Below the pieces are notes generated by a model that worked only from the letters and a program-made list of their open reading frames with translations, was not told the origin of the DNA and ran no database searches. 64,000 nucleotides of DNA, taken from Bisporella sp. PMI_857. Taxonomy: Eukaryota; Ascomycota; Leotiomycetes; Helotiales; Helotiaceae. This document shows positions 1-64,000 of this stretch, in pieces (positions within the stretch are counted from its first letter, which is position 1; each line of letters begins with the position of its first letter). Location of the stretch: contig JAJSPD010000090.1 in assembly GCA_021307315.1 (NCBI GenBank), positions 62,001 to 126,000 of the forward strand. Direction: 5' to 3'. A program made the translations under genes and the position numbers.

Positions 1-181
1 GCGGTATAGTATTCAGCTAGAACAGTGCAACCCCACTTCTTACCCGTCAATGGTTGATCTATGCCACGAGGTGGTTACTAGAATTCGATCTAGAATTCGA
101 TCTAGAGGCGTCTCCATTCTTTTAAGAGACTTGCTGGCTCATACCCTCTACCTTGAGTCATTCTAAGGTTGTGGATGCAAG

Positions 182-1244
182 ATGCGGCATTCGCAAGCAA
201 TATACCAAACGGCCGAGCTGGACGCAGCCGAAGAGGGTCTCCTACAGAGCGAAAAATCTGACGGAGCATTTGTTTTGAAGACAGAGCCAAATCTTGATCG
301 ATATAGGCGTAGCTGGCTCCGCCTGAATTGGAGTTGGATCCTCCAGTCGGTCATGTTGGTGTGCTCTTCGACACTTTTCATCCTATGTTGGTATGGCGAG
401 CCATCAGATGCGACATGTACACGGAAATTGTTTCCATACTGTCAGTCAAATTCACCTAGCCAAGCTGGGAGGCGGCAGTCTGATATATATCCGTTCCTCG
501 CTGACTAGTTGTTTGAACAGCACCAGCACTAGCGGCCGTCACGTATCACGAGGAGACGCTACTAGGCGCCTTTTTACAACCTTCACCCTACCGTGGAACG
601 CCCACGCCTGAGATCGACTCTCGCTGGGAGGATATCTGGGATTGGGGTGCATTCAACATCGCAGATGACAAGATTCACCTCTTGAACAAATCTAGGTCTG
701 TGAAGTGGCATCATACAGACCCAGAATTCGGTGGGGGTGTAGCAGCGCTTTCCTGGGGCTTCCATCAGATCCATTGCCTGGTAAGGTGTTCCGTGGAGAC
801 ACAACGACTATCCTAGTGGAATTCTCAGACTCATGGAGTTCACTACAGGACCTCCTTCGCCAAATGACGTACAAAGAAGAATACGAACTAGCTGGGCGAC
901 TGCCTGCGATTCTCCGCGTTGAGGAAGGACTACGCCGGGACCACTTGGGTGAGTCTTTCATCACCCATTCTGGCTCGGCGTTATGAATGCAAAAAACAAC
1001 CAGTTCCCTAATATCTATAGATCACTGCATTGAGCTGATCCGTATTGATATGATGTGTCAAGCCGATGTGACACCGTATTTTATAGTAGAAGCTTCTCTA
1101 GGCGATGCGCCTGATGACCTTAACATCGATTTTTCTGTCTTCAAAAAGTGCCGAGATTTTGGAAAGATTAAAGATTGGATGAAAGATCATGTCGCTATAG
1201 AGAGCGTCAGGGATAGTCAACTTCATAGTCATGGTCGCGTGTAA
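182..1244 (+). CDS. UstYa-family (DUF3328) oxidase-like membrane protein, copy 1
   Basis: My model is four exons, 182-440, 521-780, 849-948 and 1021-1244, giving an in-frame 280-aa protein. The intron ends are GTCAGT..CAG, GTAAGG..CAG and GTGAGT..TAG, and the first intron has a CTGAC branch site just before its acceptor. One transmembrane segment lies at about residues 53-70. The family's two signature motifs are present: HQIHC at 168-172 and HCIELIR at 208-214, followed by the usual MCQADVTP stretch and a C-terminal KCRDF..KDW segment. UstYa-type proteins catalyse oxidative modification, including cyclisation, of peptide natural products (ustiloxin, cyclochlorotine and relatives) and are usually membrane-anchored. 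It is convergent with a second family member 260 bp downstream. The substrate cannot be told from the sequence. It looks intact. Confidence 0.9.
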
Positions 1245-1505
1245 CTTCGCGGAGTTAGTCTAGAACAATATAGGAAACATATTATGTCGTAGCTAGTCAT
1301 ACTGAGGGGTTCACAAGCCAGATTCTACATCTATGTAAAATAGCTGACTAATCTAGTTAAGAATTCTGTTAAGAATGCAAAGAGACAAAACAGGTTTTGG
1401 CAAGCTGGTAAAGCTTGTTCATTCAGCTATGTTAGGTGAACTAAGAACTCGAAAAGCGCAGATCTTAAGCCCGATACTAAATACAATTTTGACCCAGTTC
1501 ACTAG

Positions 1506-2464
1506 TTATCGCTGTTCGAGCACCAACTTCTCTTGAGGGTAGAATTGAGCTTTACGGGAATTTTGCCAGTCTTTGATTAAACTGTGGTTGCGGCACTGCT
1601 TCGTTACATTGAACTCTGGTTGGAACACGTTGTACTCCTCGATTAACTTCACCGTCGCAACTCCAACATCTGCGTAGCAGAGAAGCGTTTGATACAGATA
1701 GCTAAAGCAGTGATCGGCGTGTTTTGCAAGACTAAAAGTTTCAGTGTGACTATCACTAAAGTATGACTTTCGAAGATAGTTCTAAATGCAGTTTGATTAG
1801 CTAAAGCATTAAACATGCGGGTTCCAGAGAGAAGCAGCTCACTAGGCAATGCAATTGATGGAACATTTCAATTGATACTGCGTAGCCGTTTTGTTCTCCG
1901 TATGCTCTTGCAGTGTCTCGCCCGCCAGGGAGGTTCTTCTTCTCTTCTTCAGTTATAACAATGATAATATTTTCGATTGGGTCAGCCCAAACAGAGTCTA
2001 CGTCAGGGTTCTCGCCAGAGTATGGGTCGGTGTGATTAACATATTTGTTTGTGTAAAAGGTCCCTAGAGAGTTATTCGCATCAACGGTCCGTCAACTGAC
2101 ATATTATTCTTTGGATTATGTCAGGGTACATACGGTCTTCCCAAACAATTGGTGCTCCAAGAAGATTTTCTATAATGGATTGATTAGACATAAGGACGAA
2201 AAATCCGAATTAAAATTATCTATGATACTCACCACTGAAGCATGGAGAACATGCATGTCTCTTTAGGTGATTGACAAAAATGAGGATACTGTAGGCAGAG
2301 ATCGCAAAAAAGTGAAGCAGCCATGGTAAATAAGCCGTTCTGAAAGATCTAGCTTTGCCTTTGGTTGTGTCCGTCCATACAGAGTTGATCGAGTTGTCGG
2401 ACTTTTCGTCAAGCTGTTCGACTTTGGTATACTTCTTTGAAAAGAATCCAAGCATTCTGTTCAT
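1506..2464 (-). CDS. UstYa-family (DUF3328) protein, copy 2
   Basis: Read on the minus strand, exons are 2233-2464, 2134-2154, 1843-2063 and 1506-1781, which close to a 249-aa protein. A transmembrane helix lies at about residues 45-65. The first motif is HQLHC (153-157), followed directly by NYLRKSYF; the second is HCFSYLY (182-188), where the last position is Tyr rather than the more usual Arg. The C-terminus has KQCRNHSLIKDW, typical of the family. Donors GTGAGT, GTATGT and GTGAGC are good. The oddity is intron 1: the best acceptor (TATAG at 2171-2175) breaks the frame, and the frame is kept only with a poor GGAG acceptor (exon start 2154). Either this acceptor is used or a 1-nt change has damaged the gene. 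It is convergent with copy 1. Confidence 0.78.
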
Positions 2465-3578
2465 CTACTGGTGTGACACGGTGTTGCGAAAGAGGACAGC
2501 AATGGTGGAAGCACCGACCTGCTTAGGCTGTGGCTATTGCGAAACTACCCTCGGAAGCAGCAATCTAATGCAAAATTCGCCCCGAATGTTCGGAAAAGTC
2601 AGCCGGCCGGGGTAAGAAACTAGGTATAGTGTCCGATCCGTTTGACCAAGAGCAAGCTCTGGACAGCCACTATCCACTACGTTCTTTGTAGCCAGAGTTA
2701 ATAGCAGCACTTCTGACACCAAAATACTATATTCTACCCTCATGAATAAAGCGAACTATGGTGTCAGTCCACTTTTCCTAGGATCTCTATATCTTGATTT
2801 GTCTAATATCCCAAGTGGCGAGTTACTTATGTGGCAAGGATTCTGTTCCGGCCTGCTTGCCGCAGCAGTGCTTTTTATCTGGACTTTACTTGCTGAGTGA
2901 ATTAGTTCCCCTGTTTATGCCCTTGTCGGAATAGATATCCTAGCAGCACATCCTTCGAATAACACCCGCATGGTTACTGAGAATCAGCATGATTATTAGC
3001 TCCACATGATCCTTGGTATTGCATGATTACCGGGATAGGCGTGATTACTGGTGCTTGGCATGATTACTGACATTAGTACTTTTTAACCTGTAGTCAGCAC
3101 TAAGCGAAACATATTTCAGGGTTACCTTCGGCAATAGTTCCCGTATTGCTTTGACTGCCGCCATTAGAGAATTGTTTTCTACTGTCCTCTACATATTCCA
3201 TAATTTAAGTCATGTATTAAATAATTTGAACAGAATATAACATGTCTTAGTTTTCACATGACGGTGGGGTGTTAGTTATACCTTTTGTAATAACAACAAC
3301 GATGGAAGCATAGTAACTACAGAGATATTGCTAATAATTAATAATAAATGGCGTTTATGCGAGTTTCTATTGGGTCTGCTAGAATTTGTTTGCAATTGTA
3401 AATTATTTTCAGAGTTGTGCCACCACTGCAATCGCTAAATACAGAGGGCTTATCCTAACAACTCACTATCACGAGAAAGATCAAAACTGAGTAGTCAAGT
3501 ACATACTAAGCTACTACTAGCTGTATTACATTGTGAGATTTTAGGTGATATTGTGATAAATATAATGTGCTATGCACA
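2465..3578. other. Intergenic stretch, no supported gene
   Basis: I see no coding region that I can support. It includes the upstream region of UstYa copy 2 and the short 18-bp tandem repeat described separately. The right half is AT-rich. Confidence 0.6.
2966..3072. repeat. Degenerate 18-bp tandem repeat (about six units)
   Basis: Six copies of a unit resembling gcatgattactg plus 6 variable bases follow one another at 18-19 bp spacing from about 2966 to 3072. All reading frames through it are interrupted by stops, so it does not encode a repeat peptide as it stands. Similar cgattac words recur near 9500-9590. Confidence 0.6.
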
Positions 3579-3580
3579 TA

Positions 3581-3719
3581 TAGTCAAACCTGGTTATATC
3601 GGAACGCTCGGTGCCAAACCAACCTTCCGATATAACGAGGTCCATTATAGCTACCTAAAGCTCGGCGGATCCAAGGTTTATTCCGATATAACAAGTTCCG
3701 ATATAACCAGGCTTGACTG
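3581..3719. mobile_element. MITE-like element with about 25-bp inverted repeats and TA target duplication
   Basis: The ends are imperfect inverted repeats (left tagtcaaacctgg.., right ..ccaggcttgactg) of about 25 bp, flanked by TA on both sides (3579-3580 and 3720-3721). The word ccgatataac occurs several times inside, in both orientations. It is 139 bp long with no coding capacity. The TA duplication points to a non-autonomous Tc1/mariner-type element. Confidence 0.75.
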
Positions 3720-3847
3720 TATATGATCTGGTAGTCGAGGTGCAAATCCCTTTGTTGTAGCTCCCTGTATACTAAATTTCCGCGGTCATGACAGTATATA
3801 GCATTGTCGGCTATATATTGTTATATAAATATACTTTTATTAATGCT

Positions 3848-4061
3848 TGTTACGGCGCTGGCGCGCCTACTGCTCCTATACGGCTTAACGGCACCCTAGA
3901 TGCCTGCTAGGCACCCGTAAAGAGATCACGTGCGACGTCACATTGTTCAAGGCTCCTATATATATGCCTCTTCTCCTGCATTCGTAGCTGTGCAGTTCTA
4001 TTATTCTTGGTTCTTACCCGTATTACTTTGAGCTGTTGCTCCTATTCTACACGCCGTGACA
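3848..4061 (+). mobile_element. Solo LTR (214 bp)
   Basis: It starts TGTTACGGCG and ends CGCCGTGACA, which are inverted repeats with one mismatch. The flanks are atgct and atact, a 5-bp target duplication with one G/A difference. A tatatatat stretch inside is a plausible LTR promoter. No internal retrotransposon sequence is attached. Confidence 0.6.
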
Positions 4062-4180
4062 ATACTAGCGCGCTCGTATCAATCATATTATCACTAGCAT
4101 CGTCTAAAAAACCTATATCACATCCTGTATGTGGTAATAATACTATGCACCGCCTCATATCGACCATACTGGTATCACTT

Positions 4181-5030
4181 TTATTCATCACTATCGCTAT
4201 CTTGCGAAAAGCCTTCATGCATGTCATCAACTACACTTCTCTGATCGGAAGGAACTTCTGTTTTCACTAAAGACCGGAATCGCTCCTTCATTCTTTTAAG
4301 AGCATTACGCAACGAGGGATCCTCCGGGAAAATAGAAAGGCTAACTCCAAACTCATAAAGGCTCTCTACATCTGATATCATTTGCTCGGCCCTGGACACG
4401 GGTGTGCGCTTATGTGGCTGAAACACCTCCGGCCGAGTCGGTCTCCGGGGCTCCATGTCGGTCCATAGATTCGCATCCAGTGATACTGGGGAAAAGACTA
4501 CATCTTTATCGCTTTCAACTGCTTGCCTAATATTCCCGAAATCTTGTTGCTGGTGATAGCTTGTGTCCTTATTTGTGTTTGGCATGGATAACTCATCTAA
4601 AGAGAACTGTGTACCAAAAAGCGGGAGGCTCATCTGCCGCACAGAGCTTGGGCTATTGTAATGCTGGGTCTGGCGATAAAATGCGTCCTCACGAGTAGTT
4701 GCAGTAGGAATTTCTCTGGCTCCCATCCATTCGTTGCTTGCTTGAGGAAGGCTCTCAGAAGAGAGCAAACTCGGACGGTCACTCGAAATGTATAAAGTAG
4801 CATGTTCAGAAGATGCAATACTTGAGTGTGAAACCGGTGGTGCCGCTGAGGTAATAAGGGGCCCAATCTGCTTAGCGGAGGGGATGTTCCATGAGTGCCT
4901 TGTCTTATTCCTCTCTCCTAGAATCTGTCAGTTTTCCAACAGCCGCATCGACGAAATAATCCTTACGGAATCGACGTTGTGAGTCTCTATTCTGCCGTCG
5001 CCTCTTGTCCATGGGTTGCTCATTAGCCAT
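4181..5030 (-). CDS. Small protein with a bZIP basic region
   Basis: Two exons, 4967-5030 and 4181-4917, separated by a 49-nt GTAAGG..CTAG intron, give a 266-aa protein. Residues about 9-24 read KRRRQNRDSQRRFRER, which fits the bZIP basic-region signature (N-x2-S-Q-x-R-x-R-x-R/K). The intron falls exactly inside this motif, and only the spliced form completes it. After the basic region I see no heptad leucine pattern; the sequence becomes Ser/Pro/Gln-rich and then has a short charged helix-like segment near the C-terminus and an acidic tail ending DSDSDE. It may be a DNA-binding regulator. It lies between UstYa genes, so a local pathway regulator is possible, but this is inference. A degenerate bZIP is the alternative. 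Confidence 0.7.
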
Positions 5031-5894
5031 GCCGTTGAATTTGGAATTTTACTGCCTCCTGTTCGACAGGTAAAGGTTCTAAAAACGGGCCCAGAGAGCG
5101 CAATACGCAGCGGTTGTCATCTAGCTGGGCAGCTGGGCCTACCACTTTTAGCGGCTCACTCTGCGCTAATGTAGATTCCCACGTGCATGGCTGTACGGGA
5201 CAGCCTGTGCTACAACGTGTGCGGCGCAAGATGTAGCTGGTCGCGAGAGCAAGGGTCTGGAATACCTTTTGGGCCCTTTGAATTCACATTTTAATAGTTT
5301 GCTCCGGCCACTTTTCCGCTTGGGTGACTGCATATACCAATTTATGTCAACAATAACATCTTGCAACTCATACTACAAAGACTACACGTAAATCTAAGAA
5401 ACAAGATTTTAAATCAGTCAAGTATTATATGATTAAACACGTATATTACCGCATGATATACTTTGAATGAAATTTTGAACTATTTAGTGCGTTATTTATA
5501 CTCCACTAATAGAATTTACGATAGATATGTAGACTTTCAGCGCCAAGCGTCTGATGTACTCGCCAATCATTCCGAGTCATATTATAGCGTTCCTACCCTA
5601 CGGGGCTCGGCACTGTCGTATCTGTATGTTGCTCCGCTGCATCCTTGAGGCGTGAAATGAAGTGTCGGAAGTTGGTGTTACAGTAAGGAGGGGCTTTTGG
5701 GTTTAAGCTATGATGACATTCACATCCAGTATTGCCCCGCTCCTCGACGTGCCCCTCTGTCACCCCTCCCCGCCTGTGTTGCAGAAACAGAATTGAAGCT
5801 CAGTGCCAACGCACAAACGTAGTGGATAAGATAGTAGTTTGTTGTGCCTTTGTAATAGTCGAGACTAAATACATCTAACCCATTTTCTCAAATA
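5031..5894. promoter_or_regulatory. Divergent intergenic region between the bZIP-like gene and UstYa copy 3
   Basis: No supported gene is present. The 864 bp separate two divergently transcribed genes, so both promoters should lie here. A palindromic CACGTG (E-box-like) occurs near 5180. No other clear site was recognised. Confidence 0.4.
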
Positions 5895-6657
5895 ATGTTT
5901 GACTCTCTCCTATTCTCTAGCAAAGGCTACGCTCCTCTAAATCATAACGAGAATCTAGACAAAGACGTCTCGAAATCTTTTGGTGTTGTGTTAGCCCGGC
6001 TGCTCAAATGGTTCGTTTCGATACTTGCGCTTTCTGGAGCTGGAGGCTTTGGTTTCCTTGCCGGTCGGAGGTCTATCAATGAACAAGGGGCCTTTCAATG
6101 TGAATACCTGCAATCCAAGGGGGCTATTCAAGAATTAACAAAGCGACAGTGGGCAGTTTCTCGAGAGTCTTTGTCTATAATGGGACTTATGCGGAAGACT
6201 CTAAAGAAAGTAACGCAGCGTGGAAAGAGTTGATACCCTCCCACGGCGGATTCTTCAATCACCCTACTCTTGCGCCACAGAGATCGCTTTTCTCGGTATT
6301 CCATCAGTTACACTGCCTGGTATGACCTTAGTACCTAGAACTGATATTGAGAACTGACGCACGTCCTTAAAGAATGGAATGAGGCAAGGGTATTGGGCAG
6401 TGTACCAAGCAATGAATGAGCAAACGGTTTTAGATGACGATGATATGCCACTCATGTCTTCGCCTCAACATTTTCAGCATTGCATAGACCTCCTCCGACA
6501 GGCTTTGATGTGTCAACCAGACCTGACGCTGGAACTTAAGAATGAGTCTATCGGGGGCGTGGAGGGTTTTGGGACCGAACATCAGTGTAAGGACTGGAAT
6601 CAGCTTATGAGTTTCACGAAGAAGTGGGAGACATGGGGTCTTAGCAGGGCTAGTTGA
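5895..6657 (+). CDS. UstYa-family (DUF3328) protein, copy 3
   Basis: Three exons, 5895-6099, 6150-6319 and 6373-6657, close in frame to a 219-aa protein. Intron 1 (50 nt, GTGAAT..CAG, ATTAAC branch site) and intron 2 (53 nt, GTATGA..AAG, CTGAC branch site) are normal. A transmembrane segment lies at about residues 34-56. The family motifs are HQLHC at 120-124 and HCIDLLR at 161-167, followed by QALMCQPDLT. The pre-motif segment has the family's YNGTYAEDS..AAWKELIP..GGFF pattern. It looks intact and is shorter than copy 1, mainly in the N-terminal region. As for the other copies, the expected role is oxidative tailoring of a peptide product at a membrane; the substrate is unknown. Confidence 0.9.
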
Positions 6658-8180
6658 AGCAGACGGAGGATGCACGATATAATCCACCATTACAGATACC
6701 CCGTTCCACAACGCAGTGATTCATAAGTTGGCGTTGGTGTAATGCTACGAATTTGTAAGATCAAATCCATTTTATTCACTGTCCTTTCTTTCCCATACCT
6801 TCCTCGGATGTATCTCCTACTCTTTTTTTCTTTTTACACAATGATAAAGAATGAATTTCATCGTCGATACCCCCTCGTCCGACACGACACGATTTTTGAC
6901 GGAATTTGTGGACGTGTTGGAATCCATGCAAGCCTGTAAATTGACGGTATCATCGAAGGTTGGTCTTGGGTTCGTGTCAAAGAATTTGAAGCTTATGAGC
7001 GACAGATCCATATGCTACATAGAAGGCTCGGCAGAAGCATTATAAAATGACTGATCAAAGGACAGGGGAATATAGAAGATGCACAGCCTTATCTTACCTA
7101 CATGTGAAGTTAAATATTGTAATTATTTTCCAGCGAGGGCAGGCGGATAAGTGTCACGTTGGCTTCACTGGCGTACCATCACCTGCCGAGGCGGTTTCAG
7201 TAATGGCTGAAATTTTCTTCCCTTTCAAGAGCGCATATGCCCTTTCCAAGCGGTAGCGATCATGATATACTGCTAGCCATGCCATTTCCTCTCTTCAGAC
7301 AGCCCCAAGCAGATCTAGTCCATACGTCGAAATTCCTCCTTCACAACACGAATATTCATGCCTTCTGGAAAGGAATTTCAAGCGTGGTGAATCCCTGGGC
7401 TCAGTGGCTTAGCACTAGTGTTACTAGTTAAATTGTAGAAGACCACTTGGGCGTAGAGACATAGATAACACTTAAAATAGGTGCAGCAACCTGTTGTCTT
7501 AGGTTGTGCAGTTTGGTGTGAAATTTTTTTTGGCCTCAGAGCCTAACTCCATTTCATAAAACTTAATACGAATACAAACCGCCATTATCTCTCTGTGGCG
7601 GCAAAATTGACTCCAAAATGGCATAGCAGAAATTTCGAGAAGTAAGCCCTCCTTCATGCCAGAGCCATTTTGGCATCAGCCACCCGCCGTCAGGCACCTA
7701 GTGAGCACCGGCCGCCACTTTGCCCTTGCTCTCCAACGAGTCGTGCTTTCTCTTGCTTCAGAGAATGGCAGTATGATAGCTCCATTCAATCTGCCCCTGC
7801 ACTAACCGCTTTGATGAATGGTTGCGCTGCACTTGTATTTCTAAACCTTGACGAGATGAGCCATGCTTCCATTTGCCATTCACTTTTCCTGTTCCCCATT
7901 CAGCATCCCAGTCATTAGTGCTATTTCCAAGAGGTGACTATCCCGTGCGACATCCTGGACCCTATCCCACGAAATCTTATGCCGGTCAGAGTGGGCTTAC
8001 AAGATAAAACTATTAAGATTATTAGAGATTGTTAAGGATTATCAAAGATTTATTAAAGCATATACAACTAATATGGTATCATGGTAGAGCCACGTGGAGG
8101 CTGTAGATTGTAAATATTTTGATTCCTGCACATCGTAACCTTTAAACTTACTCAAAATACATAAACACGACATCTACTTC
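6658..8180. other. Intergenic stretch, no supported gene
   Basis: Several short open frames exist but none has a recognisable motif, a good start context or a matching splice pattern. I found no repeat with clear borders here. Confidence 0.5.
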
Positions 8181-8846
8181 TTAGTAGCAGGGGACGAAAT
8201 TCACTGTTAAACGTGATATCCCAGATTCGGTACTACGTAATGATGGTGAGTTCGATAAATTGTCCAGAACTTGGTTTGTGCAGTGGAGCGTATGATTGAT
8301 ATTTTCGACCCCGGTCAACCTAAACTTGCCCTCTATTGCTCTATGGAGTCTTCGAGCCAAGAACGCGCAATGACCAAGGTGTATCTCCTCTGTTACCCAA
8401 GTCCAAATACCAATGCGCTCGGATAAATCATTCTCGTCTGCAATCCTTTGTTTCAATTGTCGGTCCTCGAACAATGGCCAAGACCCGCGTTCACGATCTG
8501 GGTCGTTTACCCAACGCCGGAATTCACCAGCTGTTTCGCGATCATAACAATCTGGAGGTATCCAACTGTAGCTCAACAAATCGAACTCACATCCTTTTTT
8601 CCTTGCCTCAGTAGTCGTATTCCCGCATTCTTGTTTCGGGTGAGAAAATTTGGGAGATGGAGATGTTGGCTCAATCGAATGCATCAGAAATCCCAAGGCT
8701 AGCGTATTTACAATCATTCCTAGGACCAGGAAATATCGTATGCTGGTAATAGTTTCTGTAGAGCAAACATGCTTTGAACTGGTACTTCCAATAATGTCGG
8801 AGCCCATCTCGGGTACCTTCTTATACTGTGGCTGGAATGGCCACAT
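8181..8846 (-). CDS. Membrane protein with two HxxHC motifs, UstYa-like
   Basis: A single-exon frame from the ATG at 8846 gives 221 aa. The frame is open for another 30 codons upstream, but MWPFQPQYKK is the more natural N-terminus. A transmembrane segment lies at about residues 36-57. The lumenal part has a CEFDLLSYSWIPPDCYD segment and then HLGHC (156-160) and HTLHC (185-189). UstYa proteins pair HxxHC with HCxxxxR, so this is a distinct but related-looking layout, which I recall from conserved fungal membrane proteins without an assigned role. It sits next to three UstYa genes, which supports a shared pathway, though this is inference. The frame is undamaged. Confidence 0.75.
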   Translation of the reverse strand: MWPFQPQYKKVPEMGSDIIGSTSSKHVCSTETITSIRYFLVLGMIVNTLALGFLMHSIEPTSPSPKFSHPKQECGNTTTEARKKGCEFDLLSYSWIPPDCYDRETAGEFRRWVNDPDRERGSWPLFEDRQLKQRIADENDLSERIGIWTWVTEEIHLGHCAFLARRLHRAIEGKFRLTGVENINHTLHCTNQVLDNLSNSPSLRSTESGISRLTVNFVPCY

Positions 8847-8968
8847 ATTACTGATTAAAAAAAATAAGTGCTGTGCTAGAGGGTGAGAAAGGACGATCTC
8901 TTGGAATGAGAGGAAAGCTTTATTTTGTTGCAACATACCAATTTATTTAATCACTTCCAATAAAAATT

Positions 8969-9232
8969 CTATATAGAAAAAGCAGCCCCGAAATAAATAT
9001 TTCTCAAAAGCTGTACGATGTCGCTGAGGGAATCGGAGCAGCAATGCCAAGAGTTGGTGAAGAAACACCCTCGCTGAGAGAGGAGAATTGACCCAGATGC
9101 CAGGAGCGGCAAAACAACATTGACGGATACAAGGCAGATAACAAATGAAGCGAGAGCGTATTGAAATGATGATCGGGCAAATCGGCAAGACCGTTCTACT
9201 TTGTACATGCCCGAATATTCCGTGTCGGTCAT
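8969..9232 (-). CDS. Short membrane-protein open frame, possibly a truncated UstYa-like N-terminus
   Basis: The 87-aa open frame begins MTDTEYSGMYKVERS and has one strong hydrophobic segment at about residues 24-46, similar in layout to the first exon of UstYa proteins. No HxxHC motif or continuing exon is found before the neighbouring gene. It could be a decayed N-terminal exon or chance. Confidence 0.25.
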   Translation of the reverse strand: MTDTEYSGMYKVERSCRFARSSFQYALASFVICLVSVNVVLPLLASGSILLSQRGCFFTNSWHCCSDSLSDIVQLLRNIYFGAAFSI

Positions 9233-9894
9233 TCGGTGCTTTTTTTATTTTAAAACCGCCTCGCCCTATGAGGATGGACTATAGACTCATATTATTAAAG
9301 CAATGAAGACATCACGGCGAGGAGTATTAAGATACCGCATCATTCCTATACAAGGCATCATTCCTATACAAGGCTGTGACAAATTTGTCCATCCTAGAAA
9401 TTAGCGATGAAAGACCCGACATTGTCCAATAACACCTTAGGCACGGCCCGGCCGCCACATCCATTTCCGTTCCCGCGGATCAAATTGGTTCCTAGTGCAC
9501 GATTACACCCGAGTAATCCGTAATCATACACACCCGCGTTACTGTAGTGGTACTAATCTAATCGGCCCTACAGAGATGCACGATTACCTTTCCCCTACTG
9601 TGTCGTTTCATACGCTTGAGATGCGGGGTAAATAACAGTGCAGTACAGTAGGTTATAAGAGGAAAAGTGGGATGAAGAAGGGGCCTAGTTATGACGCAAA
9701 TAATTTGCCTTATACCTTACTTAAAGTTTCATAAGCACTTGACTACGTAGGGGTGCATTGTAAATATTGATGATAAACTAAGTACGTTAGGGCATCGTTG
9801 ACACTAGGTCGATTTGTAGTAAAATTTACACAGCGGGCCGACTAAGAATCATCGTAACAAAGCCACCATCATAAGCCAAGACACAAACGCAATC
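9233..9894. repeat. Intergenic stretch with an 18-bp direct duplication
   Basis: At about 9342-9377 the word gcatcattcctatacaag is present twice in tandem. Around 9450-9590 there are several cgattac/taatc words resembling the 2966-3072 repeat. I see no gene. Confidence 0.45.
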
Positions 9895-10287
9895 ATGAGG
9901 GGTGGGCGGAATGCAGCGGCAAGCATTCTGCAGTTCAACAACAATATCGCAAAGGATGTGCTATCAGTCCGGCGCCTTTCTCCGAACAGCTCATACGCCT
10001 TAGGACCTAACAACTACGAGCAGACCAACCACGATACTTACACAAACCCCACCACTCAATATTCAAGTCAAGCACAGCGTGAGGTCGTCATGAAAATCAC
10101 ACACCCTAGTACCATCAAGATGCTAAAGGTGTTTGGCATATCAAGGCAGCCTTGTTACAACTCAAACCCTGCCTACCCCTTTATGCGGCAGCCCTTCCTC
10201 CGATATATTTTTGCTTGTTTGCTGAACAATCCTTATTTATCGTCCAACAGGTCAGAAAGAACCATAGGAGAGGAAGCTTTCGTTTGA
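9895..10287 (+). CDS. Unrecognised 130-aa open frame
   Basis: An uninterrupted frame starts MRGGRNAAASILQ. It is rich in Asn, Ser and Tyr in the middle and has no transmembrane segment, signal peptide or family motif that I recognise. No repeated core peptide flanked by basic residues is seen, so it is not an obvious RiPP precursor. It may be a small gene or chance. Confidence 0.2.
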   Translation: MRGGRNAAASILQFNNNIAKDVLSVRRLSPNSSYALGPNNYEQTNHDTYTNPTTQYSSQAQREVVMKITHPSTIKMLKVFGISRQPCYNSNPAYPFMRQPFLRYIFACLLNNPYLSSNRSERTIGEEAFV

Positions 10288-11512
10288 TGATTCCTACTAC
10301 ATATGAAGGCTGTATATAGTTTCCGTCGTATTCTGATACGATGCCTGTGCGGTAGAGTAGCAACCACTCTTGCAGGTCATATACCATCCTTGGGCAGAAC
10401 CATTTTTGCTTCCTCTTGGTTCTGTGACGGTGCCATTAACGAGTATCAACGAAGAATTAACACTTCATCCCTGAATGAAGAGGTGATCGAACGGAAAGCA
10501 CCTAAAGAATCTCATTGTCATGGACTGAACGGAGCGTGTGTTGAAGCGAAGCAGAATATAAGTATCAGGGATACGAGAGTGAGAAATTTTATGAGCGAGA
10601 GAGAATTCTGGAGTGGAGAAGATCTACAAATAAAGAGACGTATGGTGTGAAATATTAGTAATGTTTTCACACCAGGCTGGTTGGTTGGTTTGAAGGGTGC
10701 TATGATCCAATTTTGATCTCTAAGTATAGAAAGAGTATACTATAGCAACCTCGAACAACTCCGATGTTCGAAGATTTAAATGGAATTCAATATTATCGGA
10801 ATACCTACCACGTAGCAAAAGGCGTAGCAGCTATTGACTACGCTCTTTCTGGTGTGGTTCTGGTATTCGTTGATTTCTTGTTCTAAGCTATTGTTCTATG
10901 GAGTTGAGTAGGATTGAGGTCCCACTGTTTCAGGTGCTGTTCACATGATCTGCATACAAATAGCCACCAACATTAGTCTTTCGTTGGGAGTATCGCTAAA
11001 ATTCTTCACATGATCTTCAGAGGTCCTACGAAGCTTTTTTTGGAACTAGGTAACCAGCTCTATGCTTAAGGTTGTTAAAGTGGCGGCTTTTTCGAGCTCG
11101 CTTTAATACCAGAGAAGTTTATTGATACCAGAAATATCCGGAGAGAGTCGATATCCAGCATCCGTCCAAAAAAGCAATGTCAATCTCTTGACATCCCATG
11201 CGAGCCTGTTCTCTAGCAATTTTCAAGTTAGCAATAGCAGGGCTTGGAGCATAGGGATATACACGGCCCAGGGAACACGTAAAACAGCAATGGCATCCTC
11301 ACTAATTATGATTTCAACAGGAGTCGCAGCAGTCTCAGCAACCTGGGGAACATTGGCAGCTCAGTTTAAGGGACGTATGGGTTCCCAAAAACAGAGTTGT
11401 TAAAATTTTAATAAATGGTGACCTATATTGTCGCTATTAACTAATTGCATCACACCATTGCTGACCGCCGAGTTTCATTCTATATTTTGTCCAATCGGTA
11501 CCTTTTTCTTGG
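10288..11512. other. Intergenic stretch holding a degenerate LTR
   Basis: Apart from the degenerate LTR at about 10794-10975, I see only short open frames without recognisable motifs. Confidence 0.45.
10794..10975 (+). mobile_element. Degenerate solo LTR related to the 182-bp family
   Basis: The sequence from tatcggaatacctacc onward matches the first half of the LTRs at 23225 and 42394, including the cacgtagcaaaaggcgtag word. The first dinucleotide is TA instead of TG, and the right half has diverged. No target duplication can be identified, so the right border is approximate. Confidence 0.55.
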
Positions 11513-13440
11513 TCAAAGTCCAACTCTCCTGCCTGATAAAAAGGAACTGATGACGTCTTCAGTTGCCAAATCATGAAGAGCCGTCAGCAATTCCTTATCT
11601 TCCTCACTCAAGGCAGATGCGGGAGGTTTTTCAGGAACTGGGAAGTACTCAGCATCGATGCCGCATCTAAATGATCAGTTACTTTGTTGCCAAGCTTTGA
11701 GAACGGAAGAGCCTTACGTTGCACCTGCTTCTGGAAGCACCCCCTCATTCAAATATCGCTTAATATGTTTTGCAGTACAAAGCGAAGGCATGCTGAGGAT
11801 GCAGTGACCGTATGACTTCTGCTCCAAGAAACCAGCGCCCTCAAAGCTATTATAAGCTTTCTTCGCAGAGGCCAATGGACAAACGGGATCCCACGTAGTT
11901 GACAGTACGAGTATTGGTTCTGCAGTTTTGAGCCGAGGAAACTTAGGGTGATATTGAGGGTGGAAGCTATGGGTTGTTGAAATCGACCACGAAGCCCGAT
12001 CGAAAACATCCGATCCTTGATATTTCGAAATCAGAGCCGATATCTCTGGCCTGGATATAGTGTAGTTCTGGATCGGTTTTATGCCGTGAACTGGTGCTTC
12101 TAGTCCAGTCTTCCGGTTGTCATTCATAATGACGAAACTGGTTGCCTCATCCACAAGGATGCTCGAGACTCTTGAATCGGAGTATGCATTGTATACAGGC
12201 GTGCTGTTGCCATTCAAAAGTGCCGCAAGGTTTTTCGCCAGCAACGGCCAAGTAGGAATCGGTTTGTACAGTGCAATGAATATTCCATTAGTTACAAGTT
12301 TTCTCCGGGTAATAGCGCCATAGTTGGAGTTATTTACGTAGACGGGAATTGGCTCCTCCTCCAAATCTTTGAGGAAGTCATCGATATAGCTCTTGAGCTC
12401 GCCGGGTGAGTTGAAAGATTTCTTCATGATCGTATTCAGCGCGCAAGCTTCTTTAGCTTTGAAACATTCTTCGACAAAGCCAGCAAAGATTCTGTCGGTG
12501 TCAATCAAAGACTCTTCGAAAAGAAATGCATTGTACCATTCATCTAAATTGCTGACGCCGTCAATTATGAATCGGGAGACACGATCTGGAAACATTTGGG
12601 CATATGTCTGGCCGAGGGTAGTCCCATCTGTGCATGTTAGCTGAATCGTCCCAGAGCGGAAAGAAATAACTGACAACTAAATCCCCAGTAATACATCTTC
12701 TCCTGTCCAATCGCATCAAGAATAAAGTCCATATCAGCAGCCGTCTGAGGAGTATTCACGTATCCTCCATACTCACCCATCGTATCTTTACACGCTTTTG
12801 CCTTGTTTTCGGCCCTGGTGTACATCTCACCAGCTTCGAATTCAAGATCCCAAGGGTTGTTTGCAAACGACTCGACTCGCTGGGCGTCAGTTGGGTAGCA
12901 AATTGCTCGCGGGATTGATCCATTTACACCCCGAGGATCGAAACTGAGCAAGTGGAAGCCTTCTCCAATCAGTTTATTCAGACTACCGCCCCCTGCCCGA
13001 AGAAAATTCACTCCGCTAGCTACGAGATGAGTAAATATCGCGCCTATTGGAGTGGCAACATACCTCCGGGCCCTCCGGGATTCATTAAAATGTGCCTATC
13101 TCCGGTAGTCGAGGCGTCTGCTGCTAGCATTCTAATCAGAGGAATCGAGAACAACTTATTTGACCATTTGCTGAAATGATCCATCGGAACATCGAGTCGG
13201 GAGCCTTGTCTTGTTAACCCAGTTCCGAATCGAAAACAAGGGAAGGCGTTTACATTCGAGGGTGTGATTGTTGATCTCACCGCACGCTTCCCATCTCAGC
13301 TTGGATTTGGAGCCCGCATTGAGGTTTAGAGGTGCCTGAGATTCTTTTGCCAGGCACGAAGCGACCAGCCCGGAAGAGACCACCATCGCTACCAGAATAT
13401 AGATGAGGCCGTTCCGGCCCTTCGGTTCGCTATGCATCAT
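11513..13440 (-). CDS. Membrane-anchored S33-family (TAP-like) serine peptidase
   Basis: Five exons (13254-13440, 13064-13204, 12675-13019, 11718-12627, 11513-11666) close to 578 aa. Introns are 44-51 nt. The N-terminus has a hydrophobic stretch at about residues 11-30 (signal peptide or anchor). The alpha/beta-hydrolase fold is clear: an oxyanion-type MNPGGPGASG segment, the DPRG segment, the nucleophile elbow GFSYG (Ser224), Asp471 in TTWDP and His499 in YGHC. The last exon adds the conserved Cys-containing C-terminal tail. The family includes tripeptidyl aminopeptidases that release N-terminal peptides outside the plasma membrane. The gene looks complete. Its nearness to UstYa genes leaves room for a role in maturing a peptide product, but ordinary nutrient proteolysis is equally possible. 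Confidence 0.88.
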
Positions 13441-13890
13441 GTGTTTGAGTATGAGTGAGTTTTCAGAAGGGCGGGGGATCTGAACTTCCTAGAGTAAGAT
13501 GAGTTTAGCTGTTTGGGTTGTCATAAAGTGAAGCTCACAGAGTGTAAGGAGTGTCGAGCTTCCTTCCCCACGCCAGCGGCAAGCCTGCCGCATGTAGAAG
13601 GCTTCCCTAGTCAACCGCCCACTCTACTCAACCGCCCAAAATATAGCAGGAACACCGAAAAAAATCGAAAAATAAAAAAATAGTCAGATTAATCTCAAAT
13701 TAAGGGATCCAATGTAAATTAACTCGAAAATCACCGTGGCAGTGTTCAAATTCTGATTAAATGATGTTGTTGTGGCAAAATTCTAATAAAACCAAAATTT
13801 GGGCGGTTGAGTAGGGAAGCCTTCTAACATATCAGCACGGGGCACGGGCCCAGTCCTCAGCCTCCTTCCTCACCTGAGCGAGGCCCTAAC
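13441..13890. other. Upstream region of the peptidase gene
   Basis: No gene is seen. The words gaaggcttccctagtcaac (about 13599-13618) and, inverted, gagtagggaagccttc (about 13810-13825) bracket about 200 bp, with a second copy of the accgccca word between; a small inverted-repeat element is possible but its ends are unclear. Confidence 0.4.
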
Positions 13891-14073
13891 TGTTGGAATC
13901 CATGTAAATAGTTTCACGGGAATTGTGGGTTTTCTATCACCTACACTTACCTGGCAATAGACCGTAACTTAGAACCTAATAACAAGGAACCATAATCACA
14001 CCAGCAAGAGCGCAGTTGCAACTACTACGCCTTTTGCCTACGTGATAAGTATCCGGCACGTAGCCTGACAACA
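13891..14073 (-). mobile_element. Solo LTR (183 bp), inverted orientation
   Basis: Its reverse complement carries the same cacgtag..aaaaggcgtag..gctcttgctggtgtg words as the LTRs at 23225 and 42394. The borders are tgttggaatcc on the left and a TG..CA-type end near 14073 on the right. The flanking pentamers ctaac and ccaac differ at one base. Confidence 0.65.
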
Positions 14074-14289
14074 CCAACAACTATAACACTTTTCATCTAT
14101 CATCCTCACAACCTTAATCGTTCTATCTATTATTATGACCAGATCAACCTTCTCACCTTACATCTTCACAACATTTACGTCTCGCCTATCACGAATATCC
14201 TCGCAACACCAACCTGCCCATCCCTTGCACAACTCAGCTGCCATAATCTCAACCTTCCATTACCTAAGATGAGCTAGCAGAGAATAACT

Positions 14290-15840
14290 CTGTTTTCCCT
14301 CGCATCTCAAGCAGGACGAAGACCTCTAATACAAAATGTTACTTTCTCGAACTCCCTCTTAAGATTCGTCACCAGATATATCACGAGGCTGGCCTCGCCA
14401 CCGGGCGATTGATCGACGTGAATAACTGGTCCTCACTTTCGAAAGCCGCGCGTGAGACAGGTTATGAGGATACGGTATCAGCGATGGAATCACTGCCGCT
14501 GGGATTATTTTCCGTATGCAGCTCCGTCTATAGTGAAGTCACGAGTATCCTGTACGGCGAGAATCGCTTCTCGTCACGCAACGAGAACCACGGGATTTGC
14601 GGCCGCTTGATCATTTCAGCGACATGGTGCTCCGCGAGATAAAGTCTCTCGTCATACGACTTAATCTCTGGGGATGCAGTTATGTGTTGCGGGCGGGCGC
14701 AGATGTGAAAATACTTCCTCGAGGTATGTTTCGATCAATTAAGTCATGATGCTCCGTTTAGCACGGCCAGGGATCAGGATATATATCCTTTCATACTGGC
14801 ATCGAATCTGTAAGGCGGCTTGCAAAAAATATTCAACCCGGACAACTATCACTTTCCGTAATATGCGACTGCGACACTAAGGAAATGGCTGAGGAGATAG
14901 TGAAGCCGCTGCAGACATTGCCTGCCTTACATGACGCTGCACTGCGCCACGGAAATCGTTACCCGCAAGACCTTCAACAGCTGGCCAAAGACACTGCTCT
15001 GCGTCTTACTGGCCACCCCCCGCCACAGCCTGTACTTCCCTTCTGATTCCTAGATCTGCCGAAAGAAATCCAACTACTATATATACTTAGCCATACAGGT
15101 CTCGTTAACAGCTCTGAGATTATTTGCACGGAAATCGCTTACGTTTCTTGGGATGTTGTTCAAAGGAATCGATCGCTGATATTCAGCACGGGACAAGAGA
15201 AAATTCTCGGTTGAAGTGCTTCTGCATCACAAGCCATTCCGCTTTCAACTATAATTGCACCTGCGACAACAAGATCTTCCTTTTTCGTTATTCTAAGTCG
15301 GCTGAGACGTCAAGAATCTCGTACTGAGATTTTCTACGGGTACAATCAATTCAACCTACTCATGAGATCTATTACACAAAAGGGTCGATTGCGGAATGGT
15401 TATTTCCTCTACGAGTACAGGGCAGTACCTAGTTTCGCCCGCTTTCCCCGGGGTTCCGTTAAGTTCATCACCTCATTATCTCTCGGCCTCACTTCCAACC
15501 TATCTAAGCTATATCGTGGTGGAGCAGCGTGGTATCAACGGCTGGACACGGTTATCTTTCTGTCGATAGAAGCCAACTTGTCAATACATACTCTTGAGAT
15601 TCGACAGTCCGATTGGGTTCGGTTTGGGTCCGATGAAGAACCACCGGAACAGATGGACGTTAAATACGAGATACCTATATTACGTTGTTTGGGGAGATGA
15701 TTATCATGCGGGGCGTTAAGAACCTTTTCGTTCATCTGACTTGGAATGCTAGTTGTCAAATGAAAGACGGAAGGCAAAAGCCAGAAAAAGAGCTTTAAAG
15801 GGTCGCCATGGGGGAGGGATATAATTCTTGGGAACATGGC
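14290..15840 (+). pseudogene. Decayed F-box-like gene
   Basis: Translated fragments line up in order with the intact gene at 35214-36827. They include FLELPLKIRHQIYHEAG near 14350, the YGEN segment near 14560, the QPGQLSLSVICDCD segment near 14850, and a second F-box-like FLDLPKEIQ near 15055. The frame changes several times and contains stops, including the first codons around 14336-14350. It cannot give a full-length protein. F-box-like proteins normally link substrates to SCF ubiquitin ligases, though in this fungal family the substrate is unknown. The borders are approximate. Confidence 0.75.
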
Positions 15841-16776
15841 AAACGGCCAGGGGATTGGTGTTCCCGATGAGGCGGTTGCAGAATCTGTTCCTATGATTCA
15901 TAACTCCTAGTAAGTATATGATATGAGATGATATAAATGACATGGTATGATATATCATATCATACTGTTTGTACCACTCTCGTTGAGTCATACTTCTTGC
16001 TTCTATAACTTGTAGTTGCTCAAGTCGGTACCTACTGGGCATGTAGCACCGCGATATTGCGCAGTGCTAGTATGCTTGTTGTAAGTAGCGACTTGTTATT
16101 AATTCTATTTTATTGCTATTACAAAAGCTATAATACATCTATGTGGTTCGAGCGTCGCGAAGTGTCACGAACATGGTCCTATAAGCTTCGAAAGGCGGTT
16201 TGTAGGTGCTTCAATACGAAAATGCTAAACTAAGGAGAGAAAAAAAACTCGGGAGCCATGGACTAAGTCAAGTTCCGAGGCTATTGGCCACTAGTCCCAA
16301 TTAAGGAACACACGCTAGTTGGCTACGTGCTAACCGTGACATCATGAACGGCATCTATCTTTTATCGGAAAGCCTAAGCTGTGGTTTATTCTGCCTACGT
16401 GGCGTGCCTAGATGCCTCATCGCCAACTCGGAAAATCCCGCAAAGACCCAGCTTTCCCAAACTGTCGCCGTGCAGACATTATGTCTCAGCCTCATTCATG
16501 TAGCCTCCCCCACGCCAAGATTGGAAGTTTCCGCTCTGAAGAACTGAGATGTATGTGGTGTTGGTTGTGCAGGATAATAAGCGCTACTCTCAAATATCAT
16601 TCATGGCCCCAACGCAGGCCACAAAAGTTTATCATTCCCATTGTGAAAATTTATAACATTAAGGCCAGAAATATAAAACAGCGCTTTAGCATAATAAACC
16701 CCTTTCCCATTTATCCATCTTCAGTCTCCCTAATATTCATCAACAACGTTAAGAATTGTGTGTTCCATGGAGAGCG
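15841..16776. other. Intergenic stretch upstream of a membrane-protein gene
   Basis: No supported gene. A run of imperfect atgatat/atatcat words lies near 15910-15965. The right end holds the promoter of the gene that starts at 16777. Confidence 0.45.
16672..16678 (+). promoter_or_regulatory. TATA box
   Basis: TATAAAA lies 99 bp upstream of the ATG at 16777, a normal distance for a fungal core promoter. Confidence 0.5.
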
Positions 16777-18860
16777 ATGGACGAGGAAACAGTTTACGTC
16801 GGTTTTTGGACCAACTGCGGTAAGTATGGTGTTCTTAAGAGAGACCTCCGTATTCTCTCCCAAGCAGCGACATTGCAACTCCTTCATAATCCGCGACCCG
16901 GCTGGCTAACATCTCTAAGATAACGACAGTGCCCTTGGTGCTACTCTTACACTGCCGATAAGGATTGGGAACTTGCTCATAGCTTTTCTTGCAGTATTTG
17001 TTTCTTTTAGCGGCGGCCATCTGTGGGATATCATCTGCTTCGTAATCCACCAAGTATATTCGACTAAGGAGAACAGGGATGGTCTTCACTTCCAACGACA
17101 GGTGCTTTTGAGGAGCGGCCTTCAAAACTCTACATTCTTATGGCGACTTATTGAGACGACCTGGAGTTGGCGGCGAAGTACAATAAACAGCATAAAACGA
17201 AGTATGCCTGTCATGGTCGTTACCCTACTTCATTTGACCTTAGTCTTTACCGCATCCATATTCTCATCCAGGATCGCCCATGTAAGCGATGAGGTGTTAA
17301 TCCGATCTACTCTTTGTGGCTGGCTCAATTCAACTCTTGGGAGCGTAGCAAATCAACTCACACCAGGGAAAGTAACACAGGACGCACTAGCGTCAAGCGA
17401 CGCTCTGGCCATTGCAGCTCGATGGAGCTACATGCAAAGCTTACAGTACACGCGGAACTGCTACCAAAACGTCTCTAAGTCCGCTTTCGCTCAATGCGAT
17501 AAATACGTTATCCCTAGAATCGAGTCCCACATCGACCGGGCCGCTTTATGCCCGTTCAAGCAAGGAGTTTGCACAACACCAGCAGTTACACTGGACTCCG
17601 GTCTTATCGACTCTCATATCCATTTGGGAATCAATGCGCCTGCTACGGACAGGGTACAACTACGTAAGATAACATCCTGTGCGCCATTTCAGCTCGAAGA
17701 AAAATATGGTTCAGATTGGTCGAAATCGCTATATGGCGGCCCGGATAACTTGATCCATAAATACTTCTACCTTGGCCCTCTGCTCGATGGTAACGGTGGA
17801 GCAGATGGTCCACCGTTCACGTTCCAAATCGCGGTGTGGAATGTTTCAGCCCTGAAAGGGGCCGGCTTTTACAATGCACAGTAGGCAAAATTCCGACATT
17901 TCTACCTCGGGTTTAACGACTCTAACGTGCTCTAGGTTCTGGGTCTTCTCCCCGGGCAACTTTACAGAAAGCAATTTTCAGCCCATTGAGGACTTTTACC
18001 GAAATGATGCGGACATCAACATTCTCAGTCTCATGAATACGGTAGCATATACCGCGGAGGTTACTGATCCATTGTTCAAAGCCTGGGTATCCGAAGAGGC
18101 ATTGCCGGGTCCAGGCTTGTATTGGTACTCAAATCGAACCACATCAGGACTAGGCTGTATTGAGCAGTATCAGTTCTGCGGATCTGAAGAATGCACAAAC
18201 GCAGTTGGGTATTACCAGGTGAATGGTAGCATAACCCAACCGCTAAATTTCAACGAACGCCAATTGGCGACATTCGAGTTGCTGCTACAGGCCCTCTGGG
18301 CATCTAGGATTAAGTACATGGACAATCTTCTTTCGGGTGACTGGCTTCTTGCAAAAGACAAGTTGTATGGCAGAGCATCACTTTCGTCTCCGATCGAAGA
18401 AAATCATTGGCAGATGGAGGTAGAAAATATTCACAACGCCACACTTGCTCTTCTTCAACGTCGCGTGGTTGAACACGCACTACCACCGCCACAAACCTGG
18501 CCGGTTACTGGGGTAAACAAGTTTATCATACCGCCTGCCACTCCAGAGAGTAAAAGCTTGTGCAACAGTCAGAAAATTCGCTCCCCCGCCTACCAGTCAT
18601 TTAGCGTCTTTGGCGTCGCTTCCATATTCTTCGGCGGCGTATTCCTCATTGGATTCAAATACGCTTTACCGACAGTGTTGGATCACACCCCGCTTCGCAG
18701 CGGTCAAAACTCATACCGGAAAAAGCAGTGGGCTCAAGACTGGATACTACAGTTGTATAGGTTGGCAGCTGAGGGCCAGGGCATCAAGCCATGGAGAAGG
18801 CGACAGAGTAATGTACCTGTCACAGTGGAATTTGCAAAAGAGTTCCATCTCAACCACTAA
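16777..18860 (+). CDS. Conserved fungal multi-pass membrane protein of unknown function
   Basis: Three exons, 16777-16819, 16920-17880 and 17936-18860, give 642 aa. I chose the second of two overlapping ATGs (16777) because it alone stays in frame over the 100-nt first intron and gives the family-like N-terminus VYVGFWTN. Hydrophobic segments lie at about residues 30-56, 95-118 and near 553-578. The long middle part has many Cys residues and N-glycosylation-like NxS/T sites, so it is probably outside the cytosol. Intron 2 is 55 nt with a CTAAC branch site. I recognise the family as one found widely in moulds, sometimes beside secondary-metabolite genes, but no function is known to me. It appears intact. 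Confidence 0.85.
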
Positions 18861-18879
18861 CTGTAAAACACAAACAATG

Positions 18880-19440
18880 TAGGGTTGTTGAGCTGTTGAA
18901 GCGCAATATCGACCTTAATGCAGAGGATGTGCCACATGCTGCTGACCTAGTTGCCGGCTGCCATATACATCACTCTGACACGAGAGATGCTGAAAACTCT
19001 GTACGTGGCATCGACGCTGCGAAGCAATCACTTATTGAGCAGCTTTACTTCGACAAAATTGGCGAGAGCGCATAACAGGCATAACGTCCGCCTAACAAGG
19101 GATTTGCCACTGGTTTCTCACTAAACCTGAATATATGTCCTGGCACGACGTAGCGCAACAACCAGACCACGGCGGCTTCCTTTGGATCAAAGGGAACCCT
19201 GGCACCGGAAAATCAAAGGTGGGATGTGGATATCAGGCCAAGGGAGCATGTTGCGCTTCCATTTCTCGAGAGAATGTTCGAAGAGTTTAGAAGAACTGTT
19301 GTGGCATCATTTACTAGAGAACGGAGTTTACATTGCACAGAGAAGATTCGTGGCTCTAAGTTTGGACTTGACGGACGTCTATATCGAGTCCTTCCTGAAG
19401 GCCTTGGAACAGCTTGTAATTTGTACAGCAAGCTCTGAGC
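18880..19440 (+). pseudogene. Fragment of a NACHT-type NLR gene
   Basis: A frame from about 18890 reads ..LYFDKIGER.. and is then broken. Near 19145-19215 a shifted frame reads WHDVAQQPDHGGFLWIKG followed by NPGTGKS, which is a Walker A motif with the upstream sequence typical of fungal NACHT proteins. Stops and frame changes follow. It starts about 20 bp after the membrane-protein gene stop, but nothing suggests that they are one gene. Confidence 0.7.
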
Positions 19441-20991
19441 TAGTAAATAATGAATATGTAATTCGAGGTTTCAGCAGATTGCAGGCACGAAGGGTGACGA
19501 AAAGTATCTTCTGGGGCCAGAGCTGCTGAGTGTGAACATGAATCGAGGGAGTCACGAGTCGATGCAGCAGGGACAAGATAGCTTAGATCTCGGAAACACC
19601 ACAACGTTTGCCTTCATTTCCATTCATCAGCAGCTAGTAGCTTCTTACTTCAAGGCCTGTATCTTGTGCTCGAGGTGACTAGTTGAAGAAGTTTCAGACG
19701 ATCGTAAAGTCTCTAGTGAAGGCTGTCTCGGTTCCCAGAGTTTATATCGAAACATTGTGAGCATCGTTGACCAAGGGTTGGAGCGATTCTGTCTAACAAA
19801 ATGTAGTGCTGTTATCAACCATCCCTTCTAAGGACGTGGGAAGACGCATGCGGTAGACCTAGTTCAAGGCGCAGCACTCTTACGCCTTCGACCACGTCTT
19901 CCCTTACCTGCGGCGGATTCTTTCGCAGCTCGCTTTGCTCTTGCCTCCTCAATATCCTCATAGCTTACCTTTGCCTTCCCTGATACTTCTGATTTGATCG
20001 ATGAAGAATTTGAAGACACCCATATTCATACCACACAATGACATTTCCAGACGATGCATACGTGGGATCAATTGAGAAGTCAAGTTCCCATCGACACAGG
20101 AGATCTAAACAGCCATCGTATGACAAATCTGTCGTCGCCTTCCCACTAATTTCTGCTATGGTTGAGGGCTACAAGTTTGAGTGAAAGTACTTCCTGCGTC
20201 TTCCAAGCAATTGCTTCCATGGATAAACTGATCGATAATATTGTCGACATGGTCACAGTATTGAACGGCGGCATCCTGCCCGCCGGGAATCTAACTATCC
20301 CGCCATTTGTTTCTTGTATACAAAACTGCGGCAACAAACAACGGGAAAGTTACGGACTCGCGTTGAACCAGAGGCAAATTTGCGGAGGTTGAAAGTTCTG
20401 CGGAATAATTTGATAGAAATAGCCCAGAGGTGGCTCACTGCGGGTGAGAACCTGTATCGAATCTTGTTGATTAATACTTAGGTTTTCTAGAATACTACCT
20501 GAACCTGCTGGACGAAGACACATCTCCCCGCATCTCGAGGCGGTTAGAAGCTAGTTCCGGAGCCTCGCCTACCAGCCTACAGGATAGATGCTGCCTTGGC
20601 TAGCACTCTATATTTAGCTCGAAGGCGATCAATATCACGTAATTCACCATGGAATCACTAGCGTTCCGAAGGTAGGGCAATAATCATTTCTATCCGGATC
20701 TGGAAGACTACGCTGGATTTTGGTGGCCTGATAAGTTCAAGCTCTAGATTTGAGGGAGGATCAATTGGTAAAGGAGATGGTCATCTAGGATCAGCTCTTT
20801 TTTTTTTTATCTCGCCAGGCAATTCTTCAATGCCATCGATCCACAAAATTATGACTAGGGATTTGCAGTCAAGAGAGATCTCATTCTAGAAAAGAGTATG
20901 TAGCGTACGTAAGGGATCACTCAGATCGCGAAGAAAGGCAGTGCTCCTCTGCTGGTTCACTTTCCCACCACTATCATTGTACTAGCGCAGG
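19441..20991. other. Intergenic stretch, probably decayed coding sequence
   Basis: Short frames such as 20162-20392 (+) have no recognisable motif. A poly-T run lies near 20800. I cannot support any gene. Confidence 0.4.
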
Positions 20992-21942
20992 CTATCCCAA
21001 TCTGTCAGCGACAAGTTTCTTGAGCTCTTCTTTCGTCAAGAGATCAACCCCAAGCAGTTCATTATCCGTTACATCGTATGCAGCCCCATATCTATCTCCA
21101 GCAAATACAGTTGATTTTACAAACTTGACCATAGTTAGAGAGCTGAAGTCCCCAGCCCCAATGGAGGCGAGTGCCTCTTGCATCATATCACTCGTGTTCA
21201 CCGTCGTAAGCTCCCAAGAAATGTCAGGTCTGAGCTCCCGAGCAATAGCCAGCAACTTGTTCTGCGTTAAAATCACTTGAGACACATGCAAAACGCGGTT
21301 CTCTGTCTCCTTCGGGTGCTCGAGAATACCAGCAATAGCCTTGCCAATACTAACAAAGGAGGTGGAGCTGATTCGGTTGTCGCCCCCGTCGTAGATCTCT
21401 GCTTTGTGCTTGTTAAAGTCAATGATGCCGATTTCACTAAGAATCATATCCAGAGATGCACCGCTGGCAAGAATGGTGTAGGATAATTCTGACACGTTTG
21501 ATTTTTCCGCAAGGTAATTCTGGATTTTGGCCGTTGCGGCATAGATTGGGTACTCATATAGTTTTGGATTGGTAGTGGTAGAGCCGAAATCGGAGGGGAT
21601 AAATCGCTTCACGCCAGCTGCAATAGCGGCATCAATGAGGACTGTTTGGTCTTCCAATGCTTCAAGGCCGATAGTTGAGACAACCGCATCTTGACCTTGG
21701 AGTGCCGAGGTGAGTGAGTCGATGGAGGTGTAGTCCACCTCGAGAACCTTGATGGACGGGTCGTATGTTACAGATTTTTGGCCGCGTGTAAGGACTGTAA
21801 CCTGAAAATTCGCGTTGAAAAGCGCCTTAAAGACATGTGGTCCTAGATTGCCAGAGGCCTATACGTACATGTTAGGATTAAGTGTAGAGAGTTCTTTAAG
21901 ATACCATACTCCAGCAATTGCAACAGATTTAATATCGGGCAT
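20992..21942 (-). CDS. NmrA-like / isoflavone-reductase-type NAD(P)-binding protein
   Basis: Two exons, 21910-21942 and 20992-21858, joined over a 51-nt GTATGG..TATAG intron, give 299 aa. The first exon encodes only MPDIKSVAIAG, and the splice restores the Rossmann glycine motif GASGNLG (residues 11-17), which confirms the intron. Other family landmarks are VDYTS, VVSTIG, GVKRFIPSDFGS (the substrate/cofactor pocket) and a Lys in the YAATAKIQNYL helix. Members reduce phenolic or other ring compounds with NADPH or act as redox sensors. It is intact. The next genes to the right are a broken short-chain dehydrogenase, a regulator and two dioxygenases, so a former small metabolic cluster is possible. 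Confidence 0.88.
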
Positions 21943-22804
21943 GATGAGAACGCTTTCGGGGAAAGTTTGGGAAATTTTATGTATGAGGTTTAAGGACGTT
22001 GTTATGAATCTGGATTTAAAGGACGTTGTGATGGGGGCCAAGGCTATCTCTTTATACCACAACATGATTCTCCGTCAACCCAACTGAATATCCGACCGAT
22101 CCGCAAAGTCACTATATTGAACTTAGCTAGAGTGACTCAAGCTGCTGACCAAACTTGATAATGAGATTTGAAAGCATTCTCCCCCGCATTAACGCTCCGT
22201 AAGCTTCGCACCATTTGAGAGTACTTTGGTTGCCGCACCATTCGGAGACTTTTCAGACAAATCAGAACGGGAACATCATACTTCCAACCAAGTCATATCG
22301 TCGGACCGTCGGAATTTTTCATGAAACGCGACATGTAGGGGTTGGACAGCTCCCAGCTCCCCCCTTACTGAGAACGATCCGCTGAGAGGTGCGGGAGAGA
22401 CGCGGAAAGGTGCGGGAAAGGTGCGGAAAAGGTGTGGGACCGTGTAGCGCAAATCGCTTAAGTTATCTTTCCTCCTACAGGCCCTGGAAGCTCTGGATCT
22501 ACAGTAAGCTATCCGCACTGCGAAGTTCATAGAATTACAAAACTGGTCTTTTTAGAGTGTTGCTTCTTCCCAGTCAATATTTAGTTCCCAATGCCCGCCA
22601 ACGTTGGATCTCAACTTAGATCTCAGGTACTTTTGCGGGCATTCTGGTGCTTGCGTCCGCCATACCAATAACAAGGCTCGCATTTAATTGGCCGCTATTA
22701 AAAGGCACATCCTTACAGGCCTATATTGAAGCAAGCGCAGTACCGCCACAGAGGAAGCATCATCAAATCGACTCGATCAGCTTAACTTTCTTCGTGTCGA
22801 AACC
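21943..22804. other. Upstream region of the NmrA-like gene
   Basis: No supported gene. A purine-rich stretch with repeated ggtgcggga words lies at about 22388-22440. Confidence 0.4.
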
Positions 22805-23019
22805 TGTCACGGCCCTGGCCATATCTCGCTTAGAGCTTGGCCACAGGGCTCGCTTACACCGGCCCCTGGCCAGCCTCCTATATATAAAGCACTGCTTTCC
22901 TTCCCTTCTTCTGTCTGTAGCTTGTTCTCTTAGTTATAACAATTAACAGTCGTTCACACTTTGAGTCCCTCTTCCTGAGATCCACGGATCGAGATCCCTG
23001 TTGGTCTTGAGTTGTTACA
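22805..23019 (+). mobile_element. Solo LTR (215 bp) with target duplication aaacc
   Basis: It begins TGTCACGGCCCTGG and ends TTGAGTTGTTACA. Perfect 5-bp duplications (aaacc at 22800-22804 and 23020-23024) flank it. It belongs to the same family as 32522, 36899 and 56870. It ends 24 bp before the start codon of the dehydrogenase pseudogene, so it landed in that gene's promoter. Confidence 0.9.
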
Positions 23020-23043
23020 AAACCATGGGATCCGCTGACAGAC

Positions 23044-24275
23044 ATGCCCGATCTCCGCGGACAAATTGCTGTCGTGACAGGCGGCAAGTAAGTCTACGGA
23101 ATAGCACCCCTAAGAACACATACTATAGTGGTAGAGGCTAATAGAACTTATTTCCTAGCAGCAGGATAGGTCTCGGAATAGTCAGGCTCTTTGCTCTGCG
23201 GGGTATATTTTACGATACAGTCTGTGTCGGAATACCTACCACGTAGTAAAAGGCGTAGTAGCTGTGACTACGCTCTTGCTGGTGTGGTTTTGATATTCAT
23301 TGATTCTTCTAAGCTACGGCCTATTGCCAGGTAGTTATATAGATGGTAGAGGACCCACAATCCTCGCGATATAGAACGCGTGAAGCTATGTACATGCATT
23401 CCACCAGTCTGAGGCAAAGGCACAAAAGACACGGGAGACTCTTCAGGCCGATAATCCAGAAATTAACCAATGAAACATTGAATGCCTGTTACTGGACATA
23501 TCTAATCTGAAGAGCGTCGCTGCTGCCGCCCGATGAGCTGAAGAGAAAGGAAAGCAAGGTAGACATTCTAGGTATCTTCCGGCGTCCTAACTAGGGGTAC
23601 CTGACGTTGTTAATATAGCTGCCTACTTGGTCAATAATGCTGAGGCTACAACACCGTCTACCGACCTTGTGGGCCATGGATGGGAGTACCATATGGCCGT
23701 AAAGTAGAAGCTTCCATTGGTCCTAATTTGACGTCCTCCTAACAACGTCGGCCACATCGGGCCTTTCGTCTTTGTCAACCGCATCTTACCCCTTCTCAAG
23801 AACGCTCTAACACAAGAAATAGCGCTCTCTTGGGAAGTTCATCTTCGGCTTCGACATGATCCGCTACGCTGTGTCTAAAGCCGCTAATTTCCTGTTCGCG
23901 CAGAAGTTGCAGCGCCAGCTAAACGAGCAGGGTCTCCCAATACTCTTTATCGCTGTGCATCCAGATGTGGTTGCTACAGAGGGTGTCATAACAAGTAATA
24001 CTGCCTCGATCAGGATTATGGCCTGCTTGTCCTTCTTTACGCCCGATCAAAGTACTGCGTCGCCTCTGTTTGCGGCTGCCGCGAAAGAGGTCCGACAATA
24101 TCCTGAGAAATACAAAAAGAAATTTCTGGTGCCCATTGGGAAAGTCATGGCTCCGAATCTGGTTGCTGAGGACGAAAAACAGGTGAAAGGGCCGTGGAAG
24201 AGCACAATCAAGGAGGTGAATAGGCACCATATTGCCGACAGTCTCCCCCCTTCCCTGCAAGCGTGGTTATGGTGA
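23044..24275 (+). pseudogene. Short-chain dehydrogenase/reductase pseudogene disrupted by a solo LTR
   Basis: The first exon gives MPDLRGQIAVVTGG and ends at a GTAAGT donor. The next exon begins near 23160 with IGLGIVRLFALRG, the rest of the TGxxxGIG cofactor motif, in which one Gly is changed to Arg. The 182-bp LTR at 23225-23406 then splits the coding sequence. Later fragments show DISNLKSVAAAA, a VVNIAAYLVNNA segment (NNAG-like) and the catalytic YAVSK with the C-terminal half (23856-24275), but they are interrupted by stops and shifts. SDR enzymes reduce or oxidise carbonyl/alcohol groups with NAD(P). The gene cannot make an active enzyme as it stands. Confidence 0.85.
23225..23406 (+). 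mobile_element. Solo LTR (182 bp), Copia-like, target duplication gtctg
   Basis: It starts TGTCGGAATACC and ends CATTCCACCA. Perfect duplications gtctg (23220-23224 and 23407-23411) flank it. It is the same length as the copy at 42394 and nearly identical over its whole length. It sits inside the dehydrogenase coding sequence. Confidence 0.92.
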
Positions 24276-24439
24276 TGTGGCCCCGAGAATAGTATCAGCG
24301 TAGCCAGTAGTGCATTGTTAAGGACTATATGTGCAATGCGATTATTCACATGACACATTGTACGAAATAGGTCTGGTCTCATTCTAGAATCATGTGTATA
24401 ACACTCGCTTGGTACTAGAACTCAATCAAGGCTTCCCGC

Positions 24440-24700
24440 TGTAACAACCGGTATGCCCAAGGTGCGACAAGGAGGCCATGGCACGGGATCAGGAGGCTGA
24501 TGAACAGGGTATGAGGGGTTTCAGAGCCGATACGGAGGAGAGTCGGAGTCGCCTATATAAAGGGCCTACTCCAACTCTCTACAGTTGTTCCTCATGTTTT
24601 TGTATCCTTCGTAGGTAGACCTATAAGGCAATCACTATCAGCCTATTGTACGCACTCCCATATGCCTCTATTCTAGCCCGTGATTCCTTGTGTCGTTACA
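24440..24700 (+). mobile_element. Solo LTR (261 bp) with target duplication cccgc
   Basis: It starts TGTAACAACCGG and ends GTCGTTACA, with cccgc on both sides (24435-24439 and 24701-24705). It matches the LTR at 56092 over most of its length. A cctatataaag word lies inside. Confidence 0.9.
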
Positions 24701-24705
24701 CCCGC

Positions 24706-25141
24706 TTCAATATGCATATATATTCTCATCCAACAATTTGTACGCTGTACAGCTTCCGATCAAAAATACATACTGTTTTTAGATTCGCTTGATTTTGAGC
24801 ATTAAAGTACCACGCTTTCACCATACAAATTGAACTAAACCCTGACGGGATCAAGTTTAGTGCAACCTTTTTGGTGCATAATTATGCAAACTCGGGTATC
24901 AGCAGCACTGCGGGGAGAGCCCAGTAGAGGGGCCGCCAAGAGCTACTAGGGTCGTTATCGCACACGCCTTCCCAAGGGCCCGATTGAGCAGGCTATTCCG
25001 ATTCGATATTTATAAGCCCGTCGATGTCGCTTCCCTTATTCGAAACCTCCTCGCTTCATTCTAATCGTCCCCGATGCTCTCACAACACAACGATCGCGGC
25101 CGTGTGGCCCCTCATACAGGATCAGTATCAAGTCGCCCAAT
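24706..25141. other. Promoter region of the Zn2Cys6 regulator
   Basis: No gene is seen. The region lies between the solo LTR and the regulator ATG; a gatatttataagc word near 25005-25016 may act as a TATA element. Confidence 0.4.
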
Positions 25142-27607
25142 ATGTACGGCAAACAGCATCGAAATGCAGTGCCGAGGTCCTCAGGGCCCTCTGGCCGCAC
25201 GGTAGGATGTCTCACCTGCCGCAGGCGAAGGGTGAAGTGTGATAAAGTCGCCCCAGTTTGTGGAGCTTGTCGCCGGTTGCGTCTCGAATGCCTTTCGAGG
25301 TCTGCGGCGGAAAGATTCCTCTGGCTGCCTGTCAACCAGGTTGGTATTGATAGTGAGCCAAGTGAACCACCAGGGGATCGAACGGGTGACCAAGATTCGG
25401 CACAAACAGAGAGAACCACACAGGCGCGCCGGACAGCCCTGGCCACAGGTACGCCATAGACGACCTCTACTGTCATTCAAACCCTTTGACAAATACGTAG
25501 GCACTGACAGGCTTCCATATTTCCAGACAAAGAAAGAAACATCATGTGCCAACAGCTGCTGCAGTCGACCGCGCATATGGACGTCGATGATATCCTTAAT
25601 TCCTTGCGCACTTCAGCAGAAGCAGGAGCGGGGGCTGTATCATCGGGGCCTTTCACTGTTTTTCCCACTCAAGCTGTGCAGGCTATGGATATATCACCGA
25701 TTCCTCGTCCTCCTAGCCCCACTATTTCATCTCCGTCGCAAAGTAGCTCCAATAGCGGCTCACATTCCTCCTCGCCGTTTGGCGCTCCCCTTGGCGTCTC
25801 ACCTGGTGAGGTTATGCGTCAAAGTAATGAAAATACCAGTGTGGATATTCTCAGCTCGGTGCTCGAGCCGGGCTGGGAAGAGAGCACAATCCCCGGTACT
25901 GGCTTTGACGCTCTACCCCTGGATTTTACTCAGGAATTATCTCATTATGCCTTCAACACGCAAGAGCTACAATCCGAAGCCCATACACCTGAGCTGCCAT
26001 CACCCTTACCCTTCCACCTTCCGTTCTTACAACTTTCGCAGATTCTGGAAAGGATCCCCAAAGATACTTTCTCTCTTATCGAATATTACGGCTCAAGGAT
26101 GCTCTTCTTCCACTCACCATTTCCAAGTCACAAGCCTCCATGGAAAATTATGCATCATCCGTCAGTGTTGGAAACGACAACAGCGCTGCTTGTAGCTGCA
26201 CCTGTGAAGCATGCGCAGTTAGCCTTGCTATATGCCATTTTAGCAATTAGCTCATTCCATATTGACTGGTGTACCGTTTCTAATCAGAAGTTTCAGTCGC
26301 AGTCGCAATCAAGGAACAGCTTTGACCAAACTAACAATACTCGGTCGTACTGGTGGAATATTGGAGAGCAATTTGAACGCGACGCAAAATTGCAGTTACA
26401 GCTGGCACTCAAAAATGAATTTACCGGCCCTGCAAAGGCCAAATACAAGCACATACTTATGGCTCTTCTATGCATGGTGACAATATGCGTAAGTATTCTC
26501 ACCCAAATTTATAACCGCCTGGTGATATGAGATGTTCATTCTTTAATGTTCAGTGACTGACACTGTCGTTAGGCGTCCACAGGGAGAATGGATGATGCTC
26601 GATGCTTCTTGCTCGATGCTGAGCGAGTAATCCGTCTTCGTGGACTGCTCAAGCCACAACCGTCTAAGAAGGTCCGGCTCCTCCATAATATCTTCCTATA
26701 TAACCGTATAATTGAAGAGAGCACATTCTGCTATCCAGCGATGGGTAGATCCGAATTGAGCAGCGCTATAGAGCCAAACACTCAACCGTTTTTGCCTGCA
26801 AATGATGTTGTGGACCCAGCATTATTAAGTCACGGTCGAGAAGGTGGCGGCAACAGTTCTGTTCACGATCGTAGCGCAGCGGGAGCCGACCTATCTCTAT
26901 CCGAGCGGTTAATAGCAAATGATGGCGCATGGTTCGAGACAATATATGGAATTCCAATGACCCTGATGCATCTTATCTCTCAAACGACATCCCTCGTTCA
27001 TGAGGCTGACAATCAACACTCGATTTCTCCCTCTGCCGACTTACATTTCATGGCATCATTCACGCGCCGTGCACATACGCTTGAAGACCTTGTCTGTGGG
27101 TTCCGGTGGGAGCCAACTCAAGTCGGCCATGGTGAAGGCCATATTCTAGCGGAGCCGGCAGCTCAATTTCAAACGGCTTACCCAGTGGGAGACACCTCGG
27201 CGTACAGCAACGTGATGCGTCATCTAGTCTCAGCAATGCACCAGGGACTACTGATATTCTTCTACCGGCGGATCCGCAATCTCAACTCCTACGCTCTCCA
27301 ACCGTTCGTGAAGCGCACTATCTCCGATTTATGTGCATTTCAGAGCGCCAAGGATAAGAATGACATCGTCACGCCTGTTATCTGCTGGCCAGGGTTCATT
27401 GCTGGCACTGAGGCGTTGGAAGAGGAGGACCGCCAACAATTCAGGCAGTGGTTTAGACAGAGTGGGCGTGGCTGGCGAAACTTTGATACGATTGGAGAAA
27501 TGGTGGAAAATTTATGGAAGGCCAAAGAACAGTCAGGTTCAAGAGCTAGTGAAGTTACTTGGGAGCACTTCTCCAGAAAGTATCAGACTTCTATTATTGC
27601 TACTTGA
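25142..27607 (+). CDS. Zn2Cys6 transcription factor with fungal-specific regulatory domain
   Basis: Three exons, 25142-25448, 25527-26488 and 26573-27607, close to 767 aa. The zinc cluster is complete: Cys 23, 26, 33, 40, 43 and 50 (C-x2-C-x6-C-x6-C-x2-C-x6-C), with the basic CRRRRVKC stretch. A long Ser/Pro-rich linker follows, and then the large helical region (about residues 235-760, including FSLIEYYGSRMLFFHSPF and the HLVSAMHQGLLIFFYRRI helix) that resembles the Fungal_trans_2 domain of arginine-catabolism-type regulators. Introns of 78 and 84 nt are in phase. It is intact. It sits between a broken dehydrogenase and two dioxygenase genes, which suggests a local regulator, though this is not proven. 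Confidence 0.9.
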
Positions 27608-28413
27608 AAGGGCAATTTGGCGGATTTAAAGCTAGGACAAGGTTCAAGCAATGATTAGGAAATCCGATTGCACGCACTGCATCCATTCCTGGGGGCTCAT
27701 TTTCAACAGTGTAAAATCCTATTGTTCTTGGTAAACGCAACTCTGAGACTGGAAACTAAATCTGATGGATTTAAAGGCCTACCATTATATCTTCACAAAT
27801 CATGACAGTAGACACCAGATGTCCGCATCCTGGATATGCCTAGGCTATTTCCGTAACATCCCGTAGCAAATACCCCTGCTGATAAACCTGGGTATATATT
27901 CGAATAGCTCCTTCAAACTCTACTCTAAAAACGCAATCTGTCCTTGAATTTCGTCCAAAGCATAGGTTACTAATCGGCCATGATCACCACGAAGGCTATA
28001 TCAGGAGCCCAAGTGCCTCCTTACCAAACGCACTAGTGATGTACCTAGGTATACGCTACGATAAACCCACTAGGTACCTGCTCAGCCCAGTGGATCACCC
28101 AGCCCACTGGGTTGACTTGATTTCGATTTTGGACTCAGTGGGTCGGGTCCAAAAGTTTATAACCCGACCTATTCCGCAGTCTACCTAGGTTACCCACAAA
28201 AGCAATGCTCGCAGTTGGCCTTCCCAAATTGTCACTGTCAGAGATGATATCACTGCACAGTGCATAGTGAGTTGCCGAATTGGTCTACCCTTTTGCTCCT
28301 TCTGGGCTATATATATAACGGATCAAGAGTGCTTCCGATGCCGTTGCACATTATCGAAGCAAACCTATCCCTCTTTTACGCCTAAAGCTTACTTTTTGAC
28401 TTAACCCGAAGCA
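27608..28413. other. Intergenic stretch between the regulator and the first dioxygenase
   Basis: No gene is seen. Near 28065-28160 there are repeated agcccagtgg/cccactgggt words in both orientations, which could fold as hairpins. Confidence 0.45.
28308..28318 (+). promoter_or_regulatory. TATA box
   Basis: TATATATATAA lies about 95 bp upstream of the dioxygenase ATG at 28414. Confidence 0.5.
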
Positions 28414-29430
28414 ATGGTTGCCCGGGCCACAAGGCTACAGCCTGTGCCTATCGACCCAGCTTACACGCCGGACGTTGAGATTACAAGACTTCCTGCGAAT
28501 GCACCGATAGAAAAGATTCTTGACGTCTTAGACTGCGAAGGCGGCCTCATCCTCGAGAACCTTGTGAGTCAGGACGAACTGGATAGCATCGCCAAGGAAA
28601 TCGAGGAATCCGCAAAGGAAGAGGACGGACTGCCACATACAGCGTTTCCCCAAATACCCACTGAAACGCGCCTCGTATCTTGTCTAGTCGGAAGGTCCAA
28701 GACTGTAGCCGCCATCTGTGAAACACCCGTGCTGGCAAAGCTTCGGGAGGAAGTATTAACAGATCACTTCTCAGTCACCCGTGAGGGAGTTACGGATCAT
28801 TACCGCATCGACCCTCTCCTTAGCATAAGTCTGTCCCTCCAGATTGGCACGGGTGCGCCACGGCAGGCTTTACATCGCGACGATAGTGTTCACGGTATCA
28901 AACACAATGTGCCTTTCGATCTCAAGAAAGCCAGCCAGTTTGCGTGTTTGATTGCTGGCTGTCAAACGACGAGGGAGAATGGTGCTACCATGTTCGTCCC
29001 AGGCAGTCACCGATGGGACGATAACCGCCAGCCACAGGTAGATGAGATATGCTTCGCTGGTATGTATTCGCTCGCATAGGATGGCCAGGCTGGAATGCGT
29101 GCGCCAGCATTTTGTTACATTCTAGCTGACTTCGGAATAGAAATGGAACGCGGTTCAGCCTTAATTTTTATGGGTTCCGCCTATCATGGCGGTGGTCACA
29201 ACTCCGTCCTAAATATGCACCGGGTGGTGCACGGTCTCTTTTTCGTCCGTGGGATTCTGCGACAAGAGGAAAATCAATTCCTGGCAGTTCCCTACAGCAA
29301 GGTACTTCAGATGACCCCAACAATGCAGGCTCTTCTGGGCTATAAAAAGCCAGACTCGGCACTAGGACTGGTGGACGGTAGGGACCCGAGTACGGATCTA
29401 GCAGGCGTTTTCCAACGACTCAATGCATAG
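28414..29430 (+). CDS. Phytanoyl-CoA dioxygenase (PhyH)-family Fe(II)/2-oxoglutarate oxygenase, copy 1
   Basis: Exons 28414-29059 and 29141-29430, with an 81-nt GTATGT..ATAG intron, give 311 aa. The iron-binding triad is visible: His154 and Asp156 in LHRDD, and His231 in SAYHGGGHN. Arg243 in MHRVVHG is placed to bind 2-oxoglutarate. The GSHRWDDNR segment between them is typical of the fungal branch that includes tailoring oxygenases of indole-alkaloid and meroterpenoid pathways. Such enzymes hydroxylate, desaturate or form peroxides on natural products. It is convergent with a second copy 0.8 kb away. The gene is intact. The substrate is not predictable. Confidence 0.9.
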
Positions 29431-30243
29431 ATGCATCCCACGTTTCAGTTAGTAACACATCAATCAAATTGATTCTGGCGGTCCTATAGTTGCATGCTAC
29501 AGTTATATTCATACAACTTCTTCGATGCAGTAGCCTTTTGTTCCCGTGAACACATAGTCCGACTTTGTACCCATGTTGCAGTCCCTACCTTTCGAAGATT
29601 AGTCTACAGGGTCCCGTCTGTTCTTGTCTTTAAATGTGAGGGAGTTGAGAAAAGTCAAGTGACGTGGCCTATAATCGATGGTCTCGGCCCTAAAGTCCAA
29701 GTATTGGTGCTCTGGCAATTATTGGCAGGTCAGCGCGATGGCTGCTAAGAGCCCATAGGTAAAGGCCCCGTAGTAGATACCCTCGATAAGGTATTATTCG
29801 ACGAATTATCATGACTAGAATGCCCCTAGTGCCCGATCTCGGAAAATCAGAAACGGACATCTTAAGATGTTAGTTGCAATTATGTATTAATAATAGATCC
29901 AACTACTGTACCGGCTATATGTGATATGATAATGTGGATACACGCAACGGTACTGGCGTTTTACAAGCTGCGGGGAAAGGCCAGTCGTGACTTTGGCAAT
30001 TGTGCGCGCAACGGTCAAGTATGTACCGAACCAGTGACTTGAACAATATCCAGCACTGAATTTTCAGCTTACACTGAGTCGCGGGGAATCAAGTTTCGTT
30101 CAAGGGAGACAGCGAGGAGCAAAGTACATTTAAGATTAAAACGCATATTTTCTTCAGCAACATCCGAAACACGGAACGTTCAGGAGAGCCATAAATACGA
30201 ATTAGTCACTGCCACACATCCAAACAATACGTTACCTAGCACG
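29431..30243. other. Intergenic region between convergent dioxygenase genes
   Basis: Both neighbours end towards this stretch. It should contain two polyadenylation regions. I see no further gene. Confidence 0.5.
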
Positions 30244-31293
30244 CTACATGTCAACCGTCTCCTCGTCTTCAACTCCAAAAAGGACACGCATAGGGTCCTG
30301 GTACTTATAGAAACCGCAACCAGGCTTTGCAACGCCATATCCCAACAGTCTTTGAACCTGCGGCGTGAAGTTTTTGGCGACCTCTGGCGGAACCTCCAAA
30401 AACTCATTCTCCGCTGGCCGATATTGGGCCCTGTTGAAGAACATCCCTACCGTCTCGCGACGCTCATCTCTAGCAGACATAGCAATTAGCACAGCACTCT
30501 TGGAACGAAGATGCATGCAGCGGTAGCTCACTTTGTAGTGTTTGCCCCGCCAGCATGGTAGACGTGGCCGTGAAAGAGCAACGTGTCGCCGGGCCGAAGT
30601 TCGGCAGGGACGGCTTCGTGCTCGTAAGGGGGCCGCTCCGTGTCCCATAGATGCGAACCCGGAATGACGATCGTGGCGCCGTTGTGTTTGGTGGTTTTTA
30701 CGACGGCCGTGACGCATCCGAGGAACATTGCCGGTCCCACTTCATTAATGTGCCAGTCGCTTGCAAATACAAAGCGGCGTTAGCATTGCTTCATGATTCA
30801 GCCACGTTGCTGCATGAAAAGAAAATGGGACTTACAGATCATCTCGATGGAGCACCTGCTGGGCTCCACCTGGGTTGACACGGAAGCCCACCGTCGATGA
30901 GATGATAGGCTTTGTGGTGACTGTGACCCTCTTTTGGCTAAACCAATGACTGTATGTATCCGATAATAATGCATTGGCGACGTCGATTAGAAGTGGCGTC
31001 GTCACCAGATCGACGCAAGCCGGCGACTTAGCAATCAAGCCAGTGGCGCGTTGGGTGGTGCTGGGAAAGAAGCCGGATTTGTCCCCAACGTCAGCGTCGA
31101 AGATCGGCTTGAGCTCATCTTTGATTCGCTGAGCGAGCTCCTTCGAAATGAAGTTCTCAACGATAACCCCTCCGTCGCGGTTGATGACTTCACAGATGGC
31201 CGCGGCCGTTGTGGTCTTGGCGTCTAGCCGTTCGATTTTTGGAACGTTGGTTTCGAGGGGCATACGGTCTAAGGGGAGAACTGATGGTGCCAT
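30244..31293 (-). CDS. PhyH-family Fe(II)/2-oxoglutarate oxygenase, copy 2
   Basis: Exons 30836-31293, 30532-30759 and 30244-30469, with introns of 76 and 62 nt, give 303 aa in frame. The metal ligands are His149 and Asp151 (LHRDD) and His221 (VYHAGG). An Arg at 232/233 (DERRETVG) is the likely 2-oxoglutarate contact. The GSHLWDTERPP and PGDTLLFHGHVYH segments match copy 1 and the fungal alkaloid-oxygenase branch of the family. Overall it resembles copy 1 in length and layout but is clearly diverged, so this is an old paralogue pair rather than a recent duplication. Both copies retain all catalytic residues. Confidence 0.9.
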
Positions 31294-32521
31294 ATTTACG
31301 GATCGATAATCTTTAGGATAGTTAAAACAGAGAAGAACAATTGATACTTGTGACGGGTGTGTGTCATGGTTTTAGGCGTATAATTTGGTGCGCTCATGGA
31401 CTATATAGAGACTGCCAGTAGCATAGGTCGCGTTGTGTTTCCTAATATAGCAGTGGAAGTTGATGCCCCCGCCTTGGTCCCTTGTAAAGCGGGGATTAGC
31501 TAATCTAACAGGTGATAGGAGAATGGAGAGTTAGCCACAAGCTCCAGTAGGAACAGGTTGCATTGGCTGAAAAAATGTGGCTTCTGCACTCGCCCTTTTG
31601 CGACATGCAACAAAACTTTTTTCCTCAATCTGCACGTGATATTTATCTCTCTTTAATTCCAGTTCTTTTTTCTATTCTTTCGTGGCTTCAATAGAGTGGG
31701 GTTAATTCGTTTACTTAAATAAAGGATTCTGTCCACAGATTCATCCAGTGATCTTCAGATGGTGGCTAGTGTCCGTGCTATTGAAGATTGGAGTCATTTT
31801 CAGGTCCCAGAACTATATCTGTCCTTAGAGAAGTGCCTTTCCTGGCTCACTTTATTTCTAGACTATCAACCGGTAAGCGTTAAACAGCATGAAGGTATAG
31901 TTTTCAGGACTATATTGACCAATGCTGACAAAGCCAACTGATCAGTTAAATATAGATAGGTTAAAGGAAAGTTCGGTGAGTTGATGAGCCATAGGGTAGG
32001 CTGAGTTTGAGGAAGGCCCAGAGATTGTCCACACACCCAGATGCTTTTTCCAGCACCATCGCAATAGCTCTTGTTCTCTGGATCGCACTACTATCCTTAC
32101 GATTTGGCACAACAAGACCTTGAACGATGGAGGCTAGACTTCGCTATCCTAGCAAAGAAGTGCAGCAGCGCAAGGTCTGAACCAAAAGCGAAAATCAACG
32201 TCTCTGGTGTTAATTGCGATTTTGAAGAAGAAAAAGACCGGCGAGAATGGACGTCGGTCCACAGGACCGGCTGTAAAACTGGATTTTGGGTATGGTTGAG
32301 TGGTTATGAAATCTTGCTTGTTCTCTACCTAAGTGAATGAGGTCTAAAATACAGTATTGTTATACTGTGCCACGTGCCGTGTTACGTGCCAAATCTGAAT
32401 GATTGCTAACCATTATATTCCCTTAGTACCAACAATGGATTATACGATAAGTCTGAGTACAGAGATCTGAGGGTGCCAAAACGGGGGGTTTGGTCACTGT
32501 TTTACGCACCATCAACCGCTG
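31294..32521. other. Upstream region of dioxygenase copy 2 and unassigned sequence
   Basis: The left end holds the promoter of copy 2. Farther right only short open frames without motifs are present. Confidence 0.45.
31402..31407 (-). promoter_or_regulatory. TATA box
   Basis: On the minus strand TATATAG lies about 110 bp upstream of the dioxygenase copy 2 ATG at 31293. Confidence 0.45.
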
Positions 32522-32775
32522 TGTCACGGCCCTGACTTCTTAGGCGGAGCTCAGCACCGGACACCCCAGAGCTCGGACGGAGCTCAGCACCGAACATCCT
32601 AAAGCTCGCTTATACTGGCCTCCGGCCAGCTTCCTGTATATAGAGCGCTGCTTTCCTTCCCTTCTTCTGTCTGTAGCTTGTTCTCTTAGTTATAGCAATT
32701 GATAGTTGTTCACACCTTTGAGTCCTTCCACCTGGATCTACGGATCGAGATCCCTGTTCAGCTTGAGTTGTTACA
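32522..32775 (+). mobile_element. Solo LTR (254 bp) with target duplication cgctg
   Basis: It starts TGTCACGGCCCTGA and ends TTGAGTTGTTACA; cgctg flanks both ends (32517-32521, 32776-32780). It is the same family as 22805, 36899 and 56870, and is longer because of an extra copy of the agctcagcaccg segment on its left. Confidence 0.9.
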
Positions 32776-33186
32776 CGCTGTACTCAGAATTATTCTATTA
32801 TCTCAGATCTAAGGTTTAGCGACCCTTGCTTCAAGTAAGGGGCTGCACGGACCAGGCGCGGCTTTTAAAGTCTGGATAGTTACTAGTAGCCTTTCCGAAC
32901 TCCAGTTCCCGCTAAAGGCCGCTGTTGACTTGATGCTAAGTTCTATTAAAAGTCCACTTGAGTGGCGTAAATGGGGTATTATACTCTGGCGACTCGAAAT
33001 TCTCGATCAGTGATTGACATATCTAACCAGGAGTATAATTAGGCCAAAGACTCAAGCGACTTTGGTTATTTGGACAATATTAGCCGGGTATTCTTGTTAG
33101 TGAGTCCTGTTAATTTGTCAGCCCCAACCCAACTGTTATTAGCAGGCCAGGATAATAAATTAAAATTTCTAGAGGGATTTGAGACA

Positions 33187-33370
33187 TGTCACGGAGAAGT
33201 GGGTCCGCACGTGCTCATGAGCGTGCGACCCACTCTCCTAGGCTATAAGAGCCTACCTGGCCTGACCTCTAGTTCTACAAGTAAGAATACACGCAAGTGC
33301 CGCATACGTTGCTCCAGCTCTCATGAACTAAAAACGAGCTCTCGCGGGACGTACGAGCTCCTCCGTGGTA
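33187..33370 (+). mobile_element. Solo LTR (184 bp) with target duplication agaca
   Basis: It starts TGTCACGGAG and ends CTCCGTGGTA (inverted repeats with the last bases altered in a C-to-T/G-to-A manner). agaca flanks it at 33182-33186 and 33371-33375. A near-perfect hairpin (gtgggtccgcacg / cgtgcgacccac) lies near its left end. An open frame across it (33070-33429) is not a gene. Confidence 0.75.
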
Positions 33371-33614
33371 AGACAATAATGAAGGACACAAAGGAAAATA
33401 CCTTGTGTAGACTAGTTTCGTATGTATAAATTTAGATTCTCAAAAACTTGTAAACGCATAAACTAAAAGTCAAAGTATACTAACTATAACGCCAAACCCG
33501 TAACCTAAGCTCAACCTAAGTAACAGCCTACCGTAAAAAATAAGCAGTAACGCCAAATATCATCAAACGATTCCTAGGAAAGAATCCAATCCATATTCAA
33601 AAATCACTCCCATT

Positions 33615-34382
33615 TCAATGAGTGAATATGTTCTTCACGTTTAACATTGTAGCAACCTGTGCACATGTTGGGTTCCGTGCGCTTGGAAGAGTTAGGTCAG
33701 AGCATGGCGCCAGCTCTTTAGCCTCCTCTCCAGCTTTAAGTGATTCACAGGTTTCGTCATTCCACTGGCTTCCATAGGTGCCGTAGGTCGCGCTGACGGT
33801 TCCGTCCGGATACTTGTCTGTACTGGCACCCGCCTCCAATTGCTTCTTGGCAGCTTCGACTTCGACGATCTTACAGGAGGCATCTTCCGCATGAGGGTTA
33901 TTGCTTGCTGTGCCCAGGGCTTTCCTAAGTTTTGGAGCATCGTCCGTGATCGTTCTTCTCCAATCGCCAAGTGGGCCGCTAGACGCGCCCCAGCCAACTT
34001 TGGGGTAATAAGTAACGGCTACCAAGACCGAGGTGCAATATTCCGCGTCAGTATCCGGATTTTTGGATTTTGTTGATTTAACTCCTGAAGCGATCATCCA
34101 ATTGTAGTAGCTCTTTGCTCTTTTGAGCGCGTTTGCATATGTGCCTGGCAGAAATGGGGAATCGACAGCAAACTGGTCGTAAGTAGCTTTGAAGGAGGCT
34201 TCATGTTTATTCATTTGCCATCTCTCGTCAGCGTTAGCTGTTGTTGGTTTCTTGGGTGCTGGGTTTTTTACGTTGGGGCTGGCTGGTCGCTTGGACCCTG
34301 AGGTCGACCCTGATGTTGGAATGCATAAGGAAGGCTGGATGAAAAGGAAACAGATTAAAGCGATTCGCCGGAGAGGCCTCAT
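33615..34382 (-). CDS. Secreted protein of unknown function
   Basis: A single-exon frame gives 255 aa. The N-terminus MRPLRRIALICFLFIQPSLC is a clear signal peptide (basic n-region, hydrophobic core, small residues at the likely cleavage site). A Ser/Pro/Lys-rich linker (about residues 24-50) leads into a mostly polar domain with Trp and Tyr residues and about six Cys that could form disulfides. I see no transmembrane segment after the signal peptide and no enzyme motif. It may be a secreted effector-like or wall-associated protein. The frame is undamaged although the surroundings are transposon-rich, which hints at selection. Confidence 0.65.
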   Translation of the reverse strand: MRPLRRIALICFLFIQPSLCIPTSGSTSGSKRPASPNVKNPAPKKPTTANADERWQMNKHEASFKATYDQFAVDSPFLPGTYANALKRAKSYYNWMIASGVKSTKSKNPDTDAEYCTSVLVAVTYYPKVGWGASSGPLGDWRRTITDDAPKLRKALGTASNNPHAEDASCKIVEVEAAKKQLEAGASTDKYPDGTVSATYGTYGSQWNDETCESLKAGEEAKELAPCSDLTLPSARNPTCAQVATMLNVKNIFTH

Positions 34383-35213
34383 GTTGAAATCGATATTAGT
34401 TAAAAGTAGCTTACTGCAATGTTATCGAATGAAAAGTTCAAAATAGAGATATTTTGTTGTTCCTTGATTATTCTAAATGTTAATGCTTGTAGCAAATTGA
34501 TCAATATGAGATAGTAGAAATCATGCATCTACATAGTAAAAGATAGCTTATATACACTATTAAAGTGAGAATCCTTGATTCATTAAAGAGAGAGAAGCAG
34601 AGCGTTATATACATATTCTTGATTGAGACCAAACCTATTTGGTACAGTAAGTCAAGTGATTAACTTGGTCATTAACATATACATAGTAGAAATGAGAACG
34701 AGGCTCCGGTTTAGAAACCCAACAGATACAGTCCGAAGGGATTTTGCATTCAATAAGGATTATTGGAATCTTGCCAACAAAAGTTCAATAGGATAAGGAA
34801 TTATCGAAATAGTTCCAATGCAGCTATTATTAGGCTTGGAGACAATAAAAAATGCAACCTCGAAAGGAATAAGAGGAATGAATTGAAGTAAATGTTGGTC
34901 TTCCGCTGATCCTTAACGAACTATTCGGAAAACCAACAATTAGCAGGATTTGATTTCTAAAACCATTACAACGTCGTAAAGGAATTATGCCTAATGGATT
35001 ACTTGTTGGGTGGTCGACTTTCGGCTTAAGCCACCAGTACCCAAATATAAAAATAACCCTAGTGCCTGAGGCACTAAAGCATAATCTTAATCACCCTACA
35101 CTTCACTTCCGTTTACTTATTATTATCCAAACAATTACCTCAACAGCGCCAACTGCTGAGTGATCCATCAACCAGAAGCTAAAAGGATCCACCAGAACGT
35201 CTCTTACCTCAAT
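34383..35213. other. AT-rich intergenic region
   Basis: No gene is seen. The right end holds the promoter of the F-box-like gene, with a TATAAAAA word near 35046-35053. Confidence 0.45.
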
Positions 35214-36827
35214 ATGGGCCAACTAAGAATCACGCAGTATATAACTTACGATAAATCACCAGAGACAATGCCTGCCAGGTTCGGTTTTTTGGACCTGCCC
35301 CCTCATATCCGCCACAGAATATATCGCGAGGCTGGCATTGGAACATACCGACTTATTAATATGAACTACGGTATAACACATAATAACGAGGAATATGAAA
35401 CTCAAGACGCCACTATATATGACGATACATTCAGAACCCAAGCACCACTTAATAGGAGGTTCAACGCGCCGTGCCAAACACCTCTCAGCCTTCTTTACGT
35501 CTGCCACATCATCCACGATGAAGTCGAGCAGATTCTATATGCTGAAAACCACTTCGCGATCACACGGCGAGATCTAGGCGGCTTACAAGCGCTAGAAAGA
35601 ATTAGCAATACAGCCTTGAGAGAACTGCGGACTCTTGCTGTTTGTCTGAACATCTCATCCTGTATTACAACTTGTTGTCACAGCCCGCTATCGCGGTGTG
35701 GCAATAAAAAAGGACTTTGCAGGCGAGCACGTTGTCACGATATTGCGCTTGGGAACGTATCTTGGACAGATAAGCAAATTATTGCTCAATGGCAAAGAAT
35801 ATGCCAACGCTTTGTAGAAAACATTCGACCTGGCCAGCTTACTCTATATATTACATGCGACTGCAAAAACCAAGATACAGCTAAGATGATTATCGAGCCA
35901 TTATTAGCTGCGCCAATTCTCCAAGATTGTGCTTTGCGACTTGCAATAAAACCCTCACCAGCGTTAACTAACTTGGCTAAGGAAGCCGTTTTGCGCCTGA
36001 CAACTGGATATATAAAGGATAGCATAACTCCTTTTAGATTTGCAGATCTACCTAAAGAAATTCGGCTCCAGATCTTGGAATACACCTCGCTTGTACAAAG
36101 GCACGGAGAGGTCTTTCTTCGTTCGCGTTATCAGCTAGTCTTTTCTCAAGAATGCCGCAATCAAGGAATCGCTATAACAACAAACCAAGACAGCGACTAC
36201 TGGCCATATAATGAAAATTATTTGCTTAAATGCTTTTGTCGGCAAGAGCATTCCGCGTTTTCGTTTACGTGCGATTGCATAATGTTCCCTTTTTCTTACT
36301 TCTTGGTTAGTAAAGAATTCAGGTATATGGCTCTTCAGATATTCTTCAGCATGAATCAATTTCGAATACCTACTAGTAACAACAACACCAGCTTTCTCCC
36401 TTTCTTAACGTGGTTACCAAAGGAAGCGATCTCTTTCTTGACTTCTATATACTTGTTCCTAGACCTTGTCGAACCACCCTCAACCGGGCAAGACGCTACA
36501 AGCTGGAAGAACTGGCTGGATACAATAGAGACTTTACAATCAAAAGGGAATATACACGCTCTTTGCTTGACTTTGCGATTGTCGATATGGGAACCAGTTG
36601 CAGAGGACATTGAACCATCCTCAAATCTCAGGTCCGAAAACAGAAAGTTTATTTCTGGGAAGTTACAAGCAATGTTTAAGCCTATGAAAGTCCTTCGCCA
36701 ATTGAAAGGGTTAAGGATTCATCTCCATTTGAAATTAAGGCATAACACACATGCTTACCAGTCTAGATGGTGGTCAGAGGAGTGGATTTCGCTTGAAAAA
36801 GGTCTAGAGAAGTTTATTATTAATTAG
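35214..36827 (+). CDS. F-box-like protein, intact copy
   Basis: A single-exon frame starts at the ATG at 35214 (537 aa); an internal ATG at 35268 is an alternative start. An F-box-like motif FLDLPPHIRHRIYREAG lies at about residues 25-41, and a second one, FADLPKEIRLQILEY, near 276-290, so the protein looks like two tandem copies of one domain plan. Each is followed by a Cys-rich segment and a region of alternating helix-like leucines. Fungal F-box proteins of this type probably recruit targets to SCF ligases. The pseudogene at 14290-15840 is a paralogue. No introns are evident, and no damage is seen. Confidence 0.75.
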   Translation: MGQLRITQYITYDKSPETMPARFGFLDLPPHIRHRIYREAGIGTYRLINMNYGITHNNEEYETQDATIYDDTFRTQAPLNRRFNAPCQTPLSLLYVCHIIHDEVEQILYAENHFAITRRDLGGLQALERISNTALRELRTLAVCLNISSCITTCCHSPLSRCGNKKGLCRRARCHDIALGNVSWTDKQIIAQWQRICQRFVENIRPGQLTLYITCDCKNQDTAKMIIEPLLAAPILQDCALRLAIKPSPALTNLAKEAVLRLTTGYIKDSITPFRFADLPKEIRLQILEYTSLVQRHGEVFLRSRYQLVFSQECRNQGIAITTNQDSDYWPYNENYLLKCFCRQEHSAFSFTCDCIMFPFSYFLVSKEFRYMALQIFFSMNQFRIPTSNNNTSFLPFLTWLPKEAISFLTSIYLFLDLVEPPSTGQDATSWKNWLDTIETLQSKGNIHALCLTLRLSIWEPVAEDIEPSSNLRSENRKFISGKLQAMFKPMKVLRQLKGLRIHLHLKLRHNTHAYQSRWWSEEWISLEKGLEKFIIN

Positions 36828-36898
36828 CATGCGCAAGCCAAGTCAAAGAATAATTCCCAGAGCTTATACCTTACAGCTTGTGTGTTAAGGACCAATAT

Positions 36899-37154
36899 TG
36901 TCACGGCCCTGGCCCTATCTCGAGCTTGGCCCGTGTTACTACAGGGCTCGGCATCCCAGAGCTTGGCGACTGACGCTACAGGGCTCGCTTACACTGGCCC
37001 CTGGCCAGCCTCCTGTATATAAAGCACTACTCTCCTTTCCTTCTTCCGCCTGTAGCTTGTTCTCTTAGTTATGACAATTGATAGTTGTTCACACCTCTGA
37101 GTCCTTCTACCTAGATCTACGGATCGAGATCCCTGTTCAGCTTGAGTTGTTACA
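36899..37154 (+). mobile_element. Solo LTR (256 bp) with target duplication aatat
   Basis: It starts TGTCACGGCCCTGG and ends TTGAGTTGTTACA. aatat flanks it (36894-36898 and 37155-37159). It is the same family as 22805, 32522 and 56870. Confidence 0.9.
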
Positions 37155-37414
37155 AATATGTCATGTGACCAGTCATGTGATCTTTGTACGGGATATGCTG
37201 TTTGTTTGTTTGTTTGTTTTTCTACTTAACGTCTAACTAAAGGACCGTGCAAAGCACGGGACCTACCCCGTGTTCGAAGATACGACGCTAGGAGTAAACT
37301 CCTAGAAACCAGAGGCTGAAGGCCTGGGCATACTAGGATACTTGGTGTCATTCCTTAACCGCAAATATTAACGTACTTCACAAGCTAGTGGGCCACACAT
37401 GCTAGTGGGCCAAC

Positions 37415-37617
37415 TGTAAGGTGCTGGAGTAGGGTGGCACAAGTCAACTGCAATTGATACGAAGACTAATCTCTACCTTCTCTACTACGTCCCGAGTCCC
37501 CTACTTATACCCTCCGAACCCCTGGCGGCTCCCTACGTGCCCATACATGCCAAGCCTCAGTGCCTTTACCGAGCCCCCCTCAGTGCCCCTTAGCACGTGA
37601 CATCCTGGCGCCTGACA
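37415..37617 (+). mobile_element. Solo LTR (203 bp) nested in the MITE, target duplication ccaac
   Basis: It starts TGTAAGGTGC and ends GCGCCTGACA. The MITE sequence ccaac is present on both sides (37410-37414 and 37618-37622). Confidence 0.8.
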
Positions 37618-37632
37618 CCAACGCGGTTTTAC

Positions 37633-37751
37633 TGTCAGATGCCAGGGTTGATAAGCTTTACCACAGCACTAAGCGGGCCAAAAAGGTACAATATCCGACG
37701 TCGCATGTCAGAAAGCTTATCCTACTACATATACCAGTACGGAACCTGACA
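37633..37751 (+). mobile_element. Short LTR-like element (119 bp) nested in the MITE, target duplication tttac
   Basis: It starts TGTCAGATGCC and ends GGAACCTGACA. tttac lies on both sides (37628-37632 and 37752-37756), and removing one copy restores the MITE inverted repeat. Its length is short for an LTR, so another TG..CA-ended element type is possible. Confidence 0.75.
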
Positions 37752-38229
37752 TTTACCGCAAAAAACGCGCTTTTTCAAAACGTGTTATTTTAAGTACTAT
37801 TTTATTAAAATTCATGAAACTTAATATATAACAATCTAATTGTAGTTTGTATACATTATTTAAGTTTGAGACTAATACAATTTATATTTATTGAATAATG
37901 TTCAAAAAACGAAATTACAGGGATTATTTTATCGTGAAATGCTATATCCACATATTTATAATACTAAAGCTTTCGAAAATCGAATTACTGCTTGCTTATA
38001 TACTTGAAATATTATATTAAAAAGTTTAACTTTTTTAAATAAGTAATAACTAAAATAACACGTTTTGAAAAAGCGCGTTTTTTGCGGTAAAACCGCGTTG
38101 GCCCACTAGCATGTGTGGCCCACTAGCTTGTGAAGTACGTTAGACAGGAAGGTATTTACACTGGAACTGGGAAATGAGCCCTGCTCTAGCCCTCCTACTC
38201 CCCGTGGCTCACGCACCGTCAATATATGA

Positions 38230-39070
38230 TGCTTAAAACAAAGGAAAAAGTAATAGTTGACAAAAGAAAAAGTTGGCCAGCCAGCTGGCTTTGCGGTAGG
38301 GACAAATATCCTCAAAAAAGCGGTTTTTACGCCACCATTCTGTTAGCGTGGCAATACCTTCGCTGGTACCGAGTAGTTGTGGAATTAAAGTAGAAAGGGG
38401 CCCTCGGGGTCGGTTGCAGCGCCTGCGGGCGATTCTGCAGACAAAGAAGTGGAGGGGGGACTTGGAAAGGCCGCAAGAGCAGTGAAGCTGTGCGTCTGTG
38501 TAGTCGAACCTTTCGTGGTAGTCTTTGAAGTCGCCGTGATTTGACCTAGCTGCTATAATACGACCGAGCTCTTTTCTAGAGAGCCGTAGCTCCTGTGGAG
38601 GGACAGAGGCAGTAGTGATTAATAACAGTTGGTAATTTTCGTGTGCGGAGGTCGCCCACCATTCTGCACGTGCTTTTGAAGCTTGCTGTGCATGCCATTT
38701 CTTTAATGAGGCAAATGACAACGGATATGTAGCGCTGGGGAGCTGAGAAGAGCCATTGCGGGCTTCTGTATCTGCCAGTTCGTTTCCGGAAATGTTTGCG
38801 TGGCTAGGCACCCACCGGATGTGTATGTCGTCGGCTTGTGTGGTATTGTTTCTTTTCTGCCAGTCTTATCTAACTTTGATGAATGAGTTGAAGATAGGCT
38901 GTGAAGTAGTGAGTGATGGGGACAGAAGGCGCTTTGCGACTTCGAGGTTGTCGAGGCAGATCCAGACATTTTTGGCTAGTACGTTAACTTCTCGCGATGT
39001 CCCCCGCTTGATATCCGTCTTGGCGATGTCCCCGTTGGTCTTGCTAGTGGCGAGAGCGCCGGACTCATAG
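38230..39070 (-). mobile_element. Fragment of a LINE (Tad1/I-type) with RNase H domain
   Basis: The minus-strand frame ending at 38233 includes SHANISGNELADTEA, the C-terminal RNase H motif (with catalytic His and Asp) of fungal non-LTR retrotransposons. It is followed by a Leu-rich tail and a Cys/His segment (HCSCGLSKSPLHFF) usual at the 3' end of such elements. Upstream pieces (38703-38969) are in another frame. No reverse-transcriptase domain is attached. It is a dead remnant. Confidence 0.75.
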
Positions 39071-41205
39071 CGTACGACTTAGGCAAAGAGACGGGTCTGG
39101 ACGGATTTCAACTCTTACGATTCGGGCATGTCTTGGCCACCACGGAAACCGTCGTCAGGTCGGCAATCGGTAGCATTAAGCTCTCGGCGCCGAATGATGC
39201 GGAGGTGATCTTACCGTATTACGAGAGCACTAAACACAAGAAGCATTCCAATGGCAGGTTTGCGGACGCAGGCCAAGAGCGAGATTTGCTCTATCAAGTT
39301 GATGATAACGGGAACGTGCGTCTTGTGGAACGATAAAGACGACTAGACGACGAGCGCACCCGAGTGTGGGATGGTCCTATAGGTTCCGGAGATAAGCTGA
39401 TGAAGAATGCTCGAAAACGGAATGAGCTGAGAGACAAGTACAACGTCATCGGCCTCGAGATGGAGGCCGCTGGCACCATGAATCGCATTCCGGTTAGCGT
39501 CATTCGAGGGGTCTGCGGCTATGGGGATGAACATAAGAATAAGGAATGGTAACCGTATGCTGCAGCCATGGCTGCTGCCTATGCCGAGGCTGTTTTGGGA
39601 GAGATTCCTCCGAAAAGTATACCGAGTATTCCGGGGCTCTACAGAATAGTTAGTATGCGTGATAAACGCGCCGCTTTTGAAGGCTCTGGCCATATCGTAT
39701 ATTCCTCATCTACTACGTACAGGCCTAAGGCTAACTTATTACGTTAGCGGCACCTCGGGCGATCGCCACGGACAACATGGCTGAAAAGCGGAGACTCGAC
39801 GAAGAATATCCTGCCTCAACCACGGATCATAGACGCGAAAAGCACCGTGGCCATGAAGAGGACGCTGAGGTATCTAGCAGTAGTAACTAGAGAACCGCTC
39901 AGTACATCTCTCGCGGACAGGGAATTCAACAGACAGGTGGGAACTTCTCAGTCGGGGGGAACCTAAGTTTTGGTAATGACTAAATCCTTGCGGGAGATGG
40001 TCGGCCCTGATTATTAACGAATAGGACAGTAAACATATGTGCTACATCTCATAATGACCCCATGTGTATGTGAGCGTGTTGAAGTCCTTAACCTCTCTAT
40101 CCCACCAGAAGTAACTTGGCATACGGGACTGCAGTAGCTCATCTGATGCGTTTATTCTAGGTCTGTGGAAAGAGTTCTTGGGAGACCTTGGTGAAGACGA
40201 CCCAGACACCGACATCGAAAATGACAAGGATGGCTTTCTGGAAGACTGTTTCGCCTGGATTCTTCACGATGTACAACTAAGGGATTGGCAAGGCAACAAG
40301 GACACCCAACTCTGGATAAAAGGCGATCCCGGCCAGGGAAAGGCAATGTTGATGATCGGTCTCGTCAAGGAGCTGAGAGGTTGATTGAGAGCTTACGAGT
40401 CCTTGTCATTCTTCTTTTGTAAGAATGCGGAGCACCGTTTCAATAATGGCGTATCGGTGCTTCGAGGTCTTATCTGGAAGCTGTTGAGCGAGATCCCTGC
40501 CTTGGGCTGTTATATCCCGAAAGCATACCATCTTGCAACCAAGGACAAACGCAAGGCTATGTATGTTTGAAGAGTCAAGTTCATACTTATTTGATATCTT
40601 GAAGAGGATGCTCTCAGACGTACTGATGAATACCAACTTCGAGACGGTCTATCTTCTGGTAGATGCGCTGGATGAATGCGACAAAGATATGGACAGGCTT
40701 GTAGAATGGATTGCCCACAACGCAGCTGACCCTCAGTCCAAGGCAAAGTGGCTCGTGTCAGGTCGCTGCACCATGAAACTTGACCGGACCTCGATACCAA
40801 AACACCATCGGAAGAAACTTATTCTAGAACTAAATGACGGCCATATATCCCAGGCGGTTGCACGTTTTATCAAGCAGAAAGTGGATGCTTTAGCGTATGG
40901 TGTATACAGCGAAGAACTTAGAATCAAGGCCCAAATGACGCTGGAGGAGAAGGCTTAATCAACGTTTCTTTGGGCTGCCTTGGTGTGCAAACACCTGAGA
41001 GGTGTTCCAAAGTCGGAAATTATGACGGAACTTGACAAATTCCCACCCGGATTGCCACCCCTCTATGAAAGAATGATGCAACTGATTGAAAATCAAGGCA
41101 GCGCCATTAGCAACGTCTGCGAAAGGATTCCTCGCGTCGTCACTATCGCTTACAATTCGCTCACACTTGGTGAGATTGTTCCAATGGCAGAACTCCATGA
41201 GCGGT

Positions 41206-41399
41206 TGTTGGTATCACGGGCTTACCTTCCACGGGGCAAAAGGCGTAGCTCTACTTTGTAGGCCACGCTCTTGCTCTTGATGGATATGGTAATGATTGTT
41301 GTTGTATTAGGTTCTACTCTAGATTCTACAAAATGGGGGTTGTGCGGACCACGTGACCCGGTGGGTCGTATGTGGATCCGTAAACCCCTACTTCCTACA
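41206..41399 (+). mobile_element. Solo LTR (194 bp) with target duplication gcggt
   Basis: It starts TGTTGGTATC and ends CTTCCTACA. gcggt flanks both ends (41201-41205 and 41400-41404). It shares the ggcaaaaggcgtag word with the 182-bp family but is otherwise diverged. It interrupts the NLR pseudogene. Confidence 0.82.
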
Positions 41400-42393
41400 G
41401 CGGTCGATCGAAAATATTTGCGAACTCGTGAGCCTCTGCGGCTCGTACCTGATCCTCCGGAAGATGGCTATCTATTTTGTACACCAGTCGGCCAAAGACT
41501 ACCTCGACGGCGTTGCTGAATTTTTTCCCGGTGGACATGTAAAAGGACATCGCATGATAGCATCGCGGTCGCTTCAAGCCATGTCAACGACACTACGAAA
41601 GGATATCTATAACCTGCGGGATCCAGGTTTTTCGATCAAGGAAGTCAAGTCTCCCGATTGAGATCCCCACACCCCAATTCGATACGCCTGCGTCTACTGA
41701 ATTGACCATCTTTGCGAGATTAAAAGCGGTTGCGATGAAGTTGGCCTCTGTGATGGTGGGGAGGTCCACGTATTTCTTCAGAAGCACTTTCTTCGCTGGT
41801 TGGAGGTTCTCAGCCTAATGAGAAGCATATCAAGTGCAGTGGCTACGATTAGAAAGCTAGAGAATTTACTTGTAATAATTCGTTCTGATGTCTCTAGCTA
41901 AGTTCTTTAAGCTAAGCTTATCTAGCAAAATCCAAATAATGCCATGGATTCTCTCCATAGTACGAGATGCGCATCGATTTGTTCTCTACAATAGAGGCAT
42001 TATCGAAAACGCGCCTCTTCAGGCCTATGCGTCGGCTCTCGTGTTTAGTCCCTCTATGAGCAAGATTAGAACACTCTTCCAAGATCAACAGCCATCGTGG
42101 ATTCGTACGAGCCCGCTCGTCGAAGAGGATTGGAACCCATGCTTGCAAACGCTGGAGGGCCACACAGGCTCGGTCAAGTCCATCACTTTCTTTCCTGACG
42201 GACAACGGCTAGCATCTGCTTCGAGTGATGATGGGACAGTACGGGTCTGGGATGTCGAGACTGGCGCGTTGCAGCAGACGCTCGAGGCGGGCACTCCTTT
42301 TAAAGTACTATCATTCAGTCCAACGAATACAATCTCATAACAATTGCAGAATTGGGCCGTATCGCTCTGAACCAATCTCCTTCTGCTCCTAGT

Positions 42394-42575
42394 TGTCAGA
42401 ATACCTACCACGTAGCAAAAGGCGTAGTAGCTGTGACTACGCTCTTGCCGGTGTGGTTTTGATATTCGTTGATTCTTCTAAGCTACGGCCTATTGCCAGG
42501 TAGATATATAGGTGGTAGAAGACCCATAATCCTCGCGATATGGGACGCGTGAAGCTATGTACATACATTCCAACA
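42394..42575 (+). mobile_element. Solo LTR (182 bp), Copia-like, target duplication ctagt
   Basis: It starts TGTCAGAATACC and ends CATTCCAACA. Perfect ctagt duplications lie at 42389-42393 and 42576-42580. It is nearly identical to the copy at 23225. Confidence 0.92.
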
Positions 42576-43091
42576 CTAGTCAAACCCCGAACTGGTCAGC
42601 ATATTGTCTGCATGCCAGCAAATCTTGGATTACTTGGAATGGTAAGAAAGTTCTTTGGCTCCCTTCGGAGCATCGACCTGTGGTTTCGGCGGTCAGAAGA
42701 GAGACTATTATGATTGGATGTAGCTCAGGCCGTCTTCTCTTCTTCAGATTTCATCCCAAGATTCCGCCTCTCAGAACTACACAATTGTAAGAGTAAAGAC
42801 TTTTTATAGAAGGGTGTGGGAGGAGTTTTGAATATGTAGCGCCTTTGCAGTAATCAATTGTTCTAGCATCTTCTACCAGCCAGGGGCTTATTTATTACTC
42901 AACTGAAGTAAGTTGCCAAACATGTTTTTGGGAAGATGTGAGGAGGCATCAGTCTACGGTAGAGGCCCTTTGGCACTAGAATCTTCTATCATAGTGAGTC
43001 ATATGTCTCATTAATCGCCCGGACGAGACTTTGCTCAAATGAGTCATGCACTTCAAGATCGCTAGCTGACATCAGGTAAGCAAAGACCAGG

Positions 43092-43358
43092 GCGTGTTGA
43101 ACAGGCTAGGTCTAAGGATCATACCTAGCCTATTGGGGAAGTTGTAGGTATGCTTGCGCAAGATGCATACGTACTTTTGCCTTCGATGATGAATCTACTG
43201 ACATGTGCGTTACGTCGTATGTGATACTCACGTGTGAGTATCACGCCTCTATAAGTAGAGAGATTCTCTCCTGTAGTTTATGTTCCATAACCTTCAGCAA
43301 TTGGCTTGTTTACCCCATACTCTCTGGAAGCCCCGTGACTCTCTTCTTCTATTTCTAT
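43092..43358 (+). repeat. Inverted copy of the 51585-51846 segment
   Basis: From tgttgaacaggctagg to about 43358, this segment is closely similar to the reverse complement of 51585-51846. The shared part includes the palindromic gatactcacgtgtgagtatc word and the end of a Zn2Cys6-type coding sequence. No target duplication was identified. Confidence 0.75.
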
Positions 43359-44518
43359 ATTTTATATGAACTTGAAAACTTCGGCGTCTCTTCAACGTTT
43401 GTTACTGTATCACTATACAAGCAGGCAGTAGCTTAAAGACTGCAACGCCGGGTTACTCTAAGGTTTTAAGGCCGGGATTAGCAAAACATATTACTGGCAT
43501 TAAATCTTCCAGCGCCATTTGTAAGGTACAAGACTCTGAGAATCCATATAGAGGCACGCACGGAAAGAGTACAGAGATTGGTTGACATGATCCTTTTTAA
43601 AGTCTGATTTCTTGACAGGATTGTCCACACCTATGATAAACGTAGGTGTGGAAAATGTTGACGTGATTACTCGAGACCAAATTTACAACAAATTCACACT
43701 GCATACACCAGTACAGATAGAAAGCTCGAGATACATACCTCGGAAATGAAAGTTTGTCTGCCATTGATGAGACTAAAGTTGCATATCACAGTAAATAAAT
43801 GAGCAGCTATTTGAGTAGAGCGTTTCTCAGATACGAAATATAAAAAACAAAGCACCTTTCCAGCCGCTAAACAACCTCCCAAGTCACCCTGGTTAAGGTT
43901 TTGAAGGCCCCTCATTGTCATTAGATACATCCGCAGCTGCCTGTGCATCCCTGACTACATGTTTGATCATTAACATAGGTTGCGTGTTGGTCTATGAATA
44001 TTATTTGATGCGAGTGATAAGGAAATTCGTCGATATTTTCATGAGATTTGGCGTCTCCTGCGTTTTTTTTTCTCGCCGTGGACGCCCTATGAGTAGCGAA
44101 GGAAAAAAAAATAAGAGCTAAGTGGCTGACATGCATTAGGGTATCCTCAATGGAGTATGGCCAAAGATTCTCCTCTAAAATACAGTAAAATTCACAATCG
44201 GCTTCAGTCCCAAACACTCAATGATTTTATTTTGGACCTACATTTTATGTCCCACTGGTCCTAAACGGCTGGTCTACTTCTAGGCCCCTGCCCTAACTGT
44301 ATTGCTAACGTGATATGAAGATTTCTGTCTAAGGATGCGTACATCAGCATTGTTTCTAGTGCATCACGTGGTGTATAACATTATCAATCCGCTGCTTCAC
44401 CTAAGTCTCACTGTACATAACTGGCATTATTCTATTCGATTTTCGCCTTCCACACTGATGCCATCCGCATCAAATAATTCCTCGCTTACGCCCCGTCTAG
44501 GCAGCTCAAACCTTTCAC
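43359..44518. other. Intergenic stretch, no supported gene
   Basis: Several short frames exist on both strands without recognisable motifs. The right end is the 3' flank of the HET gene. Confidence 0.45.
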
Positions 44519-46084
44519 TCAGTCGTCTGATACTACTGTAACACTCCATATCCTTTTATTTGAAATGCTGTCAACCACACCATGGTTAATGGATGCACTT
44601 ATAGTGATGTTTTTCCCTCCTTGACTAATACTCGTATGACTATCGAGCTTCGAGAGCTCGGGAGATTCGGGAACCCATCCCTCATTATGTTCAGACCAAG
44701 TATGTTCCAAGAGTTTAGCTGCATATTCTGGATATTCCCTCCGATCAAATATAAGACAACGCGGTTCACCGTTTCTGAAAAATACCAAAAGTACCAGCTG
44801 CATCGAAATCGATCCAAATGCGCCTCTCATATCTAGAACCCGCAAATTGCTGTCACGGGAATAGTAGAACAGACTGTCGGCTTCGTTCCACAATTTGCGC
44901 GGAGAGCCGTCAAATATTTTCAACTTAGGATCTACCCGAAAGTGCAGACTGTCTTTGATACTTATTGAGGCATGTTGCGGCATTGTTGCGAAGTAAATTG
45001 GATAGGACAAAGGTTGAAAGTAGTACGGCCTTCTCTCGTCAAAGTCATTGGCTTGAATCCGTAGGCGGGCTTGCCCATTTCGGACATAAAGGCTAGGGCC
45101 TATCATTGTCACGGCTATGGACACACTAAACTGATTCGGCCTCTTCCCTATCTTACCGATATCAGTGTAATAGTCGGCCCTGCTCGGGACAAGCCTAGCC
45201 GGGGGCTTGTCGTTGAACTGCAGACCTCGCGCATTCATAGAGCAGGCGCGGGTTTCACGTCCAAATCTCCGAATATTCCCACCGCTTTTGAACGATGCCG
45301 GAGATCGAGCGATAAAACTACAGAAACCGCCCTCGAAATCTTCTGGTATGGGTTCCCAAGCGAGTAGTGTCATGTCGAGTGTGTTCTTCGAAATCTCCTC
45401 CTGCAATCTGAAAAATGCGCGATGTCTTTCGCCATAGAGCAAGGGCATATTGACGTCGAATATACCCAGAAGACAATAGGCCGTATCTTCGATGCGACTT
45501 GTGACGCGCGAGGCCGCCCATGACATTTTCTGCGAAATTGAGTAGTAGGCCAGTGGAGTATCGCCCAATATGGCTTCCTTTGGTATTGACGTAATTCCCG
45601 ATATGATATGGCAAAGGTGAGTCTTACTGCCAATCTCCTCCCAGACCCGATCATAGAAGAGGACGGTCGGTGGTGCTAGGAGCTCTTGAAGGGTCCATCC
45701 GCGTGTGAACCATCTGCATCTGGGAAACTGATCCTCTGGTGTACTTCCATGTTTGAAGTCGGACAGGAAGACATAACACTTTGCCGCCTGGCGGTACCAG
45801 AAGAACATGGAATTGATCGATTCGCTAAGCTCGGCGCTGCTTGACTTGTCGATACAACATGTATCAACCCAGGCATATTGAAGTCCATCGCTAAGCGCCT
45901 TTTCACATATGTTCTTTATCTTAGACCAGCCGTCTTTGAGTTTTGCAGCTTTCTCCTCCTTGAAGTCCTCGAAATCAACCTCATCGTCACCCCACGTGTG
46001 AGATAATATAGCATATGGAGGAATAACTGGCTCATAGAATGGCTTAGGCTCCAGCCTAGTAGTCGATGTATTGATAAGCCACAT
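44519..46084 (-). CDS. HET-domain protein
   Basis: A single-exon 521-aa frame starts MWLINTSTTRLEPKPF. The HET domain covers about residues 20-160, with the hallmark blocks YAILSHTWGDDEVDFED, YAWVDTCCIDKSSSAEL and RGWTLQELLAPPTVLFYD. A HET-protein extension follows (MSWAASRVTSRIEDTAYCL and LLGIFDVNMPLLYGE, then EEISKNT). The C-terminal half has no domain that I can name. HET proteins trigger incompatibility-type cell death when fungal individuals fuse. The gene is intact, unlike the other immunity-type genes in this window. No NACHT, ankyrin or WD40 part is present. Confidence 0.92.
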   Translation of the reverse strand: MWLINTSTTRLEPKPFYEPVIPPYAILSHTWGDDEVDFEDFKEEKAAKLKDGWSKIKNICEKALSDGLQYAWVDTCCIDKSSSAELSESINSMFFWYRQAAKCYVFLSDFKHGSTPEDQFPRCRWFTRGWTLQELLAPPTVLFYDRVWEEIGSKTHLCHIISGITSIPKEAILGDTPLAYYSISQKMSWAASRVTSRIEDTAYCLLGIFDVNMPLLYGERHRAFFRLQEEISKNTLDMTLLAWEPIPEDFEGGFCSFIARSPASFKSGGNIRRFGRETRACSMNARGLQFNDKPPARLVPSRADYYTDIGKIGKRPNQFSVSIAVTMIGPSLYVRNGQARLRIQANDFDERRPYYFQPLSYPIYFATMPQHASISIKDSLHFRVDPKLKIFDGSPRKLWNEADSLFYYSRDSNLRVLDMRGAFGSISMQLVLLVFFRNGEPRCLIFDRREYPEYAAKLLEHTWSEHNEGWVPESPELSKLDSHTSISQGGKNITISASINHGVVDSISNKRIWSVTVVSDD

Positions 46085-46701
46085 GACGAACTCCCTCGCC
46101 GCTCAAATGACGGTTGATGAACCAGCGAAACGTTTGCCTTGAGGGAGAAGGGACCAATGAGTTAGAGCGGTTTGTTGATGGTGAGATTCCGAACTGGAGC
46201 GCAGCAGATTCGACTCGAACTTTATGACGGCTGGATCTCCGTTCCTGATGGTAGAAGCTGAGTCAAACGAGAAATATTGATTAAGACGAGTTGCAAATGT
46301 TGGGAGCAAGTCGTGCGGCTGAGGGTTGATGACTTGCAGCGGGGAACTCTTCCAGCTTTGCTCTTTGCATACGAAGCAAGTAGAGTCTACCTAGAAAATC
46401 GTTATCGATGAGATGTTTTACAGTACAGTACTGTAGAATTGGTATTGCATCTGGGGAAAAGACAGCTGTGGAGGATGCAATTCAGAGCCAGGTTGCTAGC
46501 ATGTTCTATAAAACCAATTTTAGCCTTCAGACACAATATCAGCACTCTCACGTTATGTAGCAGAAATAAGGCTGACGACGAGGGGAAGCTAAATATCCTG
46601 AGGCAGGAAGTGCTCACTTCAAGTGCGGCAGGGAGATAAGCGAATGAGACTGGCCGTAGAGGGTTAGTGCGCATAAAATATGGGTCAAAAAATAATATCA
46701 A
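46085..46701. other. Upstream region of the HET gene
   Basis: No supported gene. Confidence 0.4.
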
Positions 46702-47083
46702 TCAGTGTTCCGAAGTGAAGCCGATTTCGAAGTCTACTGTAAACAGGGGCAACGACTCCCTCTCTTTGAAGCTATTATTGATGTCGCCCGCATCTTTGGG
46801 CTTTTGAGAGTAGTTGTTTAAAGCATTACCTGACTTGGTCATTAATTCTTCATTGACAGGCGCAGCTCGCCCAAACACCAAGCGGTGAGGAGATTCTGCC
46901 CTCGTAAAATAAAATGGGCCGAATCCGGGGTCCCCAGATACCACGTCCCGAATACCAATTTGAGGCTGAGACACTAATTTCCCCCTTCCCTGCTGCCATT
47001 GACGCTTCAAAGCTGGCGACACTTTCTTTAAGATACTTCTTAGCTTTGGGCAAAGTTGCAAGCTTCTGGAGCAAGTTATGCAT
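46702..47083 (-). pseudogene. Possible coding remnant in two overlapping frames
   Basis: Two minus-strand frames overlap here: 46850-47083 with LLQKLATLPKAKKYLKES, then 46702-47061 with SGDPGFGPFYFTRAESP and FTVDFEIGFTSEH. The shift between them, with balanced residue composition on each side, suggests a frame-broken gene. A similar FEIGFS word is encoded at 55120-55521 on the same strand. I do not recognise the family. Confidence 0.3.
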
Positions 47084-47513
47084 AGGTAAATTGCAACTCT
47101 AAGTTATCCTAAATTGTTGTTGTTGACTTTGACAAAGCCAAGAACAAGCTTAAGATGTAGTCTAGAATGGAGACTTGCGCGAACTATGCTCTCCTCAGCT
47201 GGTAGAGGCGGATGTATCTATTGTGGGCTCTATGAAAGTTTATCTAAGCCCTTCTGGAGATTCCTGGTAGTTCAGCAAAACCGATTGCACAGGTGGGGAA
47301 AGAATTAAGTTCCGATATTCTGCCAGGAGACGAGGAAAGAGGGGCAATTAATATTATCACCTAGCATTGCACAACAGGAAAGAATGAACACCGATTCTTC
47401 AACTGTCCAGACCCAATTGAAAAAGATGGTTTATTTGCGCCTCGTCGAGCTCTTTCTTCCTGATAAATTTCGTAATCACCAAAGTCTAGCTGGTTCAAAT
47501 TCCAGGAATCTTC

Positions 47514-49337
47514 TTAATTTTTTGCCTTTTCACCATTGATTATGCCGCCCACGATCGTTGCAATGTTTGTCAAAGCTTCATCTCTATGGCGGTATCCGAC
47601 GAGCTGGATCGCAATTGGTGCATCTTTGTAAAGCTCAGGTCCAGTGTCTAAGGAAGTGTATAATATCAGCTGCCGATACCTCAGAGAAACAGGAGTGGAG
47701 GGATAGAGCAGAATCATACACAAACTATAAACCTTAGAATCCTGTGGGCCATATGTCGCATTGCTATATCATCCGGCAAATCATAATCTTGCACTTTACC
47801 CGCGGGCAATACAACGGCGGGGAAGTCGAGGACATTCCACAAACCGGTATAGGATGCACCACTCCAACTATTGAAAGGAACAGCCGTATGAGGTGCTACG
47901 GGCATAAGGATCGCATCGATGTTGTTGTTGAGGAAAAGCTTGAGGTAGGACTTCGCTGCTGCGGCTCGGCGGACGTTGAGGTCAAAGAAACCACGAAGAT
48001 CTGTTCCCTTGAACGTGAGCAAGGGAGTCACTGCGAGAGATGGAATGACTGGCTCTTCGGTTCGTGCAAATAATTCTAGAAAGTGCTTGAAAACGCATCA
48101 CGTCAGCATTGGAAGGCATGAAGTGGTGCTTTTGGACTTACTTCACTTCCCAGTAGCGTCCAGTATTGAATAAGATCCGTGTAAACTCCTACCGTATTAG
48201 GTAGGGTAAGAGGGATGACTTCGGCATTGCCACTTTTCCAAAGATCAGCCGCCGTTTCGAGACCACGTCGAACGGGAGGTGTTGGGGTATAAATTCCATC
48301 ATCCCGGACAAGACCAATTCTGAGCTTTTTCTTGGTTGGTAGATTTGTCCATGGCACAGAGATTACAGCGCTGCCATAGCGCCAAGTCTCTGTTTGCATG
48401 ATTGTTTTCAAGAAGAGAGAACAATCTCGAAGCGAAGTTGCCAACGGCCCTGCCGACGAATGCACCCCGTCCGTTCCTGGCACGGAAAGATCTCGAACAC
48501 CTTCATGAGGCACCAACCCTACGCTGGGTTTAAAACCATAGATGATCCCATTACAGAGGGCGGGGATACGAATACTTCCTCCTATATCAGTACCAACCCC
48601 GAGTACACTTCCTCGAAGTGTAATAAGAGCACCTTCACCACCGGCACTTCCACCAGCAGTCAGGAAAGTGTTGTGAGGATTCAAAGTCCTCCCAAAAACG
48701 TTGTTGTCGCTGTCACCAGTCATGATGCTTTGAGGGAGATTTGTCTTGCAGTAAAGGATAGCGCCTAGGTCAAGTAACAAGGCCGCAAGCGAACTGTTTT
48801 CTTCTGCTGGCTCGTTGATGAAGCACCCCAGTCCTGTCGATGTGTCATACCCTTTGACCTGGAAGCTGTCCTTGAGAGAGATTGGCAAACCATGGAAAGG
48901 GCGAAGTGTCTTGCCAGATTTCCGTTCCTGGTCTAATTGACGAGCTCTCTCGATCGCTTCGTCGAAGAAAATCTCGGTCAAGCAATTACGCTGTTACAGC
49001 AGTTAGTTATTTGTTGTTTATTCATGACATGAACGAGGCGGAACTTGAGTTCACAAACCAGTTGATGAGCAATGGCTGCTCTTTTGCAAAAGGCGATCGT
49101 AGCCTGCTCAGCAGACAAATCTCCAGTCTTGAGCTTCTCTAGAAGAGCTGTCGCGTCATACTCCGAGGTGACTTTGCACTCAACATCGTTCAAGATTCCA
49201 CCGGTAGTCGGTACATCGATGGAGTTAGAGGAATTCTCATATTTCCTTCAATGAAAGCAACCACTCCTTTGGGATCTTGCCGTTCTGTTGTAGCTTTTTC
49301 TCTGCAGCAATGCTTCGATAATATTAGATTCTGACAT
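47514..49337 (-). pseudogene. Amidase-signature gene with frameshifts
   Basis: The main part (48103-48981, minus strand) has the amidase signature: catalytic Lys in PISLKDSF, the Gly/Ser-rich loop GGSAGGEGALITLRGS, and the nucleophile Ser segment GTDIGGSIRIPA. Downstream blocks are ILMPVAPHTAVP, ATYGPQDSK and the C-terminal DAPIAIQLVGYRHRDEAL. The N-terminal segment (MSES.. from the ATG at 49337, then KIPKEWLLS, then the NDVECKV block) needs two frame changes, and another is needed between DLPDDIAM and ATYGPQ near 47750. Two introns (one about 48070-48145, one near 47660-47720) can be placed. Amidases hydrolyse C-N amide bonds. With about three shifts this copy is probably dead, unless the sequence has errors. 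Confidence 0.75.
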
Positions 49338-50345
49338 CTTGAATTGAATTGAGAGGGGACTTGAAAGTTTCTAAAGTAGTAACTTTGAAAAATAGAACCA
49401 CGACTTTTGAAATGAAAAAGAACTCCTTAGATAAGATTTGGTAAGTTATGTTGGGAGGTCTTTATCCTTGGATGAATGGGGACAACGCCACTCTTACACG
49501 CAATGCACTACTCATGAGCACTCACCCCTGAAGCCATCCCCGAAACGAATACCTCTGGCGACCCACCTTTAGGCCTCAGCGCTCTACCGCACCCAGAGCC
49601 TGCATCAACCGCGAATATTGAAGTATAGATTTGTGATATTACAGCCAATATTGCCCTTATGAGCTAATCTGAATCTCAATCTATTTGTAGTGATAAAAAC
49701 CATCCATCGAAGCACTACTCGCCGTTTTTATTTGGTTTGACAATAAGTCCAGTGGTGCAGGTAACTGGCAAGCCTCCGTATCGACCACTGGAGTAGCTTT
49801 CCTTACCAGAACCCTACAGATAACCAAGAGGCTCTGTCGGCATCCCGCAAAAGTTCGTCAGAAACCCTTTTTAATTAGAAATGATTATCATAAGATGAGC
49901 CTCTAGCACTAGCCATTGTCATAGGCTGTACCGATTCTGGTACCTGGAATTTGAGGCATCCCTGCCTCCTAACTGACTGTGGCAGGCGACGGATAAGCTT
50001 ATCTGACAACTCTCCGGTCAAACCTCCGTCCATCATTCCGTTTCGTGAAAACTCAATATTCGACCTATTCACTTTTGCCAGCTGCGACATACTCATCTCA
50101 GCACATGCGAAGCTTCTACAACCAATTCTATTGTGCATTTGTAATGCTATCTTTTCATACAGACGCCAGTCCTCCGATCATCGTTCCGTCAAGACATAGA
50201 CGGATCTCTTGGCCACCACACCACGAGTCATCCTTGTGTGTAGGGTCGTTAGAAGCGTCAGCCTGTTTGGTTGATTTCGAATCTATCCGCCCAGCTTGTT
50301 AACCTTCCGTACCCACTCAAAAGGATCTACTGGATCGGTTTTTAA
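49338..50345. other. Intergenic stretch, no supported gene
   Basis: The left end is the upstream flank of the amidase pseudogene. The rest has only short frames. Confidence 0.45.
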
Positions 50346-51690
50346 ATGGCATCTTCTGCTGCCAAGCCTCAACGACTCAAGGCATGCATGTGATCGATGC
50401 TACGAGCTCAAAGCGCGATGCGTACGTATATCCGCTGCTATAGACTGCCACAGGTCCAATAGATTGGGCCAGAAGTGCTTAACTATTCGACCAGTTCGAC
50501 CAGCAGGTCGAAAAGTTCAACCCCGTGGGGACGCAACAGCAGATACCCTGCCGGGCCAACAAACCTCCGCTGCAGAAGTTCAAGATGACCTATGCAAGAT
50601 TGATACACAACTGTGGAGTATTGGCCCGGATGAGGAAAGGCTGTTGATATTCTTCCTGGCCCAACCGGACACTTTCGAATACTGCGTAGTATGCCCCAGG
50701 TTCAACAAAGCTGAACATCGATCATTTGCCGCTCCGTTACCAGAGGCTTTACCGGTACTCAAGGATGCTTACCTGGCATGTGCCGGTGCGTTGAAATCAC
50801 TCTACCTTGGTCAAGAAACGGAGGACAGTTCGGCTACAAACCTCCGTCGCGCATCATCAGCAATAAAGACGCTACGCTCACTTCCTGTTGGCAATTCCCA
50901 GGAAGCTGCTATATGTCTCACGTTGGGAACTGCATTAGCCCTCTTTATCTACTCCGCCGTGGGCGTGGGTCTCTCTGATATTTGTCACTCCTCCCTCAGC
51001 AAAGCAGAACCGTTCTTGGAGATGGCCGTGTTAGATCCCGATACCAAGCCTCTGGTGACCTTTCTTGTCTTGTTAGAGACGATGACTTGTTTTGTACATC
51101 GTCAGAAACCAACCCTCAAGATTCAGATGCGGAAAGCTGAAAGTGTGGATCGATGCTTGGGGTCCTGCCTGCCTTTGTTGCCGTACTATTATGATCTCTG
51201 CGAGATCAATCACGCACTTGCTGTAGACACAGATAAAAAGTGTCTGGCTCGTATTGAACATCACCTAGATGGCGTTCAGGCGGCAGTGGACACATGGCAA
51301 CCATCTCAGCCGGATAATTTCATCGAGAAATTTTCATCTGCGAAGATCGTGCATCTTCTCGCCCATGCCAAGGTGTATCGATTGGCAACGCTGCTACTGA
51401 GCCACCGTCTGCGTTATGTGTTTTGTCAGCAAGATAATCAGGCCGACATCTGGTCAAAAGAGATCATGAGGGAGCTTGAGCTTGCACGGCGAGTAACATC
51501 ACGGTTGACTCGATTTGTCACACTTCCATTTCTGATCGCTGCTGTTGAGATTCGAGGGTTTGATGGACGAACGGAGACTTGTAGAAATAGAAAAAGAGAG
51601 TCACGGGGCCTTCAGAAAGTATGGGGTAAAACGAGTTAATTGCTGAAGGTTGTAGAACATGAACTACAGGAGAGAATCTCGCTACTTATA
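50346..51690 (+). pseudogene. Zn2Cys6 regulator pseudogene
   Basis: The natural start is the ATG at 50346 (MASSAAKPQRLKAC..), but a tandem 4-bp duplication (GCATGCATG near 50381-50390) shifts the frame just before the zinc cluster. The cluster itself, CDRCYELKARC..DCHRSNRLGQKC, has Ser where the fifth Cys should be. The body of the protein (about 50570-51560, LWSIGPDEERLLIFFLAQP and on) is open in one frame. Near 51575 another 1-nt shift occurs, after which LVEIEKESHGAFRKYG is readable and soon ends at stops. Such proteins normally bind DNA and control nearby gene clusters. This copy probably cannot. Confidence 0.75.
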
Positions 51691-51846
51691 GAGATGTGAT
51701 ACTCACACCTGAGTATCACATACGACGGAACGCACACGTCAGTAGATTCATCACCGAAGGCAAAAGTACGTATGCATCTTGCGCAAGCATACCTACAACT
51801 TCCCCAATAGGCTAGGTATGATCCTTAGACCTAGCCTGCTCAACAC
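51585..51846 (-). repeat. Inverted copy of the 43092-43358 segment
   Basis: It overlaps the 3' end of the Zn2Cys6 pseudogene and continues past it to ..cctgctcaacac. Its reverse complement matches 43092-43358 closely, with scattered differences. The similarity ends sharply on both sides. Confidence 0.75.
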
Positions 51847-53100
51847 ACTAGATGCTACATAGCATATTCTAATTAAAGCATTGATGTAAGAAGGGTCTGA
51901 AACTAAGCTAATTGCCTCACAAGCCTCGTGCAGTGTACGCGCTGTCCAAAGAATCCGTCTAAAGAGAGAGTCCGAAATGCCCACCCCAAGAACGAACCGC
52001 GTCCGCCGTCGTGGCTTTATTACATCACGCATACTCAAAGCCCTCTGTGGTATACTAATCGAATAGCCTTACCTATATCGATGCGAGATGGCAGATTTCC
52101 TCTATCGTAGATTTCGTAAAAGGATATCGGAAAGATTGATCGGTCGGACTCTGCGGCTAATAGGCTAGACGAGATCAGCGATCCATCGCATCGCACAACA
52201 ACGGGATGCCGACCTTCGATATCACTATCTAAATAGGATATCGCAATACAAGCCTTACGAATAAGTCAGATGGAGGGAATTTTGCGTTCTCGAAATAGTT
52301 GTGGCGTAGTGTTGAGCCTGAAACGCTCTTCCCGCCCTTTTGCAACTCTTTAAACGGCCGCCGATAACAAGACAACATTACTTGCTGTATATCCTCGGGC
52401 CAAGGCATGCATGGCGATTCTCTCCCGTCTGGATCTCTTTTATTTTTCTGCCAAGTTTATCGATGCAGAATCCACTGGACATCCCCTCATGCACGCATCA
52501 CCCTATTGAAACTGACCTTTTCGGCTCCATCCGCTTCAATACGTAGCACAACAGCCCCCTGCCAACTCAAACCACACCAAATAGCTTCTCCTCTAAAGTC
52601 GCCGATCTATAAGCCATAGGAGACCTGTGCTGTAAGAAGGTGCGTCTATCTCCATTTAGCGCCGTGGCTGTTCTTAGCCGCAAGCCTCATTTGAGGAGTT
52701 GTGTAGCATTCCACTAAACAATTATTTTTGAAACTTAGGCCCCAAAACCCGAGGGGGACTATCCGTCAGTTGCGGATTGAGATACGAGTTTTGATATGTT
52801 GTTTTCAGTTATGTTTGGATTGCATGGAGCTCTTGGAGATGTTTTGTGAGCGCCTATTGGACCGAGAGGAGAATTGGAAGGCCCTCAAGTCGGGAGGGGT
52901 TGTAGGAGATTTCTAGAATACATCGAAACGATGTAAGGCTTGCCGCTTCGTGGCGGCTACTTTCTTGGCGGTTTCTTGGATGTGAGGCTCGGGAAAGGAC
53001 TATATAAGATAGCGGCTTGAGAGCCGGCGGAAGAGAATGGAAACTGTGAAGCAATCAACATCTTTTCCCTGCTATTTTCCACTTCCAGATCTTGTTCACC
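51847..53100. other. Intergenic region upstream of a membrane-protein gene
   Basis: No supported gene. Short frames on both strands lack motifs. Confidence 0.45.
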
Positions 53101-54551
53101 ATGGGGCAGGCAAACTCCATTGTCAAACATTGCAACAACACCGAAACTCCATTGAATCGCAGCGGCTGTGTTATCAGGTTCGACACCTCCGGAATCGAAA
53201 CGGGCGGTTTCAGTACAACCGTGCTCAATGCCTCTAGCTCCAACATGGCTGTGTTCAATACGTCTACTTTCAGTGATTTCTTGGTCGATACGTCCTCGCT
53301 CAACGCGTCTGCTGTTCGTGTTAAGAGCTTCGGTAGCGTCATCAGAGAAGGATTCGAGGGAGACGCTGACATTGCTGGCAAAGGGGTAGGTCATTAATAC
53401 CCTCTTGTGAACTCAGACTCACGATATTTTCTTCTATGTAGGTATTCTTTGCGTTTGTAACGGTCAGTGTCGTTATCGTTACCTTGAGTTTGGTTATCAC
53501 CGCTGCACGTGGCTTCTCGATTCTAGCGAATCGGTTTGGAAGGTAATCTTATGATAATCCTCTCCCTATCTTCGTTTTGAAGCTAAAAAGATTGCCTAGT
53601 TCATGGGCATGGCTGGCTAAAACCAAAGAATGGCCTGATAAGCTCCACGATGTTTTAGACACTTTGATCATCTCGTCAGCTGATGTACAACTCCTCCTTA
53701 TAGTCGCCTTGGCAGTCGCCTTCTTAAAGACTTCACAATGCTCTATATCCCTCTACCACTACCTCATTATGTACCACATGACGCTTCTTGGTGTTGCAAC
53801 CTCCGTTCTCGCCCTAGTGCTCGTCTGTAACCCGGCCGAATTTCTCATCTCATCGTCGGTTCGGCTGGGTTTCATATGGTTCTGTATAGGCAACATGATG
53901 GCAACTAGACGCAAGGACGCATCCCTCTATCCCCAACTCGCAGCAGAGGAAATTCAGGATAAAATTCCTTCGAAGGGGCAACAAGACAGCCTTCTTTTCC
54001 TACCCGCATATTGTATTCTCGAGGAGTCGTTCAATATGTTTCTCGACTTGCCAGACGACCAATCAGAATATCTTACTAACAAGGGCGACAGGCGTTTCAT
54101 TGTCGTTCAAAACATTGTCGTCGCTGCCACAGCTACGATTGTATCGTGTCTCATTCTCATTATCTTGGTATATAAATGCATATGCCTGTATCTTGGGAGA
54201 AAAGTTCCCCTGAACACTTGGATGCGAATCTGGTCCTATACTAGAATCCCGATCAAAGGCCTTGTCTGGTTCACAAGCCTAGGAGTGATCGTGTGGAATT
54301 GGGTCATCATTGTGCAACTACGTCATTGGATAGACCAAAGCGAATGGTTAGATAAGAAATCAGGCAATCCAGAAAATGTCATACGAGGAATTGGACAGAT
54401 CGCTCCTCTTGCTTCTCTTGGTGCCATTGGCTTCGCGTTACTGGATATGCCGGGGCAAATGTGGAGACGGAGAAAAGCACGTAACCGCAATAGTAACAAG
54501 TCGGTAGGAGGGAGCTCTATCCAATCGCAGAGCTTGACTCCTACACCATAG
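53101..54551 (+). CDS. Multi-pass membrane protein of unknown function
   Basis: Exons 53101-53385, 53442-53542 and 53591-54551, with introns of 56 and 48 nt, close to 448 aa. The first 95 residues are hydrophilic, rich in Ser, Thr and Asn, with several NxS/T sites; many short hydrophobic-plus-Asn units there resemble each other (VLNASSSN, VFNTSTFS, SSLNAS). About six hydrophobic segments follow: near residues 96-118, 150-165, 178-205, about 300-325, 355-375 and 410-430. The C-terminal tail is basic and Ser-rich. The topology suggests a plasma-membrane or vacuolar protein, but I recognise no family. It looks intact. Confidence 0.75.
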
Positions 54552-55799
54552 GTGTATAGCCGTGTTTCGAGCAAAATCTTCCGTTCAAGACTCATATTTT
54601 TGGTGGTTATTGTTATTCCTTTTTTGGGTGGGGGGGAGGGCCTATTGAGAGGCGGTTCTTCATGGTGCATTGGTGAGGGAATGTTAATGGGGCTATGGGG
54701 TTTGAGTTTTGTTGTTGAGTAAATGATGTTTGTGAGAAGAGAGTTGGAGTTGTAATATTAGATAGCCAATTGCGTACGATGCGATTTGATGATTTGATTA
54801 TTCGGGAACGAGCTGCCTGTTCGATTGGATATTATTTCGGTAATATATATGATTGACTGTTGTGCTCTAGTATAGTGGTTTATGTGATGTTGTGACCCTC
54901 GTCTGAGTGACAAGGAGAAGGAGGCACTTGGCCTAACTGTTGACCTCAAGGGGTTCAAGCGCTAGTTAGAGGGGTCGGCGGTATTGTTTGGAACAGGAGG
55001 GATCCCTACCACCCAGTCGGCAAGACAAGCTACAGCAAGCCTAATACAGAATCCCGCAGGGATGCATCTGTTTTCGGCTCCCCCGTTCGTCGGAATAGGC
55101 GCATCCTCGTACCTTTAGATCAGTTCTCTGCTAAGAGATTCAAAAACACTATTGCGATTTGCAATGAAGTGAGTTGTGAGATTAATTTGGGTTCTATAAG
55201 AGTAGAAGAGAAGTATCCTCGATATGTATGAAAAGACTTGGTTGGAAATTGATGTGAGACAGCAGATGGGAGAGTTGAATTATCTTTAAACGAAAAACCA
55301 AGAAAATGAAAGAAAATGAAGCACAAGATGGAGTCACAATATGGAACATGTAGATCAGCAGCGGCAGAAGCTTGTTTAGGCGGGTAGAAACTGAAGCCGA
55401 TTTCGAATTCTATTTGTGTACTGTCAGCATGAGGTAGAATGGACAGAATTGGCTCTGCTCTACGATGATAATTAGCAGCGGTACCTCGAGGGTACAACCG
55501 AGCAGAGGTGCACAGCCACAAGTGTCTGGAAATGGACCCAACTAAAAATAATTAACTAAAAAACCAGCGACACCCAATTCGCCTTCTACTGTATCATAAT
55601 GCATGCGAAGGTAAGGGCTCAAGGAGTTAAGAATTCACTTTAAAGAAATGTACTTGTATATTAGTAATAGTTGCCCTATCGGGTTAGCCGCCAGACGTTA
55701 ATAAAACGTCACGCTTCTTACGAATCTTTTTCTCCGATAGACGACTAGATTACTATTTCTCGAGTTTTGACTTACTAGCGCAAAGGAGTAGGGTTAAAA
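54552..55799. other. Intergenic stretch, no supported gene
   Basis: A minus-strand frame at 55120-55521 (133 aa) has no motif apart from the FEIGFS word also seen at 46702-47083. A G-rich run lies near 54627-54640. Confidence 0.45.
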
Positions 55800-56091
55800 G
55801 CGATACAGCTTCGGCTACTACAACTTAACGACCCCAGAACCCCCGACTTTTTATCCCTATCACTTGTTACACTTTACAATAAAGCTTTTCTTATTGTAAA
55901 CACTTACAACTCTTCTATTAACGCCGCTAGAGCAGGACAAGCTGTCCGCTCTTTTATATCCCTCCCACGTACTTTCTTTTTACGCTTAACACTTATTGCT
56001 AGAAACTTTAACCTTTACCACTGCCGCTGGCAGCCATCACTTGATCGCAGTCTAAACACTGAAGCCACAAACTTTGTTACTTGGATAGACT

Positions 56092-56342
56092 TGTAATAAC
56101 CGAAGCAGAAGCGAAGGTCATGGCGCGGGATCAAGGGGTTGGCGAGCAGGGTATGAGGGGTTTCAGAGCCGATACGGAGGAGAGTCGGAGTCGCCTATAT
56201 ATAAAGGCCTGCTCCTACTCTCTACAGTTGTTCCTCATGTTTTCGTACCCTTCGCAGTAGACCTATAAGGCAGTCATACTCAGTCTATTGTACGCACTCC
56301 CATATGCCTCTATTCTAGCCCGTGACTCCTTGCGTCGTTACA
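56092..56342 (+). mobile_element. Solo LTR (251 bp) with target duplication agact
   Basis: It starts TGTAATAACCGAAG and ends GTCGTTACA. agact flanks both ends (56087-56091 and 56343-56347). It is the same family as 24440. It interrupts the LINE endonuclease sequence. Confidence 0.9.
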
Positions 56343-56675
56343 AGACTTTCTTGACTTTACTTTAACTTCTACTGCGGACAAAGCTACACATAACCGAGGA
56401 AACGTTCTAGATTTAGCTTTTGTTAATTCCGCGCTAGAATTCCTCGGAATAACTACGGAGCTTTCAAAAGACTTAGAAAACAGCTCAGACCATCGAACAC
56501 TTTTTTCGACTGTGTATTGGGATTGTCGGCATCGCGAGCCAATCACTTCATTTCGACTAGCCACGCTTAACAAAAAAAGCTTTTTGAAATCTTTCAAAGA
56601 GCATATAGAGCCAGTTCAACTGCTAAGGACCCCACAAAACCCAACAGAGCTCGATATATACGCTACTAAACTCAC

Positions 56676-56847
56676 TGTCACGGTACCGACCCTGGTCGAG
56701 CACGTGACCTACTGCCGAGCCGCTAGGGCTCCCTCGTGTATATATAGCTTGCTCTTCTCGAGCTCCTCTTCCTTCCTCAGCTATAGATTCTCGTATGATA
56801 CCACCGTTGCCCTCCGTATCTGTAGATCCACAGCCCGTGTCGTGACA
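56676..56847 (+). mobile_element. Solo LTR (172 bp), TGTCACG..CGTGACA ends
   Basis: The 7-bp ends are perfect inverted repeats. The flanks ctcac and cccac differ at one base. A gtatatatag word inside is a plausible promoter. It resembles the element at 62662. Confidence 0.7.
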
Positions 56848-56869
56848 CCCACAAGCCAAATCCAAAAAG

Positions 56870-57094
56870 TGTCACGGCCCTGGCCCTGTCTCGCTTAGAG
56901 CTTGGCCCCTGACATCACAGGGCTCGCTTACACTGGCCCCTGGCCAGCCTCCTGTGTATAAAGCACTGCTTCCCCCCCCCTCTTCTGTCTGTAGCTTGTT
57001 CTCTTAGTTATAACAATTGAAAGTCGTTCATGCCTTTGAGTCCCTCTACCTGAGATCTACGGATCGAGATCCCTGTTCGTCTTGAGTTGTTACA
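56870..57094 (+). mobile_element. Solo LTR (225 bp), same family as 22805
   Basis: It starts TGTCACGGCCCTGG and ends TTGAGTTGTTACA. Flanks aaaag and aaatg are an imperfect 5-bp match. Confidence 0.85.
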
Positions 57095-57350
57095 AAATGC
57101 ATATGCAAAATCAACTAAACCCCATATGCATGCTTTATCGGAAACCCGTGGTGGACTGCGGAACGCTTTAAAGCTGCCAAAGAGTACCGGCAAGCCCGCC
57201 GCGTATCCGACGACTGCTGTGAAACAAAAAGAACGCTGCGGAATACAGTACGGCGTGTGTCAGAAATATAATATTGATAAAGGTATCACATCGATAGAAT
57301 ACGGGTTGTTGTGTGCTTGTATTATGTGATCTGTATCTACGTTGTAGACA

Positions 57351-57578
57351 TGTAAGAGATTTCTAGTTCCTTGGCCATTACGTAAGCCAATTCCTGACGC
57401 GTATCACGGTCCGAGAGATCACATGCACGACGTACTGACCATGTCGCGCCACAACCGCGAACGCTCATTGGTTCGCCTAGCTAAGACCTTGGAACTGGCT
57501 ATGGTTATATAAGGGCGGTTCTAGCAGTAGTTACACCTTTTCTTTTTAGTTTAGAATCTTCGTGTTTGATACCTTACA
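57351..57578 (+). mobile_element. Probable solo LTR (228 bp) in the LINE remnant
   Basis: It starts TGTAAGAGAT and ends ATACCTTACA (inverted TGTAAG/CTTACA ends). A ggttatataaggg word inside looks like a TATA element. No target duplication is recognised, but LINE coding fragments lie on both sides. Confidence 0.5.
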
Positions 57579-57770
57579 AACAGCTATCACTGGCGCCTGT
57601 ATCGGGATCGTGATACGGCGTGCTAAAAACCTTTTCTATCGCGAGCTGCTTAACGCCGCAACAAGCAAGAACGTTTTCGAAATAGCGAAATGGCACAAGT
57701 CTACAGGCTTGTTCATGCGTAACAAACAGAAGGCAGCAAGATGGATTGCAATATTCAAGTAAAACACGTG

Positions 57771-58370
57771 ACTAAGGGTAATGGTATTGTATTGATGTCA
57801 AGAGTAATATTCATGAAGGAAAACACTCAAGCTTGCCATTCTCCAGAATGCTCTAGCCTTTCCTTATATCTTTAGACTGTGTTATATCCTTGACTTACGG
57901 AACCACCGAGCTCTAGAGGTCGGTATCCCCGAAAAGCATCCTATTAGTTGGAGCCCACAATAGTCTAGCCCATACGTTCCTATAGCGGCTGTAAGCCTTC
58001 GGCTGGCTGTCGGCGTTCTGGGCTGTTGCAGTAGCTGTCCTTAACCGGCCTGGGCTATTACAGTAACAGTCCTGAACCGACCCTGACAGTTACATAGACC
58101 CCATGCACGACCATCGGGCGTAAAGAGTGAGTATACTCCTAAATATTAATGATAGGAAGTGTGATTTACGTAATCGAATGCCCAAGGTTACCGGCTGTGC
58201 TCTTTGTAAAGCTTAAACTCGATAAAACAACGCAAACGGCAGAGCTAGGTTGGAAGGTATAGTACAGCTATGGAGCGGTAGCAAACAGCATACAAAGAGA
58301 AGCACACATATTATACATAGAAGTTGCTCCTATACGGCTGCTTTACTTTGACGCCTACTCAAGCCAAGAT
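57771..58370. other. Intergenic stretch, no supported gene
   Basis: Repeated ctgggctgttgcagta / ctgggctattacagta words lie near 58018-58070. No gene is seen. Confidence 0.4.
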
Positions 58371-61300
58371 TTAGAGTATCTTGCGGCGTTTTGACTTTAG
58401 AGGACGTTCTTTTGCACCTAAATCTAACTCTTTTTGTTGTAATATGTTCGGTGGCTCTTCTACCCCTTCAGAGACGTTATCCGCCACAGCATCTAACACA
58501 CGTAGTATGTCCTGTAGACTCTTTGAGCGTGGATGATCAGACCCAACAGCATTATTATACCCATGTAAAGCTTTTGAATACATTATCCTAGCGTTTGATA
58601 GGTCCCCCCGACGTCTGAAGATAGATGCAATGCTGTATGTCATATCGAGCGCAGGTAGGTACGTCTCAAAATTTGCACCGAGCGCATTTTCGTATCCTTG
58701 CAGCGCCTGCTGGTACATCTCCTCTGCTTCGCCGAGCTTCCCCTGATCTGCATAGAGATTCCCTAAGTTGCGAATCGTGTTGAGCGCAGGCAGGAACGTC
58801 TCAAAATTTGCATCGAGCGCTTTTTCGTATCCTTGAAGCGCTCGCTGGTACATCTTTTCTGCTTCACCGAGCTTGCCCTGGTCTACGTAAAGGAGCCCTA
58901 AGTTGCCAACTATTTGAGAGTCGATGTATGCTCTGCACCGAGCGCATTTTCGTATCCTTGCAGCGCCCGCTGGTACATTTCTTCTGCTTCGCCGAGCTTG
59001 CCCTGGTTTTTATAAACATTTCCTAAGTTGTTAATCGTGCCGAGAGTCGAGATGTGTTTAGCACCAAGCGCTTTTTCGTATCCTTGCAGCGCTTGCCGGT
59101 ACATCATTTCTGCTTTGTCGAGCTTGCTCTGGTTTACGTAAAAGAGCCCTGAGTTGCCAATCGCGCAAAAAGTCGATGTGTGCTTTGCACCGAGCGCGTT
59201 TTCGTACCCTTGGAGCGTCTGCTGGTACATTTTTTCTGCTTCGCCGAGCTTGCCCTGGTCTGCATAGAGATTTCCTAAGTTGTGAAACGTGTTGAGCGCA
59301 GGCAGGTACGTCTCGAAATTTGCACCAAGCGCTTTCTCGTATCCTTGCAGCGCTTGCTGGTACATCATCTCTGCTTTGTCGAGCTTGCTCTGGTCCACGT
59401 AAAGGACCCCTAAGTTGTTAATTGTGGAAAGAGTCGATATGTGTTCTGCACCCAGCGTTTTTTCGAATCCTTGCAGTGCCAGCTGGTACATCATTTCTGC
59501 TTTGCCGAGCTTGCCCTGGTTTTTATAAAGATTTCCTAAGTTGTTAATTGCGCGAAAAGTCGATGTATGCTCTGCACCGACCGTATTCTTGTATCCTTGG
59601 AGCGCCCACTGGTACATTTTTTCTGCTTCGCCGAGCTTGCCCTGGTCTCTATAGAGACCTCCTAAGCTGTGAATTGTGCGAAGAGTTAATGTGTGTCTTG
59701 CACCAAGCGCTTTTTCGTGTCCTTGAAGCGCTCGCTGGTACATCTTCTCTGCTTCGCCGAGCTTGCCCTGGTTTGCATAAAGGCCTCCTAAATTGTGAAT
59801 TATGCCAATAGTCGATATGTGTTCAGCACCGAGCGCGTTTTTGCATCCTTGAAGCGCCAGCTGGTACATCTCTTCTGCTTCGCTGAGCTTGCCCTGGTTT
59901 TTATAAACATTTCCTAAGCTGCCAATCGTGCGAAAAGCCGATGTATGCTCTGCACCGACCGTATTCTTGTATCTTTGGAGCGCCCACTGGTACATCTTCT
60001 CTGCTTCACCGAGCTTGCCCTGGTCTGAGTAAAGGAGCCCTAAGTTGTGACATGCCCATGCCATTGTATCGTCTTCTACCAGATCTTCTGAAAACATGTA
60101 CGAACATCTAGCTGCATGTTTGAGCAGTCGTCGTTGTGTCACCCATGGTCGAAGATCCTGATTGCTCGGGGCATGTGAGCCTATCAACCTCACAGCTAAG
60201 GTAGCCAGGATTTTATCCCATTTTTGGTTTAGAATATGGATTGTCCATGAATGGACACATGTATGAATACTGTAGCCTCTTGACTCAATTAGTTCCTCTG
60301 ATGTTGTGTCTACTTCTACTAGCCCATAGTCGCATAGAACCCTGACCGCATCGTGGAAGCTTAACTCGTTATTGACGAGCTCTCGTACCCAGATTGGGTC
60401 CTCAGCATTGCTATGTCGAAGGAGCTCAAACCAAAGATCCTGGTTATCAAAGTACGCCCAAAAACAAAGAAGCTTGGCCGAAAGCTCATTCCGCTTTTGA
60501 ACATGCTCAAACGATATTTGCCATGTAGAATAAAGCGTCCGGTCTTCATACGAGGTCAGCTTAGGTGTCAACTTCTGTAAACTGGCCCACGAATCTTTGT
60601 ATAAGCGGAGATAGTTTAACGGACTTAGTGCCACTTGATCAAGATATGCTCCAGCAGTAGCAAGTGCAAGAGGAAATCCGTCTAACTCCCTGACCAGTTT
60701 GATTGCATCAGGATCTAGCTTCTAAGTCAGGGCGGGAAATATCAGATCAAGAATAGCCTCACCATTTTTCAAGCCTCCTCGTCTTGAAGTATATGCTAAA
60801 ATATCCAGGCCGTCAGCGACGTTCAACAGCTTTTGGACTTGGATGCGACGGCCGAATGTGACTTGCGACGACCGTGTTGTGACAATCACTGAACCATGAT
60901 ATGCTTCGGGAAGGAATTTTTGAATGTCCAGTGCTGCAGGACCTGCGTTTCCTACTGATTTAGGGTTGTCGTAATTATCATATATCATAAGCCATCGCGT
61001 ATTGTTAGCTAGACTTAGCCATACCTTCACTGCATCAATTACTTCGTCCATGTTTCCATTTATATCTGTACTATTAAGTCGGCTAGCTGATGGGTGCTCT
61101 CGCAGTATCTGCCGTGCTATACTAGCAAAGCTTTGTTTTAACGAATATTCATCCTTAATATTTAGCCAGAATATTCCTGAGTAGTTCGCTTTATGTCGCT
61201 TGGCGTACGCGACTGCTAGCTGCGTTTTGCCGATTCCACCTAGGCCATGGAGGACAATCACACGTCGAGAGCCGTCACTAATAAGGTATTTATGCATTTC

Positions 61301-62211
61301 CTCGAGCTCTTTTTCCCTTGCCACAAAGTGTTCAATGCCAGAGATATTAGCCAAGCTAAAGGTGACGGAAAAGTCCTCGCGTTTGATGCCTATTTCATTT
61401 AGAGATCTCAGCATCCTTGAATAAAACACTTGCGTAGTACAAGTCACAAAAAGGAGTCAACGACGTACCTTTTGATGCTTTGTCAATCTCTTCCTGGAGT
61501 CGCTTCAACGCATGCTTTCTTCCTTCACCATAAATGAGGGGCATATGCACGTCAAAAATACCTAGCAGCGAGTATGCTATATCTTCTTTAATAGTAGTTA
61601 CACGTTGTTCGGCCCATGACATTCGCTCTGTAACGCTAAACCCAGACAAAAGGCTTCCTCGGAGAGCTCTAGCGGGAATCCTTGTTGCCTCGCAGATACA
61701 TTGCTCTAAGGATCTCTTGTTGCCTAGTAGCTCCCCCTCTTTCGAAAAAAAACTCGACTAAAGCTGGAGCGATGAGCTCTTGAAGAGTCCAACCCCTAGT
61801 GAACCATCGGCTTTTTCGGAATGTCGCTTCCCAGGAGGGCTTGTTCAGCTGGCTGTTTCCTTTCATATGAGACCTTGAAACGTCTGACAGATAAACGTAG
61901 CATTTTGCCGCTTCGCGGTACCAGCGAAACATAGAATTGATGGCCTCTGCAAGTTCAGTGCTATTCGATTTATCAATGCAACAAGTGTCTACCCAAAAGT
62001 ACCGCAACCCGTCACGCTTAGCCTGTTCTCTGCAGAATCGAATCTTGTCATATCCGGCCTTTTTCTTGCCAGTACCATTTATCAGATCTGCAAAGGTCAC
62101 CTCTCCCGCTTCCCATGTGTGTGAAAGTATTGCATACTGCCGAGGGACGTTATCTCCGAGAAACGTGGTAAGGCTGAAATCGCCGTCGTTGATGCATTCC
62201 AAAAGACGCAT
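58371..62211 (-). pseudogene. HET-NB-ARC-TPR NLR pseudogene
   Basis: Read on the minus strand from the ATG at 62211: a HET domain (YAILSHTWEAGEVTFADL, FWVDTCCIDKSNSTELAEA, RGWTLQELIAP), a 1-nt frame shift in a C run at 61733-61737, then MSWAEQRV..YSLLGIFDVHMPL. A 79-nt intron (61390-61468) leads into NB-ARC with Walker A GLGGIGKT (61223-61246) and LMIYDNYDNP. An in-frame TAG stop (60722-60724) precedes the winged-helix part, and then come about twelve 42-residue TPR units (60060-58560) built on LGxLYxxQGKLGEAEKMYQ. A 1-nt deletion near 58910 shifts the frame before the last three units. Proteins of this plan are immune-type receptors that trigger cell death. Three lesions make this copy inactive as sequenced. 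Confidence 0.9.
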
Positions 62212-63504
62212 TGTTCGACTATTTCGAAGCCGTCGAAGCTAAAGATACTTCAACGCCGTTAGTTTGCTGAGTTGTCCTGCAAAGCAATCATTTAAGTTGT
62301 CGTTAATGTTAACTTTAGGCTGGTGTCGACTGAACTGGCAGCCTCGCGGTAATGGCTGTGCATCGTCTATCGCATCGAGCGCCTAAGCCAACCAATAGCC
62401 GATGGCTGCACAAGGAAGTCACTAACAATTTTGCAGGCCGTTGAAGTTCCTATAATATTGATGCACGATTAGATGGTGGTTGTATTTTGTTAATTAACCC
62501 AGTCTTGTGTCGTCATCGCAGTACGATAGAGTAAGAATGCTCAAAAATGCGAAGGTCATTTTTGAGATCCAGGTGCCTGAAGGTCGTTCGCTGGATGGGT
62601 CTGATTAGAGCTGACTATATCCATGCTAGTGCGGGGCAATAGTGGAGTGAGACCCGGACACTGTCACGGTTACCACGTGATAATCTCGGATATGCTTTCC
62701 TATTCAGGACTATGTTCCACATGCTTTACTTGGTCAACCATCTCCTTCTCTCCTTGGTTTAGAATCCTCATAATGGAACCTCCCTATTAGCCCTAACAGC
62801 GCCAGGATTTGGATTCGTGACACCACCGAACAAAACCGCAAAGAAAACTATGTTTTACGGTAAACAGATTTTCCAGATACTTATATTAAAAATGCTACGA
62901 AACCTAGCGATCCAAACGGCATATATTACACTCCAATGTTCGGAATAGGAAGTGACCAATCTAAAAATCGTGTATGCTAGGTTGTAACTTTACAGGGTGT
63001 TATTTTGCGGCAATGCTCACCTCCTTTGCATGTGCGCCAGGCTACCGTGCACATGACCACTTGCCGCTTTGCTCACCCTCTGCTCATCTCTGCCCCCCGT
63101 CTCTTACCTAAGGTGTGATCATCCTGGTCGCGCTACTGCCGGGAGTGCCGGCTACTGATGAGAAGGATCCGGGAGGCCACAATGGGTTCCAGGTATCAGA
63201 ATGGGCTCCAAGGCTCACCATCCTGGTATTGTGTATCAATGTTATTGCAGAGGTGGAGCTGGAATTCTGCCTTGCAATGAACTCCTTATTCTAGTCCCTG
63301 CTACAATTCCTTCTCTCAAATTCTCCTCCTCCCGTACTTTCCTTGCGGTTTATCTTTACCATCCAATCTACTTTTAACACTCTGCTTTTCATTGTTGCAA
63401 TTCCGATCTATCAAGCCAGCGATACGCAGAGCTTTTTACATTCGATCCACGGTAAATCCTCCCTTTTATCTTGAGAGCCCCAGAATCTCTTGCTCGCAGC
63501 TGCG
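62212..63504. other. Intergenic region with an LTR-like element
   Basis: Apart from the element at 62662-62822 I see no gene. The right end may hold the promoter of the fragment that begins at 63505. Confidence 0.4.
62662..62822 (+). mobile_element. LTR-like element (161 bp), TGTCACG..CGTGACA ends
   Basis: The 7-bp ends are perfect inverted repeats and match those of the element at 56676. Flanks gacac and ccacc do not match, so no target duplication supports it. Confidence 0.55.
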
Positions 63505-64000
63505 ATGACCACGTCCAAAATAGGCAAGAAAAAGGTAGCAGGGAAGAAAGTGAAAGCGGCGCGAGAAAATGGGTTTAACGATGACATAACTGGCATCGAT
63601 AATCGCCCTGTCTTTAGAGAGGTCCTGCCATATACGGGCGTGTTGTGTAAGACACAAATAAAGATATAGCGAAAGTAATTTCTACCCAATTGGACTATTT
63701 CTCATTTAGAACTTGAAAACTATACTAACGCTATAGCTTGCTTCTTGTTGCACGTATGAAAAGGACCATCCGGGCGTGAGCCCGTGTGATTTACATACTT
63801 TCAAGCACTTTGCCAAACTCGTCGGACGAGTAACTGAAGGTCTGCTAGAAGAGACCGCGACCGTCGATACTATACATGGTTATTTGCGACGATTTACGTC
63901 AGGTTGGGAGCGAGATATAGGTATTTAGATTCCTGAGCATGTCAGAAAGTCGACCACCCATGTGAGTACAGTATTCTGTGACCACTACTCTCTGGTCCGA
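63505..64000 (+). pseudogene. Partial gene, possibly a tyrosine-recombinase-like (FluG/DUF3435-type) N-terminus
   Basis: An ATG at 63505 opens a Lys-rich start (MTTSKIGKKKVAGKKVKAA). After a probable intron (donor GTAAGA near 63650, acceptor near 63738) a frame reads KDHPGVSPCDLHTFKHFAK and VDTIHGYLRRFTSGWERD, then an in-frame TAG (63926-63928), then IPEHVRKSTTH and a GTGAGT donor near 63961. The layout resembles the N-terminal helical part of fungal FluG-domain/DUF3435 proteins, which are tyrosine-recombinase-like, but the catalytic part would lie outside the window. The stop and uncertain splicing suggest decay. Confidence 0.35.

What the first reader, a model, noticed from the sequence alone, without database searches (positions are those of the whole stretch)
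182..8846. Cluster of three UstYa-family genes plus a double-HxxHC relative, without a visible core gene
Three separate spliced genes carry the UstYa motif pair (HxxHC and HCxxxxR/Y), and a fourth membrane protein carries two HxxHC motifs. UstYa enzymes are known from ustiloxin-type RiPP and cyclochlorotine-type pathways, where several copies often act together. The three copies differ in sequence and length, so they look like distinct oxidation steps rather than recent duplicates. No precursor peptide or NRPS is seen in the window, so the core gene may lie left of position 1, or the pathway may use an unusual precursor.
Basis: partly seen in the sequence, partly recalled or inferred. Interest (0 to 1): 0.75.

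Follow-up and report, generated by a model that had tools for sequence, protein, structure and literature searches.

The report
Hidden core of fungal peptide cluster
The group of oxidase genes that seemed to lack a substrate sits next to a small secreted-peptide gene just outside the window, whose two tryptophan-rich repeats lie on separate exons, so this is most likely a cluster that makes an oxidatively modified ribosomal peptide.

Summary
In detail: three spliced UstYa genes (A 182-1244 +, B 1506-2464 -, C 5895-6657 +) and a membrane protein with two HxxHC motifs (F, 8181-8846 -). Two more UstYa genes (D, E) lie left of the window. So does the missing core, 1.27 kb left of position 1: a 98-aa precursor identical to NCBI B0O99DRAFT_747326 (Bisporella sp. 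PMI_857), divergent from D. It has a hydrophobic N-terminus and two repeats, ARSPQGSFIWLWYGEDADPTAESTE. Each repeat has its own exon, duplicated with its intron; over the 25 codons that align, 7 of 7 differences are synonymous. The 167.7-kb contig has no NRPS condensation-domain match. F's family has no Pfam model; 4 of its 11 other matches in this genome lie within 5 kb of a UstYa match. A second one-repeat-per-exon precursor lies between an F and a UstYa gene. Best reading: a dikaritin-like RiPP cluster with a Trp/Tyr-rich core and an exon-split precursor that a three-repeat mining rule would miss. The product is unknown.

The parts
1..1 (.). Left edge only: the cluster continues to the left, outside the window (window position = C275 position minus 62000). 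Precurser-side genes there: precursor gene (+) C275:60323-60415, 60471-60581, 60637-60729, 98 aa; gene D, UstYa (-) C275:58589-58677, 58863-59324, 59465-59726, 270 aa; gene E, UstYa (-) C275:56946-57101, 57149-57275, 57361-57701, 207 aa
   Evidence: Precursor: tandem repeat of period 166, product identical to NCBI B0O99DRAFT_747326. D: PF11807 153.2 bits, identical to B0O99DRAFT_747325. E: 62.4 bits, needs a GC-AG intron, not matched to an annotated protein
182..1244 (+). Gene A, UstYa family, 280 aa, 4 exons
   Evidence: PF11807 140.7 bits; model; not matched to an annotated protein
1506..2464 (-). Gene B, UstYa family, 254 aa, 4 exons
   Evidence: PF11807 117.5 bits; identical to NCBI B0O99DRAFT_677883
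5895..6657 (+). Gene C, UstYa family, 219 aa, 3 exons
   Evidence: PF11807 85.1 bits over profile positions 129-219; model; not matched to an annotated protein
8181..8846 (-). Gene F, single-exon membrane protein with two HxxHC motifs, 221 aa
   Evidence: No Pfam match; both motifs invariant in the alignment of F with 15 relatives; 4 of 11 other matches in this genome within 5 kb of a UstYa match
11717..13095 (-). TAP-like alpha/beta hydrolase (two overlapping open frames, probably one gene); possible but unproven cluster member
   Evidence: PF08386 49.7 bits; PF00561 25.6 bits, just under its cut-off of 25.8

Best explanation
A UstYa-type (dikaritin-like) RiPP gene cluster. Shown by sequence: five UstYa genes, one double-HxxHC membrane protein and one precursor gene within 13.9 kb. 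Inferred: the 98-aa precursor enters the secretory pathway; a Kex2-type protease encoded elsewhere cuts at the KR between the repeats, and possibly at other basic residues; membrane-anchored UstYa enzymes (D and B as the likely core pair, A, C and E as accessory steps) oxidise the segment around SFIWLWYG, probably cross-linking Trp/Tyr side chains; further proteolysis removes the acidic follower EDADPTAESTE. F probably assists as a UstYa-associated protein with a similar motif pair. The precursor grew by tandem duplication of an exon plus its intron, so each core sits on its own exon.
For: The precursor lies between D and A, its start 596 bp from the start of D on the opposite strand; NCBI models agree exactly for precursor, D and B. 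Constraint on the repeat: 7 of 7 nucleotide differences over the 25 codons that align are synonymous, against an expected fraction of 0.25, P about 6e-5. UstYa genes are enriched beside Kex2-processed repeat proteins, by the paper's own counts in PMC7329392 section 7. No condensation-domain match on the contig. In the same genome, 7 of 17 other UstYa loci read show repeat-bearing precursor candidates, though no matched control set was run.
Against: Only two repeats and one KR; no dibasic site directly flanks the putative core. No tyrosinase and no S41 peptidase match on the contig, unlike ustiloxin and phomopsin clusters (tyrosinase by PMC7329392; S41 by recall). No precursor homologue was found in the protein collection or elsewhere in the genome, so conservation of the core across species is untested. 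For 8 of the 12 named D records no B orthologue was listed on the same contig, and 6 of 10 named B records had no D listed there; 90% clustering and word sampling could explain part of this. A, C and E gave no close orthologues in that search. No signal-peptide predictor, expression or product data.
Confidence: 0.85

Rival explanations
1. The 98-aa protein is an unmodified secreted signalling or pheromone-like peptide, and the UstYa genes act on another substrate.
For: 6120 of 7878 Kex2-processed repeat proteins had no UstYa neighbour in PMC7329392, and no modification can be seen from sequence.
Against: It is the divergent neighbour of D with five UstYa genes around it, and the NCBI locus tags of D and precursor are consecutive.
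Confidence: 0.08
2. The UstYa genes belong to an NRPS (cyclochlorotine or astin type) or other pathway whose core lies elsewhere.
For: [quoted passage not shown] the genome has 85 condensation-domain matches.
Against: 0 of those 85 lie on contig C275, all 167.7 kb of which was in the searched genome; a plausible RiPP core lies inside the cluster.
Confidence: 0.05
3. A decaying cluster (not exclusive of a RiPP origin): precursor reduced to two repeats, redundant UstYa copies, no longer making a product.
For: HET proteins and possible transposon remnants nearby; few repeats; E needs a GC-AG intron.
Against: All seven gene models have intact frames; synonymous-only change between the aligned repeats; strong conservation of D. 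A two-repeat gigA is reported in an Epichloe strain in which epichloecyclin A is detected (PMC7317419, passages).
Confidence: 0.07

Closest known systems
Dikaritins (ustiloxin, phomopsin, asperipin-2a, victorin)
   Same: UstYa-family genes beside a secreted precursor with repeated cores and basic cleavage sites; several UstYa genes as in phomopsin (five, by PMC7329392)
   Different: Two repeats only, one per exon; Trp-Leu-Trp-Tyr core with a long acidic follower; no tyrosinase or S41 peptidase match on the contig; an F-family protein present (not looked for in the known clusters)
Epichloecyclins (gigA cluster)
   Same: Secreted precursor with long repeats (27 aa by PMC7317419); a two-repeat form exists; a DUF3328 gene and a hypothetical protein lie in the cluster
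   Different: The gigA cluster carries its own kexB; none was noticed here, but kexins were not searched for as a family. The exon structure of gigA was not seen
Cyclochlorotine and astin type NRPS clusters with UstYa genes
   Same: Several UstYa-family genes
   Different: No condensation-domain match on this contig

Membership tests
UstYa family (PF11807) for A-E | Score over the Pfam cut-off of 25 bits and two HxxHC motifs | tested here: met
   62.4-153.2 bits in 5 of 5; both motifs in 5 of 5
UstYa family (PF11807) for F | Match to PF11807 | tested here: not met
   0 Pfam families at E 0.1. Profile comparison with UstYa puts both HxxHC motifs in register but is weak: probability 2.2, P 0.022
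Dikaritin RiPP | UstYa (DUF3328) gene next to the precursor gene | tested here: met
   D starts 596 bp from the precursor start
Dikaritin RiPP | Signal peptide on the precursor | tested here: inconclusive
   Hydrophobic MKLSTYILATISLSTSVLA read by eye; no predictor was run
Dikaritin RiPP | One or more tandem repeats of at least 10 aa separated by putative kexin sites (criterion of PMC9632046) | tested here: met
   Two repeats of 25 identical residues with EKR between them
Kex2-processed repeat protein as defined in PMC7329392 | At least 3 tandem repeats of at least 8 aa between Kex2 sites | tested here: not met
   Two repeats
Dikaritin RiPP | Side-chain cyclised product | not testable with these tools
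   No chemistry available
Ustiloxin/phomopsin subtype | Tyrosinase gene in the cluster | tested here: not met
   0 of 36 tyrosinase matches on C275
NRPS pathway using UstYa | Condensation domains in the cluster | tested here: not met
   0 of 85 matches on C275

The most novel reading that the evidence does not exclude
A widespread but unrecognised class of fungal RiPP pathway, marked by the conserved UstYa enzyme D, often with B, and a Trp/Tyr cross-linked core. Its precursors carry few cores, each on its own exon, which hides them from repeat-based mining; this would explain part of the UstYa clusters reported without a precursor. The F family would be a second, previously unnamed class of UstYa-partner enzyme.
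Probability: 0.3. Interest if true: 0.75.

Novelty: new variant of a known kind. Interest (0 to 1): 0.55.

Why it matters
[quoted passage not shown] This locus shows a concrete way to miss one: two repeats split by introns, below the three-repeat rule of the large 2020 survey. It gives a testable recipe (search DNA for exon+intron tandem duplications next to UstYa genes), a conserved enzyme to follow across Ascomycota, a Trp-rich core that would broaden UstYa chemistry, and a candidate partner family (F).

Tried and rejected

That introns between the repeats of such precursors are 'not described' rests only on paper searches and passages. One search gave one paper with all four terms, whose intron mention is about gene prediction. 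One search asked for 5 of 6 terms and listed 15 of 419. One of those, PMC9769878 (passage), mentions 'intron-less KEP gene sequences' from cDNA, so repeat-protein genes with introns are known in Agaricomycetes; where the introns lie is not said there. Orthologue locus tags: 0 papers.

Considered and dropped: that two HxxHC motifs distinguish F from UstYa (all five UstYa have two). That F is proven homologous to UstYa: the profile alignment pairs the motifs and both models place them near the start of successive helices, but the score is weak.
Full report
What is in the window. The window is G000:C275:62001-126000 of a 55.6-Mb genome in 284 contigs. NCBI names for its proteins identify Bisporella sp. 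PMI_857. My model of B equals the annotated protein B0O99DRAFT_677883 over 254 residues. A, C and E were not matched to annotated proteins, so their models rest on splice signals and the family profile. F (8181-8846 -, 221 aa) has no Pfam match.

What lies to the left. I fetched C275:1-62000. Two more UstYa genes follow: D (C275:58589-59726 -), equal to B0O99DRAFT_747325 over 270 residues, and E (C275:56946-57701 -), which needs a GC-AG intron. Between D and A lies a 98-aa gene at C275:60323-60729 (+), 1,272 bases from window position 1. It was found through a DNA tandem repeat of period 166. Its spliced product is identical to B0O99DRAFT_747326, the next locus tag after D. Sequence: MKLSTYILATISLSTSVLAAPMIMGRSPDIK / ARSPQGSFIWLWYGEDADPTAESTETTVVEKRSTDIK / ARSPQGSFIWLWYGEDADPTAESTEGESTA, slashes marking the two phase-0 introns of 55 bp.

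Why the repeat looks constrained. The two repeat exons align for 25 codons, then part. Over these 25 codons they differ at 7 nucleotides, all synonymous, against an expected fraction of 0.25 under a simple two-to-one transition model (P about 6e-5); the introns are 41 of 55 identical. The tail of exon 1 (MGRSPDIK) resembles that of exon 2 (EKRSTDIK), so the duplicated unit spans the intron: an exon plus intron was duplicated in tandem. The core boundaries are inference; the aromatic stretch FIWLWYG is the likely target of oxidation. No signal-peptide predictor was run.

Comparative evidence. A profile search with A-E returned 102 proteins from 2365 candidates. Twelve named fungi outside Bisporella have D orthologues at 60-75% identity: Knufia, A. 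ibericus, A. tubingensis, A. niger, M. anisopliae, M. guizhouense, M. robertsii, Monosporascus, Apiospora hydei, Lophiotrema, Paraphaeosphaeria, Pyrenochaeta. Metagenome fragments reach 84% over part of D. These span Eurotiomycetes, Sordariomycetes and Dothideomycetes (classes looked up for Knufia, Apiospora, Lophiotrema and Metarhizium; the others recalled). Ten named records match B best, at 43-69%. D and B share a contig length in four species: A. ibericus, A. hydei (PG997_014142 and 014139), M. robertsii (MAA_06597 and 06600), A. niger. That is 4 of 12 named D records and 4 of 10 named B records; for the rest no partner was listed. The search clusters at 90% identity and uses at most 100 words, so absence is weak evidence, but the pair is not shown to be universal. 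D-like proteins at 33-44% occur in Basidiomycota. A was never the best-matching query; C and E gave only hits below about 40%. The neighbours of these orthologues, including any precursor, could not be fetched.

Gene F. A search gave 16 proteins: one 99.5% identical, from a 1,013-base metagenome contig, and 15 at 36-48%. In the alignment of F with these 15, both HxxHC motifs are invariant. In this genome the family has 12 matches; of the 11 other than F, 4 lie within 5 kb of a UstYa match (C199, C13, C226, C200; 1.9-4.4 kb). UstYa neighbourhoods cover 0.77% of the genome, so P is about 1e-6. The 5-kb cut-off was chosen after seeing the list, and the binomial does not correct for the clustering of secondary-metabolism genes. 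The other 7 matches are on contigs without a UstYa match. Models of D and F both have one long N-terminal helix and place the two HxxHC motifs near the start of two successive helices; the profile alignment pairs the motifs, but too weakly to prove homology.

Same genome, other loci. The 75 UstYa exon matches group into 38 loci at gaps of up to 10 kb. Seven of the 17 show repeat-bearing precursor candidates: L020, L022, L023, L027, L030, L031, L034. In L020, L023 and L034 the signal sequence was not seen. No matched set of regions without UstYa was scanned; the scans of the rest of C275 gave WD40-, TPR- and transposon-like arrays and one Cys-rich repeat protein without dibasic sites (names by eye). 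L022 (C13) is the closest parallel: at 2323-2851 (-) a signal-like first exon, then 57-bp repeat exons (GVAILNRGENKVEGYTGPG type) separated by introns of about 62 bp in register, with no dibasic site, between an F-family match and a UstYa gene. L031 also appears to have introns between repeats. L025 has a single-core candidate with a KR among UstYa genes and near an F-family gene.

What is absent. Contig C275 has 0 of 85 condensation-domain, 0 of 36 tyrosinase and 0 of 2 S41 peptidase matches. Pfam scans of 22 neighbouring open frames, not of every frame, found a TAP-like hydrolase, NmrA, a fungal transcription factor, two PhyH, HET and WD40 proteins, a 2EXR protein, and weak sub-threshold transposon-type matches. 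Which of these belong to the cluster is unknown. The right end of the contig (126001-167723) was not read, only searched with these families.

Literature. PMC7329392 (abstract, passages, sections 7 and 13) defines Kex2-processed repeat proteins by at least three repeats and reports UstYa neighbours for 22%; its supplement was not seen, so whether this genome was in it is unknown. PMC9632046 (passages) accepts one or more repeats. PMC12048977 (abstract, section 22) found no repeat precursor for its two clans. PMC7317419 (passages) reports a two-repeat gigA. PMC9233826 and PMC10512285 were read as passages. PMC7099791 and PMC6339444 were searched for introns and exons (0 occurrences each), PMC9769878 likewise (one intron mention).

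Verdict. This is a dikaritin-like RiPP cluster, a variant of a known kind. Its distinct features are the one-repeat-per-exon precursor, the Trp-rich core, the conserved enzyme D with B in some species, and F as a UstYa-associated family.

Noticed in passing
L022 (C13:1009000-1018999), minus strand, 2323-2851: Second intron-punctuated precursor: signal-like exon, then repeat exons of the type GVAILNRGENKVEGYTGPG with no dibasic site, between an F-family match and a UstYa gene.
   Followed up: partly
L031 (C2:75000-84999), plus strand, 6948-7766: Tyr/Gly/Pro-rich repeat precursor candidate with KR sites that appears to have introns between repeats, near UstYa.
   Followed up: partly
L020 24-416 (+), L023 2493-3179 (-), L027 5844-6295 (+), L030 6805-7332 (+), L034 7530-7931 (+): Five further Kex2-type repeat precursor candidates beside UstYa genes in the same genome.
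   Followed up: partly
L025 (C200:627500-637499), plus strand, 5344-5562: Small secreted-like protein with one KR and a single possible core, among UstYa genes and near an F-family gene.
   Followed up: no
C101:661333-662036 and 671176-671831; C112:940245-940942: Tyrosinase matches within about 2 kb of UstYa matches; on comparing the two lists by eye, the only two UstYa loci with one nearby.
   Followed up: no
window 8181-8846: A metagenome contig of 1,013 bases encodes a protein 99.5% identical to F, so the species or a close one occurs in environmental samples.
   Followed up: no
window 4184-4927 (-): Open frame of 248 aa between B and C with no Pfam match; unknown whether it is a gene.
   Followed up: no
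window 58647-60050: Array of about 126-bp repeats in a long minus-strand frame that looks like a tetratricopeptide-type protein, by eye.
   Followed up: no
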